This document shows, piece after piece, positions 1 to 64,000 of a DNA stretch of 64,000 nt (positions are counted from its first letter, which is position 1; the number at the start of each line of letters is the position of its first letter). The stretch lies in contig NZ_CP065958.1 of NCBI RefSeq assembly GCF_041270065.1, positions 4,526,001 through 4,590,000 on the forward strand, read 5' to 3'. Origin of the DNA: Streptomyces fradiae (lineage in GTDB: Bacteria; Actinomycetota; Actinomycetes; Streptomycetales; Streptomycetaceae). Under the pieces are notes generated by a model that ran no database searches, was not told the origin of the DNA, and saw nothing but the letters and a program-made list of their open reading frames with translations. The position numbers and the translations under genes are program-made.

Positions 1-294
1 GAGGCCGAGGTCACCACGACCGGCGAGGAACACGAGGTCCCCTCCTCGGTCCACGCCCTCCTCGGCCCGGCCACCCCCGCCACCTACGTCGAACACGACG
101 AACTCCGCGCCGCCGGCACCGAACTCGACTGGCGCCGCACCCCCGACGGCGTCATCCACGCCGCCACCCTGGAGGGCGTCGCCGCCGGCCTCGCCTGGGC
201 CGCCGGCCAATGGCCCCGCCGCTTCGAGGTCGCGGCCCTGCTGGAGGACCCGTCGAGGACGGCGGAGCTGGCCCGGGACCGCTGGTTCGATTGA
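1..294 (+). CDS. 3' end of an unassigned gene, possibly an Hsp90-like ATPase
   Basis: The reading frame is open from base 1 and stops with TGA at 292-294, so only the last 97 residues are visible and the start lies outside the window. The fragment is acidic, has no membrane segment and ends in ARDRWFD. From memory this tail resembles the C-terminus of streptomycete proteins with a sacsin-type, Hsp90-like N-terminal ATPase domain, but no catalytic motif is inside the window, so the function is a guess. It converges on the gene at 305-907 with 10 bases between the stops. Codon use is typical high-GC. Confidence 0.5.
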   Translation, partial: EAEVTTTGEEHEVPSSVHALLGPATPATYVEHDELRAAGTELDWRRTPDGVIHAATLEGVAAGLAWAAGQWPRRFEVAALLEDPSRTAELARDRWFD

Positions 295-304
295 CCGCAG
301 GGGG

Positions 305-907
305 TCAGTACTTGGCGGCGAGACTCACCTGGGTGTCGCCGCCCGCCCCTTCGAGCCGCCACCGCAGCCACTTGGGGTCGGGCGCGTTCGTGCTCGCGGA
401 CAGCCAGTGTCCGGGCACGACGATGCCGTGCCAGTTCTCCACCCAGAAGCATTCGGTGCCGCCGATGCAGAACGGGCCTACGCAGATGCACTCCCACACG
501 TCGACGAACATCGTGGCGTTGCTGGTCCCCTCGGCGCCGACCATCGTGATCCCGGTCCCGTATCCGACGGCGTGGTCGGTGCCGCAGATCGCCCAGTCGA
601 AGCCCTGGACACAGGCCTGGGCGCCGGGGCAGAAGGTGTTCTTGAACCAGATCTGTTCGTCGGTGGTGCGTACCGCCGCTTCCTTGTAACCGACGGGTTC
701 GCCCGCCGTCTGCTGTCCGGCCTCGGGCGGGGCCGCGATCTCGCCCGGTGTGGCGGGCAGTTGCTCGACGGCCCGGCCGCCCTCCACGATCGCCCTCATT
801 CCGGAGGGAAAGTCGAGGATCTGCAGGGCATGGTCGTTCCCCATGTCCATCGTGGTGCTGGCGCGCGGCGGGAGCCCGCGCTTGACGCGGCTGTTGGTGG
901 TGGTCAT
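305..907 (-). CDS. Cys-rich hypothetical protein (200 aa)
   Basis: I do not recognise this gene. The 200-residue product has no signal peptide or membrane helix. Seven cysteines lie in the second half (TFC, QAC, AIC, WECIC, PFC, TEC contexts), interspersed with Trp, Gly and Phe, suggesting a compact disulfide- or metal-stabilised fold. The first 100 residues are Pro/Ala/Glu-rich and probably flexible. The ATG at 907 is preceded by GGGAAGAAG at a usable distance. It stands alone: converging with the partial gene on its 3' side and about 200 bases from the ABC operon on the other. The N-terminal half could be a leader or linker, but nothing proves processing. Confidence 0.6.
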   Translation of the reverse strand: MTTTNSRVKRGLPPRASTTMDMGNDHALQILDFPSGMRAIVEGGRAVEQLPATPGEIAAPPEAGQQTAGEPVGYKEAAVRTTDEQIWFKNTFCPGAQACVQGFDWAICGTDHAVGYGTGITMVGAEGTSNATMFVDVWECICVGPFCIGGTECFWVENWHGIVVPGHWLSASTNAPDPKWLRWRLEGAGGDTQVSLAAKY

Positions 908-1116
908 CTCGTGACTTCTTCCCTGTGGCGCCGGAGCGCGCCGGTGACGCGACCGGCGAAGAAGAATGAGCTGAAGGAGAAGGTGCCGAAAGAGGCGAGG
1001 GAATCGCGCGGCGCCTGAACCGAGGGCGCCCGAACCGTGGCCGTCCGACCGAGGACGTCCGCCCCGGGAGCCTGCCGGGGACTGTCACCCCGTGCACCCG
1101 CGCGACGCCATTCGTT

Positions 1117-1749
1117 TCAGTCTGGCACGCCCGTGCCCGACTGTCCTCCCGGCCGGCCCGCGACCGCCACCCCCGCCGCCCACAGCACCCCCGCGATCAG
1201 CGCCGCACCTCCCTCGTACGGCCCCTGGATCGACCAGGCCCACCACTCCGGGGTGTTGTCCTCGCCCACGCCGAGCAGCAGGGTCGGGCCGAAGGTGGCC
1301 AGGGGGAGGAGCCAGGCCAGGCCCGAGCCGAAGAGGCGGGCGCTGAGGGCCGCGAGGCCGAGGTGGCCGATCGCGTTGCGGGCGGAGGCGGTGAAGACCT
1401 CGGGCGGGGTGCCGGTGAGGAGCGGCAGGGCCGCGAGTCCGACCGCGAGCAGGGTGAGGGCGAGGACATGGAGGCGCCGGAACAGGTGCATGGGGCGGGC
1501 CGAGAGGTGTTCCAGGTCCGCCTGCGGGGTGTGCAGGGTCGTGCCGAGGACCACGGCGTACGCGACGGGCGCGACCGCCGCCACCGGCACGCTGAAGTCG
1601 ACCAGGTGGCGGAAGTCGGGGAGTTCCACCCGCGACCGGGTGAACACCGCCGTCGCGACGGCCAGGACCAGCGCGGTCGCCGCCGCCGCGGGCACCCCGC
1701 GGCTGCGGGCGAAGGCGAGGGCCGGACGGGCCGGGTTCGCGGCGCTCAC
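1117..1749 (-). CDS. ABC transporter membrane subunit, short (210 aa)
   Basis: A GTG start at 1749 overlaps the TGA of the upstream permease gene (1746-1748) by four bases, indicating translational coupling. The 210-residue product has about five or six hydrophobic helices separated by short Arg/Pro-rich loops and no soluble domain. It is the third gene of an operon with an ATPase (3086-3880) and a larger permease (1746-3089), so it is probably a second membrane partner of the same exporter. It is shorter than a standard ABC-2 permease and the family is not identified by motif. The assignment rests mainly on context. Confidence 0.65.
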   Translation of the reverse strand: MSAANPARPALAFARSRGVPAAAATALVLAVATAVFTRSRVELPDFRHLVDFSVPVAAVAPVAYAVVLGTTLHTPQADLEHLSARPMHLFRRLHVLALTLLAVGLAALPLLTGTPPEVFTASARNAIGHLGLAALSARLFGSGLAWLLPLATFGPTLLLGVGEDNTPEWWAWSIQGPYEGGAALIAGVLWAAGVAVAGRPGGQSGTGVPD

Positions 1750-3089
1750 CGGGGAGCGCCGGGGAGCGCCGGTACGGGCGCGCACGTGCCGACGGCCGCC
1801 GCGGCGCCGGAGAGCCACCGGTCCTGCTCGGCGGCCGGGGCCTTCCGTACGCGTTCGACGGCGTCGGAGAACCGCTCCCCGTAGTACGGCACCGGCAGCC
1901 CCGCCCGGGACCGCAGCACCGCCTGGACGAGGAAGACGTCCGGGTAGCCGCCGGTCTCCGCGAGCGTGATCGGCGCGCAGCCGGGCGGCGGCGCGGGCAG
2001 GGCGGCGTCCAGCATCGACTCGGTGAGCGTGCGGCGGTCCACGATCGGCCGGTAGACCGGCAGTTCGGCGCCGGGCGCGTTCCCGGCGCCCCCGCCCCTC
2101 GGCGCCCGCAGGCCCGTCTCGTAGAAATGCCGCCGGAAACCCGGCAGTTGTCCCGTCGCCCGGTCCACGACCCGCGCCGCCGACTCCGCCTCCGGCAGCA
2201 GATGCCGGTCGGCGGGCCACAGACACGCGGTCGTACGGCCCTGGGTCACGCAGGCGGGTTCGGCCGGCTGGGGTGCGCGGGTCGCCCAGAAGGGGTCGGG
2301 GTCCGGCGCGCGGAGGCTCAGCAGCACGCCCGCGGCGGTCAGCGCCACCACCACGGGCACCGCGAGGACCGGGCCGGGCACGACCACCGCGCGCCGTACG
2401 AGCGCGGGCAGGGCGAGCAGCGCCAGGGCCGCCGCCGCGCACCACGCGGCGGCGACGAGCAACCGGAAGGTGTCGGGCCGGAACGTGACGTCCCAGTGGT
2501 CGTCGATGGCCGGCAGCAGCCGCCCCACGGAGAGCCCGGGCGCGAACGCCAGGACGACGAACGCCCCGTACCAGAACACGCCCATCGCCGGGGCGACGAT
2601 CCGCGACGGCAGCAGGGTTCCGGCGGCGACCCCGGCGGCGATCTGCAGGCCGGTCATCGCGACGGCGAGGACCAGCGGGCTCCACACGGGATCGGTGACC
2701 TCGCTGACACCGGCCGTACGAGTGAAGGCGACGGCGGTCATGACGGCGTACGCCGCCACCGACCACAGCCAGGCCGCGCCCCACAGGAGCAGCGCCTGTG
2801 ACCAGCCGCTCCGGGGGGTGGTGTCCGCCCACGCGCTGGTACGGGTGCGGTGCGCGCGGCCGGCGCTCCAGGCCGCGGCGGCGCTCATGAGCGAGCCCAT
2901 GACGATGACGCCGAAGACCTGGACCTTGATGCTCGCCTGGTTCCACCAGCCGATCCAGTCGCTGGTCGCGGGGTCGGCGGAGGCGAGGTACCAGACGCCG
3001 GCGGCCGCCGCGAGCACGGCGACCTTGCCCGCCTCGCCGCGCCGCATCTCGTGGCCGAGGACGCGGAGAACGCCGAGGACCCGGATCAC
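1746..3089 (-). CDS. ABC transporter permease with extracytoplasmic tail
   Basis: This is a 447-residue membrane protein. The N-terminal 280 residues hold about six hydrophobic helices. The last 160 residues form a soluble Pro/Arg-rich domain with several cysteines, presumably outside the membrane. The ATG at 3089 overlaps the stop of the upstream ATPase gene by four bases (ATGA), and its own stop overlaps the next permease, so all three are cotranslated. The context indicates an ABC-2-like export permease powered by the ATPase at 3086-3880. The substrate is unknown. Confidence 0.7.
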   Translation of the reverse strand: MIRVLGVLRVLGHEMRRGEAGKVAVLAAAAGVWYLASADPATSDWIGWWNQASIKVQVFGVIVMGSLMSAAAAWSAGRAHRTRTSAWADTTPRSGWSQALLLWGAAWLWSVAAYAVMTAVAFTRTAGVSEVTDPVWSPLVLAVAMTGLQIAAGVAAGTLLPSRIVAPAMGVFWYGAFVVLAFAPGLSVGRLLPAIDDHWDVTFRPDTFRLLVAAAWCAAAALALLALPALVRRAVVVPGPVLAVPVVVALTAAGVLLSLRAPDPDPFWATRAPQPAEPACVTQGRTTACLWPADRHLLPEAESAARVVDRATGQLPGFRRHFYETGLRAPRGGGAGNAPGAELPVYRPIVDRRTLTESMLDAALPAPPPGCAPITLAETGGYPDVFLVQAVLRSRAGLPVPYYGERFSDAVERVRKAPAAEQDRWLSGAAAAVGTCAPVPALPGAPR

Positions 3090-3880
3090 ACCCGTACTCC
3101 GCTCTGCTCCACGACGGCGAGGTAACCGGCCTCCAGGGCCGGTCCGTTGACCTCACCGTCCCCGTCCCGGCCGGCACAGAGTTCGGCGGCGGTGCCGCTG
3201 AAGCGCATCCGTCCCTCCAGGAGCACATGGATGCAGTCGCAGACCTGGGCGACGTCCTCGGCGAGGTGGGTGCTCATGACGACGGCGGCGCGTTCGCCCA
3301 GGTCGCGGATGAGGGTGCGGAAGCCGACCCGCTGGGCGGGGTCGAGGCCGACCGTCGGCTCGTCGAGCAGCACCAGCGCGGGCCGGTTGACCATTGCCTG
3401 GGCGATGCCGGCCCGCCGGAGCATCCCGCCGGACAGGGCGCCCATGCGCTGGTCCGCCTGCCGTTCCAGGTCCACCAGGCGCAGCACCTCGCGCACCCGG
3501 TCGCGCCGCTCGCGGGTCGGCACCTTGCGCAGCCAGGCGGCGTACTCGACGAACTCCCGTACGGTGAACCGCGGATAGTGCCCGAAGGCCTGCGGAAGGA
3601 CCCCGATCCGCTCCCGCACCCGAAGCGTCGCCGCCCGCCCGCGCACCGGCTCGCCGAGCAGCCGCACCGTCCCGGTGTCGGGCCGGCGGGCGGTGCTGAG
3701 CAGCGACAACAGGGTGGTCTTCCCGGCCCCGTTGGGCCCGAGGAGGGCCGTGACACCGGAGTGGAACTCCGCGTCCACCCCGTCGAGGGCGGTCACGGCC
3801 CGGTACCGGACCGTGGCGCCCTCGACGGAGGCGGCCGGCGCCGTGGCGCCGGCCGGGTGGTTCTCAGTGCGGTCGGACAC
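3086..3880 (-). CDS. ABC transporter ATP-binding protein
   Basis: The product is a 264-residue nucleotide-binding subunit. Walker A is GPNGAGKTT (about residues 48-56), the Q-loop glutamine is near 97, the signature LSGGM is at 149-153, Walker B ends in LLDEP near 171-175, and the H-loop histidine is in STHLAED near 205. This architecture is that of the CcmA/DrrA-type export ATPases paired with ABC-2 permeases. It is the first gene of the three-gene operon and overlaps the next gene by an ATGA. It acts on the cytoplasmic face of the membrane. No regulator lies beside it, and the substrate cannot be deduced. Confidence 0.92.
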   Translation of the reverse strand: MSDRTENHPAGATAPAASVEGATVRYRAVTALDGVDAEFHSGVTALLGPNGAGKTTLLSLLSTARRPDTGTVRLLGEPVRGRAATLRVRERIGVLPQAFGHYPRFTVREFVEYAAWLRKVPTRERRDRVREVLRLVDLERQADQRMGALSGGMLRRAGIAQAMVNRPALVLLDEPTVGLDPAQRVGFRTLIRDLGERAAVVMSTHLAEDVAQVCDCIHVLLEGRMRFSGTAAELCAGRDGDGEVNGPALEAGYLAVVEQSGVRV

Positions 3881-3926
3881 GCTTTCCTGACCAGTTTCTC
3901 GGTTCTCGGTTGCCGGTTCTCAATGC

Positions 3927-4334
3927 TCAGTTCTCGGCGGCCACGTAGCCGTAGGCACGGCTTCCGGAGACACCGGCCCAGGTGCCCTTCGTGTAGTACT
4001 TGCCGCCGGTCGTCGTACCGCCGTAGGAGCCGCAGCCGTAGCCGGAGCGGTAGTTCCGGGACGTGGACGCGATCTGCGGGTCGGGCATGAAGGACTTGTC
4101 CTGGTAGACGTACGCGCTGAACGTCTTCAGGTCGGACGTGGGCACGTCGCCGCAGGCGCGGGCGTGGCCGGAGCCGGGGCCGTTCCAGCGGTCGCCGTCC
4201 TCCTTGGAGCCGGAGGTTGCGATGGAGAACGGCAGCCGGCTGCCGCTGATCTCGCCGGCGACGGCGACACCGGCGGGCAGGGCCAGCACGGTGGCGAGGC
4301 CCAGGGTGGCTATCCGGGTGCGGGTGAGCTTCAT
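3927..4334 (-). CDS. Small secreted protein
   Basis: The 135-residue precursor has a clear Sec signal peptide: basic MKLTRTR, a hydrophobic core to about residue 25, and an AVAG cleavage region. The mature part is Gly/Ser/Tyr-rich with two cysteines (ACGD and GCGS contexts) that could form one disulfide. It ends in AYGYVAAEN. AGGGGGAA lies about eight bases before the ATG at 4334. It is transcribed alone, downstream of the divergent SCO6745-type region and upstream of the ABC operon on the same strand. I do not recognise a family. A role in the cell envelope or an extracellular role is inferred from the signal peptide only. Confidence 0.72.
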   Translation of the reverse strand: MKLTRTRIATLGLATVLALPAGVAVAGEISGSRLPFSIATSGSKEDGDRWNGPGSGHARACGDVPTSDLKTFSAYVYQDKSFMPDPQIASTSRNYRSGYGCGSYGGTTTGGKYYTKGTWAGVSGSRAYGYVAAEN

Positions 4335-4401
4335 GAAATTGTTCCCCCTTGGGCGGTGGTCGGCAGTCCGTCCGCAGGGGTCAGTTGCAGGACTGCGTCG
4401 C

Positions 4402-4434
4402 CATCGCTACGGCTTGGTCATTGCGATAGCGATG
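4402..4434. promoter_or_regulatory. Inverted repeat upstream of the secreted-protein gene
   Basis: CATCGCTA at 4402-4409 is matched exactly by TAGCGATG at 4427-4434, with a 17-base gap. It lies 68-100 bases before the start codon at 4334. Position and symmetry fit a regulator binding site or a leader hairpin. No assigned regulator matches it. Confidence 0.35.
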
Positions 4435-4553
4435 TCGGTGACAGTAACGCGCCTCTGATCGCGCCGGGCGTGGCGGGGGTCACAATTGGCAAGAGTGGGC
4501 CGAAAGTTGCCGTAAGGGCCGGAATCGGCCGCCGTGCCCCGCCCCGGCCGTCC

Positions 4554-5441
4554 TCATGGCCGGCGGGCCCGGCGCGCCGGCAGCCCCATCGGGTTCGGGA
4601 AGGGGATGGTGCCCGAGGTCAGGATCTCGTCGGCCAGGACGCCCAGCAGCGCCACCGCCCGGTCGGCCTCGGGCGGGGCGAGGGCGGCGAGGAAGGGGCG
4701 TACGGCGAGGGTGTCGGTGCGGGACTCGAGGTGGGCGCGGAGGGCGCGGGCCTCGGCGGTCGGGGTGCCGGTGGGGGCCAACAGGCCCCGGGCCGCCAGG
4801 CGGGTGGCGGCGGAGCGCCAGTCGGTGTCGGACCAGCCGCGGTTGTCGCGGAGGGTCGCGGGCGGGACGCCCTCGGCCGCCGCGAAGAGGACGTGGACCT
4901 CGCAGCCGTCCAGGCCCTCCGCCGCGAGCAGGGCCACATGGCCGTCGCCGCGGTGTTCGCGCAGCGTGGTCGTGGCCTGCCACAGGGCGCCGACCGGGTC
5001 GTCGGGCGCGGGCACGTCGCGGTTGGCGGCGAAGAGCGGGCGGCCGGCGCCGTCGGCGGCGGCCACCACACGGGCGAGCAGCGGTACGAGCTCCGCCGCC
5101 GCCCCGGCGGCCGACGGGGCCACGCGCCGCAGCGCCGCCGTCGCCCCCGCGGCCCGGGCCCGCAGCACCGCCTCGGGCGCCGCGTACGACCACGCGTCCG
5201 GCACGGAGCGCCGCACCATCGCCGGATGGAAGTTGTAGAACGCGGCCTCCACCACCCCGGCGGCCACGGCCCCCAACGGCGCCGCCCGCGCCCCGAAGTA
5301 CCCCATCCAGAACCCCCGCAGCCCGACCTCGCGGTTCGCCTCCCGGCACTCCGCCGCGAAGTACGTCACCGCGTGCACGGGCTCCATGGCCTGCCACGCC
5401 TGTCGGGCGAACCGCGCGTTCACGTCGGTGTCGAAGGACAT
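4554..5441 (-). CDS. SCO6745-family protein
   Basis: The 295-residue soluble protein begins FARQAWQAMEPVHAVTYFAAE and contains the run RGFWMGYFGARAAPLGAV. I know this pattern from the actinobacterial SCO6745 family, also called SalK-like. The C-terminal part (about 180-280) has a winged-helix look (WRSAATRLAARGLL), and family members are often drawn as HTH-containing, but no biochemical role is established. The N-terminal ATG at 5441 is chosen because the family motif starts within 15 residues. It is a monocistronic gene between the P-type ATPase (same strand, upstream) and the secreted protein gene. Confidence 0.75.
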   Translation of the reverse strand: MSFDTDVNARFARQAWQAMEPVHAVTYFAAECREANREVGLRGFWMGYFGARAAPLGAVAAGVVEAAFYNFHPAMVRRSVPDAWSYAAPEAVLRARAAGATAALRRVAPSAAGAAAELVPLLARVVAAADGAGRPLFAANRDVPAPDDPVGALWQATTTLREHRGDGHVALLAAEGLDGCEVHVLFAAAEGVPPATLRDNRGWSDTDWRSAATRLAARGLLAPTGTPTAEARALRAHLESRTDTLAVRPFLAALAPPEADRAVALLGVLADEILTSGTIPFPNPMGLPARRARRP

Positions 5442-5491
5442 GGGGGCACGCTAGGGCCCGGTCCGCCCCGGCCGCCATGTCGCCTCGCCCG

Positions 5492-7939
5492 CTACGCCGG
5501 GAACCGCCGCCCCACCCACCGCCACGCGAACTCCAGCACCGCCGAGCCCGCCGCCGCGATCGCGACCGCCGTCCACGGCATCGTCACGCCGACCAGCTTG
5601 AGCGCGAAGAAGTCCTGCAGCCAGGGCACGACGAGGACGAGGAGGAAGGCGCCGCCCATGGCCGCGACCAGGGCGATGCGCCACCAGGTGTAGGGGCGGG
5701 CGATGATCGCGAGGACCCACATGGAGACCAGGAAGAGGGTGAGGGTCGCGGCGCTGGTCTCGGCGTCGAGCGCGCCGGGGCCCGTGTAGTGGTGCCGGGC
5801 AAGCAGATACGTGGCGAAGGTGGCCGCCGCCGCGATGACGCCGGCCGGGATCGCGTACCGCATCACCCGCCGGACGAAGTGCGGTTTGGCCCGCTCCTTG
5901 TTGGGCGCGAGGGCCAGGAAGAAGGCGGGAACGCCGATGGTGAGGGTGGACAGCAGCGTCAGGTGGCGGGGCAGGAAGGGGTACTCGACCTGGCTGACCA
6001 CGACCAGGATCGCGAGCAGCACCGAGTAGACCGTCTTCGTCAGGAAGAGGGTCGCCACCCGGGTGATGTTGCCGATCACCCGGCGCCCCTCGCCGACCAC
6101 CGACGGCAGCGTCGAGAAGGAGTTGTTGAGCAGCACGATCTGGGCGACGGCCCGGGTCGCCTCGGAGCCGGAGCCCATGGAGACGCCGATGTCGGCGTCC
6201 TTGAGGGCGAGGACGTCGTTGACGCCGTCGCCCGTCATCGCGACCGTGTGCCCGCGCGACTGGAGCGCCGCGACCATGTCCCGCTTCTGCTGCGGGGTGA
6301 CCCGCCCGAAGACGGTGCCCTCGTCCAGGGCCTTCGCCATCTCGTCCCGGTCGGTCGGGAGGGTGCGCGCGTCCACGGTGTTCTCGGCGCCGGGCAGGCC
6401 GAGCTTGCCGGCGACGGCGCCGACCGAGACCGCGTTGTCGCCGGAGATGACCTTGGCGGTGACGTTCTGGTCGGCGAAGTACGCGAGGGTGTCGGCGGCG
6501 TCCGGCCGCAGTCGCTGCTCCAGGACGACGAGCGCGGAGGCCCGCGCGTCCTTCGCCACGTCCGGCGAGTCGAGCTCGTGGACGGTACGGGCGAGCAGCA
6601 GCACCCGCAGGCCCTGCTCGTTCAGCCGGTCGACCTCCGCGAGGGACGCGTCGCCGGCCGGGAGCAGTACGTCGGGCGCGCCGAGCAGCCAGGTCGAGTT
6701 CTCGCCGTCGCCCTCGCTGAACGCCGCCCCGCTGTACTTCCGCGCCGACGAGAACGGCAGCGACTCCGTACACCGCCAGTCCACCGAGTCCGGATAGGCG
6801 TCGACGATGGCCTGGAGGGAGGCGTTGGGCCGCGGGTCGGACTCGCCGAGCGCGCCGAGCACCTTCCGTACGTACGCCTCCTCCGAACCGTTCAGCATGC
6901 GCAGCTCGGTGACGTCCATGCCGCCCTCGGTGAGCGTGCCGGTCTTGTCGAGGCAGACGACGTCGACCCGGGCGAGGCCCTCGATGGCGGGCAGCTCCTG
7001 CACCAGGCACTGTTTGCGGCCGAGCCGGATCACGCCGATCGCGAAGGCGACGGAGGTGAGCAGGACCAGTCCCTCGGGGATCATCGGGACGATGCCGCCG
7101 ACGGTGCGGGCCACGGACTCCTTGAAGTCGTTGTCCTTGACGACGAGCTGGCTGATGACGAGCCCGAGCGCGGTCGGGATCATCATCCACGTCACGTACT
7201 TGAGGATCGTGGAGATGCCGGTGCGCAGCTCGGAGTGGACGAGGGTGAAGCGGGACGCCTCCTCGGCGAGCTGCGCGGCGTAGGCCTCGCGGCCGACCTT
7301 GGTGGCGGTGAAGGCGCCGCCGCCGGCGACGACGAAGGAGCCGGACATCATCCGGTCGCCGGGCTTCTTCACGACGGGGTCGGCCTCGCCGGTGAGCAGC
7401 GACTCGTCGATCTCCAGGCTGTCGGCCTCGGCGACCTCGCCGTCGACGACGACCTTGTCGCCGGGACCGAGTTCGATGAGATCCCCGAGGACGATCTCGG
7501 AGGTGGAGATCTCGGCGGCGGCGCCGTCGCGGCGGACCGTCGGCCTGGCCTCGCCGATGACGGCGAGCCCGTCGAGGGTCTTCTTGGCGCGCAGTTCCTG
7601 GACGATGCCGATGCCGGTGTTGGCGATGATCACGAAGCCGAAGAGGCTGTCCTGGATCGGCGCGACGAAGAGCATGATCACCCACAGCACGCCGATGATC
7701 GCGTTGAAGCGGGTGAAGACGTTGGCGCGGACGATGTCGGTGGTGGAGCGGGAGCTCCGTACGGGGACGTCGTTGACCTCGCCGCGCGCCACTCGCTCGG
7801 CGACCTGAGCGGCGGTCAGGCCCTGTGGGCGGTGGACGACGACGGCGGTGGTCCCGGCGGTGGTCCCGGCCGTGGTCCCAGGCGTCATGTCGGCCGTGGC
7901 GCCGCTGCCGTCCGTGTCGATCTTCGCCCGCTGCGTCAT
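5492..7939 (-). CDS. P-type cation-transporting ATPase, CtpE-like
   Basis: The 815-residue membrane ATPase shows all the P-type landmarks: the TGEA dephosphorylation loop near 183-186, PEGL in the fourth helix near 288-291, the phosphorylation site DKTGT at 331-335 and TGDGVND at 569-575. The MIPEGLVLLTS context and overall length match the CtpE-like HAD-IC class, reported as Ca2+ uptake ATPases in mycobacteria, so Ca2+ or another divalent cation is likely. The N-terminus has a Thr/Gly repeat (GTTAGTTAGTTA). No good Shine-Dalgarno precedes the ATG at 7939, so it may be leaderless. It is probably monocistronic. Confidence 0.9.
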   Translation of the reverse strand: MTQRAKIDTDGSGATADMTPGTTAGTTAGTTAVVVHRPQGLTAAQVAERVARGEVNDVPVRSSRSTTDIVRANVFTRFNAIIGVLWVIMLFVAPIQDSLFGFVIIANTGIGIVQELRAKKTLDGLAVIGEARPTVRRDGAAAEISTSEIVLGDLIELGPGDKVVVDGEVAEADSLEIDESLLTGEADPVVKKPGDRMMSGSFVVAGGGAFTATKVGREAYAAQLAEEASRFTLVHSELRTGISTILKYVTWMMIPTALGLVISQLVVKDNDFKESVARTVGGIVPMIPEGLVLLTSVAFAIGVIRLGRKQCLVQELPAIEGLARVDVVCLDKTGTLTEGGMDVTELRMLNGSEEAYVRKVLGALGESDPRPNASLQAIVDAYPDSVDWRCTESLPFSSARKYSGAAFSEGDGENSTWLLGAPDVLLPAGDASLAEVDRLNEQGLRVLLLARTVHELDSPDVAKDARASALVVLEQRLRPDAADTLAYFADQNVTAKVISGDNAVSVGAVAGKLGLPGAENTVDARTLPTDRDEMAKALDEGTVFGRVTPQQKRDMVAALQSRGHTVAMTGDGVNDVLALKDADIGVSMGSGSEATRAVAQIVLLNNSFSTLPSVVGEGRRVIGNITRVATLFLTKTVYSVLLAILVVVSQVEYPFLPRHLTLLSTLTIGVPAFFLALAPNKERAKPHFVRRVMRYAIPAGVIAAAATFATYLLARHHYTGPGALDAETSAATLTLFLVSMWVLAIIARPYTWWRIALVAAMGGAFLLVLVVPWLQDFFALKLVGVTMPWTAVAIAAAGSAVLEFAWRWVGRRFPA

Positions 7940-8039
7940 GTTTTCGACGGTACGACCGGATGCGGCCGCTCACCCGCCGAGAAGTCCGAAGATCAGACCG
8001 GGGGAGGACCGGAAGGGGCCCCAGGTATGACGCGGACCC

Positions 8040-8318
8040 CTAGGTGCTCTGGCCCTCGCCCTCGGGCGTCCGCTGCGCCGCGTGCCGCTTGATCGCCGCG
8101 TCCCGCTTCCGTACGTACCAGATGCCGATCAGGCCGAGGCCCGCGCCGGCCAGGCAGGTCCACACCCACGAGGTCAGGTCCCGGTCGGCGAACCAGCCGT
8201 AGAACGGGATCTGGACGAGGAACAGGACGAACCAGAGGATCGTGCCGCCCGTGATGGTGGCGACGACGGGCCCCTCCAGGGGCTCGGGTGCCTCGTGCTT
8301 CGGTGTCCACTTCGCCAT
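8040..8318 (-). CDS. DUF2530 small membrane protein
   Basis: The product is 92 residues from the ATG at 8318 (MAKWTPKHEAPEPL). A longer form starting at 8381 is possible, but its extra 21 residues look unlike family members. Two hydrophobic helices (GGTILWFVLFLVQIPFYGWF and the WTCLAGAGLGLIGIWYV region) are followed by a basic tail. This pattern fits the actinobacterial DUF2530 family, which has no known function. No clear Shine-Dalgarno is visible. It precedes the P-type ATPase on the same strand with about 100 bases between them, and it is divergent from the NCS2 permease. Confidence 0.7.
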   Translation of the reverse strand: MAKWTPKHEAPEPLEGPVVATITGGTILWFVLFLVQIPFYGWFADRDLTSWVWTCLAGAGLGLIGIWYVRKRDAAIKRHAAQRTPEGEGQST

Positions 8319-8458
8319 GGGAGGCAGTCTAGGCGCCGGAATCAGGGGTCTACGCGCGGAGATGGACTCCCCCTCGTTCATGTGTTCATACTGAAACGGT
8401 TTGCCTCTGGCGGGTTCCCTTCGTATGAACCGCCAAATTGACCATACGAGGACAACCC

Positions 8459-9913
8459 ATGAGCACCACGGCCACCGCCACGGCCACCTCCCCGGAGCCT
8501 TCCGCGCCGCCGCAGCGGCCCGTCTCCGGTCTCGACCGCTACTTCAGGATCTCCGAGCGCGGCTCCACCGTCGCCCGTGAGGTCCGCGGCGGTTTCGCCA
8601 CCTTCTTCGCGATGGCCTACATCATCGTGCTGAACCCGATCATCCTCGGCAGCGCCAAGGACATGTACGGGCACCAGCTCGACAGCGGCCAGCTGGTGAC
8701 CGCGACCGTCGTGACGGCCGCCTTCACGACGCTCCTCATGGGCGTCATCGGCAACGTGCCGATCGCGCTCGCCGCCGGCCTCGGCGTGAACACCGTCGTC
8801 GCGCTCCAGCTCGCGCCGAAGATGTCCTGGCCGGACGCCATGGGCATGGTGGTCCTGGCCGGCATCGTCGTGATGCTCCTGGTCGCCACCGGTCTGCGCG
8901 AGCGCGTGATGAACGCCGTCCCGGTCGGCCTGCGCAAGGCCATCGCGATCGGCATCGGCCTCTTCATCATGCTGATCGGCCTGGTCGACTCGGGCTTCGT
9001 CTCCCGGATCCCGGACGCCGCCCACACCACCGTCCCGCTGCAGCTCGGCGGGGACGGGCACCTCATGGGCTGGCCGGTGCTCGTCTTCATCCTGGGCACC
9101 CTGCTCACCCTCGCGCTGATCGTCCGCAAGGTGCCGGGCGCCATCCTCATCTCGATCGTCGTGATGACGGTCCTCGCGGTGGTCGTCAACGCCGTCGCCG
9201 ACATCCCCTCCTGGGGCCTGACCAGCCCGGAGTGGCCCGGCAACCCGGTCGCCAGCCCCGACTTCGGCCTCTTCGGGCAGTTCAGCCTGTTCGGCGGCTT
9301 CCACAAGGTCGGCGTCCTGACCGGCGTGCTCTTCGTCTTCACCGTGCTGCTGTCCTGCTTCTTCGACGCCATGGGCACGATCCTCGGCGTCGGCGACGAG
9401 GCCAAGCTGATGGACAAGGACGGCAACCTCCCGGGCATCAACAAGGTCCTGCTCGTCGACGGCCTCGCGGTCGCCTCCGGCGGCGCCACCTCGTCCTCCG
9501 CCACCACCTGCTTCGTGGAGTCCACGGCCGGTGTCGGCGAGGGCGCCCGCACGGGCCTCGCCTCGGTGGTGACGGGCGCGCTGTTCTCGGTCGCGCTGTT
9601 CCTCACGCCGCTCGCCACGATGGTGCCCTCGCAGGCGGCGACCCCCGCCCTGCTCGCGGTGGGCTTCCTGATCCTGGCCGGGTCGGTCAAGGAGATCGAC
9701 TGGAGCGACTACACCATCGCGATGCCGGCCTTCCTGGCGATGGTGATGATGCCGTTCACGTACTCGATCACCAACGGCATCGGCATCGGCTTCATCAGCT
9801 TCAGCCTGCTGCGGCTGGTGGCCGGCCGGGGCCGTGAGGTCCCGGTGGCGATGTACGTCGTGTCGGCGGTCTTCGTCTTCTACTACGCGATGCCGGCGCT
9901 GGGCCTGACCTGA
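8459..9913 (+). CDS. NCS2-family purine permease
   Basis: The 484-residue inner-membrane transporter belongs to the AzgA-like branch of NCS2, proton symporters for hypoxanthine, guanine, adenine or xanthine. Family signs are GGFATFFAMAYIIVLNP near the N-terminus, GLGVNTVVAL, the FFDAMGTILGV segment and SSATTCFVESTAGVGEGARTGL. About 12-13 helices can be counted. The ATG at 8459 is preceded by CGAGGAC at a normal distance. An in-frame TTG at 8438 is less likely. Its 3' end overlaps the convergent ribbon-helix-helix gene by 31 bases. Exact purine specificity cannot be read from sequence. Confidence 0.88.
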   Translation: MSTTATATATSPEPSAPPQRPVSGLDRYFRISERGSTVAREVRGGFATFFAMAYIIVLNPIILGSAKDMYGHQLDSGQLVTATVVTAAFTTLLMGVIGNVPIALAAGLGVNTVVALQLAPKMSWPDAMGMVVLAGIVVMLLVATGLRERVMNAVPVGLRKAIAIGIGLFIMLIGLVDSGFVSRIPDAAHTTVPLQLGGDGHLMGWPVLVFILGTLLTLALIVRKVPGAILISIVVMTVLAVVVNAVADIPSWGLTSPEWPGNPVASPDFGLFGQFSLFGGFHKVGVLTGVLFVFTVLLSCFFDAMGTILGVGDEAKLMDKDGNLPGINKVLLVDGLAVASGGATSSSATTCFVESTAGVGEGARTGLASVVTGALFSVALFLTPLATMVPSQAATPALLAVGFLILAGSVKEIDWSDYTIAMPAFLAMVMMPFTYSITNGIGIGFISFSLLRLVAGRGREVPVAMYVVSAVFVFYYAMPALGLT

Positions 9914-10155
9914 TCGAGGGCTTGGTCGAGGTCCCGATCGAGGTCCTGATCGCGGACCTGGCCGCGGGGCGCGTCGGAGGCCCCGTAGAACTTCTCCGTC
10001 TCGTCGACGGCGGTCTTGAACCGTTCGTCGAAGTCTTCGCGAATGAGCGTCCGGACGACATAGTCCTGGACGCTCATTCCGCGTTTGGCGGCGTGTGCGC
10101 GGAGCCGTTCGAGCAGCTCTCCGTCGATGCGCAGGCTGAGCACGGTCGAATCCAT
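9883..10155 (-). CDS. Ribbon-helix-helix (CopG-like) protein
   Basis: The product has 90 residues. The first 45 form a ribbon-helix-helix pattern (TVLSLRIDGELLERLRAHAAKRGMSVQDYV), typical of CopG/Arc-type DNA-binding proteins and many type II antitoxins. A charged tail follows with DLDRDLDQALDQ repeats. The start ATG is at 10155. No toxin gene adjoins it. The gene converges on the NCS2 permease and overlaps its last 31 bases, and is divergent from the MarR gene at 10287. It may be a stand-alone regulator. Confidence 0.65.
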   Translation of the reverse strand: MDSTVLSLRIDGELLERLRAHAAKRGMSVQDYVVRTLIREDFDERFKTAVDETEKFYGASDAPRGQVRDQDLDRDLDQALDQVRPSAGIA

Positions 10156-10265
10156 GCCCGTCAGGTTCGCGCCATGGAAGGCCGTCCCGCGTCACTTTCC
10201 GGATCGGTCTCACTCATTTGGGTGACAGATTGCGACGGAAGGTTTTCGATTGGTCTTTAGAGAGA

Positions 10266-10277
10266 GTAATGAGTTAC
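10266..10277. promoter_or_regulatory. Small palindrome at the marR-like start region
   Basis: GTAATGAGTTAC has perfect GTAA/TTAC arms around a 4-base centre, with two of three further matching pairs outside. It ends nine bases before the chosen ATG at 10287 and would sit over the transcription start if the mRNA has a short leader. An autoregulatory MarR operator is plausible, but the arms are short. Confidence 0.3.
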
Positions 10278-10286
10278 GCTAAGGAC

Positions 10287-10730
10287 ATGCCTGACCTGTC
10301 CCATGGCACCGCCGACGATGCCGCAGCCGTGAGTGCGCTCCGCAGCGCCGTCATGCGGCTCGGCCGACGCCTCAAGCACCAGCGCGTCGACGAATCGCTG
10401 AGCCCCACCGAGATGTCGGTGCTCGGCACCCTGTCGCTCTGCGGCTCGGCCACCCCCGGTGAGCTGGCCCGCAAGGAGCACGTCCAGCCGCCGTCGATGA
10501 CCCGCATCGTCGCGCTGCTCGAGGCCAAGGGCCTGGTCAAGCTGGAGCCGCACCCCGACGACCGCCGGCAGAAGGTGGTCAGCCAGACCGAGCAGGCCGA
10601 GGCCATGCTCGCGGAGTCCCGCCGCAAGCGGAACGCCTGGCTGGCCTCCCTCGCCGAGGGTCTGGACGAGGACGAGTGGGCGAAGCTGCGCGCCGCCGCT
10701 CCGGTCCTGGAGAAGCTCGCCCACCTGTAG
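10287..10730 (+). CDS. MarR-family transcriptional regulator
   Basis: The 147-residue protein has a winged helix-turn-helix: SPTEMSVLGTL, then TPGELARKEHVQPPSMTRIVALLEAKGL and the wing HPDDRRQKVV. These are standard MarR features for a dimeric DNA-binding repressor. The ATG at 10287 (MPDLSHG) is preferred from homologue memory. An ATG at 10269 is also in frame. Neither has a strong ribosome site, so a very short leader is likely. The MFS exporter gene starts 54 bases downstream on the same strand, so the pair probably forms a drug- or metabolite-responsive efflux operon. Confidence 0.88.
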   Translation: MPDLSHGTADDAAAVSALRSAVMRLGRRLKHQRVDESLSPTEMSVLGTLSLCGSATPGELARKEHVQPPSMTRIVALLEAKGLVKLEPHPDDRRQKVVSQTEQAEAMLAESRRKRNAWLASLAEGLDEDEWAKLRAAAPVLEKLAHL

Positions 10731-10784
10731 AACGCCCTATGGAACGCATAGGACGAACCCGAGGCGCCAAGGAGGCGACGCACT

Positions 10785-12131
10785 TTGAGCACGGGACCCG
10801 GAGCAGACTCCGCACCCGTCCATAAACCCACCACCGACCCCCGCCAGGGCAAGGGGACCTTCTCCTCGCTCAGGATCCGGAACTACCGGCTGTTCTTCAC
10901 CGGAGCGATCGTCTCCAACACCGGTACGTGGATGGCCCGGATCACCCAGGACTGGCTGGTCCTGAGCCTCACCGGCTCCGCCGCCGCCGTCGGCATCACG
11001 ACGGCCCTCCAGTTCCTGCCGATGCTGCTCTTCGGTCTGTACGGCGGTGTCATCGCCGACCGCCTCCCGAAGCGACAGCTGCTCCTGGTCAGCCAGGCCG
11101 CGCTCGGCCTGTGCGGACTGACCCTCGCCGTACTGACCCTGACCGGACACGTCCAGGTCTGGCACGTCTATCTGATCGCCTTCCTCCTCGGCATGGTCAC
11201 CGTCGTCGACAACCCGACCCGGCAGTCCTTCGTCTCCGAGCTGGTCGGCCCGCGGCAGCTGCGCAACGCGGTCTCGCTGAACTCGGCGAACTTCCAGTCC
11301 GCCCGACTGATCGGCCCCGCCGTCGCCGGCGTCATGATCGCCTCGATCGGCAGCGGCTGGGCCTTCCTGATCAACGGCCTGTCCTTCCTCGCGCCGATCG
11401 GCGCGCTCCTGCTCATGCGACAGAGCGAGCTGCACAAGGTCGAGCGCGCACCGCGCGGCAAGGGCCAGCTGCGTGAGGGCCTCCGTTACGTCGCCGGGCG
11501 GCCCGATCTGATCTGGCCGATCGTCCTCGTCGGCTTCATCGGCACCTTCGGCTTCAACTTCCCGATCTGGCTGACCGCCTTCTCGGAGGGCATCTTCCAC
11601 GTCGGTGCCGGCGCGTACGGCTTCCTCAACACGCTCATGGCGGCCGGCTCCCTGGTGGGCGCGCTGCTCGCGGCCCGGCGCGCCTCGACCCGGCTGCGGA
11701 TGCTGGTGATCGCGGCGGGCGTCTTCGGCGCCCTGGAGATCGCGGCGGCGCTCTCGCCGTCCTTCTGGCTGTTCGCGCTGCTGCTCGTGCCGATCGGCAT
11801 GATCGGCCTGACGGTCAACATCAGCGCCAACTCGGCGGTCCAGATGGCGACGGACCCGGTCATGCGGGGCCGGGTGATGAGCCTCTACATGATGGTCTTC
11901 GCCGGCGGCACCCCGATCGGCGCCCCGCTGCTCGGCTGGGTCACCGACACCTTCGGCCCCCGCGTCGGCTTCGCCACCGGCGGCCTCGTCTCCCTCCTCG
12001 CCGCGGCCACCATCGGCCTGATCCTGGCCCGCGTCGGCGGCCTCCGCCTCTCGATGCGCTGGCACCACGGCCACCCCAGCGTCCGCTTCGTCCCGGACGA
12101 GCGCCGGGCGCGGCTGGCGACGGCGGCGTAG
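10785..12131 (+). CDS. MFS transporter (EntS/MFS_3-like exporter)
   Basis: The 448-residue transporter has about 12 helices. It begins FSSLRIRNYRLFFTGAIVSNTGTWMARITQDWLV, typical of the MFS_3 (EntS-like) exporter group. The loop 2-3 signature appears as GGVIADRLPKRQ. The start is TTG at 10785, fixed by AAGGAGG at 10769-10775, nine bases upstream. It follows the MarR gene by 54 bases and likely shares its promoter. A GC-rich terminator hairpin lies at 12147-12177. The substrate is unknown; with a MarR partner, drug or metabolite export is likely. Confidence 0.88.
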   Translation: MSTGPGADSAPVHKPTTDPRQGKGTFSSLRIRNYRLFFTGAIVSNTGTWMARITQDWLVLSLTGSAAAVGITTALQFLPMLLFGLYGGVIADRLPKRQLLLVSQAALGLCGLTLAVLTLTGHVQVWHVYLIAFLLGMVTVVDNPTRQSFVSELVGPRQLRNAVSLNSANFQSARLIGPAVAGVMIASIGSGWAFLINGLSFLAPIGALLLMRQSELHKVERAPRGKGQLREGLRYVAGRPDLIWPIVLVGFIGTFGFNFPIWLTAFSEGIFHVGAGAYGFLNTLMAAGSLVGALLAARRASTRLRMLVIAAGVFGALEIAAALSPSFWLFALLLVPIGMIGLTVNISANSAVQMATDPVMRGRVMSLYMMVFAGGTPIGAPLLGWVTDTFGPRVGFATGGLVSLLAAATIGLILARVGGLRLSMRWHHGHPSVRFVPDERRARLATAA

Positions 12132-12146
12132 CGGTTCCGTGTGAAC

Positions 12147-12177
12147 GGGCGGCCCGGCCTCGACGGCCGGTCCGCCC
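12147..12177. terminator. Terminator hairpin after the MFS gene
   Basis: A 13-base arm GGGCGGCCCGGCC at 12147-12159 pairs with 12165-12177 with one mismatch around a 5-base loop, followed by TTCTG. It lies 16 bases after the MFS stop codon. Confidence 0.65.
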
Positions 12178-12302
12178 TTCTGCGTATCTCGCGCCCGTCG
12201 TCGTACCGATCCGCGCATTCGCCGGATGAATCGTGAAGATCCTGTGTATGTTGAGCGCCGCTCAAGCACTCTGAGCCATCGCAGCATCACAGGAGATCCC
12301 AC

Positions 12303-12803
12303 TTGCGCAAGCGCTCCGCCGCCATAGCCGTCGCCCTCGCCGCCGGCACCCTGGCCGCCCTGACCACCGCCCCGGCCGCCCAGGCCACCGAGTACTCCTC
12401 GGCCCTGAAGATCAAGGGCGTCCAGTACGACGCCCCCGGGCGGGACGACAACCGGTGCTACGGCGGCAACGCCGCCGCCGAGTTCGTCACGATCAAGAAC
12501 TACTCCCGGACCACCACGGTGAACCTCAAGGGCTACACCGTGAAGGACGCCGTGGGGAACACGTACGTGTTCCGGATCAACCACTACCTCCAGCCGGGCG
12601 ACTACGTGCAGCTGCGCGGCAACCGCGGCACCGAGTCCGACGCCAAGAACGTCGCCTACCGCAACAACTGCAACTTCATCTGGAACAACGACCGCGACAC
12701 CATCAAGCTGATCAAGCCGGGCGGCGCCTACGCCGACACGCACTCGTACACCAAGAGCGCCAACGACCGCGACGGCAACGGCTACATCACCTTCCACGGC
12801 TGA
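12303..12803 (+). CDS. Secreted lamin-tail domain protein
   Basis: The 166-residue precursor has a Sec signal peptide (MRKRSAAIAVALAAGTLAAL, cleavage near PAAQA). The rest is a lamin-tail (LTD) beta-sandwich: LKIKGVQYDAPG, EFVTIKNYSRTTTVNLKGYTVKD, YVFRINHYLQPGDYVQLR and NNDRDTIKLIKPGG. LTD domains occur on many secreted bacterial proteins and probably bind surfaces or partners; no enzymatic residue is expected. Two cysteines could form a disulfide. The TTG start at 12303 is supported by AGGAGA at about eight bases. It is monocistronic. Confidence 0.82.
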   Translation: MRKRSAAIAVALAAGTLAALTTAPAAQATEYSSALKIKGVQYDAPGRDDNRCYGGNAAAEFVTIKNYSRTTTVNLKGYTVKDAVGNTYVFRINHYLQPGDYVQLRGNRGTESDAKNVAYRNNCNFIWNNDRDTIKLIKPGGAYADTHSYTKSANDRDGNGYITFHG

Positions 12804-12909
12804 TCCCGCCCGAGCGCGGCTGAGCACGGCTGATCCGGCGGGTGCGGTCACCGAACCCGCCGGAACCCAGTACCATCGCCGTTCCCGAATTAGCGAAAGG
12901 GACCGGTCC

Positions 12910-13278
12910 ATGCTCGATGCGGTCACCGAACGGTTCGTCGACCGGGTTCGGGTGCTGCCACCCGAGTCGCTCGCGACGGCCTTCGACCGGATGGTCGACC
13001 TCCGCACCGAAGGCGGCAAGGAGGCGAGCCGGGCAGCGGTGCCGTCCGCCGCCGAGAACTCCGAGCTCGACCACCGGATCCGCAGCGCTCTCCTCCCGCG
13101 CGCCGCCGAGCTCGAAGCGCACCTCGCGGGGCTGCACTCCGACGCCCGGGCCGCAATCTCCACGGCGGCCCGAGGGATCCTGAAGCGAGGGAATCTGACC
13201 GCGGAGCAGTTCGAGGTGCTCGTGACCCCGTTCGTCGAGGTCGGGGTCGACGTCCCGGCGCATCAGGGTCGCGGCTGA
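12910..13278 (+). CDS. Hypothetical helical protein (122 aa)
   Basis: I do not recognise a domain. The 122-residue protein is soluble and predicted mostly helical, with Arg/Glu/Ala-rich segments (LDHRIRSALLPRAAELEAHLAGLHSDARAAIS). It lacks cysteine and has no signal peptide. GAAAGGGA stands about eight bases before the ATG at 12910, supporting a real start. It lies downstream of the lamin-tail gene by about 106 bases and is convergent with the GNAT gene, so it is probably a separate transcription unit. Confidence 0.6.
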   Translation: MLDAVTERFVDRVRVLPPESLATAFDRMVDLRTEGGKEASRAAVPSAAENSELDHRIRSALLPRAAELEAHLAGLHSDARAAISTAARGILKRGNLTAEQFEVLVTPFVEVGVDVPAHQGRG

Positions 13279-13328
13279 CGGGGAGCGCCGCCCAGGGCCC
13301 CTGGGGCCGGGTGCGGGCGAGCGGCGGG

Positions 13329-13841
13329 TCAGACCCGCCGCTCCAGCACCTGGCCCGGCCAGTCGCCGACCGTGAAGGCCTCGGTGCGGGTGAAGCCCTG
13401 GCGTTCGTAGTAGCGGACGAGGCGGCCCTCGCTGCCCGCGAAGCAGTCCACGCGGAGCAGGGAGGCGCCGGCGCGGCGGGTCTCGTCGGCGGCGTGGGCG
13501 AGGAGGGCGGCGCCGACGCCGTGGCCGTGGCGGCGGCCGTCGGTCGCGAGGTAGCGCACGTACTGCTCCGGCTCGTCCGCGGGGGCCACGTACGCGCCCG
13601 GGTGCGGGGTGAGGGTGAGGGTCCCGACCGGGACGCCGTCGATCTCCGCGATCCACGGGGTGCCCTCGGTCACCAGCGCTTCGATCGCCTCCACGGTCTT
13701 CGGCCGGGCGCTGAACGGCTCGGTGCCCCACTGCGCGGTGATGCCCCGCGCATTGAGCCAGACCACCGCGCTGTCGAATATCGCCAGCATCGCGGGCACG
13801 TCCGCCGGCCCGCCCCGCCTGATCCTGATCATGGTGTCCAT
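13329..13841 (-). CDS. GNAT-family N-acetyltransferase
   Basis: The 170-residue protein shows the GNAT order: an N-terminal IRIRRGGPADVPAMLAI strand-helix, the central VGTLTLT strand, then YVRYLATDGRRHGHGVGAALLAHA, in which the RxxGxG/A-like acetyl-CoA pyrophosphate loop is GRRHGHGVG. It ends with LVRYYERQGFTRTEAF, the usual motif B/C region. The acceptor substrate is unknown. The start is ATG 13841, or ATG 13832 in frame. It is divergent from thpR with 33 bases between the start codons, so their promoters overlap. Confidence 0.85.
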   Translation of the reverse strand: MDTMIRIRRGGPADVPAMLAIFDSAVVWLNARGITAQWGTEPFSARPKTVEAIEALVTEGTPWIAEIDGVPVGTLTLTPHPGAYVAPADEPEQYVRYLATDGRRHGHGVGAALLAHAADETRRAGASLLRVDCFAGSEGRLVRYYERQGFTRTEAFTVGDWPGQVLERRV

Positions 13842-13874
13842 CCGTCCGAGGCTAGTCCCTGTCACACTCGCCCC

Positions 13875-14459
13875 ATGAGGCTTTTCACCGCCGTCATCCC
13901 TCCGCCCGCGCAGCTCGCCGAGCTCGCCCACGAGGTCGACCGGCTGGCCGAGCTGCCCGGCGCCGACCGGCTGCGCTGGGCCTCGCGGCCCGGGTGGCAC
14001 TTCACGCTCGCGTTCATGGGCCAGGTCGACGAGGAGCTGCTCCCGGACCTGCGCGCCCGCCTCGGCCGGGCCGCCCACCGCACCGCGCCCTTCCCACTGC
14101 GGCTGCACGGGGGCGGCCACTTCGGGCGGGCGGTGCTGTGGACCGGCGCGGCGGGCGGCCTGGACGAGCTGCGGCTGCTCGCCGAGCGGGCCGACGCCGC
14201 CGCGCGCCGCGCCGGCGTCCCGATGGACGAGCATCGCGCGTACCACCCGCACCTCACCGTCGCCCGCTCCCGCGCGAACGACACCGACCTGCGGCCCTTC
14301 GTCGCCGGGATGCAGGACTTCGAGGGCGCCCGCTGGGAGGTGACCGAGCTGTGCCTGGTCCGCAGCCACCTTCCCGGCGGCGGTCCGGCGGGGAAGCGGC
14401 CGCGGTACGAGACGATCGCCACGTGGCCCCTGGGCGGAGCGGCCGAGCGGGGGCGTTAA
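13875..14459 (+). CDS. thpR: RNA 2',3'-cyclic phosphodiesterase ThpR
   Basis: The 194-residue protein is a 2H phosphoesterase with both catalytic signatures: H-F-T at 42-44 (WHFTLAFMG) and H-L-T at 126-128 (HPHLTVAR). This matches the LigT/ThpR family, which hydrolyses 2',3'-cyclic ends of RNA to 2'-phosphate and shows reversible RNA ligase activity in vitro. Length is normal (170-200). The ATG at 13875 starts MRLFTAVIPP, as in relatives, and no Shine-Dalgarno is evident, suggesting a leaderless or short-leader mRNA. A 30-residue membrane peptide follows immediately. Confidence 0.9.
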   Translation: MRLFTAVIPPPAQLAELAHEVDRLAELPGADRLRWASRPGWHFTLAFMGQVDEELLPDLRARLGRAAHRTAPFPLRLHGGGHFGRAVLWTGAAGGLDELRLLAERADAAARRAGVPMDEHRAYHPHLTVARSRANDTDLRPFVAGMQDFEGARWEVTELCLVRSHLPGGGPAGKRPRYETIATWPLGGAAERGR

Positions 14460-14468
14460 CCTCGATGG

Positions 14469-14561
14469 GTGGACCCGAAAACCCGTAACCGGATCATGGC
14501 CGGCGTGCTCGTCCTGATGTTCGCGATCATCGCGGTGACGTCGTTGGTGGGCGGCCAGTAG
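14469..14561 (+). CDS. Small one-helix membrane protein (30 aa)
   Basis: A GTG at 14469 opens a 30-codon frame ending at TAG 14559-14561. It encodes MDPKTRNRIMAG followed by a hydrophobic stretch VLVLMFAIIAVTSLVGG. A basic N-terminus plus one helix predicts a single-pass inner-membrane peptide. From memory, similar MDPKTRNR-type peptides occur in other streptomycetes at this location, which supports a real gene. It begins nine bases after thpR stops and is likely cotranscribed. The function is unknown. Confidence 0.6.
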   Translation: MDPKTRNRIMAGVLVLMFAIIAVTSLVGGQ

Positions 14562-14603
14562 TCGGCGACCCGTCGTCCGACGCCCCGGCCCCCGCTCCGG
14601 CCC

Positions 14604-14640
14604 TTGCTTCGAGTGGACTCCAGGCAGTTGGCTTGATCCC
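14604..14640 (+). promoter_or_regulatory. MerR-type operator in the aldo/keto reductase promoter
   Basis: CTTCGAGTGGACTCCAGG (14607-14624) is an imperfect dyad with a perfect GAGT-GG-ACTC core and 6 of 8 matching pairs. It starts inside a possible -35 TTGCTT (14604-14609). A 19-base spacer leads to a weak -10 near 14629. Long spacers holding a dyad are the hallmark of MerR-family targets. Transcription would begin at or just before the ATG at 14642. Confidence 0.45.
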
Positions 14641-14641
14641 C

Positions 14642-15634
14642 ATGGAGTACACGCAGCTCGGACGCACGGGACTCAAGGTCGGCCGACTCGTCCTGGGGAC
14701 GATGAACTTCGGACCGCAGACGGACAAGTCCACCAGCCACGCGATCATGAACGCCGCGCTCGACGCGGGCGTCAACCTCTTCGACACGGCGAACGTCTAC
14801 GGCCAGACCGCCGGCAAGGGCCGCACCGAGGAGATCATCGGCTCCTGGTTCGCCAAGGACCCGGCGCACCGCGACAAGGTGGTGCTCGCCACCAAGGTGT
14901 ACGGGAACATGGCCGAGGGCACCGGCCCGGTCTGGCCCAACCACGACAGGCTGTCGGCCGTGAACATCCGGCGGGCCGTCGAGGCCAGCCTCAAGCGGCT
15001 CCGCACGGACCGCATCGACGTCTACCAGTTCCACCACATCGACCGGCACACCCCCTTCGACGAGATCTGGCAGGCCGTCGACACCCTGATCCAGCAGGGC
15101 AAGATCCTCTACGCCGGCTCCTCCAACTTCCCCGGCTACAAGATCGCCCAGGCGAACGAGGCCGCGGCCCGACGCGGGATGGTCGGCCTGGTCAGCGAGC
15201 AGTGCCACTACAACCTCTACGAGCGGCGCGCCGAGATGGAGGTGATCCCGGCGGCCCAGGAGTACGGGCTCGGCGTCATCCCGTGGTCGCCGCTGGCCGG
15301 CGGGCTGCTCGGCGGCGTCATCCGGAAGCAGGCCGAGGGCGGGCGCCGGGCCGGCGGCCGGACCGCCGAGCGGCTCGCCGACCCGGTGGAGCGGGCCCGC
15401 ATCCAGGCGTACGAGGACCTGCTCGCCAAGCACGGCCTGGACCCGGCCGAGACGGCGCTCGCCTGGCTGCTCACCCGCCCGGGCGTGACGGGCCCGATCG
15501 TCGGCCCGCGGACGCCCGAGCAGCTGGCGGGCGCGCTGCGCGCGCTCGAACTGAAGCTGAGCGAGGAGGTCCTCACCGGCCTCGACGAGATCTTCCCGGG
15601 CCCGGGCCCGGCGCCGGAGGCCTTCGCCTGGTGA
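14642..15634 (+). CDS. Aldo/keto reductase
   Basis: The 330-residue NADPH-dependent oxidoreductase is of the AKR fold. Visible catalytic elements are LFDTANVYG (Asp and Tyr of the tetrad), the LATKVYG lysine strand, the FHHIDRHTPFDEIW histidine region and the cofactor-binding tail GVTGPIVGPRTPEQL. The substrate class is not predictable. The ATG at 14642 (MEYTQLGRTGLKVGRLVLG) is the usual family start; a TTG at 14633 is in frame but unneeded. The upstream region carries a MerR-like operator dyad and no Shine-Dalgarno, suggesting an inducible, leaderless transcript. It converges with the MarR gene at 15653. Confidence 0.92.
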   Translation: MEYTQLGRTGLKVGRLVLGTMNFGPQTDKSTSHAIMNAALDAGVNLFDTANVYGQTAGKGRTEEIIGSWFAKDPAHRDKVVLATKVYGNMAEGTGPVWPNHDRLSAVNIRRAVEASLKRLRTDRIDVYQFHHIDRHTPFDEIWQAVDTLIQQGKILYAGSSNFPGYKIAQANEAAARRGMVGLVSEQCHYNLYERRAEMEVIPAAQEYGLGVIPWSPLAGGLLGGVIRKQAEGGRRAGGRTAERLADPVERARIQAYEDLLAKHGLDPAETALAWLLTRPGVTGPIVGPRTPEQLAGALRALELKLSEEVLTGLDEIFPGPGPAPEAFAW

Positions 15635-15652
15635 GCGCCGTCTGACAGTGGC

Positions 15653-16198
15653 TCACACCCCGCCGAGCCAGCTGGTCGCGTCCAGGCGGAACGCGGTCTC
15701 GGCGGGGACGACCGCCCGCAGCGCGTCCTCCAGGTCGCGCACCCGGTCGGCGCCGAGCCGGGCGGCCCAGTCGGCGCGCAGCTCGTCGAAGACGGCGGCC
15801 GAGCGGGCGAGCGCGTCGATCCCGTACGGGGTGAGGCGGACGAGCTTGCGTCGGGCGTCGCCCGGGTCGTCGGCGCGCTCGGCGTAGCCGAGGGCGAGCA
15901 GCCGGTCGACGGTCTTGCCGGCCGCCTGCTTGGAGACCCCGAGCCGCCGTCCGATGTCGCTGGCGGTCGCCCCGTACGGGCCGGCGGCGATGGCCTGGAG
16001 GGCGAAGCCGTGCGCCGGGCGCATCTCGGGGTGGCCCTGCCGGGCCAGTTCGGTGTGCAGCCGGTCGATGAGGGTCCGGAACCCGGCGAAGAGGAGCAGG
16101 GGCAGCTCGAAGCCGGGGGTGTCGTCCTGCCTTTCGGGAATCCCCTTGCGGCGATCGACAACCTGGTTTACGTTTTCCTCATCGGCATGGTCAACCAT
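15653..16198 (-). CDS. MarR-family transcriptional regulator
   Basis: The 181-residue winged-helix regulator contains HGFALQAIAAGPYGATASDIGRRLGVSKQAAGKTVDRLLALGY, the helix-turn-helix, followed by a basic wing (DDPGDARRKLVRLT). It is divergent from an AhpD-like gene (16236) with only 37 bases between, so a single bound dimer could control both. On its own strand TAGAAT lies seven bases before the ATG at 16198, giving a leaderless -10 arrangement. It probably represses itself and the divergent AhpD-like/RidA pair. The ligand is unknown. Confidence 0.87.
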   Translation of the reverse strand: MVDHADEENVNQVVDRRKGIPERQDDTPGFELPLLLFAGFRTLIDRLHTELARQGHPEMRPAHGFALQAIAAGPYGATASDIGRRLGVSKQAAGKTVDRLLALGYAERADDPGDARRKLVRLTPYGIDALARSAAVFDELRADWAARLGADRVRDLEDALRAVVPAETAFRLDATSWLGGV

Positions 16199-16235
16199 GT
16201 TGTCTATTCTATCTGTACTCGCCAGGGGGACCGCC
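16199..16235. promoter_or_regulatory. Shared MarR/ahpD-like divergent promoter region
   Basis: The 37 bases between two start codons contain TAGAAT (minus strand) as a probable -10 for the MarR gene and AGGGGGA before the plus-strand gene. Short dyads CAAC-CAT-GTTG (around 16192-16202) and AACC-T-GGTT (near 16160) lie at and just inside the MarR start, so autorepression is plausible. Confidence 0.4.
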
Positions 16236-16661
16236 ATGACACTCGACGCTCTCGACCTTCCCACCCGTATCCAGCGCGCCGCCGCAACCCTCAAGGAGAC
16301 CTCCCCGCACACCCTCGAAGGCTTCCTCAAGCTCAACGAGATCTTCGAGTCGACCACCCTCGACCCGCACGCCCGCGAGACCGTCATCCTCACCGTCGCC
16401 GCCCGCAACCAGTGCCACCTGTGCGTCGACATGCACGAGGCCAAGCTCGCCGCCCTCGGCCCGGCGCCCGCACCCGAACGGCTCGACGCCGTACGCCGGT
16501 TCACCCTCCAGGTGCTCGCCTCCTCGGGCGCCGTCTCCGACGCCGAACTCGACGCCTTCCTCGCCCACGGCCACACCCGCCAGAACGCGCTCGAAGTCGT
16601 CCTCGGCATCGGCACCTACACGGTCTCCACCTTCGCCAACCGCCTCGTCCGCGTCGCATGA
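16236..16661 (+). CDS. Carboxymuconolactone decarboxylase / AhpD-like protein
   Basis: The 141-residue all-helical protein has the CxxC redox motif in RNQCHLCVDMHEAKL, as in AhpD-type peroxidase reductants and CMD-family proteins. Catalytic features are the CHLC pair and the histidine three residues later (DMH). Such proteins reduce peroxides or act as alkylhydroperoxidases. The ATG at 16236 follows AGGGGGA by about six bases. It is divergent from a MarR gene and overlaps the RidA gene by ATGA, so it belongs to a two-gene operon, probably for oxidative or electrophile stress. Confidence 0.88.
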   Translation: MTLDALDLPTRIQRAAATLKETSPHTLEGFLKLNEIFESTTLDPHARETVILTVAARNQCHLCVDMHEAKLAALGPAPAPERLDAVRRFTLQVLASSGAVSDAELDAFLAHGHTRQNALEVVLGIGTYTVSTFANRLVRVA

Positions 16662-17053
16662 ACAGCGCCAGGACCAACGTCAGTTCAGGATCTCCGCTCG
16701 AACCCGAGATCGGCTTCTCCCGGGCCGTCCGCAAGGGCGCCCACGTCGCCGTCGCCGGCACCGCGCCCATCGCGGACGGCGGCGGCACCGCCGGTGTCGG
16801 CGACGTGTACGCGCAGACCGTCCGCTGCCTCGACATCGCCGAGGCGGCCCTGGCGGAGGCCGGGGCCTCGCTCGACGACGTCGTCCGCACCCGGGTCATG
16901 CTCACCGACGTGACCCGCTGGAAGGAGGCGGCCCGCGCCCACGGCGAACGCTTCGCGTCCGTCCGGCCGGTGACCACCTTCGTCGAGGTCTCCCGCTTCA
17001 TCGACCCCGACTGGCTCGTCGAGATCGAGGTCGACGCGGTGGTGGAACCCTAA
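16658..17053 (+). CDS. RidA-family (YjgF/YER057c/UK114) protein
   Basis: The 131-residue protein belongs to the YjgF/UK114 group of imine/enamine deaminases. Typical elements are an N-terminal SGSPLEPEIGFSRAV, DVYAQTVRCLDIAEAALAEAGASLDDVVRTRVMLTDV and the C-terminal VEVSRFIDPDWLVEIEVDAVV. The conserved arginine of RidA appears in VRTRVML. It is translationally coupled to the AhpD-like gene (ATGA overlap at 16658-16661). Its stop overlaps the convergent GDSL gene by four bases. Confidence 0.88.
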   Translation: MNSARTNVSSGSPLEPEIGFSRAVRKGAHVAVAGTAPIADGGGTAGVGDVYAQTVRCLDIAEAALAEAGASLDDVVRTRVMLTDVTRWKEAARAHGERFASVRPVTTFVEVSRFIDPDWLVEIEVDAVVEP

Positions 17054-17742
17054 GGTCGGTAGGGGCCGCCCACGCCCCATGCCTGGTGGAGGGCGTTCGC
17101 GAAGGCCGCGGCCAGCTTGTGCTCGCCCGTCGGGCCCGGGTGGGTGCCGTCGTAGGTGTCGGCGTGGATGTCGTACGACTCCGGGATCGTCCCGAGCAGC
17201 AGCGGCGAGGCCGCCGAGTCCAGGTCCGCGACCGTCTTCGCGAGCAGCTCGTTGAAGCGGACGCACTCGGCGGCGAACGGCGCGTCGTACTCGGCCCGTA
17301 CGTTCGGGATGACCGGCAGCATGACCGCCCGGACGTGCGGGTTCGCCGCGCGCGCGGCGGCCAGGAAGGCGCGGACGTTGTCCGCCGTCTGGTCGCTGTT
17401 GGTGTAGAAGCCCAGGTCGATCAGGCCGAGCGAGATCAGCAGCACATCGGCGCGGGTCGCCGCCACCGTCTCCCCGATCAGCGGCGCCATGTGCAGCCAG
17501 CCCTCGCCCCAGCCGGCCAGATGGCGGCGGGCGGCGGCCGGGAAGGCCGGGTCGGCGTAGGCGTCGGAGGTGGCGGCGTCGTGGGCCGGCTCGTACAACG
17601 CGGTGCGCGGGCCGGTGATCTCGTACCCGCCGGGTCCGGGTCCGGGCAGCACGGATTCGAGGTGCTGCCACATCCGGTACCGCCAGGTGAAGTCGCCGGC
17701 GCGTCCGATGGTCATGCTGTCGCCGACGAACAGAAAACGCAT
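17050..17742 (-). CDS. SGNH/GDSL hydrolase
   Basis: The 230-residue enzyme begins MRFLFVGDSMTIGRAGDFTWR, the GDSx block I with the nucleophilic serine. Later blocks are the Gly of ISLGLIDLGF, an N-containing FYTNSDQTADN segment, and DGTHPGPTG, which carries the catalytic Asp/His (DxxH). No signal peptide is evident, so it may be cytoplasmic. Alternative in-frame ATGs are at 17751 and 17754. The gene converges on the RidA gene with a 4-base overlap. It is likely an esterase or lipase-like hydrolase; the substrate is unknown. Confidence 0.88.
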   Translation of the reverse strand: MRFLFVGDSMTIGRAGDFTWRYRMWQHLESVLPGPGPGGYEITGPRTALYEPAHDAATSDAYADPAFPAAARRHLAGWGEGWLHMAPLIGETVAATRADVLLISLGLIDLGFYTNSDQTADNVRAFLAAARAANPHVRAVMLPVIPNVRAEYDAPFAAECVRFNELLAKTVADLDSAASPLLLGTIPESYDIHADTYDGTHPGPTGEHKLAAAFANALHQAWGVGGPYRP

Positions 17743-17825
17743 GGTCGACATCATCACCGACGCCCCGGCGGGGGACAGCCACGCGGCGACGTGATCCCGG
17801 ACACCGGGGAGGGCCTCAGCCGGGT

Positions 17826-18185
17826 CTAGCCCCAGGCGTTCTTCTGCCACTGCGCGAGCAGGGCGGGCGAGCCGACCGGGGCCGGCTGCGACGGGCACAC
17901 GTCGAAGTGACAGATCCGGCAGGTGTCGGAGGGCTGGGCACGGCCGAGGTTGACGGCCGTCCCCTCCCCCGCCACGCGCCACCGCTTGCCCGGCGGGACG
18001 GCGCCGACCGGCCACTCGCCGAGCTCGATCAGGATCCACTTGTCGCGGATCGTACGGTGCCAATCGGCGCGGGCGCCGCACCGGTTGCACGTCGTACCGC
18101 CCGCCCCCGGCTGAGCCGGAATGCCGCCTCCGCCCGGCGTGGCCATGCCGGCCAGTACGTCCCCCAGGCGTACGGGGTCACTCAC
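17826..18185 (-). CDS. DUF6083-domain protein
   Basis: The 119-residue protein from GTG 18185 has a zinc-ribbon-like CNRCGARADWHRT, then KWILIELGEWPVGAVPPGKRWRV and SDTCRICHFDVCP. This Cys/Trp pattern is the streptomycete DUF6083 family, which has no assigned role. A longer TTG start at 18257 is possible. The six cysteines in CxxC-like pairs suggest one or two metal sites. It ends 84 bases upstream of the GDSL gene on the same strand and is divergent from the beta-propeller gene at 18324. Confidence 0.72.
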   Translation of the reverse strand: MSDPVRLGDVLAGMATPGGGGIPAQPGAGGTTCNRCGARADWHRTIRDKWILIELGEWPVGAVPPGKRWRVAGEGTAVNLGRAQPSDTCRICHFDVCPSQPAPVGSPALLAQWQKNAWG

Positions 18186-18323
18186 GCAAACCGTCCAGAA
18201 GGGTAGTTCTCGGTATCGGGCACATTGAACCCGCCGCGGAACCATCAGATCCGGCAAACGGGTAAAGATCCACCGAACGAGTGCGCAAGCCCCTCCCGGG
18301 CGGCCCGTGGCAGGCTTGGGGTC

Positions 18324-19328
18324 ATGCGATCACTGCTCGGCGTCTCCGGGGCCGCCGCCCTCGTCCTCGCCCTCGGCCTGCCCCTGGCTGCCGCCGGTCC
18401 GGCCGCGGCGGCGGACGCCGACCGGGACTTCGTCATCGAGGACCCCCGGATCACCGAGTCCAGCGGCCTCGCCGCGAGCCGCGCCCACCCCGGGATCTAC
18501 TGGACGCACAACGACCAGGACGCGCCCCTGATCTACGGCATCGACTCCCGTACGGGAAAGACCGTCGCGACCCTCACCATGAAGGGCGTCGGCACCCCCC
18601 GCGACATGGAGGCGATCTCCGTCGGCCCCGACGGGAACATCTACGTCGGCGACATCGGCGACAACCTCGACGGCTCGTGGGACCACGTCTGGATCTACCG
18701 CTTCCCCGAGCCGAAGGAACTCGGGGACCGGACGGTCAAGGCCACCCAGTACGACGTGAAGTACGCCGACGGGGCGCGCAACGCCGAGGCGCTGATGGTC
18801 CATCCGAAGACCGGCCGGGTCTACATCGCCAGCAAGAACGAGGACGGTGGCGGCCTCTACGCCGGCCCCGAACGCCTCGACCCGACCCGCACGAACGTCT
18901 TCAAGCGCATCGGGGAGGTCCCCTGGGTGACCGACGGGGCCTTCTCGCCGGACGGCACCCGCCTCGTGCTGCGCGGCTATCTCCTCGCCAAGGAGTACGC
19001 GTGGAAGGACGGGCGCCTCGCCGACGACGGCACCTCCGTCGGAGCCCCGTTCCAGGGCCAGGCGGAATCGGTCACGTACACCCCGGACGGCTCGGCCTTC
19101 CTGTTCGGCTCGGAGGGGAAGCAGAGCCGGGTGATCCGCATCGAGCGCGGCGGGGCGCAGCCCACCGGCCCGACCAGTCCCGGGGACGCCAAGAAGCCCG
19201 GCGGCGGCACCGGTTCGGCCGCCACGGGCACGGACGGCGAACAGGGCAACTTCACGGTCGGCGTCATCGTGCTCGGCCTCGCGACCGTCGTCGTGGTCGG
19301 CCTGAAGCGCCTGTTCCGCAAGGGCTGA
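18324..19328 (+). CDS. Secreted or membrane-anchored beta-propeller protein
   Basis: The 334-residue precursor has a Sec signal peptide (to about residue 33, AAAADA). The body (IYWTHNDQDAPLIYGID, NIYVGDIGDNLDGSWDHVWIYRF, VYIASKNEDGGGLYAG, TYTPDGSAFLFGSEG) repeats the blade pattern of a WD40/SMP-30-like propeller. A Gly/Thr-rich linker (residues about 275-305) leads to a C-terminal helix (FTVGVIVLGLATVVVVGL) and basic RLFRKG, so the protein is probably anchored with its domain outside. No catalytic motif is certain. A strong terminator lies at 19351-19392. Confidence 0.75.
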   Translation: MRSLLGVSGAAALVLALGLPLAAAGPAAAADADRDFVIEDPRITESSGLAASRAHPGIYWTHNDQDAPLIYGIDSRTGKTVATLTMKGVGTPRDMEAISVGPDGNIYVGDIGDNLDGSWDHVWIYRFPEPKELGDRTVKATQYDVKYADGARNAEALMVHPKTGRVYIASKNEDGGGLYAGPERLDPTRTNVFKRIGEVPWVTDGAFSPDGTRLVLRGYLLAKEYAWKDGRLADDGTSVGAPFQGQAESVTYTPDGSAFLFGSEGKQSRVIRIERGGAQPTGPTSPGDAKKPGGGTGSAATGTDGEQGNFTVGVIVLGLATVVVVGLKRLFRKG

Positions 19329-19350
19329 CCCCTAGGGACCCAGGTGACGC

Positions 19351-19392
19351 ACGAGGGCCCCGCACCGGACACGGCCGGTGCGGGGCCCTCGT
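19351..19392. terminator. Bidirectional terminator between the propeller gene and serC
   Basis: A perfect 18-base stem (arms 19351-19368 and 19375-19392) with loop ACACGG separates two convergent genes, 22 bases after one stop and 26 before the other. It should end transcripts from both sides. Confidence 0.8.
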
Positions 19393-19418
19393 ACACGTGA
19401 GAAGGACTACTGCCGGTG

Positions 19419-23438
<4,020 letters not shown>

Positions 23439-23531
23439 GGGCCCTGGATCGGTGGTGGCCGGCCATTCCGGTCTACTGCGCGTCCCGGCCATGGAGCGTA
23501 CTTCTTCGGGGTCCGATGTCAGAGGCGGTGG

Positions 23532-24203
23532 TCAGAGGCTCCGGGCGGTGATGTCGCCGTAGCTGGTGGTGGCGCGGACGGTCAGCGCGGAGCCGGAACC
23601 GTCGCTGTTCTTCAGGGAGTTGTGGATCCGGCCGTACGAGGTGCCGGCGTCCAGCGAGGCGGAGACGCCGCGGGCGGCGCCGACGGTGATGTCGCCCTTG
23701 CTGGTGGTCAGGGAGACGGTACCCTGGACGGCCTCGGCGATGTGGAGGGCGCCCATCTGGGTGCTGATCTCGGCGTCGCCGCCGAGACGTCCGACGGTGA
23801 TGTCGCCGGCCTGGAGGGCGATCCGCGCGCTCGCGGCCTCGTCGAGCTTGACCGGGCCCTGCGCGGCCTCGCAGACGACGTCGCCGAGGCGGCCGACGCC
23901 GCGCAGGTCGAGCGCGGCGCCCTTGGCGTCGACGCGGGAGCCGGCCGGCACCTGGACGGTGACCTCGATCGAGCCGGACGGGCCGAACATCTGGTTCTTG
24001 CCCTCGGGGGCGGTGATCCGCAGGACGCCGTCCGCGAAGGTGACATCGGTCTGCTCGGCGGCCTTCACGTCGCGGCTCTTGCCGGCGCTCTCGGGGCGGA
24101 CCTCGACGGTGGCGTCGGCGCGGTCGGCGGCGATGAGGCGGACGTGGCCGGCGGGAACGTCGAGGACGACGGAGACGGCGGTGGTGGTGGCGAACTTCTG
24201 CAT
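23532..24203 (-). CDS. DUF4097-family beta-helix protein
   Basis: The 223-residue protein has repeated short strands (GRLGDVVCEAAQGPVKL, AGDITVGRLGGDAEIST, TSKGDITVGAARGV, TSYGRIHNSL, TTSYGDITARSL), the right-handed repeats of DUF4097/DUF2807 proteins. No signal peptide or membrane helix is present; the role is unknown. ATG 24203 is fixed by AGGAGCTCACC just upstream. It is divergent from the GbsR-like regulator at 24497 across a 293-base region with multiple TTGCAA-type repeats, so it is probably the regulator's target. Confidence 0.82.
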   Translation of the reverse strand: MQKFATTTAVSVVLDVPAGHVRLIAADRADATVEVRPESAGKSRDVKAAEQTDVTFADGVLRITAPEGKNQMFGPSGSIEVTVQVPAGSRVDAKGAALDLRGVGRLGDVVCEAAQGPVKLDEAASARIALQAGDITVGRLGGDAEISTQMGALHIAEAVQGTVSLTTSKGDITVGAARGVSASLDAGTSYGRIHNSLKNSDGSGSALTVRATTSYGDITARSL

Positions 24204-24253
24204 GGTGAGCTCCTGGTCTGATTGGGTGCCGGTTCTTGTTTCCGACATCGAGA

Positions 24254-24282
24254 AAGCTACGTTGCGTTCATGGTTGTGGCAA
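24254..24282 (-). promoter_or_regulatory. Promoter of the DUF4097 gene
   Basis: On the minus strand, -35 TTGCCA (24277-24282) and -10 TAGCTT (24254-24259) are 17 bases apart. The dyad GTTG-TGG-CAAC (24273-24283) overlaps the -35, so a bound regulator would block it. The start codon is 50 bases downstream. Confidence 0.6.
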
Positions 24283-24331
24283 CAAGGAAGATGCGCTGAA
24301 TCCCAGTAATCGCAGGCCAGATGGGCGAAAT

Positions 24332-24386
24332 CATTGCAACGATGCTGACGTCTAATGCAACGTCAGGGGGTGGGTGCGTTGCAATG
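24332..24386. promoter_or_regulatory. Operator cluster: CATTGCAACG / CGTTGCAATG and a TGACGT dyad
   Basis: CATTGCAACG (24332-24341) is the exact reverse complement of CGTTGCAATG (24377-24386). Between them TGACGT (24346-24351) and ACGTCA (24360-24365) form a second dyad with an 8-base gap, enclosing another ATGCAAC. The right half contains the -35 of the regulator's own promoter. Confidence 0.6.
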
Positions 24387-24408
24387 AGTTGAGCGCGAAC
24401 GCTAAGGT
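24379..24408 (+). promoter_or_regulatory. Promoter of the GbsR-like regulator
   Basis: TTGCAA (24379-24384), an 18-base spacer and TAAGGT (24403-24408) form a vegetative-type promoter. Its -35 is embedded in the inverted repeat at 24377-24386, which argues for autoregulation. Confidence 0.6.
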
Positions 24409-24452
24409 GGGGCATTGCCCGGACTCAGGCGCATTACGCGGACTCAGCGGAT

Positions 24453-24483
24453 GACCGGAAGACCGGAAGACCGGAAGACGGAA
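24453..24483 (+). repeat. 8-bp tandem repeats in the leader of the GbsR-like gene
   Basis: GACCGGAA occurs three times in a row (24453-24476), followed by a shortened GACGGAA copy. A longer repeat GGACTCAG(G/C) occurs at 24421 and 24440. They lie in the 5' leader just before the AGGAGG ribosome site. Confidence 0.6.
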
Positions 24484-24496
24484 GAAGGAGGGCGCG

Positions 24497-25252
24497 ATGC
24501 CCGGCGGCAGGCTCACCCAGCAGGAACGGCAGCAGATCGCCCTGGGACTCGCCGACGGCCTCGCCTACGCGGAGATCGCCCGGCGCCTCGACCGCCCCAC
24601 CTCGACCGTCACCCGCGAGGTCATGCGCAACGGCGGCCCCACCGCCTACCGCGCCGACGCCGCCCAGCGCGCCACCGGCCACCGCGCCCAGCGCCGCCAC
24701 CAGCCGGCGGCCGCGCCGCGCGATCCGCAGGCCGCGGCCGCGGCCGAGCAGCCGTACGGGCGCGACGCGGCGGAGGTGCGCGCGTACGAGGAGAGCTTCA
24801 CCGGCGTCCTCATGGCCTCGGGCATGAACCGCATGTCGGCCCAGGTGCTCGGCCGGCTGCTGCTCAGCGACGCGGAGGGCGTCACCGCCGCCGAACTCGT
24901 CCAGCACCTCGGGGTCAGCCCGGCCTCCGTCTCCAAGGCCGTCGCCTTCCTGGAGGAGCAGGGCCTGGTGCGGCGGGAGCGCGACGAACGGCGCCGCGAC
25001 CGCTACTTCGTGGACTCCGACGTCTGGTACGAGTCGACGATGGCCAGCGCCCGGGCCAACACCCGGCTCGCCGAGACCGCGCGGGAGGGCGTCGGCGTCC
25101 TCGGGGCGGGCACCCCGGCGGCCGTGCGCCTGGAGAACGTCGCGCGGTTCCTGGACTTCATCTCCGAGAGCATCACGCGCGCGGCGGAGCAGGCGCGGGA
25201 CATCCTGCACGTGCAGCCGCCGACGCGCGCCCCGGAGGGCGAGGGGGACTGA
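24497..25252 (+). CDS. GbsR/MarR-like regulator with an extra N-terminal HTH
   Basis: The 251-residue protein has two DNA-binding parts. Residues 1-45 (LTQQERQQIALGLADGLAYAEIARRLDRPTSTVTREV) look like the IS30/sigma-type helix-turn-helix. Residues 95-175 are a GbsR-type winged helix (MNRMSAQVLGRLLL, TAAELVQHLGVSPASVSKAVAFLEEQGLVRRERDERRRDRYF). The helical C-terminus is for dimerisation. AGGAGG is ideally placed before the ATG at 24497. The combination is unusual. The operator cluster upstream suggests it represses itself and the divergent DUF4097 gene. Confidence 0.88.
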   Translation: MPGGRLTQQERQQIALGLADGLAYAEIARRLDRPTSTVTREVMRNGGPTAYRADAAQRATGHRAQRRHQPAAAPRDPQAAAAAEQPYGRDAAEVRAYEESFTGVLMASGMNRMSAQVLGRLLLSDAEGVTAAELVQHLGVSPASVSKAVAFLEEQGLVRRERDERRRDRYFVDSDVWYESTMASARANTRLAETAREGVGVLGAGTPAAVRLENVARFLDFISESITRAAEQARDILHVQPPTRAPEGEGD

Positions 25253-25265
25253 CTCAGGCGGAGGG

Positions 25266-25943
25266 TCAGGAAGATGTGGTCGCCTGCGCCTCCTGCCGGC
25301 GCACCATCTCGCCGATCCAGACCGGCGCGTAGGGGGAGGTACAGCCGGGGGAGGTCGGGTAGTCCTTGAGCACTTCGAGCCGCTCGCCGATGGCGAGGGC
25401 GCGCGCCCGCAGCTCGGCGTGCTCGATGCCGATCTGCGCGAGGGTGGTGTTCATGGCCCACTGGAGGCGGTCGGGGGCGTCCTTCATCTCCCCCTCGATG
25501 ACATCGAGCAGCCCGGGCAGATCGAGCCCGGCCGGCTTCTTCACGACCCGCTCGGCGGTCAGCGCCCACCCGGCGCTCGCCACCACCGGATCCGGGTCCG
25601 CCGACCACGCCACCCGCAGCTCCTCGGCGTACGGGCTCTTCTTCACCACGTACCCGACGAGCCAGTCCTGCACCTTCGGCGTCCGCGCCGAGCGCAGCAT
25701 CCCGTCCAGCTCGTCCCGCCCGAACTCCTTCGGCCGGCAGACCAGCAGCGCGAGCAGCCGCGCGGCGCTGTCACCCGTGTCCCACAGCTCCCGCGCCAGC
25801 TCCTGCTGCGTCTTCAGCCGCTTGGCCAGCGCCCGCAGCTTCCCGAGGTTCACCCCGTGATCGTCCCCGTGCCGCTCGTTCACGGCCCGCACCTTGGGCT
25901 CCTCCAGGCCGGCCAGCTCGGCCATCACCTCGTCCACCGTCAC
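25266..25943 (-). CDS. DNA alkylation repair protein (AlkD-like HEAT repeats)
   Basis: The 225-residue all-helical protein has the AlkC/AlkD HEAT-repeat style: VMAELAGLEEPKVRAVNERHG, LRALAKRLKTQQELARELWDTGDSAARLLALLVC, VQDWLVGYVVKK. AlkD-type proteins excise or bind alkylated DNA bases without base flipping; the catalytic Asp cannot be assigned with certainty. The start is ATG 25943. It converges on the GbsR-like gene with 13 bases between stops. It has no operon partner. Confidence 0.78.
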   Translation of the reverse strand: MTVDEVMAELAGLEEPKVRAVNERHGDDHGVNLGKLRALAKRLKTQQELARELWDTGDSAARLLALLVCRPKEFGRDELDGMLRSARTPKVQDWLVGYVVKKSPYAEELRVAWSADPDPVVASAGWALTAERVVKKPAGLDLPGLLDVIEGEMKDAPDRLQWAMNTTLAQIGIEHAELRARALAIGERLEVLKDYPTSPGCTSPYAPVWIGEMVRRQEAQATTSS

Positions 25944-26007
25944 GCCGACCTCCTCGTGTCACAGCAGTCCCGGGCGCGGCCTCCAGCGTACGGAAGGGGT
26001 CCGACAG

Positions 26008-26895
26008 TCACCCTTCCGCGCGGGGCTCCGGCCGGCGGGCGATCTCGCGGGCGAGGGCTAGGAGTGCCGGGGTCGCCGGGTGCGGGGCGGCCGGGCGCCA
26101 GGTGAGGAGGACGGGGAGGGGTGGGGCGTCCGGGAGGGGGCGGTAGGTGACGCCCGGGTGGGGGTGGAGGGCGGCCGTCGAGGCGGAGGAGACGCCGATG
26201 CCGCGGCCCGCCGCGATGGCGGCGAGCCAGTCGTCGGTGTTGGCGACGGTGAGGGTCGTGCGGGGGCGGTGGTCCGGGGGCCAGAGGTCGAGGGTGGTGG
26301 TGCCGGAGACCGTGTTGAGGACGGCGGTCTCGTCCGCCAGGTCCGCGAGCGTCAGCTCCGTACGGGCGGCCAGCTCGCCGTCCGTCGGCAGCGCCGCCAC
26401 CCGCGCCTCCCGCAGCAGCTCCTCGGTCGCCAGGCCGGGCACGTCCACCGGCCCGCGCAGCAGCGCCGCGTCGACCTCGCCGCGCAGCAGGCCGGCGGTG
26501 CGGTCGTCGATGCGGAGGAGTTCGAGCGGGGTCTCGGGATGCTCCTGACGCCAGCGGCGCAGCAGGGGCGTGGTGTACGGGCCGAAGGCCGACCAGGCGT
26601 GCCCGAGCCGCAGCGGGCGGTGGTGCGGGCCGCCGCCCGGCGCCACGGCCGCGTCGAACGCGGCGACCGCCGCCGTCGCCCGCTCCCGGAACCCCCGTCC
26701 CTCCGCCGTCAGCGCCAGATGGTGCGTGGAGCGGTCCACGAGCCGGACGCCGAGGTGTTTCTCCAGGGCGGCGAGGGTGCGGGAGACCGCGGGCTGGGTG
26801 AGGTGGAGCCGGGTGGCGGCCCGGGTCAGATTGCCCTCCTCGGCGATGGCGAGGAAGCAGCGCAGATGGCGGAGCTCGATGTTCGTGCGGCTCAT
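26008..26895 (-). CDS. LysR-family transcriptional regulator
   Basis: The 295-residue protein has the LysR N-terminal helix-turn-helix (ELRHLRCFLAIAEEGNLTRAATRLHLTQPAVSRTLAALEKHLGVRLVDRS), followed by a periplasmic-binding-like effector domain (RPLRLGHAWSAFGPYT...). The start is ATG 26895 (MSRTNIELRHL). It is divergent from the EamA exporter at 27104, the classic arrangement for a regulator of an exporter. The effector is unknown; amino acids or aromatics are common for EamA partners. Confidence 0.9.
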   Translation of the reverse strand: MSRTNIELRHLRCFLAIAEEGNLTRAATRLHLTQPAVSRTLAALEKHLGVRLVDRSTHHLALTAEGRGFRERATAAVAAFDAAVAPGGGPHHRPLRLGHAWSAFGPYTTPLLRRWRQEHPETPLELLRIDDRTAGLLRGEVDAALLRGPVDVPGLATEELLREARVAALPTDGELAARTELTLADLADETAVLNTVSGTTTLDLWPPDHRPRTTLTVANTDDWLAAIAAGRGIGVSSASTAALHPHPGVTYRPLPDAPPLPVLLTWRPAAPHPATPALLALAREIARRPEPRAEG

Positions 26896-27027
26896 GCGTG
26901 CGGAGCATAACCGCAGCGCAATCGGCATTTCCGGTGCCGCGCGGAGGCTCGTAGCGTGAAGCGGAGGAGTCCGTACCGAGAGGGCGGGTTCCGGATCACA
27001 CAGTGCAGTCCATTACTCTGAACCGTG

Positions 27028-27047
27028 AAGTCCACTACTGTGGACTT
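27028..27047. promoter_or_regulatory. Perfect 20-bp dyad upstream of the EamA gene
   Basis: AAGTCCAC (27028-27035) and GTGGACTT (27040-27047) are perfectly complementary around TACT. A degenerate copy (AGTCCATTACTCTGAAC) begins 21 bases upstream near 27008. The dyad lies 57 bases before the GTG start, a location typical of an operator. Confidence 0.55.
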
Positions 27048-27103
27048 GGGTGCGCTTCGGACGCGCTTCGGATGTGCAGCACAGCAAGGCAAGGAGTACG
27101 CCG

Positions 27104-28045
27104 GTGGACAGCCCGGTCAAGGACATCGCCACCGCCACCCCGGTGGCCGCCGCCCCGGGCGTCGCCACCGCCCCGGTCGCCACTCGCGCCACCCGCCTCG
27201 GCCCCGTCGCGCTCGTCGTCGCCGGCGGACTCTCCGTACAGTTCGGATCCGCCGTCGCCGTGCTGCTCATGCCCCGGGCCGGCGCCCTCGGCGTCGTCAC
27301 CCTGCGGCTCATCCTCGCCGCGGCCGTCCTGCTGATCGCCTGCCGGCCCAAGGTGCGCGGCTACAGCCGCGCCGACTGGGGCACGGTGCTCGCCTTCGGC
27401 ACCGCGATGTCCGGCATGAACATCCTGTTCTACCTCTCCGCCGCCCGCATACCGCTCGGCGCCGCCGTCACCCTCGAAGTGCTCGGCCCGCTCGCGCTCT
27501 CCGTCCTCGCCTCCCGCCGCCTCGTGAACCTGCTCTGGGCCGGGCTCGCCCTCGCCGGCGTCGTCCTCCTCAGCGGCCTGGGCAGCGGCGGCCTCGGCCG
27601 GCTCGATCCGCTCGGTGCCGGGTTCGCGCTCGCCGCCGGCGCGATGTGGGCCACGTACATCGTCTTCAGCGCCCGCACCGGCCGCCGCTTCCCGCAGGCC
27701 GACGGGCTCGCGCTCGCGATGGGCGTCGGCGCGGTCATCAGCCTGCCGTTCGGCATCGTCTCGGCGGGCGACAAGCTGCTCGTGCCGTCGACCATCGGGC
27801 TCGGGCTCGGTGTCGCCCTGATGTCCTCCGTGCTGCCCTACACCCTCGAACTCCTCGCCCTGCGCCGCCTCCCCGCGCCCACCTTCGCGATCCTCATGAG
27901 CTTGGAACCGGCCATCGCCGCCACCGCCGGCTTCCTCGTCCTCGATCAGTCCCTCGGCCTGACCGACGCGCTCGCCATCGCCCTCGTCATCGCGGCGAGC
28001 ATGGGCGCGGTACGGACCCAGGTCGGCCGCCGCGCCAAGTCCTGA
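27104..28045 (+). CDS. EamA/DMT-family exporter
   Basis: The 313-residue inner-membrane protein has ten hydrophobic helices in two EamA repeats (GPVALVVAGGLSVQFGSAVAVLLM... and GAGFALAAGAMWATYIVFSARTG...). It resembles RhtA-type threonine/homoserine exporters. GTG 27104 is fixed by AAGGAG at 27091-27096. It is divergent from LysR and follows a strong dyad, so it is probably inducible. The substrate is uncertain. Confidence 0.88.
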   Translation: MDSPVKDIATATPVAAAPGVATAPVATRATRLGPVALVVAGGLSVQFGSAVAVLLMPRAGALGVVTLRLILAAAVLLIACRPKVRGYSRADWGTVLAFGTAMSGMNILFYLSAARIPLGAAVTLEVLGPLALSVLASRRLVNLLWAGLALAGVVLLSGLGSGGLGRLDPLGAGFALAAGAMWATYIVFSARTGRRFPQADGLALAMGVGAVISLPFGIVSAGDKLLVPSTIGLGLGVALMSSVLPYTLELLALRRLPAPTFAILMSLEPAIAATAGFLVLDQSLGLTDALAIALVIAASMGAVRTQVGRRAKS

Positions 28046-28117
28046 ACCGCCGAGCCCTGACCCCGTACGAACCCCCCGCGCGACCACCTGTATTCGGCCA
28101 TGGGTCAGGATGGCGCC

Positions 28118-28306
28118 ATGGCCCTTGAGATGCGCGAGCGTTGCGAACGCTGTGAGACGACCGTCCTTGCCCTCGGCGATCCCGCCCGGATCTGTTCGTA
28201 CGAGTGCACCTTCTGCGTTCCCTGCGCGGACGCGATGCATGACGTCTGCCCCAACTGTGGCGGCGAACTGGTCGCCCGCCCGACCCGGGCAACTGTCACC
28301 GCCTGA
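28118..28306 (+). CDS. DUF1272 zinc-ribbon protein
   Basis: The 62-residue protein MALEMRERCERC... holds four Cys pairs (CERC, C in ICSYEC, CVPC, CPNC), the double zinc-ribbon pattern of DUF1272. The role is unknown; most relatives are small cytosolic proteins. The start is ATG 28118. It lies 72 bases after the EamA gene and ends before a terminator at 28321. Confidence 0.85.
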   Translation: MALEMRERCERCETTVLALGDPARICSYECTFCVPCADAMHDVCPNCGGELVARPTRATVTA

Positions 28307-28320
28307 ACCCGAAGTCACCC

Positions 28321-28364
28321 GGCCCGCGCCCGTCACCGACAACAACTCGGTGGCGGGCGCGGCC
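28321..28364 (+). terminator. Terminator after the DUF1272 gene
   Basis: GCGCCCGTCACCG (28326-28338) pairs with 28348-28360 with one mismatch, and flanking GGCC blocks extend the stem. It starts 14 bases after the stop codon. Confidence 0.6.
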
Positions 28365-28386
28365 CGTTGCGTACCACGATGCAGAC

Positions 28387-28977
28387 ATGACCGCACGCGA
28401 ATTCGAATCCCCCGAGACCCGCGAGACCCCTGAGCGCTGGACGACGGCCACCGTCTACCCCGACATGTGGGTCGACCCCGACGACGACCCCCGCGACAAG
28501 CAGGGCCCCGGGCCCGACGGAGAGCTCGCGACCCTGCAGGACTTCCTCCACGACTACCGCCTCACCCTCCGCATGAAGTGCGAGGGCCTGGACGCCGAAC
28601 AGCTCGCCCGCCGTTCCGTCCCGCCGTCCACCATGTCGCTCCTCGGTCTCGTACGGCACCTCGCCGAGGTCGAGCGGGACTGGCGCGGCTGGCTCGGCGA
28701 CGACAAGCGGCAGCCCAAGCTGTACGGGGCGCGGGACGCCGACTTCCACGGCGCCGTCGCCGATCCGGACGTGGTCGCGGAGGCCTTCCGCGACCTGGAG
28801 CGCGAGCAGGCGGCGACGGACGCCGCCCTCGCCGCCTACGCCGACCTGGGCGAGCGGGTCGGCTCCGACGAGATCGCGATCCGCGAGCTGATGGTGCACC
28901 GCATCGACGAGTACGCCCGCCACTGCGGGCACGCGGATCTGCTGCGGGAGTGCGTCGACGGGCGGGTAGGTCAGTAG
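28387..28977 (+). CDS. DinB-family (DUF664) protein
   Basis: The 196-residue helical protein fits the DinB/YfiT four-helix bundle: LHDYRLTLRMKCEGLDAEQLARRSV, SLLGLVRHLAEVERDWRGWLG, then ELMVHRIDEYARHCGHADLLRECVDG. The histidines in RHLAEVE, HRIDEYARH and GHADLLRE are the usual divalent metal ligands. Many such proteins are thiol- or mycothiol-dependent enzymes. The N-terminal 45 residues are charged and probably flexible. It is followed by a perfect terminator. Confidence 0.85.
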   Translation: MTAREFESPETRETPERWTTATVYPDMWVDPDDDPRDKQGPGPDGELATLQDFLHDYRLTLRMKCEGLDAEQLARRSVPPSTMSLLGLVRHLAEVERDWRGWLGDDKRQPKLYGARDADFHGAVADPDVVAEAFRDLEREQAATDAALAAYADLGERVGSDEIAIRELMVHRIDEYARHCGHADLLRECVDGRVGQ

Positions 28978-29000
28978 GAGGCAGGCCCTGAGGGGCGCAC

Positions 29001-29040
29001 GCGAGAAGGGCCGGGGGCGGAAACCCCCGGCCCTTCTCGC
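29001..29040. terminator. Strong terminator after the DinB gene
   Basis: A perfect 17-base stem (29001-29017 with 29024-29040) around loop CGGAAA ends the DinB transcription unit and insulates the following operon. Confidence 0.85.
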
Positions 29041-29086
29041 GTTCCCGGCTCTCGGCATGGCGGCCCGAAACCGTGCGCAGAATCCA

Positions 29087-29127
29087 AAGCAAGCACGCTT
29101 GATTGTTTCTGGCCCGGCTGCCATGCT
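29087..29127 (+). promoter_or_regulatory. Operator-promoter of the acyl-CoA catabolic operon
   Basis: AAGCAAGCACGCTTGATT (29088-29105) is a near-perfect dyad. Its right arm contains the -35 TTGATT (29099-29104). A 17-base spacer leads to -10 CATGCT (29122-29127). The block from GCACGCTTG through TTGTTTCT to GCTGCC is shared with the site at 41001-41030, before the acyl-CoA ligase operon. The start codon is 47 bases after the -10. Confidence 0.62.
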
Positions 29128-29173
29128 CCTCACGCACGTCCGTGACCCGCCCGTCCCCCGAGGGGAGCGCACC

Positions 29174-29965
29174 GTGTCCGACCCCGCAGCCGTCCTCGCC
29201 GACCTGCGCGCCGAGAGCGAGGAAGTCGACGAACTGGTAAGGGAGTTGACCGACGAGCAGTGGGCGCTGCCCACGCCCGCGCCGCGCTGGACGGTCGCCC
29301 ACCAGATCGCCCACCTCGCCTGGACCGACGCCGCCGCGCTGCTCGCCGCGACCGATCCCGAGGGCTTCGCCGCCGAGACCGAGAAGGCGCTCGCCGCGCC
29401 CGACCGCTTCGTCGACGACGGCGCCGACGAGGGCGCCGCCCAGCCGCCCGCCGTCCTGCTCGCCCGCTGGCGCGAGGGCCGCGAGCGGCTGCACCGGGTC
29501 CTGGCCGAGGCGCCGCCCGGGACGCGGTTCCCCTGGTACGGGCCGGCCATGAGCGCCGGGTCGCTCGCGACCGCGCGCCTGATGGAGACCTGGGCGCACG
29601 GCCAGGACGTGGCCGACGCCCTCGGAGTCGTACGGCAGCCGACCGCGCGGCTGCGGCACGTGGCCTGGATCGGGCTGCGGGCCCGGGACTACGCGTACTT
29701 CGTGCGCGGCCTGACCCCGCCCGCCGAGCCCTTCCGGGTCGAACTCACCGCGCCGAGCGGCGAGTTGTGGACGTACGGGCCGGAGGACGCGGCTCAGAAG
29801 ATCACCGGGCCCGCCCTCGACTTCTGCCTGCTCGTGACCCAGCGCGCCCACCGCGACGACACCGCCCTGACCGCCGTCGGCGCGGACGCCGAGGAATGGC
29901 TCGGCATCGCCCAGGCCTTCGCCGGCCCGGCGGGCGACGGCCGCGCCCCCAAGGGGGCCGCGTGA
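29174..29965 (+). CDS. TIGR03084-like metal-binding protein (DinB/MDMPI fold)
   Basis: The 263-residue protein begins LADLRAESEEVDELVRELTDEQWALPTPAPRWTVAHQIAHLAWTD, the maleylpyruvate-isomerase/DinB-type helix bundle with metal-ligand histidines (HQIAHL and later WAHGQDVADALG). TIGR03084-type members sit in acyl-CoA catabolic operons in actinobacteria, and no reaction is established. GTG 29174 follows AGGGGAG by seven bases. It is the first gene of the five-gene operon and overlaps the AtuA gene by GTGA. Confidence 0.85.
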   Translation: MSDPAAVLADLRAESEEVDELVRELTDEQWALPTPAPRWTVAHQIAHLAWTDAAALLAATDPEGFAAETEKALAAPDRFVDDGADEGAAQPPAVLLARWREGRERLHRVLAEAPPGTRFPWYGPAMSAGSLATARLMETWAHGQDVADALGVVRQPTARLRHVAWIGLRARDYAYFVRGLTPPAEPFRVELTAPSGELWTYGPEDAAQKITGPALDFCLLVTQRAHRDDTALTAVGADAEEWLGIAQAFAGPAGDGRAPKGAA

Positions 29966-31674
29966 AGCGCGTCCTCCGGATCGGCAACGCCTCCGGCTTC
30001 TACGGCGACCGCTTCGACGCCGTGCGGGAGATGCTCACAGGAGGTGAGCTGGACGTCCTCACCGGGGACTACCTCGCCGAGCTGACCATGCTCATCCTCG
30101 GCCGCGACCTCCTCAAGGACCCCTCCGCCGGTTACGCCAAGACCTTCCTGCGCCAGATGGAGGAGGGCCTCGGGCTCGCCCACGAGCGCGGCACCCGGAT
30201 CGTCGCCAACGCGGGCGGCCTCAACCCCGCCGGACTCGCCGACGCCCTGCGCGCCCTGGCCGACCGGCTTGGCCTGCCGGTCCGGATCGCGCACGTCGAG
30301 GGCGACCGGCTGCCGGCGGACCGGCTACCGGCCGGCCGGGACGGCGTCCTCGCCGCCAACGCCTACCTCGGCGGCGCCGGCATCGCGGCCTGCCTGACCG
30401 CCGCCGCGGACGTGGTCGTCACCGGCCGGGTCACGGACGCGGCGCTCGTCACCGGGCCCGCGCAGTGGTTCTTCGGCTGGGCCCCGGAGGACGCCGACTG
30501 GTACGACAAGCTGGCGGGCGCGGTCGTCGCCGGCCACGTCCTGGAATGCGGCACCCAGGCCACCGGCGGCAACTACGCCTTCTTCCACGGCCACGACCCC
30601 GCTCTCCTCCGCCGCCCCGGCTTCCCGCTCGCCGAACTGCACGCCGACGGCAGCGCCGTCATCACCAAGCACCCCGGCACCGGCGGCCTCGTCGACACCG
30701 GCACCGTCACCGCCCAGCTCCTCTACGAGACGGGCGGCGCCCGCTACGCGGGCCCCGACGTCACCGCACGCCTCGACACCGTCCGGCTCACCCAGGAGGG
30801 CCCGGACCGGGTGCGGATCGAGGGCGTACGGGGCGAGGCCCCGCCCCCGACGCTCAAGGTGGGGCTCAGCAGGCTCGGCGGCTTCCGCAACGAGGTCGTG
30901 TTCGTCCTCACCGGCCTCGACATCGAGGCCAAGGCGGAGCTCGTGCGGGCGCAGCTCCACGACGCCCTGGCCAAGAACCCGCCCGCCGAGGCCCGCTGGG
31001 ACCTCGCCCGCACCGACCACCCCGACGCGCCCACCGAGGAGACCGCCAGCGCCCTGCTCCGGCTCGTCGTCCGCGACCCCGACCCCGAGAAGGTCGGCCG
31101 CACCCTGACAGGGGCGGCGATCGAACTGGCCCTCGCCTCCTACCCCGGCTTCCATGTGACCGCCCCGCCGGGCAAGGGTGCCCCCTACGGGGTCTTCGAC
31201 AGCGCGTACGTCCCCGTCGGGGAGGTCCCGCACACGGCGGTGCTGCCCGACGGGACCCGCGCCCCCGTGCCCGTACCGCCGACGACCCGGGCCCTGGAAC
31301 CCGTACCGGATCCGGAGCTTCCGGAGCCGCCGCCCGATGGGCCCACCCGGCGCGCGCCGCTCGGCCTCGTCGCCGGCGCCCGCAGCGGAGACAAGGGCGG
31401 GGACGCCAACGTCGGCGTCTGGGTCCGGACGGAGGTGGAGTGGCGCTGGCTCGCGCACGCGCTCACCACCGACAGGTTCCGCGAACTCCTCCCGGAGACC
31501 GCCGACTTGACCGTCACCCGGCACGTGCTGCCCAACCTCCGCGCGCTCAACTTCACCGTCGCCGGAATCCTCGGCGAGGGCGTTGCCTCCCAGGCCCGTT
31601 TCGACCCCCAGGCCAAGGCCCTCGGCGAGTGGCTGCGCTCGCGCCACCTCGACATCCCGGAGGAACTGCTGTGA
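29962..31674 (+). CDS. Acyclic terpene utilisation AtuA-family protein
   Basis: The 570-residue protein matches the AtuA family: an N-terminal ~370-residue domain (RIGNASGFYGDRFDAVREML, TRIVANAGGLNPAGLADALR, VVTGRVTDAALVTG, HVLECGTQATGGNYAFF) and a smaller C-terminal domain (GARSGDKGGDANVGVW). AtuA is required for citronellol/geranyl-type catabolism in Pseudomonas, though its reaction is unclear. It is coupled upstream and downstream by 4-base overlaps with the MDMPI-like and carboxylase genes. It may handle branched acyl-CoA intermediates. Confidence 0.9.
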   Translation: MKRVLRIGNASGFYGDRFDAVREMLTGGELDVLTGDYLAELTMLILGRDLLKDPSAGYAKTFLRQMEEGLGLAHERGTRIVANAGGLNPAGLADALRALADRLGLPVRIAHVEGDRLPADRLPAGRDGVLAANAYLGGAGIAACLTAAADVVVTGRVTDAALVTGPAQWFFGWAPEDADWYDKLAGAVVAGHVLECGTQATGGNYAFFHGHDPALLRRPGFPLAELHADGSAVITKHPGTGGLVDTGTVTAQLLYETGGARYAGPDVTARLDTVRLTQEGPDRVRIEGVRGEAPPPTLKVGLSRLGGFRNEVVFVLTGLDIEAKAELVRAQLHDALAKNPPAEARWDLARTDHPDAPTEETASALLRLVVRDPDPEKVGRTLTGAAIELALASYPGFHVTAPPGKGAPYGVFDSAYVPVGEVPHTAVLPDGTRAPVPVPPTTRALEPVPDPELPEPPPDGPTRRAPLGLVAGARSGDKGGDANVGVWVRTEVEWRWLAHALTTDRFRELLPETADLTVTRHVLPNLRALNFTVAGILGEGVASQARFDPQAKALGEWLRSRHLDIPEELL

Positions 31675-33281
31675 CCGTGCTCGCCTCCGCCCTCGACACC
31701 GGCGGACCCGACCACGCGGCCCACCGCGCCGCCATGCTGGAGAAACTGGCCGCGCTCGACGCCGAGCACGCCAAGGCGCTCGCGGGCGGCGGCGAGAAGT
31801 ACACGGCCCGGCACCACAAGCGCGGCAAGCTGCTCGCCCGCGAACGGATCGAGCTGCTCGTCGACCCCGACTCGCCGTTCCTGGAGCTGTCGCCGCTCGC
31901 CGCCTGGGGCAGCGACTACCCCGTAGGGGCGTCCCTGGTGACCGGCATCGGGGTCGTCGAGGGCGTCGAGTGCCTGATCACCGCCAACGACCCGACCGTG
32001 CGCGGCGGCGCCTCCAACCCGTGGACCCTGAAGAAGGCGCTGCGAGCGAACGAGATCGCCTTCGCCAACCGCCTCCCCGTCATCTCGCTCGTCGAGTCCG
32101 GCGGCGCCGACCTGCCCTCCCAGAAGGAGATCTTCATCCCCGGCGGGGCGCTCTTCCGCGACCTCACCCGGCTCTCCGCCGCCGGCATCCCCACCATCGC
32201 CGTCGTCTTCGGCAACTCGACGGCCGGCGGGGCCTACGTCCCCGGCATGTCCGACCACACCGTGATGATCAAGGAGCGGTCGAAGGTCTTCCTCGGCGGC
32301 CCGCCGCTGGTGAAGATGGCGACCGGCGAGGAGAGCGACGACGAGTCCCTCGGCGGCGCCGAGATGCACGCCCGCACCAGCGGTCTCGCCGACCACTACG
32401 CCGTCGACGAGCCCGACGCACTGCGCCAGGCCCGCCGGATCGTCGCCCGCCTCAACCACCGCAAGGCACACCCCGATCCGGCGGCGGGCCGGGAGCCGGT
32501 CGAGCCGCCGAAGTACGACCCGGAGGAGCTCCTCGGGATCGTCCCCGGGGACCTCAAGACCCCGTTCGACCCGCGCGAGGTGATCGCCCGGCTGGTCGAC
32601 GGCTCGGACTTCGACGAGTTCAAGCCGCTGTACGGGACGAGCCTGGTGACCGGCTGGGCGCGCCTGCACGGCTACCCGATCGGCGTCCTCGCCAACGCAC
32701 AGGGCGTGCTGTTCTCCGCCGAGTCCCAAAAGGCGGCCCAGTTCATCCAGTTGGCGAACCAGCGCGACATCCCGCTGCTCTTCCTGCACAACACCACCGG
32801 CTACATGGTCGGCAAGGAGTACGAGCAGGGCGGCATCATCAAGCACGGCGCGATGATGATCAACGCGGTGTCGAACTCGAAGGTGCCCCACCTGTCGGTG
32901 CTCATGGGTGCGTCGTACGGCGCCGGGCACTACGGCATGTGCGGCCGGGCGTACGACCCGCGCTTCCTCTTCGCCTGGCCGAGCGCCAAGTCCGCCGTCA
33001 TGGGGCCGCAGCAGCTCGCCGGGGTGCTGTCGATCGTCGCGCGCGCGAGCGCGGAGGCGAAGGGGCAGCCGTACGACGAGGAGCAGGACGCCGGGATGCG
33101 GGCGTTCGTCGAGGCACAGATCGAGAGCGAGTCGCTGCCGATGTTCCTCTCCGGGCGGCTGTACGACGACGGGGTCATCGACCCGCGCGACACGCGCACC
33201 GTCCTCGGGCTCTGCCTGTCCGCGATCCACACGGCACCGGTCGAGGGCGCGCGCGGCGGCTTCGGCGTCTTCCGAATGTGA
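31671..33281 (+). CDS. Acyl-CoA carboxylase beta (carboxyltransferase) subunit
   Basis: The 536-residue carboxyltransferase has two crotonase-like halves (KLLARERIELLVDPDSPFLELSPLAAW; FGNSTAGGAYVPGMSDHTVMIKERSKVFLGGPPLVKMATGEE; GASYGAGHYGMCGRAYDPRFLFAWPSAKSAVMGPQQ). This is the methylcrotonyl/geranyl-CoA type. It transfers carboxyl from the biotinylated alpha subunit to a branched enoyl-CoA. It overlaps AtuA by GTGA and is followed by the alpha subunit. Leucine (3-methylcrotonyl-CoA) is the most likely substrate; geranyl-CoA is the alternative. Confidence 0.92.
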   Translation: MTVLASALDTGGPDHAAHRAAMLEKLAALDAEHAKALAGGGEKYTARHHKRGKLLARERIELLVDPDSPFLELSPLAAWGSDYPVGASLVTGIGVVEGVECLITANDPTVRGGASNPWTLKKALRANEIAFANRLPVISLVESGGADLPSQKEIFIPGGALFRDLTRLSAAGIPTIAVVFGNSTAGGAYVPGMSDHTVMIKERSKVFLGGPPLVKMATGEESDDESLGGAEMHARTSGLADHYAVDEPDALRQARRIVARLNHRKAHPDPAAGREPVEPPKYDPEELLGIVPGDLKTPFDPREVIARLVDGSDFDEFKPLYGTSLVTGWARLHGYPIGVLANAQGVLFSAESQKAAQFIQLANQRDIPLLFLHNTTGYMVGKEYEQGGIIKHGAMMINAVSNSKVPHLSVLMGASYGAGHYGMCGRAYDPRFLFAWPSAKSAVMGPQQLAGVLSIVARASAEAKGQPYDEEQDAGMRAFVEAQIESESLPMFLSGRLYDDGVIDPRDTRTVLGLCLSAIHTAPVEGARGGFGVFRM

Positions 33282-33292
33282 GGCCTGCGCTG

Positions 33293-35230
33293 ATGACCGA
33301 GCTGATTTCCGCTGTCCTCGTGGCGAACCGGGGCGAGATCGCCTGCCGGGTCTTCCGCACCTGCCGCGACCTGGGCATCGCCACCGTCGCCGTCCACTCC
33401 GACCCGGACGCCGACGCCCTGCACGTACGGGAGGCCGACGCGGCCGTACGGCTGCCGGGCGCGACGCCCGCGGAGACGTATCTGCGCGGCGACCTGATCG
33501 TGGTCGCCGCCCTCGCGGCGGGCGCCGACGCCGTGCACCCCGGCTACGGCTTCCTCTCCGAGAACGCCGACTTCGCGCGGGCCGTGACCGAGGCGGGCCT
33601 GGTGTGGATCGGGCCGCCGCCGGCCGCGATCGAGGCGATGGCGTCCAAGACGCGGGCCAAGGAGCTCCTCGGCGTCGCGCCCCTCGACGCCGCCGCGCTC
33701 ACCGAGGCCGACCTGCCGGTCCTCGTGAAGGCGGCGGCCGGCGGCGGCGGCCGAGGCATGCGGATCGTACGCGAACTGAGCGTTCTGGAAGGGGAGTTGA
33801 AGGCGGCGTCGGCGGAGGCGCTGAGCGCCTTCGGGGACGGCGAGGTGTTCGTCGAGCCGTACGTGGAGGACGGTCGGCACGTCGAGGTCCAGGTCCTCGC
33901 CGACACCCACGGCACCGTCTGGACCCTCGGCACCCGCGACTGCTCCCTCCAGCGCCGGCACCAGAAGGTCATCGAGGAGGCCCCGGCGCCCGGGCTCCCG
34001 GACGCGCTGGTCGAGGAGCTGTACGCGCGGTCGGCGGTCGCCGCGAAGGCCGTCGGGTACGTCGGCGCGGGCACCGTCGAGTTCCTGGTCGCCGACGGCC
34101 GGGCGCACTTCCTGGAGATGAACACCCGCCTCCAGGTCGAGCACCCGGTCACGGAGGAGGTCCACGGCCTCGACCTGGTCGCCCTCCAGCTCGCCGTCGC
34201 CGAGGGGCGTCCGCTGCCGCCGGAGCCGCCCGCGCCCCGCGGCGGCCACGCCGTCGAGGCCCGGCTCTACGCCGAGGATCCGGCCGGCGGCTGGACCCCG
34301 CAGACGGGCGTGCTGCACGCCGTCGAGTTCCCCGCCGGGCCCGGCCTGCGCGTCGACACGGGTTACGCCTCCGGCGACACGGTCGGCGTCCACTACGACG
34401 CCATGCTCGCCAAGGTCGTCGCCCACGCGCCGACCCGCGCCGAGGCCGTCCGCAAGCTCGCCCGCGCCCTGGAACAGGCCCGGCTCCACGGCCCCGCCAC
34501 CAACCGCGACCTGCTCGTCGCCTCCCTCCGCCACCCCGACTTCGCCGACCCGGCCAGGCTCGGCACCGGCTTCTACGACCGGCACCTGGACGCCCTGACC
34601 GCCGCCCCGCGCGCCGAGGCCTCCGTGGAGCAGGCGGCGGTGGCGGCGGCGCTCGCGGAGGCGGCCGCCAACGCGGGCCGCTTCGGGGGAGGTTGGCGCA
34701 ACGTCCGCTCGCAGGACGAGGTGAAGACGTACGAGGGGGCCGGGGGCGCGTACCAGGTCCGGTACCGCCCGACCCGTACCGGTGGCCACGAGGTCACCGC
34801 CCCCGAGGGCGTCACCGTCGTGTCCGCCACCCCGCACCGCGTACGGCTCGAAGTGGCGTCCGTCGTACGGGACTTCGAGGTCACCCGCTACCCCGGCGGG
34901 GTCGTCCACGTCGGCCCGCACCGGCTCACCGCCCGCCCCCGCTTCACCGACCCCACCGAGAGCCGCGCGCCCGGCTCCCTGCTCGCGCCCATGCCCGGCA
35001 CCGTCGTCCGGATCGCCGAGGGCCTGGCAGCAGGCGCCCGGGTCGAGGCCGGGCAGCCGCTGCTCTGGCTGGAGGCCATGAAGATGGAGCACCGGGTCGT
35101 CGCACCCGCCTCCGGCACGCTCACCGCGCTCCACGCCGCCCCCGGCCGCCAGGTAGAGGTCGGCGCCCTGCTCGCCGTCGTACAGCCCGCCCCCGTACCG
35201 ACCGAAGCACAGGAGGACCCGACCCCATGA
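33293..35230 (+). CDS. Acyl-CoA carboxylase biotin-containing alpha subunit
   Basis: The 645-residue protein has a biotin carboxylase region (LVANRGEIACRVFRTCRDLG, HPGYGFLSENADFA, KAAAGGGGRGMRIV, FLEMNTRLQVEHPVTE) and a C-terminal biotinyl domain, where the modified lysine is in EAMKMEH. It starts ATG 33293, 11 bases after the beta gene. It supplies carboxybiotin to the beta subunit. This two-gene arrangement with a dedicated beta subunit is typical of methylcrotonyl-CoA carboxylases. Confidence 0.93.
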   Translation: MTELISAVLVANRGEIACRVFRTCRDLGIATVAVHSDPDADALHVREADAAVRLPGATPAETYLRGDLIVVAALAAGADAVHPGYGFLSENADFARAVTEAGLVWIGPPPAAIEAMASKTRAKELLGVAPLDAAALTEADLPVLVKAAAGGGGRGMRIVRELSVLEGELKAASAEALSAFGDGEVFVEPYVEDGRHVEVQVLADTHGTVWTLGTRDCSLQRRHQKVIEEAPAPGLPDALVEELYARSAVAAKAVGYVGAGTVEFLVADGRAHFLEMNTRLQVEHPVTEEVHGLDLVALQLAVAEGRPLPPEPPAPRGGHAVEARLYAEDPAGGWTPQTGVLHAVEFPAGPGLRVDTGYASGDTVGVHYDAMLAKVVAHAPTRAEAVRKLARALEQARLHGPATNRDLLVASLRHPDFADPARLGTGFYDRHLDALTAAPRAEASVEQAAVAAALAEAAANAGRFGGGWRNVRSQDEVKTYEGAGGAYQVRYRPTRTGGHEVTAPEGVTVVSATPHRVRLEVASVVRDFEVTRYPGGVVHVGPHRLTARPRFTDPTESRAPGSLLAPMPGTVVRIAEGLAAGARVEAGQPLLWLEAMKMEHRVVAPASGTLTALHAAPGRQVEVGALLAVVQPAPVPTEAQEDPTP

Positions 35231-36366
35231 GCACCCTCAGCCTCATCGAATCGGCGGAACACACCGCCCTCCGCGCCGCCGTCTCCGCCCTCGGCCACCG
35301 CCACGGCCCCGGCTTCGACCGCGCCACACTCTGGGCCGAGGCCGGCAAGCTCGGCTATCTGGGCGTGAACCTGCCCGAGGAGTACGGCGGCGGGGGCGGC
35401 GGCATGACCGAGCTGTCCATCGTCCTGGAGGAGGCGGGCGCGGCCGGCGCGCCGCTGTTGATGATGGTCGTGTCGCCGGCGATCTGCGGCACGGTCATCG
35501 CACGCTTCGGCACGGAGGAGCAGAAGCGGGCCTGGTTGCCGGGTCTCGCGGACGGCACCCGCACCATGGCCTTCGGCATCACCGAGCCCGACGCGGGCTC
35601 CAACTCCCACCGGATCACGACGACCGCGACCCGGACCGAGGACGGCTGGGTCCTCAACGGCCGGAAGGTCTTCGTGTCGGGCGTCGACATCGCCGACGCG
35701 ACCCTGATCGTCGGCCGCACCTCCGACGCCCGCACCGGCAACCTCAAGGCGTGTCTCTTCATCGTGCCGCGCGACACGCCGGGCTTCGAACGGCGCCACA
35801 TCGAGATGGAACTCGACGCGAACGAGAAGCAGTTCGAGCTCACCCTCGACGACGTGCACCTGCCGGCCGACGCCTTGGTCGGCGACGAGGACGCGGGCCT
35901 CCTCCAGCTCTTCGCGGGGCTCAACCCGGAGCGGATCATGACGGCCGCCTTCGCGATCGGCATGGGCCGCTACGCGCTCGCGCAGGCCGTGAAGTACGCG
36001 AAGGAGCGCCAGGTCTGGAAGGCCCCGATCGGCGCCCACCAGGCCATCGCCCACCCCCTCGCCCAGGCCCACATCGAACTCGAACTCGCCCGCCTGATGA
36101 TGCGGAAGGCCGCCGCCCTGTACGACGCGGGCGACGACCTGGGCGCGGGCGAGGCGGCGAACATGGCGAAGTACGCCGCCGCCGAGGCGTGCGTGAAGGC
36201 CGTCGACACCTCCGTCCACACCCTCGGCGGCAACGGCCTGACCCGCGAGTTCGGCCTCGCCCGCCTGATCACGGCGGCCCGCGTGGCCCGGATCGCCCCG
36301 GTCAGCCGCGAGATGATCCTCAACTTCGTCTCGCACCAGACGCTTGGCCTGCCGAAGTCCTACTGA
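35227..36366 (+). CDS. Acyl-CoA dehydrogenase
   Basis: The 379-residue flavoprotein contains the family blocks MAFGITEPDAGSNSHRITTTATR, ELDANEKQFELTLDDVHLP and HTLGGNGLTREFGLARLI. The catalytic base Glu is probably in LNPERIM. Its ATG overlaps the carboxylase stop (ATGA at 35227-35230). In the operon context it is likely an isovaleryl-CoA or similar branched-chain dehydrogenase that produces the carboxylase substrate. No terminator is evident after it. Confidence 0.92.
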   Translation: MSTLSLIESAEHTALRAAVSALGHRHGPGFDRATLWAEAGKLGYLGVNLPEEYGGGGGGMTELSIVLEEAGAAGAPLLMMVVSPAICGTVIARFGTEEQKRAWLPGLADGTRTMAFGITEPDAGSNSHRITTTATRTEDGWVLNGRKVFVSGVDIADATLIVGRTSDARTGNLKACLFIVPRDTPGFERRHIEMELDANEKQFELTLDDVHLPADALVGDEDAGLLQLFAGLNPERIMTAAFAIGMGRYALAQAVKYAKERQVWKAPIGAHQAIAHPLAQAHIELELARLMMRKAAALYDAGDDLGAGEAANMAKYAAAEACVKAVDTSVHTLGGNGLTREFGLARLITAARVARIAPVSREMILNFVSHQTLGLPKSY

Positions 36367-36458
36367 GCGGGGGCCCCAGCGGGGGTACCACGGTACGAGG
36401 TGGGATCTGGCTCCCCGGTACGACGACGGGGACGCCGTCCGCCCGCGAAGGTGCCCCC

Positions 36459-36926
36459 ATGCCCGCCACCACGATCCGCACCCGCACCCGCGTCGCCGCC
36501 ACCGCCGCCGGCGACCTCCGCACCGCCGCTCGCGCCTTCCTGGCCCTCCCGGTCGGTCTCGCGGCGACCGTCCTCGTCCTCGTCGGGCAGCCCACCCGCG
36601 CCGCCCGTCTCCGGTCCCGCCTCGCGCCCGCCGGACCCGGGCGCTGGACCGGCCCGCGGGTGCTGGCCCGGACGGTGCTCGGCCTGCCGCTCGACCTGGC
36701 GGCCTTCGTCCTCCTCGCGTACGCCGCCTTCAACACGGTCCGCAACCTCGGCTACCCGCTCTGGTACGCGGACACCGACTACCACCAGGCCTGGGGCGGC
36801 CCCACCCTCGCCGGCGTCTGGGCCGTCCACTCCCTCGGCTGGCTGCTCTGTCTGGCTGTCCTTCTGCACTGGCCGGTGCGCTGGCTGGACCGCGGGCAGG
36901 CGGCGGTCAGCCGCCGGGTCAGCTGA
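36459..36926 (+). CDS. Hypothetical membrane protein (155 aa)
   Basis: The 155-residue protein has three or four hydrophobic helices (ARAFLALPVGLAATVLVLVG, LGLPLDLAAFVLLAYAAF, LAGVWAVHSLGWLLCLAVLL) and a basic C-terminus. The layout recalls the membrane sensor domain of streptomycete histidine kinases but lacks a kinase. I cannot name it. It starts at ATG 36459 and overlaps the convergent VWA gene by eight bases. It is perhaps in the same transcript as the acyl-CoA operon (92-base gap). Confidence 0.6.
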   Translation: MPATTIRTRTRVAATAAGDLRTAARAFLALPVGLAATVLVLVGQPTRAARLRSRLAPAGPGRWTGPRVLARTVLGLPLDLAAFVLLAYAAFNTVRNLGYPLWYADTDYHQAWGGPTLAGVWAVHSLGWLLCLAVLLHWPVRWLDRGQAAVSRRVS

Positions 36927-38172
36927 TGCGGACGGTGCGGGCCCAGTCCGGTGGGGTGTCCGGGACGTAGCCGTCGTCGCCCGGGCGGAGGCGGTAGTAC
37001 GGGCGGGGGAAGAGGCCCACGACCGTGCGGCAGGGCGGGGCGGTGGCGGGCCAGGGGGTCTGGCCGTCGGTGAGGACGACCACGACGTCCGGGCGGGGGC
37101 GCCGGCGCAGGGCGGTGGTGAAGCCGGAGCGGAGGTCGGTGCCGCCGCCGCCGATCAGGGTGATGCCCTCCGCCGCGCACAGCGGGTCGGCGACGCGGGC
37201 GGCGGCGTCGCAGGAGACCACGCGCACCAGGTCGCGCCGCCCGCCGACCGCGCGGGAGATCGCGGCCACCTCCAGGAGCGCGGCGCCGAGCTCCGCGTCG
37301 CTGACCGAGCCCGAGGTGTCGATGACCACCGACACCCGGGGCGGCTGGCGCCGCAGGCTCGGCAGGATCGTGCCGGGCAGGGCGACCGAGCGGCGCGAGG
37401 GCCGCCCGTAGCTGTGGTCGTCGCCGGCCCCGGCGCCGCCCACCGCCGCGCGGATCGCCGAGCCCAGCAACTCCCGCCACGGCTGCGGCGGCTGGAACGC
37501 CTCCTCCGCCCACCGTCGCCACCCCGCCGGTGCCTCGCCCGGCGGCCCGGCGAGCCCCTGCGCCACCTTGAAGCGCACCGCGTCCTGCTCCTGCTCGCTC
37601 AGCCCGTCCGCGCCGTCCGGGCCGAGGTCCCACTCCCGCTCCAGGCCGTCGGCGCCGCTGCCGCAGTCCAGCCACAGGTGCAGCCCGCCGGGCAGCGACT
37701 CCAGGCGGATCCGCCGTACGTAGTCCTCCATCAGCTCGTCCTTGGGCACGTTCAGGAGCGCCGGCGTGACGATCCCCTCCGGCGTGTCGAGCCCGTCCCC
37801 GTAGATGTCGTCGTTGATCTCACAGTCGGCGGCGATGTTGAGCCGCAGCCGGTCCGCAGGCCGCCCCTCGAAGCCCTCCCGGCGGGCGATCCGGTCGCCG
37901 CGTCCGTGGTGGTCGCGGATCAGGTGCGCGACCTCGTGCACCCACACCCCGGCCAGTTCGTCGACCGACGTGCGCGCCACGAAGCCCGGCGAGGCGTAGC
38001 ACCGCCAGTACCGGTCGACCGCCATCGTCGGCACCCGCCGCGACTCGACCACCCGCAGCGCGAACAGGGCCGTCGCCAGATACGGGCGCGCCCGCACCGC
38101 CCGCAGCCGCGCCGCGTACAGCTTCTCCCGGTCGAGGGAGAGCGGGGCCGTGGCCTCGGTGGAGGCGCTCAT
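36919..38172 (-). CDS. VWA-domain metallopeptidase-like protein (DUF2201 type)
   Basis: The 417-residue protein has an N-terminal zinc-peptidase-like domain with HEVAH (79-83) plus the downstream NIAADCEINDD acidic motif. The C-terminal VWA domain has MIDAS DTSGS (285-289) and GGGGTDLRSGF. This matches the DUF2201 VWA-like putative metallopeptidases usually encoded next to a MoxR ATPase. It is coupled to the MoxR gene by an ATGA overlap (38169-38172). A chaperone- or protease-type role in a MoxR/VWA machine is inferred. Confidence 0.9.
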   Translation of the reverse strand: MSASTEATAPLSLDREKLYAARLRAVRARPYLATALFALRVVESRRVPTMAVDRYWRCYASPGFVARTSVDELAGVWVHEVAHLIRDHHGRGDRIARREGFEGRPADRLRLNIAADCEINDDIYGDGLDTPEGIVTPALLNVPKDELMEDYVRRIRLESLPGGLHLWLDCGSGADGLEREWDLGPDGADGLSEQEQDAVRFKVAQGLAGPPGEAPAGWRRWAEEAFQPPQPWRELLGSAIRAAVGGAGAGDDHSYGRPSRRSVALPGTILPSLRRQPPRVSVVIDTSGSVSDAELGAALLEVAAISRAVGGRRDLVRVVSCDAAARVADPLCAAEGITLIGGGGTDLRSGFTTALRRRPRPDVVVVLTDGQTPWPATAPPCRTVVGLFPRPYYRLRPGDDGYVPDTPPDWARTVRIS

Positions 38173-39398
38173 CGGCCCGCCCCCGCCCCCGCACCCGCCC
38201 CCGCCGGCACGCGGTCCGCGCGCCGGGACACGTCCACCACGCCCGCGAGCCGCTCGATCGCCACCGGCACCTCCCACTCCTCCCGGCGCAGCGCGGCCAG
38301 CGTCGTGGCCGGCACCACCACCAGGTCCGGCGGCCCGGTCTCCGCCGCCCGTACGAGCAGCTCCCAGGCCGCGTCCCAACGTGCCCGGTCCGGGCGGGCG
38401 TTGACCGCGGCGACCACGCCCTCCAGGGCGGCCTGCCGCCGGTCTCCGCGCTCCGGGAGCTCCGCGCCCGCCGGGTCGGCGAGCAGCACCTCCGGGTCCG
38501 GCAGGTCCATCCGGTCGATCCAGGCGAGGAGTTCGAGCCCGGGCCCGTCGCCGACGGTGCCCCGCACCAGCTGCGCGAGCACGTCCCGGGTCGCCCCGGC
38601 GGCCGTCGCGAAGGCGATCAGGGACAGCGTCATGTCCCAGCTGCGCGGCGACGGCCACGCACCGCCCTTGCGGGTCTCGCTGCCCGGCAGCCGGTGGACG
38701 AGGGTGGGCCGGGCGGTGAGCAGCCCGGTCACCGCCCGCCGGGCGAAGTCGACGGCGCCGGGCAGCAGTTCGGGGTCGAGCCGGGGCAGCGTGGCGCGCG
38801 GCCAGGTGCCGCCGAGGCCCCGTACCACCACCTCGGGATCATGGGTCCACTGCAGATGCACGAAACGGTTGGCGAGCGGCGCGCTCAGCTCCCACCCGTC
38901 CGCCGCCGAGGCGCGCGGATTGGCGGCGGCCACGATCCGTACCCCGGGCGGCAGTTGGAGCGAGCCGATGCGCCGCTCCAGGACGAGCCTGAGGAGCGCC
39001 GCCTGCACGGCGGGCGTGGCCGTGGACAGCTCGTCCAGGAACAGCAGCCCCCGCCCGGCCCGGACAAGGCGCACCGCCCAGTCCGGCGGCGCGAGCGGCA
39101 CGCCCTGCTCGGCCGGGTCGTCGCCGACGATCGGCAGGCCGGAGAAGTCGGACGGCTCGTGCACGCTGGCGATCACGGTGGTGAGCGGCAGGTCGAGCGA
39201 CTCGGCCAGCTGGTGCAGCGCGGCGGTCTTGCCGATGCCGGGCTCGCCCCACAGCAGTACGGGCAGGTCGGCGGCGACGGCGAGGGTCACGGCCTCCAGC
39301 TGGGGGTTGGGGCGGGGTTCGGTGTCGGTGGTGCGGAGGAGGGTGAGGAGGTCGGCGGCGATGTCCAGCTCGGCGGAGGGCGTAGCAAATATGGTCAT
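38169..39398 (-). CDS. MoxR-type AAA+ ATPase
   Basis: The 409-residue AAA+ protein has Walker A GEPGIGKT (51-58), Walker B LLFLDELS (118-125) and a sensor 1 region (VRIVAAANP). This is a MoxR-family chaperone ATPase thought to remodel or insert metal centres or assemble complexes with VWA partners. ATG 39398 is preferred (a GTG lies at 39407). Its stop overlaps the VWA gene, and it follows the 473-aa gene on the same strand by 65 bases. The C-terminus ends in an Ala/Gly repeat. Confidence 0.92.
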   Translation of the reverse strand: MTIFATPSAELDIAADLLTLLRTTDTEPRPNPQLEAVTLAVAADLPVLLWGEPGIGKTAALHQLAESLDLPLTTVIASVHEPSDFSGLPIVGDDPAEQGVPLAPPDWAVRLVRAGRGLLFLDELSTATPAVQAALLRLVLERRIGSLQLPPGVRIVAAANPRASAADGWELSAPLANRFVHLQWTHDPEVVVRGLGGTWPRATLPRLDPELLPGAVDFARRAVTGLLTARPTLVHRLPGSETRKGGAWPSPRSWDMTLSLIAFATAAGATRDVLAQLVRGTVGDGPGLELLAWIDRMDLPDPEVLLADPAGAELPERGDRRQAALEGVVAAVNARPDRARWDAAWELLVRAAETGPPDLVVVPATTLAALRREEWEVPVAIERLAGVVDVSRRADRVPAGAGAGAGAGR

Positions 39399-39463
39399 AA
39401 GGGTCACCGTGGTGTGTGAGGAGGGAAGGGGAGGGCGCGGGTCCGGCTCAGGCCGGCTCGGGC

Positions 39464-40885
39464 CTAGAACGCGTGGCGGCGGCGCGAGCGTGTGTGCGGG
39501 TTGCCGTCCAGCCGGAACTCGTGGAGGAAGCGGGGCGGCGGCGGTCCGGCGAGCCCCGCCCGGTAGAGGCCGTACGAGAGCCGCTGCGTCTTCGCGCTGT
39601 GCAGCGCGCCGCGCAGCGGCCCGTCCCGCAGCACCGCCGCCGGACCGAGCAGCCCCTCGACGACGGCCAGGGCCCCGGCCACGTCGCCGTGGACGATCCG
39701 GTCCCGGACCCCGTCCAGGCAGTCCGGGCGCCGGTGCGCCTCGTCGATGGCCCGCAGACAGGGCAGCGGGGTGCCGGACAGCGCGACGAGCAGTTCCTCG
39801 CGCCGTAGTTGCGCCGGATCGTGGTCGAGCGGCGCGAGGACGCCGTCGACCAGGGCGATCCGGTGCCGGGCGCCCCGGCACTCCACGATGCGCGGCGCGC
39901 CCGGGTCGTCCGGGACCCGTACGGCGGGGGCGGCCCCCGGCGCGAGCGCGGCGGCGACCAGCGGGTGCAGCCGCCCGGGCTCGACCGCCCCGGCGCGCAG
40001 CAGCTCCAGGTCGGGCGGCAGCCAGGTCGCCGCGTCGGGCAGCAGTGGAAGCCGCGTACCCGAAGCGCCGCCGGAGCCGCCGTCGGCCCGTACGGAGTCG
40101 GAACCGCCGACGTCGAGGACCAGTCGCCGCTCCCCGGCCCGTACGGCCACGGCGCCGGCCGTCCGCCCCTCGGCGGCGAGCAGGATCCGGGCCTCGGCCG
40201 CCCAGCGCTCGGCCTCGGGCAGCGGCGGCAGGTCCGGGCCGAGCCCGGCCCCGGAGCGTTCCCGCAGCTCACCGGCCCGGCGGGCGTCCCACAGATGCCG
40301 GTGCAGGTCGAGCCGGAAGCGCCGGCTGGGCCGGGGATGCGGATGTGCGGCGGGGTGGACGGCCGGGTCGTCCCAGGTCGGATCCACCCCGTCCCACAGG
40401 GCGAGCGAGACGCGCTGCCCGCCCCCGGCCCAGGCGGGCGGGGTGCGCACCACGAGGTGCAGGGGAGGCCGGTCGCTCGTGGAGTCGTCGTACCGCGCGA
40501 GCGCGATCGTGAGGCCGGGCCGAAGGAGTCCGTCGGGCGCGACCCGGGGCAGATGCCAGCGCAGCAGGTCCGGCGCCAGGTGCCGCAGGTCCGCCCGTAC
40601 GCGGGCGGCCAGTTCGCGGCCTCGGGTCCGTACGAGCAGCTTGAGGTCCAGGTCGACGTCGAAGCCCGCGGCGGCGCACGCCCCGGCCCAGTCGCCGCGC
40701 AGGCGGCGGGCGGTGGCGGCCTCGATCATGGCGGCCGGCACGGCGAAAGCGCGCACGCGCGACCAGAAGGCGGGAAGCGAGGAAGCCGGAAGCGAAGAAC
40801 CGGGAAGTGAAGAACCGGGAAGTGAAGAACCGGGAAGTGAAGAAGCGGGGAAACGGGTGGCACCGTTCGCGATGTGAGTGGTCAT
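39464..40885 (-). CDS. Unknown partner of a MoxR/VWA module (473 aa)
   Basis: I do not recognise this family. The 473-residue protein opens with Pro/Ser-rich repeats (SLPGSSLPGSSLPGSS), then a helical body (AAMIEAATARRLRGDWAGACAAAGFDVDLDL) and a large Arg/Leu/Pro-rich region. ATG 40885 is preceded by AAGGTGA at about eight bases. It is the first gene of the module: the MoxR ATPase follows after 65 bases and the VWA protein overlaps that. It is plausibly the substrate or adaptor of the machine; that is inference only. Confidence 0.65.
   Translation of the reverse strand: MTTHIANGATRFPASSLPGSSLPGSSLPGSSLPASSLPAFWSRVRAFAVPAAMIEAATARRLRGDWAGACAAAGFDVDLDLKLLVRTRGRELAARVRADLRHLAPDLLRWHLPRVAPDGLLRPGLTIALARYDDSTSDRPPLHLVVRTPPAWAGGGQRVSLALWDGVDPTWDDPAVHPAAHPHPRPSRRFRLDLHRHLWDARRAGELRERSGAGLGPDLPPLPEAERWAAEARILLAAEGRTAGAVAVRAGERRLVLDVGGSDSVRADGGSGGASGTRLPLLPDAATWLPPDLELLRAGAVEPGRLHPLVAAALAPGAAPAVRVPDDPGAPRIVECRGARHRIALVDGVLAPLDHDPAQLRREELLVALSGTPLPCLRAIDEAHRRPDCLDGVRDRIVHGDVAGALAVVEGLLGPAAVLRDGPLRGALHSAKTQRLSYGLYRAGLAGPPPPRFLHEFRLDGNPHTRSRRRHAF
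40774..40848. repeat. 15-bp tandem repeat encoding SLPGS
   Basis: Five units of 15 bases with consensus GAAG(T/C)GAAGAACCGG on the plus strand encode the SLPGS/SLPAS repeats at the start of the 473-aa protein on the minus strand. Unit boundaries are near 40774, 40789, 40804, 40819 and 40834. The three central units are virtually identical and the outer ones are diverged. Confidence 0.8.
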
Positions 40886-40998
40886 CAGCACTCACCTTGC
40901 GCGGACGGGACCCCCAATCTGAGAGCAGAATGAGTCGTCATCGCGCCGATCGTAACCACACGCGGTCGCGACCCGCCAGGGTAAATCCTGAATCATGC

Positions 40999-41035
40999 AT
41001 GCACGCTTGCTTGTTTCTCGTAGTGCTGCCAAGGT
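40999..41035 (+). promoter_or_regulatory. Operator-promoter of the acyl-CoA ligase operon
   Basis: The segment GCACGCTTG at 41001-41009 followed by CTTGTTTCT is shared with the site at 29093-29110. -35 TTGCTT (41007-41012), a 17-base spacer and -10 CAAGGT (41030-41035) match that promoter position for position. ATGCATGC upstream supplies the left operator arm. The start codon is 64 bases after the -10. Confidence 0.62.
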
Positions 41036-41098
41036 CGGCCCAGATCTGCCCACAACGCACGCGCACCAGACATCCTGTCGCTCAGGGGGCATGTACAC

Positions 41099-42685
41099 AT
41101 GGTGTTCCGCAGTGAATTCGCCGACGTTCCGGTCGTCTCCCGTCCCATCCACGACGCCGTCCTCGGCCGTGCCGCAGAGTTCGGCGAGCGCCCGGCGCTG
41201 ATCGACGGCACCGGCGGGGACGGGGCGCTCACCCTCACGTACGCGCAGGTGGAAGCCTGCCACCGGCGGGTGGCCGCGGGCCTCGCCGAGGCGGGGGTGC
41301 GCAAGGGCGACGTCCTCGCTCTGCACAGCCCCAACACCGTGCTGTTCCCGGTCGCGTTCTACGCGGCGACCCGCGCCGGCGCGTCCGTGACCACCGTGCA
41401 TCCGCTCGCCACTCCCGAGGAGTTCGCCAAGCAGCTCCGCGACTCCGCCGCGCGCTGGATCGTGACCGTGTCGCCGCTGCTTGCGACGGCCCGCGCGGCC
41501 GCCGAACTCGCGGGCGGCGTCGAGGAGATCTTCCTCTGCGACGCGGCGCCGGAGGGGGACGCGACCAGGTCCCTGCAGTCCTTCCTCGCCTCCACCGCCC
41601 CCGAGCCGGTCCTCGACATCGACCCGGACACGGACGTCGCCGCCCTCCCGTACTCCTCCGGCACCACCGGCGTCCCCAAGGGCGTCATGCTCACCCACAC
41701 CTCCATCGCCACCAACCTCGCCCAGCTCGAACCGCTGATGCCGATGGGCTCCGGCGAACGCATCCTCGCCGTGCTGCCGTTCTTCCACGTGTACGGCCTG
41801 ACGGCGCTGATGAACGCCCCGCTGCGGCAGGGCGCCACCGTCGTCGTGCTGCCCCGCTTCGAGCTCGACGGCTTCCTGGCCGCCATCGAGAAGCACCGCA
41901 TCGACGTCCTGTTCGTGGCGCCGCCGATCGTCCTCGCGCTCGCCAAGCACCCGGCGGTCGCGAACTACGACCTGTCGTCCCTGAAGTACATCGTCTGCTC
42001 CGCCGCCCCGCTCGACGCCGCCCTCGCCGAGTCCTGTTCGGCACGGCTCGGACTGCCGCCGATCCTCCAGGCGTACGGCATGACCGAGCTGTCCCCGGGC
42101 ACCCATCTGGTGCCGCTCGCCACCGAGAACCCCCCACCGGGCACGGTCGGCAAGCTGCTGCCGTCGACCGAGATGCGGCTGGTCGCGCTCGACGACCCGG
42201 CGAAGGACGTCCCGGCGGGCGAGTCGGGCGAGATCGCGATCCGCGGCCCGCAGGTCATGAAGGGCTATCTGGGCCGGCCGGACGCCACCGCGGCGATGAT
42301 CGACGCGGACGGCTGGCTGCACACCGGGGACATCGGGCGGGTCGACGAGGACGGCTGGCTGTATGTCGTCGACCGGGTGAAGGAGCTCATCAAGTACAAG
42401 GGCTTCCAGGTCGCCCCGGCCGAGCTGGAGGCGCTGCTGCTCACCCACGGGGCCATCGCCGACGCGGCCGTCATCGGGGTCGTGGACGGGGACGGCACGG
42501 AGGTCCCGAAGGCCTTCGTGGTGCGCCAGCCCGCTGTGCCTGACCTCAGCGCCGAGCAGGTCATGGCCTACGTGGCCGAGCGGGTCGCCCCGTACAAGAA
42601 GATCCGGCAGGTGGAGTTCATCGACACCGTGCCCCGAGCGGTGTCGGGCAAGATCCTGCGCCGGGAACTGAGGAATCGCGCATGA
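41099..42685 (+). CDS. Acyl-CoA ligase (4-coumarate--CoA ligase family)
   Basis: The 528-residue AMP-forming ligase has LPYSSGTTGVPKGVMLTH (P-loop), AYGMTELSPGTH, GWLHTGDIGRVDEDGWLYVVDRVKELIKYKG and the C-terminal lysine region PRAVSGKILRRELR. This is the 4CL-like branch, activating aromatic or fatty acids to CoA thioesters. The start is ATG 41099. It overlaps the enoyl-CoA hydratase by ATGA. From memory, the S. coelicolor homologue at this location is a cinnamate/4-coumarate CoA ligase. Confidence 0.93.
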   Translation: MVFRSEFADVPVVSRPIHDAVLGRAAEFGERPALIDGTGGDGALTLTYAQVEACHRRVAAGLAEAGVRKGDVLALHSPNTVLFPVAFYAATRAGASVTTVHPLATPEEFAKQLRDSAARWIVTVSPLLATARAAAELAGGVEEIFLCDAAPEGDATRSLQSFLASTAPEPVLDIDPDTDVAALPYSSGTTGVPKGVMLTHTSIATNLAQLEPLMPMGSGERILAVLPFFHVYGLTALMNAPLRQGATVVVLPRFELDGFLAAIEKHRIDVLFVAPPIVLALAKHPAVANYDLSSLKYIVCSAAPLDAALAESCSARLGLPPILQAYGMTELSPGTHLVPLATENPPPGTVGKLLPSTEMRLVALDDPAKDVPAGESGEIAIRGPQVMKGYLGRPDATAAMIDADGWLHTGDIGRVDEDGWLYVVDRVKELIKYKGFQVAPAELEALLLTHGAIADAAVIGVVDGDGTEVPKAFVVRQPAVPDLSAEQVMAYVAERVAPYKKIRQVEFIDTVPRAVSGKILRRELRNRA

Positions 42686-43404
42686 GCCTCATCCAGACAG
42701 CGTCCGACCGGGGCATCACCACACTCACCCTGGACTCCCCGGCCAACCGCAACGCGCTCTCGGCGCCCCTGGTGACCGCGCTCGCGGACGCGCTGGCCGC
42801 CTGCGGCAAGGACCCGGGCGTACGGGCGGTGGTCCTGACCCACACCGGCGGTACGTTCAGCGCGGGCGCGGACCTGAAGGCGCCGCCCGGGCCGTACGCC
42901 TTCGTCGACCTGCTCCGGCAGATCGTCGAGCTGCCGAAGCCGGTGGTGGGCGTGGTCGACGGGCACGCGCGGGCGGGCGGCCTGGGGCTGCTCGGCGCGT
43001 GCGACGTCGTCCTGGCGTCGGAGGGCTCGGACTTCGCGCTCACGGAGGTACGGATCGGGGTCGCGCCCGCGGTCATCTCGCTCACCCTCCTCCCGAAGCT
43101 GGAGCCGCGGGCGGCGGCCCGCCACTACCTGACGGGGGAGCGCTTCGGTACGGCGGAGGCGCGGGCGATGGGCCTGGTGACGGGGCCCACCGCCGACCTC
43201 GACCCGATCCTGGACGGCCTGCGCCGGGCCTCCCCGCAGGGCCTGCGGGAGGCGAAGCGCCTGGTCACGGCTAGAGTCCTGGAAACCTTCGAACGCGAGG
43301 CGGAGGAGCTGGTGCAGTTGTCGGCCTCGCTGTTCGCCTCGGCCGAGGCGCGCGAAGGGATGACGGCCTTCCTCGAACGACGGGACCCTGCGTGGCGACT
43401 GTGA
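42682..43404 (+). CDS. Enoyl-CoA hydratase/isomerase family protein
   Basis: The 240-residue crotonase has the oxyanion loop THTGGTFSAGADLK and HARAGGLGLLGACDVVLASEGSDFALTEVRIGVAP. The Glu in FALTEVRIG is kept, but the first catalytic Glu position (usually in GGGxE) reads AGGLG, so the standard hydratase pair looks incomplete and the enzyme may be an isomerase or a modified hydratase. It is coupled to the ligase upstream (ATGA) and overlaps the TetR start by 13 bases. Confidence 0.88.
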   Translation: MSLIQTASDRGITTLTLDSPANRNALSAPLVTALADALAACGKDPGVRAVVLTHTGGTFSAGADLKAPPGPYAFVDLLRQIVELPKPVVGVVDGHARAGGLGLLGACDVVLASEGSDFALTEVRIGVAPAVISLTLLPKLEPRAAARHYLTGERFGTAEARAMGLVTGPTADLDPILDGLRRASPQGLREAKRLVTARVLETFEREAEELVQLSASLFASAEAREGMTAFLERRDPAWRL

Positions 43405-44006
43405 CCGGCCCGAAGCCCGGCCCGAAGCCCGGCCCGAAGCCCGGCCCCAAGCAGGACAGGAGCCGCGCCACCCGGCAGCGGCTCCTGGAGGCGGCGGTGG
43501 CCTGCCTGGCCGAGCACGGCTGGGCGGGCTCCACCGTCGCGGTGGTCGCCGAGCGGGCCGGGGTCTCCCGGGGCGCCGCCCAGCACCACTTCCCGACCCG
43601 CGAGGACCTCTTCACGGCGGCCGTCGAGTACGTGGCCGAGGAACGCTCCCAGGCCCTGCGCACCATCCCCACCCAGGACCGCCGCGCCGTCGTCGCCGCC
43701 CTCGTCGACCTCTACACCGGCCCCCTCTTCCGCGCCGCCCTCCACCTCTGGGTCGCCGCCTCCAACGAGGACCAGCTCCGCCCCCGCGTCACCGAACTCG
43801 AGGCCCGCGTCGGCCGCGAGTCCCACCGCATCGCCGTCGACCTCCTCGCCGCCGACGAGTCCCGCCCCGGCGTCCGCGAATCCGTCCAGGGCCTCCTCGA
43901 CATGGCCCGCGGCCTGGGCCTCGCCACCCTCCTGACGGACGACCGCGCGCGTCGCGAGCGCGTGGTCGCGCAATGGGCGCGGATCTTGGACGAGGCCCTG
44001 GGCTGA
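43392..44006 (+). CDS. TetR-family regulator with GPKP-repeat N-terminus
   Basis: The 204-residue repressor starts at GTG 43392 (an alternative GTG 43401 overlaps the upstream stop by four bases). A repeat (GPKPGPKPGPKPGPKQ, coded by 12-bp units at 43407-43442) precedes the helix-turn-helix ATRQRLLEAAVACLAEHGWAGSTVAVVAERAGVSRGAAQHHFPTREDLF. The helical effector domain follows. As the last gene of the ligase operon it likely binds the shared site at 40999-41035 and 29087-29127, responding to an acyl-CoA. Confidence 0.88.
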   Translation: MATVTGPKPGPKPGPKPGPKQDRSRATRQRLLEAAVACLAEHGWAGSTVAVVAERAGVSRGAAQHHFPTREDLFTAAVEYVAEERSQALRTIPTQDRRAVVAALVDLYTGPLFRAALHLWVAASNEDQLRPRVTELEARVGRESHRIAVDLLAADESRPGVRESVQGLLDMARGLGLATLLTDDRARRERVVAQWARILDEALG

Positions 44007-44087
44007 CGCCCTGGGCTGAGCCCCGGCGGGCGGGCCCGCATGACCGCCGTCACATCGCCCGCCCCGCCCCCGCAGTACGCTGGTCGC

Positions 44088-44162
44088 ATGCTTTCGCTCG
44101 TACGTCGCCGCCACGTGGATCTGCTCCGCGTCGCGAGCATGGGCTGTCCCGGTCACCGCTGA
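44088..44162 (+). CDS. Short leader peptide (24 aa)
   Basis: A frame of 25 codons (ATG 44088, TGA 44160-44162) encodes MLSLVRRRHVDLLRVASMG followed by CPGHR. The RHVDLLRVAS core resembles the streptomycete putative leader peptides that carry one or more Cys and precede sulfur-related genes. TACGCT seven bases before the ATG suggests a leaderless transcript. The IPNS-like oxygenase gene begins 97 bases downstream, so translation of the peptide may regulate it. Confidence 0.6.
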   Translation: MLSLVRRRHVDLLRVASMGCPGHR

Positions 44163-44259
44163 ACCAGACCGTCAAGGACACCCCCACCCCTCGCCCGGAA
44201 GCGCCGCACACCCCCGCGACGCACGTCCGGGCGCCGTACACCCCACGCGGACGCACACC

Positions 44260-45342
44260 ATGAGTCACCCCTCGTACCCCTCGTACCCCTCGGACCGTAC
44301 GAACGCCTCGTACCCCTCCCAGCTCCCCATCGTCGACCTCTCCGCCGCCGACCGCGGCCCGCAGGCCCGCCGCCTGTTGCACGCGCAGCTGCATTCGGCC
44401 GCCCACGACGTGGGCTTCTTCCAGCTCGTCGGGCACGGCGTGACGGAGGCGGAGACCCGCGCGCTGACCGACGCCATGCACGCCTTCTTCGCGCTGCCCG
44501 AGGCCGACCGGCTGGCCCTCGACACCACGAACTCGCCGCACTTCCGCGGCTACACCCGGGTCGGCGACGAGCGGACCGCCGGAGCCCGGGACTGGCGGGA
44601 CCAGCTGGACATCGGGGCCGAGCGGCCGGCGCATCTGCCGGGGCCGGGGGAGCCCCCGTACTGGTGGCTGCAGGGGCCCAACCAGTGGCCCGAGGCACTC
44701 CCCGAGCTGCGGCTCGCCGCGCTGAACTGGATCGAGCGCCTCTCCGGCGTCGCCGAGCGGCTGCTGCACGAACTGCTCGCCTCGATCGGCGCCCGCCGGG
44801 ACTTCTACGACGCGGCCTTCGGCCGCCACGCCCACCCGCACCTCAAGCTGGTCCGCTACCCGGGCAGCAGCGGCGACGCGGGCGACGACCAGGGCGTCGG
44901 GGCGCACAAGGACTACGGGTTCCTGACCCTGCTCCTGCAGGACCAGGTGGGCGGGCTGCAGGTGGAGCGGGAGGACGGTCTGTTCCACGACGTGCCGCCG
45001 CTGCCGGGCGCGTTCGTCGTCAACCTCGGCGAGCTCCTGGAGGTGGCCACGGACGGCTACCTGGTCGCCACCAACCACCGCGTGGTGTCACCGCCCGGCG
45101 CGACGGAACGGTTCTCCGTGCCGTTCTTCTACAACCCGCGGCTCGACGCCCGGATCACCCCGCTGGAGTTCCCGTACGCCGCTGCCGCGCCCGGCGTGAC
45201 GGCCGACCCGGCGAACCCGCTGTTCGCCGAGTACGGCCGCAATGAGCTGAAGGGCAAGCTCCGCGCCCACCCCCTCGCCGCGGCCCGCCACCACGCGGAC
45301 CTGCTCAGCGCATCCGGCGGTCAGCTCGCGATGTCGGAGTAG
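44260..45342 (+). CDS. Isopenicillin N synthase-like 2-oxoglutarate/Fe(II) oxygenase
   Basis: The 360-residue enzyme shows the fold of the IPNS/ACC-oxidase superfamily. The N-terminal domain has PIVDLSAADRGPQARR and DVGFFQLVGHGVTEAE. The metal site is HKD (GAHKDYGFLTLLLQD), the distal His is in NHRVVSPP, and the substrate Arg/Ser is in ERFSVPFFYNP. The N-terminal 20 residues repeat SYPSYPS. No pathway partner adjoins it. A leader peptide precedes it, and it overlaps the convergent citrate synthase by 22 bases. Confidence 0.88.
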   Translation: MSHPSYPSYPSDRTNASYPSQLPIVDLSAADRGPQARRLLHAQLHSAAHDVGFFQLVGHGVTEAETRALTDAMHAFFALPEADRLALDTTNSPHFRGYTRVGDERTAGARDWRDQLDIGAERPAHLPGPGEPPYWWLQGPNQWPEALPELRLAALNWIERLSGVAERLLHELLASIGARRDFYDAAFGRHAHPHLKLVRYPGSSGDAGDDQGVGAHKDYGFLTLLLQDQVGGLQVEREDGLFHDVPPLPGAFVVNLGELLEVATDGYLVATNHRVVSPPGATERFSVPFFYNPRLDARITPLEFPYAAAAPGVTADPANPLFAEYGRNELKGKLRAHPLAAARHHADLLSASGGQLAMSE

Positions 45343-46421
45343 CCCTCGATCTCGCGCGGGTTCCGCTGGCCGGGGCCCGTGTAGCGGGCCGAGGGGCGCA
45401 CGAGCCGCCCGGTGCGCTTCTGCTCCAGGATGTGCGCCGACCAGCCCGCCGTACGGGCGCAGGTGAACATCGACGTGAACATGTGCGCCGGGACCTCGGC
45501 GAAGTCGAGGACGATCGCCGCCCAGAACTCGACGTTCGTCGCCAGGACGCGGTCCGGGCGGCGGTTGTGCAGCTCCTCCAGGGCGGCCTTCTCCAGCGCC
45601 TCCGCCACCTCGAAGCGCGGCGCGGCCAGCTCGCGCGCCGTGCGGCGCAGCACGCGGGCGCGCGGGTCCTCGGCGCGGTAGACGCGGTGGCCGAAGCCCA
45701 TCAGGCGCTCGCCCCTGTCGAGGGCCTGCTTCACGTACGCCGTCGCGTCGCCCGTCCGCTCGATCTCCTCGATCATGCCGAGCACACGGGACGGCGCACC
45801 GCCGTGCAGCGGCCCGGACATCGCGCCGACCGCGCCCGAGAGGGCGGCGGCGACGTCGGCGCCGGTGGAGGCGATGACGCGCGCCGTGAAGGTGGAGGCG
45901 TTCATGCCGTGCTCGGCGGCCGAGGTCCAGTACGCGTCGACGGCCTTGACGTGCTTCGGGTCCGGCTCGCCGCGCCAGCGGATCATGAAGCGCTCGACGA
46001 TGGACTGCGCCTTGTCGATCTCGCTCTGCGGCACCATCGGCAGGCCCTGGCCGCGCGCGGACTGCGCGACGTACGACAGGGCCATGACGGCGGCGCGCGC
46101 GAGGTCGTCGCGGGCCTGCTCGGCGGAGATGTCGAGGAGCGGTTTCAGGCCCCAGACCGGCGCGAGCATGGCGAGCGCGGACTGCACGTCGACCCGGATG
46201 TCGCCGGAGTGCACCGGGATCGGGAACGGCTCGGCGGCCGGCAGGCCGGGGTTGAAGGCGCCGTCGACGAGCAGGCCCCAGACGTTGCCGAACGAGACGT
46301 GACCGACCAGGTCCTCGATGTCGACCCCGCGGTAGCGCAGCGCGCCGCCTTCCTTGTCGGGTTCGGCGATCTCCGTCTCGAACGCGACGACTCCTTCGAG
46401 CCCGGGTACGAAGTCGGACAT
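45321..46421 (-). CDS. Citrate synthase (second-type, CitA2-like)
   Basis: The 366-residue enzyme condenses oxaloacetate and acetyl-CoA. Catalytic elements are GPLHGGAPSRVL (His), GFGHRVYRAEDPRA (His) and the later TCARTAGWSAHILEQ segment with conserved Arg/Asp neighbours. It is shorter than the main TCA form. ATG 46421 is fixed by GAGGAG seven bases upstream. The leader carries two dyads (46444-46470 and 46472-46483). It is convergent with the oxygenase and divergent from pdxH. Confidence 0.9.
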   Translation of the reverse strand: MSDFVPGLEGVVAFETEIAEPDKEGGALRYRGVDIEDLVGHVSFGNVWGLLVDGAFNPGLPAAEPFPIPVHSGDIRVDVQSALAMLAPVWGLKPLLDISAEQARDDLARAAVMALSYVAQSARGQGLPMVPQSEIDKAQSIVERFMIRWRGEPDPKHVKAVDAYWTSAAEHGMNASTFTARVIASTGADVAAALSGAVGAMSGPLHGGAPSRVLGMIEEIERTGDATAYVKQALDRGERLMGFGHRVYRAEDPRARVLRRTARELAAPRFEVAEALEKAALEELHNRRPDRVLATNVEFWAAIVLDFAEVPAHMFTSMFTCARTAGWSAHILEQKRTGRLVRPSARYTGPGQRNPREIEGYSDIAS

Positions 46422-46443
46422 GGGGCGGCTCCTCAATCGTGGG

Positions 46444-46483
46444 GATCGGTCGTTCGGGGAACGACTGATCGATGATCAATCAT
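46444..46483. promoter_or_regulatory. Dyads in the citrate synthase leader
   Basis: GATCGGTCGTTC (46444-46455) pairs with GAACGACTGATC (46459-46470) with one mismatch around GGG. ATGATCAATCAT (46472-46483) is a second, shorter dyad. They lie 23-62 bases before the ATG at 46421 and could be operators or a leader hairpin. Confidence 0.5.
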
Positions 46484-46647
46484 TCGGCGGTTGGTTGGCA
46501 GGACGCAACAGGGATCCAGCGCATGAGTCTGTACGGTTCCGATGATGCGGGGAAGCGTGACATCCGGCACACTGCGCCGTTCCGGGGACGGAGGGTTAAC
46601 GGCACGCGGTGCCGGGCAAACTCCGCCACTGCGGCAGGATGGAGCCC

Positions 46648-47322
46648 GTGACCGACGCCCTCGATCCCGACGCTCTCGATCCCGCCGACATGCGCGAGGT
46701 GTACCGGACCATGGAGCTGACCGTGGCCGATCTCGCCCCGGACCCGGTCGAGCAGTTCGCGCACTGGTTCAAGGAGACCGCCGCCAACCCGGCGATCCAC
46801 GAGCCGAACGCCATGGTCGTCTCCACCGCCGCCCCCGACGGCCGCCCGTCCTCCCGTACGGTGCTGCTCAAGCACTACGACCAGGCCGGCTTCGTCTTCT
46901 TCACCAACTACGGCTCGCGCAAGGGCCGGGAGCTGACGGCCAATCCGTACGTCTCGCTGCTCTTCCCCTGGCACCCGCTGGCCCGCCAGGTGATCGTCAC
47001 CGGCCGCGCCGAGCGCACCGGCCGGGACGAGACGGTCGCCTACTTCCGCACCCGGCCGCACGGCTCCCAGCTGGGCGCCTGGGCCAGCCACCAGTCCACG
47101 GTGATCGAGTCCCGCGCCGAGCTGCTCGCCCGTTACGAGGAGCTGCACACCCGCTACCCGGAGGGCGAGCAGGTCCCGGTGCCGCCGGAGTGGGGCGGCT
47201 TCCGGGTGGTGCCGGACGCGGTCGAGTTCTGGCAGGGCCACGAGAACCGGCTGCACGACCGGCTGCGGTACGTACGGGACGGGGACGGGGAGGCCTGGCG
47301 GGTCGAGCGCCTCTCCCCCTGA
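46648..47322 (+). CDS. pdxH: Pyridoxamine 5'-phosphate oxidase
   Basis: The 224-residue flavoenzyme oxidises pyridoxine/pyridoxamine 5'-phosphate to PLP. Family blocks are [60 protein letters not shown] and the C-terminal [16 protein letters not shown] 46648 and ATG 46639 are both possible; CAGGAT seven bases before the GTG suggests a leaderless start. It is divergent from citrate synthase and followed by a small hairpin at 47342-47362. Confidence 0.93.
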
Positions 47323-47341
47323 GGGCCCGAGGAGTTACGGC

Positions 47342-47362
47342 CCCGGGACTCACGGTCCCGGG
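47342..47362. terminator. Terminator candidate between pdxH and the SRPBCC gene
   Basis: CCCGGGAC (47342-47349) pairs with GTCCCGGG (47355-47362) with a 5-base loop, between two convergent genes. The right arm lies inside the 3' end of the SRPBCC gene. Confidence 0.45.
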
Positions 47363-47826
47363 AAACGCGCCGCCAGCCGCGCCATCCCCCGCTCCAGCTC
47401 CCGGCGCGCGCCGAACGGTACGAGCGCGGCGCGCCCGGGCACCCGTACGCCCCCGGTGAGCGCCACCCGCGTGCCCCCGCCGTCCTCCGCCGCGGCGGCC
47501 ATGCCGACCACCAGGAACCGGCTCTGCAGCCAGCACCAGCCGGGCCGCAGCACCCCGTGGAGCCGGGCGCGCATCCCGTAACGGCTGCGGGCGAGGGCCT
47601 CGACGCGCTCGCCGTCGACGCGCAGCACGCGCACGGTCCGCATGTCGGGCTGGAAGTCGCCGAAGCCGCCTTCGAGGTCGCTCATGACGGCCCACACGTC
47701 GGCGGGGTCGGCGGGCAGCACCCGCTCGACGAGGCGCGCGCCGCGGACGGCGCCGGCCATGACGCGCAGCCGCCGCACGGGATCGAGAACATCGGCGCAG
47801 TTCAGGTCCGTGTTGTCATCCGTCAT
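47350..47826 (-). CDS. SRPBCC-family protein
   Basis: The 158-residue protein has the START/SRPBCC look: RVLPADPADVWAVMSDLEGGFGDFQPDMRTVRVLRVDGER, VLRPGWCWLQSRFLVVG and a C-terminal helix ARRELERGMARLAARFPG. Such folds bind hydrophobic ligands or act as cyclase-like enzymes; the ligand is unknown. Its ATG overlaps the sigma-factor stop by ATGA, so it is translationally coupled to the sigma gene and may be its effector or antagonist. Confidence 0.82.
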   Translation of the reverse strand: MTDDNTDLNCADVLDPVRRLRVMAGAVRGARLVERVLPADPADVWAVMSDLEGGFGDFQPDMRTVRVLRVDGERVEALARSRYGMRARLHGVLRPGWCWLQSRFLVVGMAAAAEDGGGTRVALTGGVRVPGRAALVPFGARRELERGMARLAARFPGP

Positions 47827-48335
47827 GCGGACCACGCCTTTCGGAAGCTCTGCCGGGCCCGGTGCAGCCGGGACTTGGCGGTACCGGCGGGAATGCCGAG
47901 GACGGCCGCGGCGGCCTCCTCGTCGAGCCCTTCGACATCGCGCAGCACGAGCACGGCCCGGTGCTCGGGCGACAGCCGGGCGAGTACGTCCCCGATGTCG
48001 GCGGCCAGCTGCGGATCGCCCCGCTGCGGCACCTCGGCGAGCCCGTCCGGCGCGGGCCGTTCACGGGCGGCCCGCCGGGCCACCCGTACCGCCTCCCGTA
48101 CGGCGATCGTCCGCACCCAGCCGTACAGCGTCGCCGGATCGCGCAGCTTGCGCAGCGAGCGGAAGACGGCGAGGAGCGCCTCCTGGGCGGCGTCGGGGCC
48201 GTCGTCGAGGGCGATCGGGCCGCACACGCGCGTGACGTACGGGGTGAGGTGGTCGAGGAGCTCGTGCAGGGCGAGGGTGTCGCCGCGCCGGGCGGCCCGG
48301 GCGAGCGCGACACCCCGCTCAGCGCCGGAGTTCAC
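47823..48335 (-). CDS. ECF-type sigma-70 factor
   Basis: The 170-residue protein has region 2 (HELLDHLTPYVTRVCGPIALDDGPDAAQEALLAVFRSLRKLRD, with LYGWVRTIAVREAV) and region 4 (LARLSPEHRAVLVLRDVEGLDEEAAAAVLGIPAGTAKSRLHRARQSFR). This is an extracytoplasmic-function-like sigma factor. No anti-sigma factor is recognisable; the preceding DUF3995 membrane protein (overlapping by 17 bases) and the following SRPBCC protein are its only neighbours. GTG 48335. Confidence 0.9.
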   Translation of the reverse strand: MNSGAERGVALARAARRGDTLALHELLDHLTPYVTRVCGPIALDDGPDAAQEALLAVFRSLRKLRDPATLYGWVRTIAVREAVRVARRAARERPAPDGLAEVPQRGDPQLAADIGDVLARLSPEHRAVLVLRDVEGLDEEAAAAVLGIPAGTAKSRLHRARQSFRKAWSA

Positions 48336-48747
48336 GGGCCACCGCCCCGCCGAGTACGAGGCAGAGCGGGGTGTACGCGAGCGCGTTCAGCCACGGGAAC
48401 ACGGCACCCGACCCGTCCTTGCCGGCGACGATCCAGACGACCCCGACGGCGCCGCGCAGCAGCAGCCCGCCGGCGAAGACGGCGGTCCCGAGCCGGGCGA
48501 GCCGCGCGAACCGGCCCCCGCGCCCCCATGCGTACGTCCCCACGCACACCGCCCCCACGGCCTCGATCACGGCGAGCGGCAGTACGACCGCGGGTCCGAA
48601 GGACACCACGCTCCCCAGGACCGCGAGCGAGAGCCCCCGCTCGTCGGCCGCGGGCCACACGGCGCCCGTCGCCCAGTACACGTGCAGGAGCGCGAGCACT
48701 CCGAGCAGCACTGCCCCGCCCCGCGCGGCCATGCGGTTGTCCCTCAC
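48319..48747 (-). CDS. DUF3995-type membrane protein
   Basis: The 142-residue protein has four hydrophobic helices (AVLLGVLALLHVYWATGAVWP; LAVLGSVVSFGPAVVLPLAVIEAVGAVCVG; LARLGTAVFAGGLLLRGAVGVVWIVAG; WLNALAYTPLCLVLGGAV), matching DUF3995. GTG 48747 has GGGGAGG six bases upstream. It is the first gene of the operon with the sigma factor and SRPBCC genes, and overlaps the sigma start. A membrane sensor role is possible but unproved. Confidence 0.82.
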   Translation of the reverse strand: MRDNRMAARGGAVLLGVLALLHVYWATGAVWPAADERGLSLAVLGSVVSFGPAVVLPLAVIEAVGAVCVGTYAWGRGGRFARLARLGTAVFAGGLLLRGAVGVVWIVAGKDGSGAVFPWLNALAYTPLCLVLGGAVARELRR

Positions 48748-48961
48748 GGATTCCTCCCCTGTGTCCCCGGTCGAACCGACACCCAGAGGAGGAGACGAGT
48801 ACGCGGAACGTTCCCTGTGACGTGCGCCACAGCTGATCCGGTCCCGGAAACGCAGGCGACCCGTGGGCCTTGGTCCCGTCCGCCTAGGCGCCTAGGTCGG
48901 GCGGGAGCCGGCCGGACTGACCGGCGGCCCACGGGTCGGGTGACTGCGATGATGTCGGCAG

Positions 48962-49001
48962 AAGGCCTGCCGAGGTGCACAAGAGTGCGACGGCAGGCCT
49001 T
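48962..49001 (-). terminator. Terminator of the 12-codon unit
   Basis: AAGGCCTGCCG (48962-48972) pairs perfectly with CGGCAGGCCTT (48991-49001). An inner GCAC/GTGC stem folds the 18-base loop. It starts at the TAA of the 12-codon frame, so termination follows translation at once. Confidence 0.7.
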
Positions 49002-49038
49002 AGCCCGCAGTCACCTCACGAGTCCGAAAAGAAACCAT
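49000..49038 (-). CDS. 12-codon ORF with an extended Shine-Dalgarno sequence
   Basis: ATG (49036-49038) to TAA (49000-49002) encodes MVSFRTREVTAG. It has its own promoter (49072-49100), an exceptionally complete ribosome binding sequence (49045-49059) and a terminator (48962-49001), so the whole transcript is about 100 nt. The start codon lies in the loop of a hairpin formed by TCCGAAAA (49023-49030) and TTTTCGGA (49040-49047). The peptide has no recognisable family. Alternatively the RNA itself is functional, acting as an SD-like ligand of 30S ribosomes, and the peptide is incidental. Confidence 0.5.
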   Translation of the reverse strand: MVSFRTREVTAG

Positions 49039-49044
49039 GTTTTC

Positions 49045-49059
49045 GGATCACCTCCTTTC
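49045..49059 (-). promoter_or_regulatory. Extended Shine-Dalgarno (perfect 16S 3'-end complement)
   Basis: On the minus strand the RNA reads GAAAGGAGGUGAUCC, complementary over 15 bases to the 3' end of 16S rRNA, which ends in GGAUCACCUCCUUUC-U. Ordinary genes in this window use 4-7 bases of this match. The AGGAGG core is 12 bases from the ATG. Confidence 0.8.
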
Positions 49060-49071
49060 GCGTGTGACCAC

Positions 49072-49100
49072 ACACTAAGAAGCCGCTTCCGCTCGCTCAA
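49072..49100 (-). promoter_or_regulatory. Promoter of the 12-codon unit
   Basis: -35 TTGAGC (49095-49100) and -10 TAGTGT (49072-49077) are 17 bases apart on the minus strand, a good vegetative-type promoter. Transcription should begin near 49065, six bases before the Shine-Dalgarno sequence. Confidence 0.65.
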
Positions 49101-49179
49101 CCCATTTTCCGGAAGCTGTTTTTTCGGCAACGGGCTGTGTCCTGGGTCACGTTTCCAGTTGAATGAAGCGGGGGTGTCG

Positions 49180-50502
49180 ATGACTGCTTCGACGGCGAGT
49201 GTTCCTGGGGCGGATCTTCCCGGGGCGGACCTGCTGGCCGCCCTGCTCGACGGGATGGACGCGGCGCTGTGCGCGCTCGACGCCACGGGCAGAGTGACCC
49301 ACTGGAACCGGGAGGCCGAGCGGATCCTCGGCTGGAGCGCCGGCGAGGCGGTCGGGCGGCAGGGCTTCGACGGCTGGGCGGCGCGCAGCGCGGACGCCGC
49401 GGACATCGCGGCGCGGCTGCGGGGCGCGATGACCGCGCCGGGACGCCAGGTGCACGAGTTCGCGCTGCTGCGGAAGGACGGCGGGCGGGTCCTGGTCCGT
49501 ACCCAGACGGCGGGGGTGCGGGGCGCGGACGGCGGCCCGGCGGGGGTGTACTGCGCCTTCAGCGAGGTGCACGTACAGATCGACCTGGAGCGCTCGCTCG
49601 CGCTGAGCGAGGCGCTGTTCGCGGACGCCGCGTGGGGCGTGGTCCTGGTCGACGTGGACCTGCGGCCGGCCGTGGTGAACGCGCACGCGGCCCGGGCGCT
49701 CGGCGCGGCGCGCGGTTCGCTGCTCGGGCGGCCGCTCGGCGAGCTGGTCACCCAGGGCGTGGAGGAGCTGGAGGGCGCCCTCCAGCACGTGCTCGCCGCG
49801 GGCTCCCCGGCGGCGCCCGCCGACGTGTGGGTCACCCTGCGCGGTGCGCGCGGCGAGCGCCGCCGCTGCTGGCGCTGCGGTTTCGTCCGGCTCGCCTCGC
49901 CGCTGGCGGAGGGGCCGGAGCCGGTGCCGCTGGGGGTGGCCTGGCTGTTCCAGGACGTCACGGAGGACCGGCTGGCCGCGCAGGACGCGGACCGGCTGCG
50001 TTTCCGCTGGAGCCAGCTGCACCGGGCGGGCGCGGCGGCCGCCGAGGTCGAGGACCCGGTGCGGGCCGCCGCGGTGCTGCTCGACTTCGCGCTCGCCGGT
50101 TTCGCCGACCACGTCCTGGTGGACCGCGCGACCCCGGAGGGACGCCTGGTCCGCGCCCTCGCCACCCCGTCCGGCGCCCCCGGCCCGGTCGCCCCGCTCA
50201 CCACCGCCGGCATCCCCCTGCGCTACGCCCCCTCCCACCCCGCCGTCCGGGCCCTCGCCCGCCCCGGCACCACCCGCACCAGCACCACCCCCGGCACCGA
50301 CCGCCTCTGGCCCCCCGACGCCGCCCACGCCCTCTGCGTCCCCCTCCGCTCCCGCGCCCGCACCCTCGGCATCACCACCTTCCTCCGCTCCCCGGCCCGC
50401 CCCGCCTTCGAACGCGAGGACACGGAGTACGCGGAGACGGTCGCGTCCCGGGTCGCGGCGGCGCTGGACGGGGCGGGGGAGTGGGGCGCGGGTCTGGCTT
50501 GA
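49180..50502 (+). CDS. PAS/GAF sensory protein
   Basis: The 440-residue soluble protein has two PAS-like domains (ALLDGMDAALCALDATGRVTHWNREAERILGWSAGEAVG; LFADAAWGVVLVDVDLRPAVVNAHAARALGA) and a C-terminal GAF-like domain ending in AFEREDTEYAETVASRVAAALDGAG. In streptomycetes this N-terminal layout usually leads to a PP2C phosphatase, which is absent here. ATG 49180 (GTG 49174 alternative) follows GGGGG. It may be a signal sensor acting through a separate partner. Confidence 0.82.
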   Translation: MTASTASVPGADLPGADLLAALLDGMDAALCALDATGRVTHWNREAERILGWSAGEAVGRQGFDGWAARSADAADIAARLRGAMTAPGRQVHEFALLRKDGGRVLVRTQTAGVRGADGGPAGVYCAFSEVHVQIDLERSLALSEALFADAAWGVVLVDVDLRPAVVNAHAARALGAARGSLLGRPLGELVTQGVEELEGALQHVLAAGSPAAPADVWVTLRGARGERRRCWRCGFVRLASPLAEGPEPVPLGVAWLFQDVTEDRLAAQDADRLRFRWSQLHRAGAAAAEVEDPVRAAAVLLDFALAGFADHVLVDRATPEGRLVRALATPSGAPGPVAPLTTAGIPLRYAPSHPAVRALARPGTTRTSTTPGTDRLWPPDAAHALCVPLRSRARTLGITTFLRSPARPAFEREDTEYAETVASRVAAALDGAGEWGAGLA

Positions 50503-50630
50503 ACTGGTTTGCGAGTGGCTTGAACGCCCCCTGTGGATAACTCGATCCGCGATGTCGCTCGCCTGTGCGATCATCACGTCGAACTGCTGACTGATCACCG
50601 CTCTGATCACTGCTCCTGGGGGGACCGGGA

Positions 50631-53549
50631 ATGCAACAACCGTCGTCGGTCACGGCGACCAGATCCGCGCCGTACACCGCTCTGCTCGCCACGCTCACGC
50701 TCGTGCTGTCCTTGCTGCTTCCGCTCGTCGCCACGGCTCCGGCCACCGCCGCCACGGCGGAGACCGCGTGCACCCAGACGACGGACGCCGTCGCCGGCTA
50801 CAACCGGGGCACCCTCGACTCCGTCGAGGAAGTCGATTGTCTGAAGCTGCCGTTCCCCGCGGGCGCGGTGATCGTGGCGGTCGCGGACCGGATGGTCGGC
50901 TCATGGAGCCCCGCGATGGCGATCGTCGACGCGACCGGAGCCACCGTCTGCGCGACCGCGGCGACCCGGTACGGCACCTGCAGCCTGAGCGGCACCGCCC
51001 CGCACTACGCCAAGGCGTACACGGTGGCCGGAAGCGTGCCGCCGGGCTCGTCGTACGGCCTGTTCCTCCAGCGCGTCGACGAGATCGCCGACGGCACGGG
51101 GGCCTGCCCGACCCTCCCGGCCGGCGACTTCACGACGGCCACCGCCACGACCCCCTTCTCGACCGCGGACGGCGCCTTCGCGCGCTGCGCCGACATCCCG
51201 GCCTCCGCCCACTCGGCGAAGGAGCTCGTCCAGATCCAGAAGGTGTCCGTCACCAAGGACTCCAACGCCCGGTTCTGGGTGGTCGAGGACACCGGTCGCC
51301 AGGTCTGCGAGGAGCCGGACTACCGCAACGGCTGGGCCGCCTGCGCCCTGGCCGCGGGTAAGTCCTACCGCGTGGTCGTCGCCGGAGAGGGCACGCCCGG
51401 CGCGTTCGACCTCGTCCGCCGCGACGTCACCGGGACCGCCAAGGGCTGCGAGCCCACCCCGGCGACGGCCGTCGGCGCCCCGGCCGCCACGGGCACACTG
51501 CCCGCGCCCGGCACGCCCGTCTGCCGCCAGGTGACCACGCCCGACACCGCCGACGTGCTGTACCTGAACGAGCGGGACGGCTTCAACGACGCCCGCCACA
51601 CCGTGTTCGGCCCGACCGGCGGGCTCGCGTGCAACACCACGTACGAGGACTGCGGGGCCATGGGCGCGACCCGCTACCAGGTCGTCATCACCCCGTCGTG
51701 GCACAGCATCCACGCCGGCCAGCCCTACCGCCTCGACGCCCAGCGCATCGCCGGCGCGGGCGGGCCTGCTCCGGAGTGCGCCCGCCCGGCGAACATCAGC
51801 TACGGCTACGGGCCGCTCACCGGCGTTCTCGACGAGCAGCACACCGCGGTGTGCGCGGGCCTGGAGACGTACCAGCACGACCGGTACGACGCGGTGGTCA
51901 AGGACACCGAGACGGAGGGCCGGGGTGCGACCCTGTCCCTCTACGACAAGAGCGTCGACCGCTGCGACGACCGGGACACCGAGATCGACTGCTACCTCGG
52001 CGACTGGATCACGGGCGTGCCGAAGCCGACCGTGATGGTCCTCGGGCTGCGCGAATGGACCTCGCGGACCGCGTACTCCGCCGAGCTGGTCTGCACCGCG
52101 CCGGTGTGCGGCGCCGACCCCGTCACGTTCCGCTCGGTGGATCCCACCACCGCCGCGAGCGGCACCAAGGCACGAGTGGTCCTGTCGGGAACGGCACTCA
52201 ACGCCGACTACCACCGGCTGCGGATCGAGCACCCGTCCGGTGCGAGGGTCGAGAGCACGACGGTGTCCGTGGACACCAGCCGTGACGCGCTCGTCGCCGA
52301 CTTCGACCTGACCGGCGCACCCGCCGGCGTGTGGACCCTCTCGGCCGTGAACACCCGGGTCGTGGCGGAGGGCGAGGTCACCCCACTCGGCACCTTCTCG
52401 GTCACCAAGCCCGGCACGGCGGGCCTCGGCGTCTACCACCCCATGACGCCGACCCGGCTCATGGACACCCGGTCCGGCCTCGGCGTCCGCAAGGGCAAGG
52501 TCGGCCAGGGCGAGACGGTCACGCTCCAGGTCGCCGGCAAGAGCGGCGTGCCGCCGGTCGGGGTGACGGCCGTGGTGTTGAACGTGACCGCGACCGCGCC
52601 GACCGTGGGCAGTTTCGTGTCCGTGTATCCGTCCGGGACGGCTCGGGCCTCGGCGTCGAATCTGAACTTCGTCGCCGGGCAGACGATCCCCAACCTCGTC
52701 GTCGTGCCGGTCGGCGCGGACGGGAAGGTCGCGTTCTACAACAAGAACGGGTCCGTCGATCTGATCGCGGACGTCGCCGGTTACTACGTCACGGACGGCT
52801 CGGGCGCCACGTACCAGCCCGTCACTCCCAACCGCCTGATGGACACCCGGTCCGGGCTCGGGGTCGCCAAGGCGAAGGTCGGGGCAGGGCAGAGCGTCGA
52901 CCTCCAGGTGACCGGTAAGGGCGGGGTGCCGGCGAGCGGGGTGACGGCCGTGGTCATGAACGTGACCGCGACCGGGCCGACAGCGGGGAGCTTCGTGTCC
53001 GTGTATCCGTCGGGGACGGCTCGTACGTCCGCGTCGAATCTGAACTTCGTCGCCGGGCAGACGATCCCCAACCTCGTCGTCGTCCCCGTCGGCGCGGACG
53101 GCAAGGTGACCTTCTACAACAAGAACGGGTCCGTGGACCTGCTCGCCGACGTGGCCGGTTACTTCACCATGGACGCGACGGGATCCGCCTACAAGCCGAT
53201 GGCCCCGACCCGGCTCATGGACACCCGGAGCGGGCTCGGGGTGCCGAAGGCGAAGGTCGGGCCGGACGGGACGGTCACGCTGGCGGTGGCCGGGCAGGGC
53301 GGGATACCGGCGACCGGGGTGACGGCCGTGGTCATGAACGTGACGGCGGTCGCGCCGACCGCGGGCAGCTTCGTGGCCGTCTTCCCGGACGGGACCACCC
53401 GCACCTCCGCGTCGAACCTGAACTTCACCGCCGGGACCACGATCCCCAACCTCGTCGTGGTGCCCGTGGTGAACGGGAAGGTGAGTTTCTACAACAAGAG
53501 CGGGTACGTGGATCTGCTGGCGGATGTCGCCGGCTACTACGTCTCGTAG
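50631..53549 (+). CDS. Large secreted protein with three C-terminal 126-aa repeats
   Basis: The 972-residue precursor has a Sec signal (cleavage near residue 41, ATAATA). The middle carries Cys pairs and an IPT/TIG-like segment (residues about 500-590). Three 126-residue repeats follow from residue 602 (TPTRLMDTRSGLGV ... GSVDLIADVAGYYV). This repeat occurs in other actinobacterial secreted proteins; its role is unknown. GGGGGGA precedes the ATG. It probably acts at the cell surface or outside the cell. A strong terminator follows. Confidence 0.85.
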   Translation: MQQPSSVTATRSAPYTALLATLTLVLSLLLPLVATAPATAATAETACTQTTDAVAGYNRGTLDSVEEVDCLKLPFPAGAVIVAVADRMVGSWSPAMAIVDATGATVCATAATRYGTCSLSGTAPHYAKAYTVAGSVPPGSSYGLFLQRVDEIADGTGACPTLPAGDFTTATATTPFSTADGAFARCADIPASAHSAKELVQIQKVSVTKDSNARFWVVEDTGRQVCEEPDYRNGWAACALAAGKSYRVVVAGEGTPGAFDLVRRDVTGTAKGCEPTPATAVGAPAATGTLPAPGTPVCRQVTTPDTADVLYLNERDGFNDARHTVFGPTGGLACNTTYEDCGAMGATRYQVVITPSWHSIHAGQPYRLDAQRIAGAGGPAPECARPANISYGYGPLTGVLDEQHTAVCAGLETYQHDRYDAVVKDTETEGRGATLSLYDKSVDRCDDRDTEIDCYLGDWITGVPKPTVMVLGLREWTSRTAYSAELVCTAPVCGADPVTFRSVDPTTAASGTKARVVLSGTALNADYHRLRIEHPSGARVESTTVSVDTSRDALVADFDLTGAPAGVWTLSAVNTRVVAEGEVTPLGTFSVTKPGTAGLGVYHPMTPTRLMDTRSGLGVRKGKVGQGETVTLQVAGKSGVPPVGVTAVVLNVTATAPTVGSFVSVYPSGTARASASNLNFVAGQTIPNLVVVPVGADGKVAFYNKNGSVDLIADVAGYYVTDGSGATYQPVTPNRLMDTRSGLGVAKAKVGAGQSVDLQVTGKGGVPASGVTAVVMNVTATGPTAGSFVSVYPSGTARTSASNLNFVAGQTIPNLVVVPVGADGKVTFYNKNGSVDLLADVAGYFTMDATGSAYKPMAPTRLMDTRSGLGVPKAKVGPDGTVTLAVAGQGGIPATGVTAVVMNVTAVAPTAGSFVAVFPDGTTRTSASNLNFTAGTTIPNLVVVPVVNGKVSFYNKSGYVDLLADVAGYYVS

Positions 53550-53562
53550 GACCTGACACAAA

Positions 53563-53602
53563 ACTCGGGGGCCGCGGCGAGTTCTCGCCGCGGCCCCCGA
53601 GT
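53563..53602. terminator. Bidirectional terminator after the repeat protein
   Basis: A perfect 19-base stem (53563-53581 with 53584-53602) with a minimal loop separates the convergent repeat-protein and SIS genes. Confidence 0.8.
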
Positions 53603-53613
53603 CGTTTCCGGTC

Positions 53614-54369
53614 TCAGTGGCGGAAGAAGATGCGGTCGCCGTACTCGGTCATCACGCGGCCGTTCCACTCGTGGCCGCCGTCCACGTTGCCCGAGCGAAG
53701 CAGCGGGGGCTCGATGCCGAGGCGGACCAGCTCCTCGGCCGCGGCGGCCATGGTGGCCTGCATGAGGGCGCTGGTGACGACGGTCGAGGCGGGGGCGAAG
53801 GGGGCCTCGATGCCCTCGTGGGTGAGTTCGGCGTCTCCGATCGCGATCTTGGAGTCGAGGACGATGTCGCAGTGGTCCTTGAGGTACGTGCCCGAGACGT
53901 GCCGGGACTTCGTCTCCGTGGCGTACGCGACCGAGGTCACGCCGATCACGGTGAGGCCGAGGGCGCGCGCGTTCATCGCCATCTCGACCGGCAGGGCGTT
54001 GCGGCCGGACAGGGAGATGATGATCAGGACGTCGCCGGCCCGGGCCGGGGAGGAGTCCAGGACCGCGCCGGCCAGGCCGTCGACCCGCTCCAGGGCGGAG
54101 CCGAGGGTCGCGGGCATCACGTCGACGCCGACGACGCCGGGGACGGCGAGCAGGTTCATCAGGGCCAGGCCGCCGGCCCGGTAGACCACGTCCTGGGCGG
54201 CCAGCGAGGAATGACCCGCGCCGAACGCGAAGAGCCGGCCGCCCGCCGCGACGGCCTCGGCGATGGCCGTGCCCGCGGCCGCGATGTCGTCCGCGTCCTC
54301 GTCCCGCACCTTCTGGAGCAGGCCGATCGCGGCGTCGAAGAACTGTCCGGCCAGCTTGCTCTCGCCCAT
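53614..54369 (-). CDS. SIS-domain sugar-phosphate isomerase-like protein
   Basis: The 251-residue protein has a single SIS domain (LFAFGAGHSSLAAQDVVYRAGG; VLIIISLSGRNALPVEMAMNARALGLTVIGVTS; HCDIVLDSKIAIGDAE). SIS domains bind phosphosugars; closest known types are GmhA/MurQ-like. ATG 54369 is fixed by AAGGAG nine bases upstream. It is divergent from dmdR1 with 150 bases between the starts and an inverted repeat between them. The substrate is unknown. Confidence 0.87.
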   Translation of the reverse strand: MGESKLAGQFFDAAIGLLQKVRDEDADDIAAAGTAIAEAVAAGGRLFAFGAGHSSLAAQDVVYRAGGLALMNLLAVPGVVGVDVMPATLGSALERVDGLAGAVLDSSPARAGDVLIIISLSGRNALPVEMAMNARALGLTVIGVTSVAYATETKSRHVSGTYLKDHCDIVLDSKIAIGDAELTHEGIEAPFAPASTVVTSALMQATMAAAAEELVRLGIEPPLLRSGNVDGGHEWNGRVMTEYGDRIFFRH

Positions 54370-54440
54370 GGCGGCGGCTCCTTCTCGTCGTGGTCGCCGA
54401 TCACGGTGCGGTCTGGACCATTGCTCTGTCAATACCGCCT

Positions 54441-54469
54441 CGCACCGACGAGCCCCGGTTGTCGGTGCG
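54441..54469. promoter_or_regulatory. 9-bp inverted repeat between the SIS gene and dmdR1
   Basis: CGCACCGAC (54441-54449) and GTCGGTGCG (54461-54469) are perfectly matched across 11 bases, located between two divergent start codons. An operator shared by the two genes is possible. It does not match the canonical iron box. Confidence 0.5.
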
Positions 54470-54474
54470 ATGCG

Positions 54475-55461
54475 TCAGAATTGGTGCAGGGCCAGCGCAC
54501 GACTCATCGAGGGGCACGTATGTCCGGACTGATCGACACCACGGAGATGTATCTCCGCACCATCCTTGAGCTCGAGGAAGAAGGTGTGGTCCCCATGCGC
54601 GCCCGGATCGCCGAGCGGCTGGACCAGAGCGGTCCGACCGTGAGCCAGACCGTGGCCCGCATGGAGCGCGACGGTCTGGTGGCCGTCGCGAGCGACCGCC
54701 ACCTGGAGCTCACGGACGAGGGCCGCCGCCTGGCCACCCGGGTGATGCGCAAGCACCGGCTGGCCGAGTGCCTGCTCGTCGACGTGATCGGTCTGGAGTG
54801 GGAGCAGGTCCACGCCGAGGCCTGCCGCTGGGAGCACGTGATGAGCGAGGCCGTGGAGCGCCGCGTCCTGGAGCTCCTCCGCCACCCGACGGAGTCGCCG
54901 TACGGCAACCCGATCCCGGGCCTGGAGGAGCTGGGCGAGAAGGCCGAGGCGGAGTCCTTCCTCGACGACTCGATGGTCTCGCTCGCCGACCTGGAGGCCG
55001 GCGGCGAGGGCAAGACGGTGATCGTCCGCCGCATCGGCGAGCCGATCCAGACGGACGCCCAGCTGATGTACACGCTGCGCCGCGCGGGCGTGCAGCCCGG
55101 TTCCGTGGTGTCGGTGACGGAGTCGCCGGGCGGTGTCCTCGTGGGCAGCAGCGGCGAGGCCGCCGAGCTGGACAGCGAGGTCGCGGCGCACGTCTTCGTC
55201 GCGAAGCGCTGACGGCGAGGGCTGACGCCGGGCCGGGTGTCGCCGGGCGCTGACGCCGGGCGGCCGGGTGCCGCCGGGCCGGGTGCCGCCGGGCCGGGTA
55301 CGAAGGGCGGCGCCCCGCGTACGGCGCTGAGGCCCGGCCCGCTGCCGCCCCGGCCCGCTGCCGCCCCGGCGGCCCCGGGCCCTCGCCGCCCGCCGCCCCG
55401 GCGCGCGGCGCCCGTCCGCGCCCGGACGCGTTGACGCGCCCCGTTGACGCGCCCGGTTCAC
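54475..55461 (-). other. Long antisense ORF over dmdR1 (candidate Adm-like)
   Basis: A 328-codon frame runs antisense across the whole of dmdR1. In S. coelicolor an antiparallel gene called adm has been reported over dmdR1, with effects on siderophores and antibiotics. The present ORF is in a comparable position, but its composition (His/Arg/Gly/Ala-rich) looks like the usual shadow of a high-GC gene, so I list it only as a candidate. Internal starts include one at 55073 in another frame. Confidence 0.25.
54520..55212 (+). CDS. dmdR1: DtxR-family iron-dependent regulator DmdR1-like
   Basis: The 230-residue regulator starts MSGLIDTTEMYLRTILELEEEGVVPMRARIAERLDQSGPTVSQTVARMERDGL, an N-terminal winged helix. 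The metal-binding helices (HRLAECLLVDVIGLEWEQVHAEACRWEHVMSEAVERRVLELL) contain the Cys/His/Glu ligands. An SH3-like C-terminal domain follows (residues about 150-230). I recognise it as the streptomycete DmdR1 sequence, the Fe2+-dependent repressor of siderophore genes. ATG 54520. It is divergent from the SIS gene. Confidence 0.93.
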   Translation: MSGLIDTTEMYLRTILELEEEGVVPMRARIAERLDQSGPTVSQTVARMERDGLVAVASDRHLELTDEGRRLATRVMRKHRLAECLLVDVIGLEWEQVHAEACRWEHVMSEAVERRVLELLRHPTESPYGNPIPGLEELGEKAEAESFLDDSMVSLADLEAGGEGKTVIVRRIGEPIQTDAQLMYTLRRAGVQPGSVVSVTESPGGVLVGSSGEAAELDSEVAAHVFVAKR

Positions 55462-55563
55462 GCCGGGCCCGTTTTACGGCGGAATCGCCACGCCCGCAGG
55501 CCCTCCCGTGCCACGCTGGTGCGATGAGGGTCGTCGCCCATGAGACGTGGGACGAGACGAAGA

Positions 55564-55589
55564 ACCCCGGCGCCCGTAGGCGCCGGGGT
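55564..55589. terminator. Hairpin downstream of dmdR1
   Basis: ACCCCGGCGCC (55564-55574) pairs perfectly with 55579-55589 around CGTA. It lies 350 bases beyond the dmdR1 stop, so it could terminate a long 3' UTR or a separate small RNA that begins near 55520. Confidence 0.5.
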
Positions 55590-55735
55590 CCGTCCTCCCC
55601 TGTGCTGACCCGGAGCCCCGAGCTCCCAGGGTCAATCCCCTCGGACCGTTTTCCCCGAGCGGTCCGCCTCCCGCAAAAGATCTCCCCTCGGCCGCAGCCG
55701 TCAATCCTTGAGCACTGTCACTCGAACGTGGGGTG

Positions 55736-55776
55736 TTGAGCGGCAGAAGCGCATTTTCGAATACAGGTTCGATAGT
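55736..55776 (+). promoter_or_regulatory. Promoter with LexA-like box
   Basis: TCGAAT-ACAG-GTTCGA at 55757-55772 matches the streptomycete SOS box TCGAAC-N4-GTTCGA in 11 of 12 defined positions. It overlaps a possible -10 GAATAC (55759-55764; -35 TTGAGC 55736-55741, 17-base spacer) and GATAGT (55771-55776). Binding would block the hydrolase promoter. Confidence 0.6.
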
Positions 55777-55803
55777 CTGGCGCAGTTCCACGGGAAAGAG
55801 GGG

Positions 55804-56670
55804 GTGCCGAGCAGCATGGTGCGACGACTCGACGTCACGGGAGCCGACGGCGTACGCCTGGCGGCCTGGGACTTCACGGAACGGACGGCACCGCAGACCG
55901 GGCCGGGCGTGTTACTGCTCCACGGGCTGATGGGCCGCGCCTCCCACTGGGCCCCGGCGGCCGGCCGGCTCGCGGCCCGGCACCGCACGATCGCCCTCGA
56001 CCAGCGCGGCCACGGCGCGAGCGAGAAGCCCGCGTCCGGCCCCTTCACGCGCGAGGCGTACGTCGCGGACGCGCTCGCCGCCGTCGAGCGGCTCGGGCTC
56101 GGCCCGGTCACCCTCGTCGGGCACTCCATGGGCGCCCTCACCGCCTGGCAGCTGGCCGCCGAGCACCCCGACCTGGTGCACGCGCTCGTCATCTGCGACA
56201 TGCGGGCCTCCGCGCTCGGCGCGGCCTCGCAGCGCGAGTGGCAGGACTGGTTCCGCCGCTGGCCGACCCCGTTCCCCTCCCTCGACGCCGTCCGCCAGTG
56301 GTTCGGCGAGGACGACCCGTGGGTGGAGCGCCCCAACCCGGCCCGCGGCGCCTTCTTCGCCGAGGTGATGACCGAGCGGCCCGACGGCGGCTGGGGCCCG
56401 GTCTTCGATCCCGCCCAGATGCTCACGTCCCGCGAGACCTGGGTCCACGACGCCCACTGGGACTCCCTCGCCCAGGTCCGCTGTCCCACCCTCGTCGTCC
56501 GCGGCCTCGACGGCGAACTCGGCCGCGCCGAGGCCCAGGAGATGGTCCGCGTCCTCCCGCACGGCGCGTACGCGGAGATCCCCGACGCCGGCCACCTCCT
56601 CCACTACGAGCACGCCGACGCGTGGTGGGAGGCCGTCGCCCCGTTCCTGAACGGCGTCCTCACCTCGTGA
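55804..56670 (+). CDS. Alpha/beta hydrolase
   Basis: The 288-residue enzyme (GTG 55804; ATG 55816 alternative) has the GHSMG nucleophile elbow (LVGHSMGALTAWQLAAEHPD), the oxyanion HGLMGRASHW and a C-terminal catalytic His in IPDAGHLLHYEHAD. The Asp is probably in VRGLDGELGRAEA. No signal peptide is evident. It may be an esterase or haloperoxidase-like hydrolase; the substrate is unknown. The upstream LexA-like box suggests induction by DNA damage. Confidence 0.9.
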   Translation: MPSSMVRRLDVTGADGVRLAAWDFTERTAPQTGPGVLLLHGLMGRASHWAPAAGRLAARHRTIALDQRGHGASEKPASGPFTREAYVADALAAVERLGLGPVTLVGHSMGALTAWQLAAEHPDLVHALVICDMRASALGAASQREWQDWFRRWPTPFPSLDAVRQWFGEDDPWVERPNPARGAFFAEVMTERPDGGWGPVFDPAQMLTSRETWVHDAHWDSLAQVRCPTLVVRGLDGELGRAEAQEMVRVLPHGAYAEIPDAGHLLHYEHADAWWEAVAPFLNGVLTS

Positions 56671-56706
56671 TCGACAGGGCCGCCACGCCCATACGATGAT
56701 CGTTTT

Positions 56707-57591
56707 ATGACAAGCAGACCTCCGGTGGGGCCCACCCGCCGTACCGTGCTGATCGCGGCGGGCGCGGCGGGCGCCGCGTCCGCCGCGATGACGTCCGGGC
56801 CGGCCGCCGCCGCTGCCGGCCCCGCGCCCCGCACCGGCGACAATCCCGTCGTACGGGAGAACCGGAATCCCGGCTCCGGCCGCTGGGTCATCGGCGCCAA
56901 GGAGACCCGCGGCGTGGACCTCCGCCGGCCCCAGATCCAGGGCCGCCCCGCCTCCGCGTCCGTCGCGCCCGGCGAGACCCTCACCCTCCACCTGTCGGCG
57001 GCGACCACCGCTCGTACCGCCCGTACCTGCGAGATCGAGATCCACCGCTTCGGGTTCTACGGCGGCGAGCGCTCCCGCCTCCTCCACACGGCCGCCGAGG
57101 TCCCCGTCGACCGCCCCTGGCGGCTGCCCGTCCCCGGCACCTGGGTGTCCGGCGTCTTCCTCGCCGTCCTCACGGCCGACGGCTACCGCGCCTACGCCCC
57201 CTTCGTCGTCCGCGAACCCGCCCGCCGCTCCGACGTCCTCGCCGTCGTCCCCCTCGCCTACCCGGGCCTGCGCCCCCACCCCGGCCTCGGCATGCCCGCG
57301 GCCTTCGGCGCCGAGGTCAGCGCGTACCGCTGGCTGGAGGAGGCCGGTTACGACGTCACGTACGCCACCGAGGAGGACGTACGGGCCCGCCGGGTCGACC
57401 CGCGCCGCCACCGCGCCGTCGTCCACTCCTCGGCCGCCGTCCGCTCGGCCGCCGTCCCCGGATCCGTGGCGCTGCGCCGCCCGCTGGCCCTGTCCGAGCC
57501 CGGCCACATCGACCCGGAGGCCCGCCGGCAGGCCGCCGCGCTGCTCGACGGTGTGCTGCCGGCCGGGCGCCGCGCCACCGCGCCCTCGTGA
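56707..57591 (+). CDS. Tat-secreted protein related to DMFase beta-like domain
   Basis: The 294-residue precursor has a twin-arginine signal (RRTVLIAAGAAGAASAA). The mature N-terminal part (ENRNPGSGRWVIG, GETLTLHLSAATTARTARTCEIEIHRFGFYGGERSRLL) is like the N,N-dimethylformamidase beta-subunit-type domain, but the usual long C-terminal portion is reduced; full-length relatives are near 480 residues. It may be a shortened, possibly inactive version. It follows the alpha/beta hydrolase by 36 bases and is probably in the same operon. Confidence 0.7.
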   Translation: MTSRPPVGPTRRTVLIAAGAAGAASAAMTSGPAAAAAGPAPRTGDNPVVRENRNPGSGRWVIGAKETRGVDLRRPQIQGRPASASVAPGETLTLHLSAATTARTARTCEIEIHRFGFYGGERSRLLHTAAEVPVDRPWRLPVPGTWVSGVFLAVLTADGYRAYAPFVVREPARRSDVLAVVPLAYPGLRPHPGLGMPAAFGAEVSAYRWLEEAGYDVTYATEEDVRARRVDPRRHRAVVHSSAAVRSAAVPGSVALRRPLALSEPGHIDPEARRQAAALLDGVLPAGRRATAPS

Positions 57592-57608
57592 GTCGGCGCA
57601 CCTGTCGT

Positions 57609-57650
57609 TTGCGAAATGCTTGACTCGGAGCAAGTATTGGGTCAAGTAAT
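57609..57650 (+). promoter_or_regulatory. Promoter/operator of the MarR-GNAT gene
   Basis: CTTGAC, CAAGTA and a second CAAGTA are spaced within 57619-57648, giving CTTG/CAAG half-sites. Two overlapping promoters are possible: TTGCGA (57609-57614)-17-AAGTAT (57632-57637) and TTGACT (57620-57625)-17-CAAGTA (57643-57648). Autoregulation is plausible. Confidence 0.4.
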
Positions 57651-57673
57651 TTCGTGGGGAAGAGGGTGGAACC

Positions 57674-58609
57674 ATGAGCGGCCTGGACGACATCGAGGCG
57701 GCGGTGTCCGAGGTGCGGGAGTTCAACCGCGTGTACACCCGGCTCATCGGCGCGCTGGACTACCCGGAGAAGCTCCGCACCCCGTACTCCCTCACCGAGG
57801 CGCGGGTCCTCTACGAGCTCGCGCGCCGCGACCGCACCCACGTCCAGAGCATCCGCAAGGACCTGGGGCTCGCGGCGTCGCACCTGAGCCGGATGCTCGG
57901 CCGGTTCGAGGAGCAGGGGCTGATCACCCGGGAGCGGTACGCCGACGACGCGCGCCACCATCAGGTCCGGCTGACCGAGGCCGGGCGGGCCGCGGCGGCC
58001 GAGCTGGACGAGCGGTCCAAGGAGGCCGTTTCCGACCTGCTGCGCGGCTGCGGCGGGGTCAGGATCCGGAATCTGACCGAGGCGCTGCGCACGGTGCGCG
58101 CCACGCTCACCGGCCCGCCCGCCCGGTCGGAGATCCGGCTGCGCGAGCCGGCCCCCGGGGAGCTGGGGTGGATCGTCCAGGCGCACGGGGCGCTGTACGC
58201 CGAGGAGTTCGGCTGGGACGCCGACTTCGAGGCCCTGGTCGCGCGGATCGTTGCCGACTTCGCCGAGGACCATGACCCGCTCCTTGAGCGGGTGTGGATC
58301 GCCGAGCTGGACGGCAGACCGGTCGGCAGCGTGATGTGCGTACGGGACGCGGCTCCGGACACCGCCCGGCTGCGGCTGCTCCTGCTGGACCCGGCGGCGC
58401 GCGGATACGGGCTCGGGGACCGACTCGTCCATACCTGCATCCAGTTCGCGCGGGAGGCCGGCTACCGCGAGCTGGTGCTGTGGACCAACGACGTGCTCTC
58501 CGCCGCGCGCAAGATCTACACCCGGGCCGGCTTCGAGCTCGTCGCGGAGAAGCCACACCACAGCTATGGCCAGGACCTGGTGGGCCAGGACTGGCGCCTG
58601 ACGCTGTAG
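57674..58609 (+). CDS. MarR-GNAT fusion protein
   Basis: The 311-residue protein joins a MarR-type winged helix (SLTEARVLYELARRDRTHVQSIRKDLGLAASHLSRMLGRFEEQGLITRERYADDARHHQVRLT) to a GNAT domain (RLRLLLLDPAARGYGLGDRLVHTCIQFAREAGYRELVLWTNDVLSAARKIYTRAGF). This bifunctional arrangement is known in actinobacteria. It presumably senses a metabolite that is also acetylated. ATG 57674. A compact hairpin containing its own stop codon follows. Confidence 0.9.
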   Translation: MSGLDDIEAAVSEVREFNRVYTRLIGALDYPEKLRTPYSLTEARVLYELARRDRTHVQSIRKDLGLAASHLSRMLGRFEEQGLITRERYADDARHHQVRLTEAGRAAAAELDERSKEAVSDLLRGCGGVRIRNLTEALRTVRATLTGPPARSEIRLREPAPGELGWIVQAHGALYAEEFGWDADFEALVARIVADFAEDHDPLLERVWIAELDGRPVGSVMCVRDAAPDTARLRLLLLDPAARGYGLGDRLVHTCIQFAREAGYRELVLWTNDVLSAARKIYTRAGFELVAEKPHHSYGQDLVGQDWRLTL

Positions 58610-58618
58610 GACAGCGTC
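58600..58618. terminator. Hairpin over the MarR-GNAT stop codon
   Basis: GACGCTGT (58600-58607) and ACAGCGTC (58611-58618) are perfect with AGG as a loop; the TAG stop overlaps it. It may terminate this gene and the convergent one at 58665. Confidence 0.45.
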
Positions 58619-58664
58619 CGGGCTCCATACGCGCGCCCCGCAGCCCGAACGCGGGTTGCCGGTC

Positions 58665-59894
58665 TCAGCAGAGCCAGAAGGAGAAGTCGCCGCCGACCCA
58701 GCCGACCAGGTTCCGCTCGTCGAAGAGCGTCACCGCGCCGTCGGTCGTCACCTCGAACCGCACGGTCTGCGTGTCCCCGTCCACCGCGCCCCCGCTCACC
58801 ACGCCGACCAGCCGCTGCGTCCGGTGCGGCCGGGCCTGCGGCGGCAGCACGAACAGCGTCTCCGTCTGCCCCCACGCGGGAACGGTGGTGGACGGCGGAA
58901 CGGGCTTCTTCGACAGCGAGAAGTGCACGTGCACCTGGTCGCCCGATATCCGGTACTGCGGGTCGTAGTTGGCGCTGTTCGGCTGGTAGAGCGCGGTGTC
59001 GTACGGGACCTTCACCCACGGGTTCGTGCCCGCGTGCGGGAAGCGCGCGATGTTGATCTGCCGCCCGGTCGCGGGCTTGGCGGCGATGCCGAAGGCGACG
59101 GTGCCGGGTGAGCCGACCGGGTCGCCGGGCGTGCCCACGTACGTGCAGAGGCCTTCCGGCTCCCGGTTGTTGAGCCCGGGGAAGTCCCTGAGAAGGACGG
59201 ACTGGAGCTGGACGCCGGTCGCCCAGTCCGTGCAGGTCACGGTCGCGTTGTCGACCTCCTGCTGGCCGTAGTACTGGTACAGGTGGCCGTCCAGGCTGGT
59301 GTAGCCCTGAAGGGTCTTCCCGGAGGGGCCGAAGGCCACCGTCTGCAGCGGAGTGAACGTTCCGGCAGCGGCGGCGGCAAGGTCGTAGCGGTCGTAGCCG
59401 CCGGAGGCGGTGCCGGACGACTTGTCGTCCGACTGCCAGCGGTAGATCAGCTCGTTACAAGTCGGGTCGATCTTCGCCGAGACCCGGAAGACACCGGTGC
59501 GCGGCCGGAACGTCGTGACGGACGAGGCGGAGACGTCCACCTCGGTGCCGGGGGTGTTGCTGCCGGGCACGTACGGCACGCGGGCCAGGGCCGTCGCCCA
59601 GCCGCCGTCCGGCAGGGCGTCGGTCCAGACGTGGACCCCGGTGGGGGTCTGCTCGACGCCCAGGCTCACCCCGTGCCCCGAGTTGACGAGGTACATCGCG
59701 TCCTTCGGGGTCCCGTCCACGGTGTACCGCGAAATGATGACGCGGGTCTCGTTCCCCGGCGTGCCGTCGCTCTGCGACACGTACCAGAGCTGGTCGACCG
59801 GATCCCAGTAGATCGCCTGCGCGACGGCCGCCTCGGTGGCGAGCGGCGCGCCGGCGACGAGGACCGGTCTGACGGGGGAAGCGAGCTTGATCAC
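58665..59894 (-). CDS. TagC/phage-baseplate-type beta-propeller protein
   Basis: The 409-residue protein has repeated propeller blades (QAIYWDPVDQLWYVSQSDGTP, VIISRYTVDGTP, HGVSLGVEQTPTGVHVWTDALPDGG, YRWQSDDKSSG, GYTSLDGHLYQYYGQQE). This pattern occurs in proteins labelled teichoic-acid TagC or phage baseplate in streptomycetes. GTG 59894 is chosen for AGGAG six bases upstream (59918 alternative). No signal peptide is evident. No phage genes surround it. A terminator ends upstream transcription just before it. Confidence 0.65.
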   Translation of the reverse strand: MIKLASPVRPVLVAGAPLATEAAVAQAIYWDPVDQLWYVSQSDGTPGNETRVIISRYTVDGTPKDAMYLVNSGHGVSLGVEQTPTGVHVWTDALPDGGWATALARVPYVPGSNTPGTEVDVSASSVTTFRPRTGVFRVSAKIDPTCNELIYRWQSDDKSSGTASGGYDRYDLAAAAAGTFTPLQTVAFGPSGKTLQGYTSLDGHLYQYYGQQEVDNATVTCTDWATGVQLQSVLLRDFPGLNNREPEGLCTYVGTPGDPVGSPGTVAFGIAAKPATGRQINIARFPHAGTNPWVKVPYDTALYQPNSANYDPQYRISGDQVHVHFSLSKKPVPPSTTVPAWGQTETLFVLPPQARPHRTQRLVGVVSGGAVDGDTQTVRFEVTTDGAVTLFDERNLVGWVGGDFSFWLC

Positions 59895-59922
59895 GTACGA
59901 CTCCTCGGACGATGACACCGAA

Positions 59923-59969
59923 AACGATCAGGAACCGCCGAGCCTATGGCCCGGCGGTTCCTGATCGTT
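59923..59969 (-). terminator. Terminator of the XRE-DUF397 operon
   Basis: A perfect 18-base stem (59923-59940 with 59952-59969) with an 11-base loop lies after the DUF397 stop and 29 bases before the next start codon on the same strand. Confidence 0.75.
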
Positions 59970-59986
59970 CGGGAGTCGTCCCCGCG

Positions 59987-60226
59987 TCAGCGGGCGGCGG
60001 AGTCGACGAACGCCGCCCAGGCGGTGGGGGAGAGGGTGAGGGAGGGGAGGACGGTGTCCTTGGAGTCGCGGACGTGAACGGCGTGGGGGCAGGCGGCGAC
60101 CTCGACGCAGGCGCCGCCCTGCTCGCTGCTGTACGAGGACTTCGTCCAGGCGAAGGCCACTTCGACACAGGCGCCCTGCTGGTCGCCGCTGTAGCTGCTC
60201 TTGAACCAGTTGAGGTCGGTGCTCAT
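59987..60226 (-). CDS. DUF397 protein with internal duplication
   Basis: The 79-residue protein repeats its key motif: WFKSSYSGDQQGACVEVA then WTKSSYSSEQGGACVEVA, followed by the usual DSKDTVLPSLTLSPTAWAAFV tail. Most DUF397 proteins have one copy. These small proteins pair with XRE-DUF5753 regulators in streptomycetes (AbaA/WhiJ type). The ATG overlaps the XRE stop by ATGA. Confidence 0.9.
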   Translation of the reverse strand: MSTDLNWFKSSYSGDQQGACVEVAFAWTKSSYSSEQGGACVEVAACPHAVHVRDSKDTVLPSLTLSPTAWAAFVDSAAR

Positions 60227-61041
60227 AGCGATCGTGCCACCTGTTCGATGAGTCGTGCGGAGTCCTCCGGGGTGAGGGCCTGCGCCCGCAGCTCGCTGTA
60301 GCGAGCGAAGGTGTCCCCCACGTCCGGCTGTTCGCTGAGAAAGTACCTGCCGCCTTGTCCTTCGACATAGACGAGTTGGCTCTTACGGTTCTCGGTCTCC
60401 AGCAGGATGAACGGACCGTTGAGCCCGGCGTGGGTCTCTCGGTCCTCCGGCATGACCTGGATCCTCACGTTGCGCAGGTCCGCGCACTCGCGTACGTACG
60501 CCAGGCACTTGCGAAGAACGCCCTTGCCGCCGAGCGGCTTGGTGAGCGCCGCCTTCTCCAAGACGAAGGTGACCACCGGTGAAGGCGTTCGGAAGAACAG
60601 CGCCTGGCGCTCGATGCGGGCCGTGATGCTCGGTTCGATCTCGTCCGCATCCATCGCCGGGACGGCACTCTCGAAGACGGCCCGCGCGTAGTCCGGGGTC
60701 TGGAGCAGTCCGGGGACGAGATGATTCTCGTACCAGTGGATGCCCGCCGCCTTCTTCTCCTCCTCCAAGTAGTCCTCGAACCAGGCCGCTACACCACTCG
60801 CCGTCACCTCCTCCGCGACCTCCAGTAGTGCACCTTGTGCACCCAGGAAGGCGTCCGAGATCGCGACGAAGTCGCCCTTCGCTTTCCTCTCTCCCCGCTC
60901 GATCATGGCCACTTGGGACTTGGAATAGCTGGTCTCCGCCCCCAGCCGCTCCATCGAGACCTTCGCTCGCTCGCGATAGAAGCGCAGCAGCCTCCCGAAC
61001 GCCTTCGCGGCCCCTGAGCCCTTGCCCTTGCCTGTGTTCAC
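60223..61041 (-). CDS. XRE-family regulator with DUF5753 domain
   Basis: The 272-residue protein has an N-terminal helix-turn-helix (AFGRLLRFYRERAKVSMERLGAETSYSKSQVAMIERGERKAKGDF) and a DUF5753 C-terminal domain (GIHWYENHLVPGLLQTPDYARAVFES, ERQALFF, RVQVMPE-type segment, PFILLET). GTG 61041 is the preferred start. It is coupled to DUF397 and divergent from the gene at 61124. This WhiJ-like trio usually influences development or antibiotic production. Confidence 0.9.
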   Translation of the reverse strand: MNTGKGKGSGAAKAFGRLLRFYRERAKVSMERLGAETSYSKSQVAMIERGERKAKGDFVAISDAFLGAQGALLEVAEEVTASGVAAWFEDYLEEEKKAAGIHWYENHLVPGLLQTPDYARAVFESAVPAMDADEIEPSITARIERQALFFRTPSPVVTFVLEKAALTKPLGGKGVLRKCLAYVRECADLRNVRIQVMPEDRETHAGLNGPFILLETENRKSQLVYVEGQGGRYFLSEQPDVGDTFARYSELRAQALTPEDSARLIEQVARSL

Positions 61042-61123
61042 ACCCGGCCTCCCACGTGCACAGTCCGCCACATCAACGCTGTGGCGCTGGTCACAAGTAC
61101 AGCGGGGCCACCAAGCTGACCGC

Positions 61124-61543
61124 ATGAATTCGCGCAAGTCACTTGACACGCTGCCCCATTGGGTACCTGCGACCGGGCATGCTCTCCGTCACGTCGGCGT
61201 CCACTTCGACGCCGTCCGTATCGCCGGGTTTCTCGGGGAGGACGTGGCGTACCGGCTCATGGAGTTCACGGACTTCCGCGCCGGGCCCATCGTGCGCGCC
61301 GAGACGGGGCCGCAGTACCACTACTTTCTGCTCCCGCCCGGCGCGGCCGCCGGGCACGCGTGGCCCGCTCCGGCCCGGGCGTTGGGCCGGAGCGGGGGCG
61401 CCGGCGGCGGGGAGGCCTTTGTCGGGATTCCGGCGCTGTACGGGGTGACGTGGCCGCTCGGGTGGCGGTCGCGGCCGACCGAGGAGGATCCGTTCGTGGA
61501 GCCGGGGTTGCTGTACGAGATGGCCGTCCGCGCGCTCGCGTAG
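61124..61543 (+). CDS. Hypothetical protein beside XRE/DUF397
   Basis: The 139-residue protein (LPHWVPATGHALRHVGVHFDAVRIAGFLGEDVAYRLMEFTDFRAGPIV) has no recognised domain. It is soluble, with Gly/Pro-rich loops. Similar proteins commonly sit divergent to XRE-DUF397 pairs in streptomycetes, as I recall. ATG 61124, no Shine-Dalgarno. It converges on the protease-inhibitor gene. Confidence 0.65.
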   Translation: MNSRKSLDTLPHWVPATGHALRHVGVHFDAVRIAGFLGEDVAYRLMEFTDFRAGPIVRAETGPQYHYFLLPPGAAAGHAWPAPARALGRSGGAGGGEAFVGIPALYGVTWPLGWRSRPTEEDPFVEPGLLYEMAVRALA

Positions 61544-61569
61544 GGGCGGGGGTGCGGACGGCCGCCGGA

Positions 61570-62040
61570 TCAGAACGCGAAGACCGTGCCCTCGCCCGTC
61601 GCCGCGCGCAGCTCGCAGCCGTTGCCGTACGTGGCCGTCCAGCGGACCCGCTTGCCCTGCCAGACGCCGTCGCCGGTCACCGTGACCGGTTCCCACTCGC
61701 GCGTACAGGGGCGGTGGCGCGAGCCCGCGTCCGTACCCAGGCGGGTGAAGTCGCCCTTCGCCTCGGTGAGTTCGCGGCAGGCCTCGACCGGGGCCGGGTG
61801 GGTGCCGGAGGGGGTCGGGGAGCAGGCGAGGGTGACCGCGCGGACGATCGTGGCGGTGCCGCGGTGTTCGCCCTGGCCGACGGTGAGGACCAGGGCCGTC
61901 GGCGCGTACAGGCCGGGCGTCGTGGCGGAGTCCGCGGAGACGGGTTCGGCGGTGGCCGAGCCGGTGAACACGGTGCTGAGCAGGGCGAGGCCGGTCGCGG
62001 TGGCGAACGCGGTCGCGCCGAGGGTACGGAAGTAACGCAC
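61570..62040 (-). CDS. Subtilisin inhibitor family protein (SSI), Arg at P1
   Basis: The 156-residue precursor has a signal peptide (to about residue 31). The mature part has the SSI scaffold: LYAPTALVLTVGQGE, four cysteines (73, 88, 112, 142), VTGDGVWQGKRV and GTVFAF at the end. The reactive-site loop reads C-T-R|E (112-115), so P1 is Arg, as in trypsin-inhibiting STI types rather than Met of SSI. GTG 62040 has AAGGGA upstream. It acts extracellularly on serine proteases. Confidence 0.92.
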   Translation of the reverse strand: MRYFRTLGATAFATATGLALLSTVFTGSATAEPVSADSATTPGLYAPTALVLTVGQGEHRGTATIVRAVTLACSPTPSGTHPAPVEACRELTEAKGDFTRLGTDAGSRHRPCTREWEPVTVTGDGVWQGKRVRWTATYGNGCELRAATGEGTVFAF

Positions 62041-62315
62041 GAGGCTGTCCCTTCACGGGGGTATCGGGGGATGCGGGTCGACGGTTCGGCCGCGATGGTC
62101 AGGCGCGGTGCTCGTCGACTGCGGTCCGGAGTCTTGTCGACGCGGAGCGTGATCGCACATCCGGTCGCAAGGATCCGGCCGCACGCGTGTACGAGTCGTC
62201 CCGCCCTGCGACCGACTGGTCGTTCGGGCAGTTGGGAGGCGGTGTTCCGCTCTCCGGACGGGCCGCGCGCCAGGGCCGTACAAGCCGAAACAATCGTCTG
62301 ACCTGCGGCGATTCC

Positions 62316-62329
62316 GAAACGGCCGTTTC
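62316..62329. promoter_or_regulatory. Palindrome in the SSI upstream region
   Basis: GAAACGGCCGTTTC is a perfect 14-base palindrome about 280 bases upstream of the SSI start, in the 350-base gap 62041-62392. I see no gene in that gap. Confidence 0.35.
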
Positions 62330-62392
62330 CATGATCGTCCGGAACCGCCGCCCTCAGGAGGTCGCGGAAGGTCGCGGAGGGCCACGGAACGC

Positions 62393-62429
62393 CGTGGGGC
62401 CCGGTCCGCATCCCGGACCGGGCCCCACG
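62393..62429 (-). terminator. Terminator of the permease gene
   Basis: A perfect 16-base stem (62393-62408 with 62414-62429) with loop CATCC lies 39 bases after the permease stop codon. Confidence 0.75.
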
Positions 62430-62439
62430 ACGTACAGAC

Positions 62440-62465
62440 AGCTCCAGCTACAGCTCCAGCTACAG
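62440..62465. repeat. 12-bp direct repeat before the permease terminator
   Basis: AGCTCCAGCTAC occurs twice in tandem (62441-62464), between the permease stop and its terminator. No function is evident. Confidence 0.6.
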
Positions 62466-62467
62466 GC

Positions 62468-64000
62468 TCAGCCCTTGCTCACCGCCGCCAGGATCTCCGG
62501 CAGCCGGCTCGCCACCCGCGGGGCCGCCAGCTTCAGGCCGCCCCAGACGAGCAGCGCGCCGTACAGCAGGCCGCCCGGGAGGAGGAGCCAGAGGAGGGAC
62601 TCCTGGTCCGTGAGGTGGAGGACGACGTTGGCGACGATGACCGGGGCGCAGAGCATCGCGCCCGCGATCATGCCGCCGAAGATGGAGATCCAGGCGAGGC
62701 CGCCCTGCCCGGGCGCGACGTTCTTGTACGCGCTGTCCTGGGGGATCGAGTACGGGAAGTTCGCCGAGGCGAACGCGCCCGTCGCCATCATCGCGCCGAG
62801 CAGTGCGAGCGCCGTGCCGAGCGCCTCGGGGAAGGAGCCCCAGTCGCCGAGGACGGCGGCGGTGGCGACGACCACGAGGAGCGTGTACGGCAGGGTGACC
62901 ATCAGTATGGCCAGGGCTCGGGCGCGGAGTTCGGCGTACGCGTCGGCGGGCGTCGAGATGGTCTGGGCGACCATCCAGAAGGCGGAGGTGTCCTGGCCGA
63001 ACTGGTTGTACATCTGCACGCCGAGCATGCCGGTGGCGAAGCAGGCGAAGTACAGCGAGCCGGTGCCCTGCATGGCGTTGAAGAGCGGGACGATCAGGCC
63101 GATCGCCAGCGAGGTCACCCATGCGCCCTTGGTCTTCGGGTCGCGCCAGACGTAGCGCAGGCTGCGTTCCATGACCGTGCCGGTGCGTCCGCCGGGCAGG
63201 ATGCGGCCGAGCAGGCCGGACGAGGCGGACTTGTCCTTGGCGGAGTCGGCGGCGGCGCCGATGGTGGAGCCGTCCGGCTCGACCATCAGGCGGACCAGCG
63301 AGCGCTGCCACCAGTACACGAGGCCGGCCAGGGCCGCGGCCGAGAGGAGCAGCTTGGCGGCGGCGACCGCGTAGTCGCCGGTGCTCGCCGCGTCGATCGC
63401 GGAGATCGCGGACGCGGGCGGCAGCCAGCCGACGAACTCGGCGGCCGGTTCGAGGCTGGACAGGCCGCCCGCCCGGCTGAGCCGCTGGGCGCCGAAGTTG
63501 ACCAGCTGCATGCCGACCGCGATGACCAGGCCGGAGAGCACGGCCAGGTCGCGGCCCTTGCGGGAGGTGAGGAGGCGTACGTTCGCCGCTGCGACGGACC
63601 GCGAGAGCGCCACGCAGCCGAGGACGAGCAGCGGTACGGCGAGCACGGCGACGATCACGCCGGCCGGGCCGTGCGCGAGCGCGAGGGCCGAGCCGACCGC
63701 GAGGCACAGGGTGAGGACCGGGCCGACGCCGACCAGCGAGGCCACGAGGAGCGCGCGGACGAGCGGCTGCGGCCGCAGCGGCAGCATCGTCAGGCGCGAG
63801 GGGTCGAGGGTCTCGTCGCCGCTCGGCACGAACAGCGGCATGAACGTCCAGGACAGCGCGAGCACGCCCGCGATCAGCACCGTCACGAGGGCGGCGTCGG
63901 CGCTGCCGCGCAGCAGCAGGAAGGCGAGCGTCATGCCGGCGGCGAAGAGCGCCGACACGACGATCGACGCGACATAGGCGGCGGTCCGGCCGCCCGACTG
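62468..64000 (-). CDS. Large membrane permease, 5' end outside the window
   Basis: The visible 510 codons end at TGA 62468-62470; the frame is still open at 64000, so the start is missing. At least 12 hydrophobic helices are seen (AAYVASIVVSALFAAGMTLAF, VLAVPLLVLGCVALSRSV, LAIGLIVPLFNAM, LLALLPGGLLYGALLVWGGL) plus loops such as TSRKGRDLAVLSGLVIA. From memory this resembles streptomycete ABC-2-like transport permeases, usually encoded next to an ATPase, which would be outside. The substrate is unknown. Confidence 0.75.
   Translation of the reverse strand, partial: QSGGRTAAYVASIVVSALFAAGMTLAFLLLRGSADAALVTVLIAGVLALSWTFMPLFVPSGDETLDPSRLTMLPLRPQPLVRALLVASLVGVGPVLTLCLAVGSALALAHGPAGVIVAVLAVPLLVLGCVALSRSVAAANVRLLTSRKGRDLAVLSGLVIAVGMQLVNFGAQRLSRAGGLSSLEPAAEFVGWLPPASAISAIDAASTGDYAVAAAKLLLSAAALAGLVYWWQRSLVRLMVEPDGSTIGAAADSAKDKSASSGLLGRILPGGRTGTVMERSLRYVWRDPKTKGAWVTSLAIGLIVPLFNAMQGTGSLYFACFATGMLGVQMYNQFGQDTSAFWMVAQTISTPADAYAELRARALAILMVTLPYTLLVVVATAAVLGDWGSFPEALGTALALLGAMMATGAFASANFPYSIPQDSAYKNVAPGQGGLAWISIFGGMIAGAMLCAPVIVANVVLHLTDQESLLWLLLPGGLLYGALLVWGGLKLAAPRVASRLPEILAAVSKG

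Follow-up and report, generated by a model that had tools for sequence, protein, structure and literature searches.

The window, the 64,000 nucleotide stretch of Streptomyces fradiae DNA analysed here (contig NZ_CP065958.1, forward strand positions 4,526,001 to 4,590,000), carries on its minus strand a long complement of the 16S rRNA 3′ end followed by an open reading frame of only 12 codons. The question raised by this locus is whether the element is a gene for a very small peptide, a leader of a neighboring gene, or an RNA that acts on or through the ribosome itself. Positions given below are those of the window.

The element belongs to an RNA family that is already catalogued, and is longer than first thought. 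Rfam RF02471 (Ms_IGR-5) is the sole gathering-level match in the window; it lies at 48851-49065 on the minus strand, scores 88.6 bits against a cut-off of 45 and spans model positions 1–184, the full length of the model, which places the element in the family. Thus the original prediction of a self-contained 100 nt unit is refuted, the RNA being about 215 nt long. With its ends predicted from model score and fold, the full RNA extends over 48851-49067 (minus strand), and this 217 nt sequence displays a minimum free energy of −127.2 kcal/mol (z = −7.45), a value equaled by 0 of 200 shuffled sequences. The terminator that had been proposed to begin at the stop codon is not one: positions 49000-48963 form the tip of an internal stem, P3, closed by GGTGACTGCG/CGCAGTCACC, and a terminator scan of 48700-49250 detected none. 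The proposed promoter is present as a minus-strand sequence, with a −35-like TTGAGC (49100-49095), 17 nt and a −10-like TAGTGT (49077-49072), but a simple sigma-70 scan gives it no score. Near the corresponding place 192 of 211 homologs show YANNNT, with TTG upstream in 145; these are raw counts with no chance control.

Transcription of homologs is on published record for S. lividans SLIV_16488, listed with "RNA-seq validation yes" (PMC8079986), and for an S. avermitilis homolog recorded as an sRNA unit (PMC8780764). In M. smegmatis and M. abscessus the Ms_IGR-5 homologs are reported to carry ribosome reads, although the same authors warn that footprints are also seen on the majority of characterised E. 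coli ncRNAs (PMC4974804). The literature searched, which did not extend to the original Ms_IGR-5 report and supplements, holds no description of an open reading frame, Shine-Dalgarno sequence or function of Ms_IGR-5 RNA; likewise the reading frame, the geometry of second Shine-Dalgarno and stop, and occurrence outside the Actinobacteria, all described below, are absent from the accounts found.

The first Shine-Dalgarno sequence, SD1 (GAAAGGAGGTGATCC, 49059-49045, minus strand), is a 15 nt perfect complement of the 3′ end of this genome's own 16S rRNA, as had been predicted. The 14-mer AAAGGAGGTGATCC occurs eight times in the 7,883,796 base genome, once here and seven times in sequences recognised as antisense of 16S 3′ ends. 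A scan of 3.4 Mb of fetched DNA for 16/16 matches with G.U allowed, counting both strands and including overlapping loci, gives 258 element copies, seven 16S antisense sequences and one match classed as "other" (L282), which is also an element copy whose second motif lies beyond the 70 nt display. The idea that the element is a fragment of 16S antisense is ruled out: the 16S match is confined to the Shine-Dalgarno sequence, and the downstream sequence differs from 16S antisense. An origin from phage or plasmid was rejected as well, plasmids and phages showing no match at E = 1e-5; the exact GGTGGTCC-form pattern is found in 0 viral contigs, although this pattern would miss the window's own version.

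The calculated duplex of SD1 with the 16S tail has an energy of −28.2 kcal/mol, and that of the second motif, GAGGUG with its flanks, −11.9 kcal/mol. In plain ensembles of 26 RNAs SD1 is on average 0.52 unpaired, which argues against an SD1 that is always open, and the second motif is 0.29 unpaired, i.e. mostly paired. Many Acidobacteriota sequences have a base inserted in the Shine-Dalgarno sequence (GGAGGATGRTYC; L286-L288, L290-L293, L295, L298 and L301-L303), and in these loci the start, the second Shine-Dalgarno and the stop spacing are still maintained. An anti-Shine-Dalgarno-like CACCTC in the P3 loop of the window (48977-48972) could pair with SD1, and a CACCUC-type loop 3′ of the stop codon is seen by eye in several deep lineages (L064, L100, L091 and L076; GGAUCACCUCC in L100). 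A universal internal anti-Shine-Dalgarno was dropped as a candidate, CACCTC being missing from the commoner Streptomyces forms inspected.

The 12-codon open reading frame (MVSFRTREVTAG), for which conservation of the frame is the evidence, runs from AUG (49038-49036) to UAA, positions 49038-49000 of the minus strand, and its predicted sequence is confirmed. Within it lies the second Shine-Dalgarno motif, SD2 (GAGGTG, 49012-49017), situated 9 nt before the stop codon. This arrangement was followed through 216 loci, of which 136 come from genus, phylum and further collections and 80 are named loci picked by the exact Shine-Dalgarno plus GAGGTGRCYG; a contig-end fragment (L128) was dropped, and as some contigs are included twice, 192 distinct cores were also counted. 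In the 80 loci the two motifs are therefore not independent evidence, but start, frame and stop are. With 5–13 nt scanned, all 216 loci have a stop codon 9 nt (211 loci) or 8 nt (5 loci) past GAGGTG. The stop codon itself varies (UAG 159, UGA 40, UAA 17). An in-frame ATG, GTG or TTG is found 8–13 nt after GGAGG in 164 of the 192 distinct cores, compared to 3 and 3 for the other two frames; when CTG, ATT, ATC, ATA and ACG are added, an in-frame start is found in 192/192 and the other frames give 11 and 15. Only near-cognate starts (CUG, AUU, AUC, AUA, ACG) are present in L067, L069, L070, L077, L086, L089, L165 and L224.

More distant loci show the same layout. GAGGT[G/A] with a stop 8–9 nt further on is present in 49 of 50 further loci (Acidobacteriota, "Delta" and deep actinobacterial), the exception (L324) having 11 nt, and the start is in frame in 49/49, the two other frames giving 5 and 0. 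For Zixibacteria and Sumerlaeota 22 new loci were inspected, out of 53 matching genomes, and all 22 fit with 8–9 nt to the stop. In the sets of 50 and 22 loci the script picked a GAGGT with a suitable stop, which makes them a less stringent check of the spacing. Over all sets 287 of 288 loci fit, some of them duplicates, with open reading frames of 10–22 codons that start 7–15 nt, mostly 10–12 nt, after GGAGG. In the loci with 8 nt spacing (5 of the 216, two of these being the same contig, and 6 of the further 50), start and stop are in frame with each other and GAGGT is one frame off.

Stem P1 pairs CACG (49064-49061) with CGTG (49020-49017) on the minus strand and encloses SD1 and the start codon. 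Its covariation score is 0.661 compared to 0.168 ± 0.034 for shuffled alignments (0/500), and 81% of its cells are paired against at most 49% at slid positions; however, two of five measures, both cruder ones, are not above the shuffles (both-side changes 487/500, pair types 127/500), and as the structure was read from these same sequences the test favors P1. The pair types include CACG/CGTG, CCAG/CTGG, CGCG/CGCG and CTTC/GAAG, and all four pairs form at the best nearby position in 148 of the 192 cores. Stem P2 (49047-49040 with 49030-49023, minus strand) is the predicted 8 bp hairpin UCCGAAAA/UUUUCGGA with the AUG in its loop. It is present in the sequence and in the centroid fold, but the minimum free energy structure pairs the Shine-Dalgarno strand with the loop instead. 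In homologs P2 is a short GGUCC/GGACC helix with 85% of cells paired, which is general, whereas the 8 bp form is special to this clade. P2 varies on one side only and two-sided covariation is absent; one-sided variation is expected if the 5′ strand must also match 16S rRNA.

Stem P3, found in the minimum free energy fold, pairs GGTGACTGCG (49015-49006) with CGCAGTCACC (48948-48939) on the minus strand, with the tip hairpin at 49000-48963, and GAGGUG is also the start of its 5′ strand. Beyond the near-invariant GGUG/CACC, P3 covaries with a score of 4.34 compared to 3.54 ± 0.05 shuffled (0/500), the 251 loci used, which were found through a motif blind to pairing, yielding 115 distinct strand combinations. 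The 97 non-Streptomyces combinations give 4.23 compared to 3.39 ± 0.06. The test covers loci with an AAUCC-like motif, and the shuffles keep relatedness in. This AAUCC-like...CACC motif, 3′ of the stop and at the P3 3′ strand, is present in 154 of 213 loci. A regex count of P3 pairs in the 154 (120 U-A, 8 C-G, 23 C-C, 2 C-U, 1 A-U) was set aside, the C-C class being mis-placed CCG.

A 3′ hairpin, P4 (48857-48938, minus strand), is predicted from the fold, and its loop AGTCC (48918-48914) may pair with GGACT (49025-49021) in a pseudoknot, P2′. Among Streptomyces sequences, the nucleotide that follows GGA[C/U] is complementary to the one preceding the P4-loop GUCC in 71 of 78 cases (G-C 53, U-A 18). 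A tree made from the RNA sequences shows just 7 and 6 changes, and with so few independent changes the pairing of the P4 loop with the GGAC strand is likely, not proven. Among P4 loops detected with GUC required (187 of 216 loci, 116 distinct pairs), pairing scores 4.88 compared to 4.45 ± 0.06 in 300 shuffles. Zixibacteria loci, and similarly L097, have no P4 and display a terminator-like hairpin with a U-run directly after P3. Taken over these comparisons, conservation of both reading frame and structure is well supported.

Within the genus, RF02471 matches 120 of 121 genomes, 118 with a single match and two (G078 and G069) with a second, weaker one. The sole congener without a match (G008) is a 5.5 Mb, 98% complete assembly in 740 contigs, which suggests either loss or an assembly gap. 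In the phylum, 70 of 396 genomes match at E = 0.001, with 35 above the cut-off, and none of 14 well-known control genomes matches. A model of the 5′ module, R1, was made from 35 sequences taken greedily from the 216 curated loci at less than 0.82 likeness, and some of the genomes searched with it had supplied sequences to it. R1 matches 149 of the 396 phylum genomes (247 without), 46 of 199 in Acidobacteriota (the phylum of a Bryobacterales record), 36 of 98 in the phylum of a Zixibacteria record and 17 of 40 in that of a Sumerlaeota record. Around "Deltaproteobacteria" records there are 2 of 198 in each of two draws, the same genomes both times, i.e. the centre and G806. Group names are taken as labelled in database records; one locus labelled Acidobacteriota (L172, 67 bits) looks actinobacterial. 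Nearly all R1-matching genomes carry one match, with two in G337 and G600. Of the four genomes with a second match to a model, three have a second match weaker than the first.

Several matches are on megabase contigs, among them G610 at 3.79 Mb and G963 at 3.44 Mb, so that binning errors cannot account for every match. For Acidobacteriota the centre and 29 others of the 46 matches were inspected, the 16 weakest being left out. The conservation asked of the Shine-Dalgarno block and hairpin is thus found, in that the Shine-Dalgarno sequence, enclosing stem, reading frame and stop are kept both within the genus and beyond the phylum. A layout kept across several phyla points to an RNA of old origin whose mode of action would be the capture of ribosomes.

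The neighborhood of the RNA is not broadly shared between families. In the window the gene on one side encodes a PAS/GAF protein (plus strand, 49180-50499), and those on the other side, both on the minus strand, encode a DUF3995 protein and a sigma factor of the ECF type. S. coelicolor scr4389 may, judging from its number, lie near the locus, and nothing found equates it with this RNA. Flanking open reading frames of L010-L146 were compared all against all, using flanks of about 1.5–2 kb and mechanically called frames, and the 45 largest clusters were viewed. Most clusters are restricted to one family, and the RNA is therefore most simply viewed as an independent gene. Clusters of mixed families are all small: one of f9/f1/f5, one of f9/f44/f65 and three of 5 loci from f44, f29, f65 and f66.

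The best remaining reading is a ribosome-binding RNA or translation sensor. More specifically, we give a probability of about 0.42 to a stand-alone structured RNA that doubles as a minigene and would capture a ribosome, keep it at the stop codon and thereby change the fold of the RNA. This reading draws on an SD1 that is unique apart from 16S antisense, a frame that is kept with any of the three stop codons, covariation of P1 and P3, neighbors that are not broadly shared, the mycobacterial ribosome reads and the transcripts of the S. lividans and S. avermitilis homologs. Against it stand the footprints common on E. coli ncRNAs, an SD1 only about half unpaired and an SD2 mostly paired in the ensembles, the one-sided variation of P2, the two P1 measures at shuffle level, the few independent changes in P2′, and the 247 phylum genomes without R1 and 14 control genomes without RF02471. 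A 30S subunit would bind the 16S-complementary strand with melting of P2, and the ribosome would then translate through P1. When the stop codon occupies the A site, 8 nt separate the end of GAGG from the P-site codon. A spacing of 8 nt is favorable for Shine-Dalgarno pairing, so pairing of SD2 with the anti-Shine-Dalgarno could hold the terminating ribosome at the stop and P3 would stay open. When free 30S subunits are few, P1–P3 would close; ribosome occupancy would in this manner set the RNA fold. Pairing of the liberated GGAC strand with the P4 loop could follow in the Actinobacteria. A regulatory output is envisaged, in which the RNA either reports the capacity for translation initiation or keeps a ribosome parked.

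A broader form of this proposal, at rather less than an even chance, is an ancient, multi-phylum "ribosome-clamp" class in which the ribosome and not the peptide would be the purpose: the maximal Shine-Dalgarno captures, the second holds at the stop, and the supply of free ribosomes or the fidelity of initiation is read out as fold. The CUG, AUU, AUC, AUA and ACG starts are cited for the initiation-fidelity option.

A different proposal, which we regard as doubtful, is a dual-function base-pairing sRNA whose 3′ part (the P3 3′ strand and P4) regulates mRNAs in trans, with translation of the open reading frame controlling exposure or stability of that part. It agrees with a gene that lacks broadly shared neighbors, with the recurrent AAUCC-like...CACC motif and with the listing of the RNA as an sRNA in Rfam, S. 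lividans and S. avermitilis. But P4 is missing from the Zixibacteria loci, and with the U-run hairpin placed directly after P3 there is little 3′ sequence in common beyond the P3 strand.

The length of the 16S complement also brings up a guide or quality check of the 16S 3′ end, in which the RNA pairs the whole tail to monitor or aid 30S maturation and translation is the signal of success. In many lineages pairing can extend as far as the terminal 16S nucleotides (AGAAAGGAGG), and with G.U allowed it is 16/16 in 152 of the 192 distinct cores; without G.U, however, the longest perfect run is just 7–9 nt in 60 of the 192. The conserved stop and SD2 are left unexplained by such a guide, and we consider it unlikely.

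Somewhat more improbable still is a functional micropeptide of 10–20 residues. The in-frame start and stop are kept, the peptides share a recurrent ...EV[A/T]xx-stop ending, and an MK.D[SC]-like N-terminal beginning is common to many Acidobacteriota, where some peptide constraint is possible. However, in the loci with GAGGTG in frame 0 the E-V residues come from GAG GTG with fixed third positions, as in an RNA motif, and the residue before E-V tracks the covarying P1 (R for CGTG, L for CTGG). In six families (f21, f46, f52, f59, f68 and f71) GAGGT is read in another frame and gives GG-rich tails, with start and stop still in frame, and the length varies over 10–22 codons. The micropeptide option of the original prediction is thus weakened, the peptide sequence being shaped mostly by RNA constraints.

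A cis-acting leader or attenuator of the downstream gene (here the DUF3995 protein and ECF sigma factor) is very improbable: these genes are on the same strand in the window, and two of the three f44/f29/f65/f66 clusters are downstream on the plus strand with 5 loci of four deep families each, but a broadly shared same-strand downstream gene, as expected of a leader-peptide attenuator, is not found in L010-L146, the long downstream open reading frame of f9 (11 loci) is on the opposite strand, and the Zixibacteria copies have a U-tract hairpin of their own at the end.

The ribosome-capturing RNA favored here has partial likenesses among known systems. The consensus of the Caulobacter sRNA CC2171 (Rfam RF01867) contains near its 5′ end the same 16S-tail complement, GAAAGGAGGUGAUCC, as compared with window positions 49067-48963 and with L092; the consensus shown does not have GAGGUG. 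Membership in CC2171 was rejected, the score being 20.3 bits against a cut-off of 75, with no CC2171 match in this genome. CC2171 is perhaps a parallel case or an alphaproteobacterial counterpart. SgrS and RNAIII are small stand-alone dual-function RNAs with an open reading frame and have functional peptides or known targets. The present RNA is likewise small and stand-alone with an open reading frame, but its peptide seems mostly to follow RNA structure and its Shine-Dalgarno sequence is extreme. In the trp and whiB7 leaders translation of a short open reading frame alters a downstream stem, and a short frame is placed before a stem here too, but with no broadly conserved downstream gene. Similar to tmRNA, the RNA is structured and would bring a short frame to the ribosome; unlike tmRNA it has no tRNA-like domain, and ARAGORN finds 0 genes in 48600-49300.

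Within the searches named, what appears new is the pair of Shine-Dalgarno elements with a conserved frame linking the two, together with the spread over multiple phyla. If the reading is true, several phyla would have a common RNA that pairs directly with the 3′ tail of 16S rRNA and in this way senses or parks ribosomes, a layer of control that to our knowledge is assigned to no known RNA family. A conserved "coding" frame could then serve the ribosome and not the peptide, and an unexplained Rfam entry would become a testable sensor of translation capacity, including in the antibiotic-producing Streptomyces.
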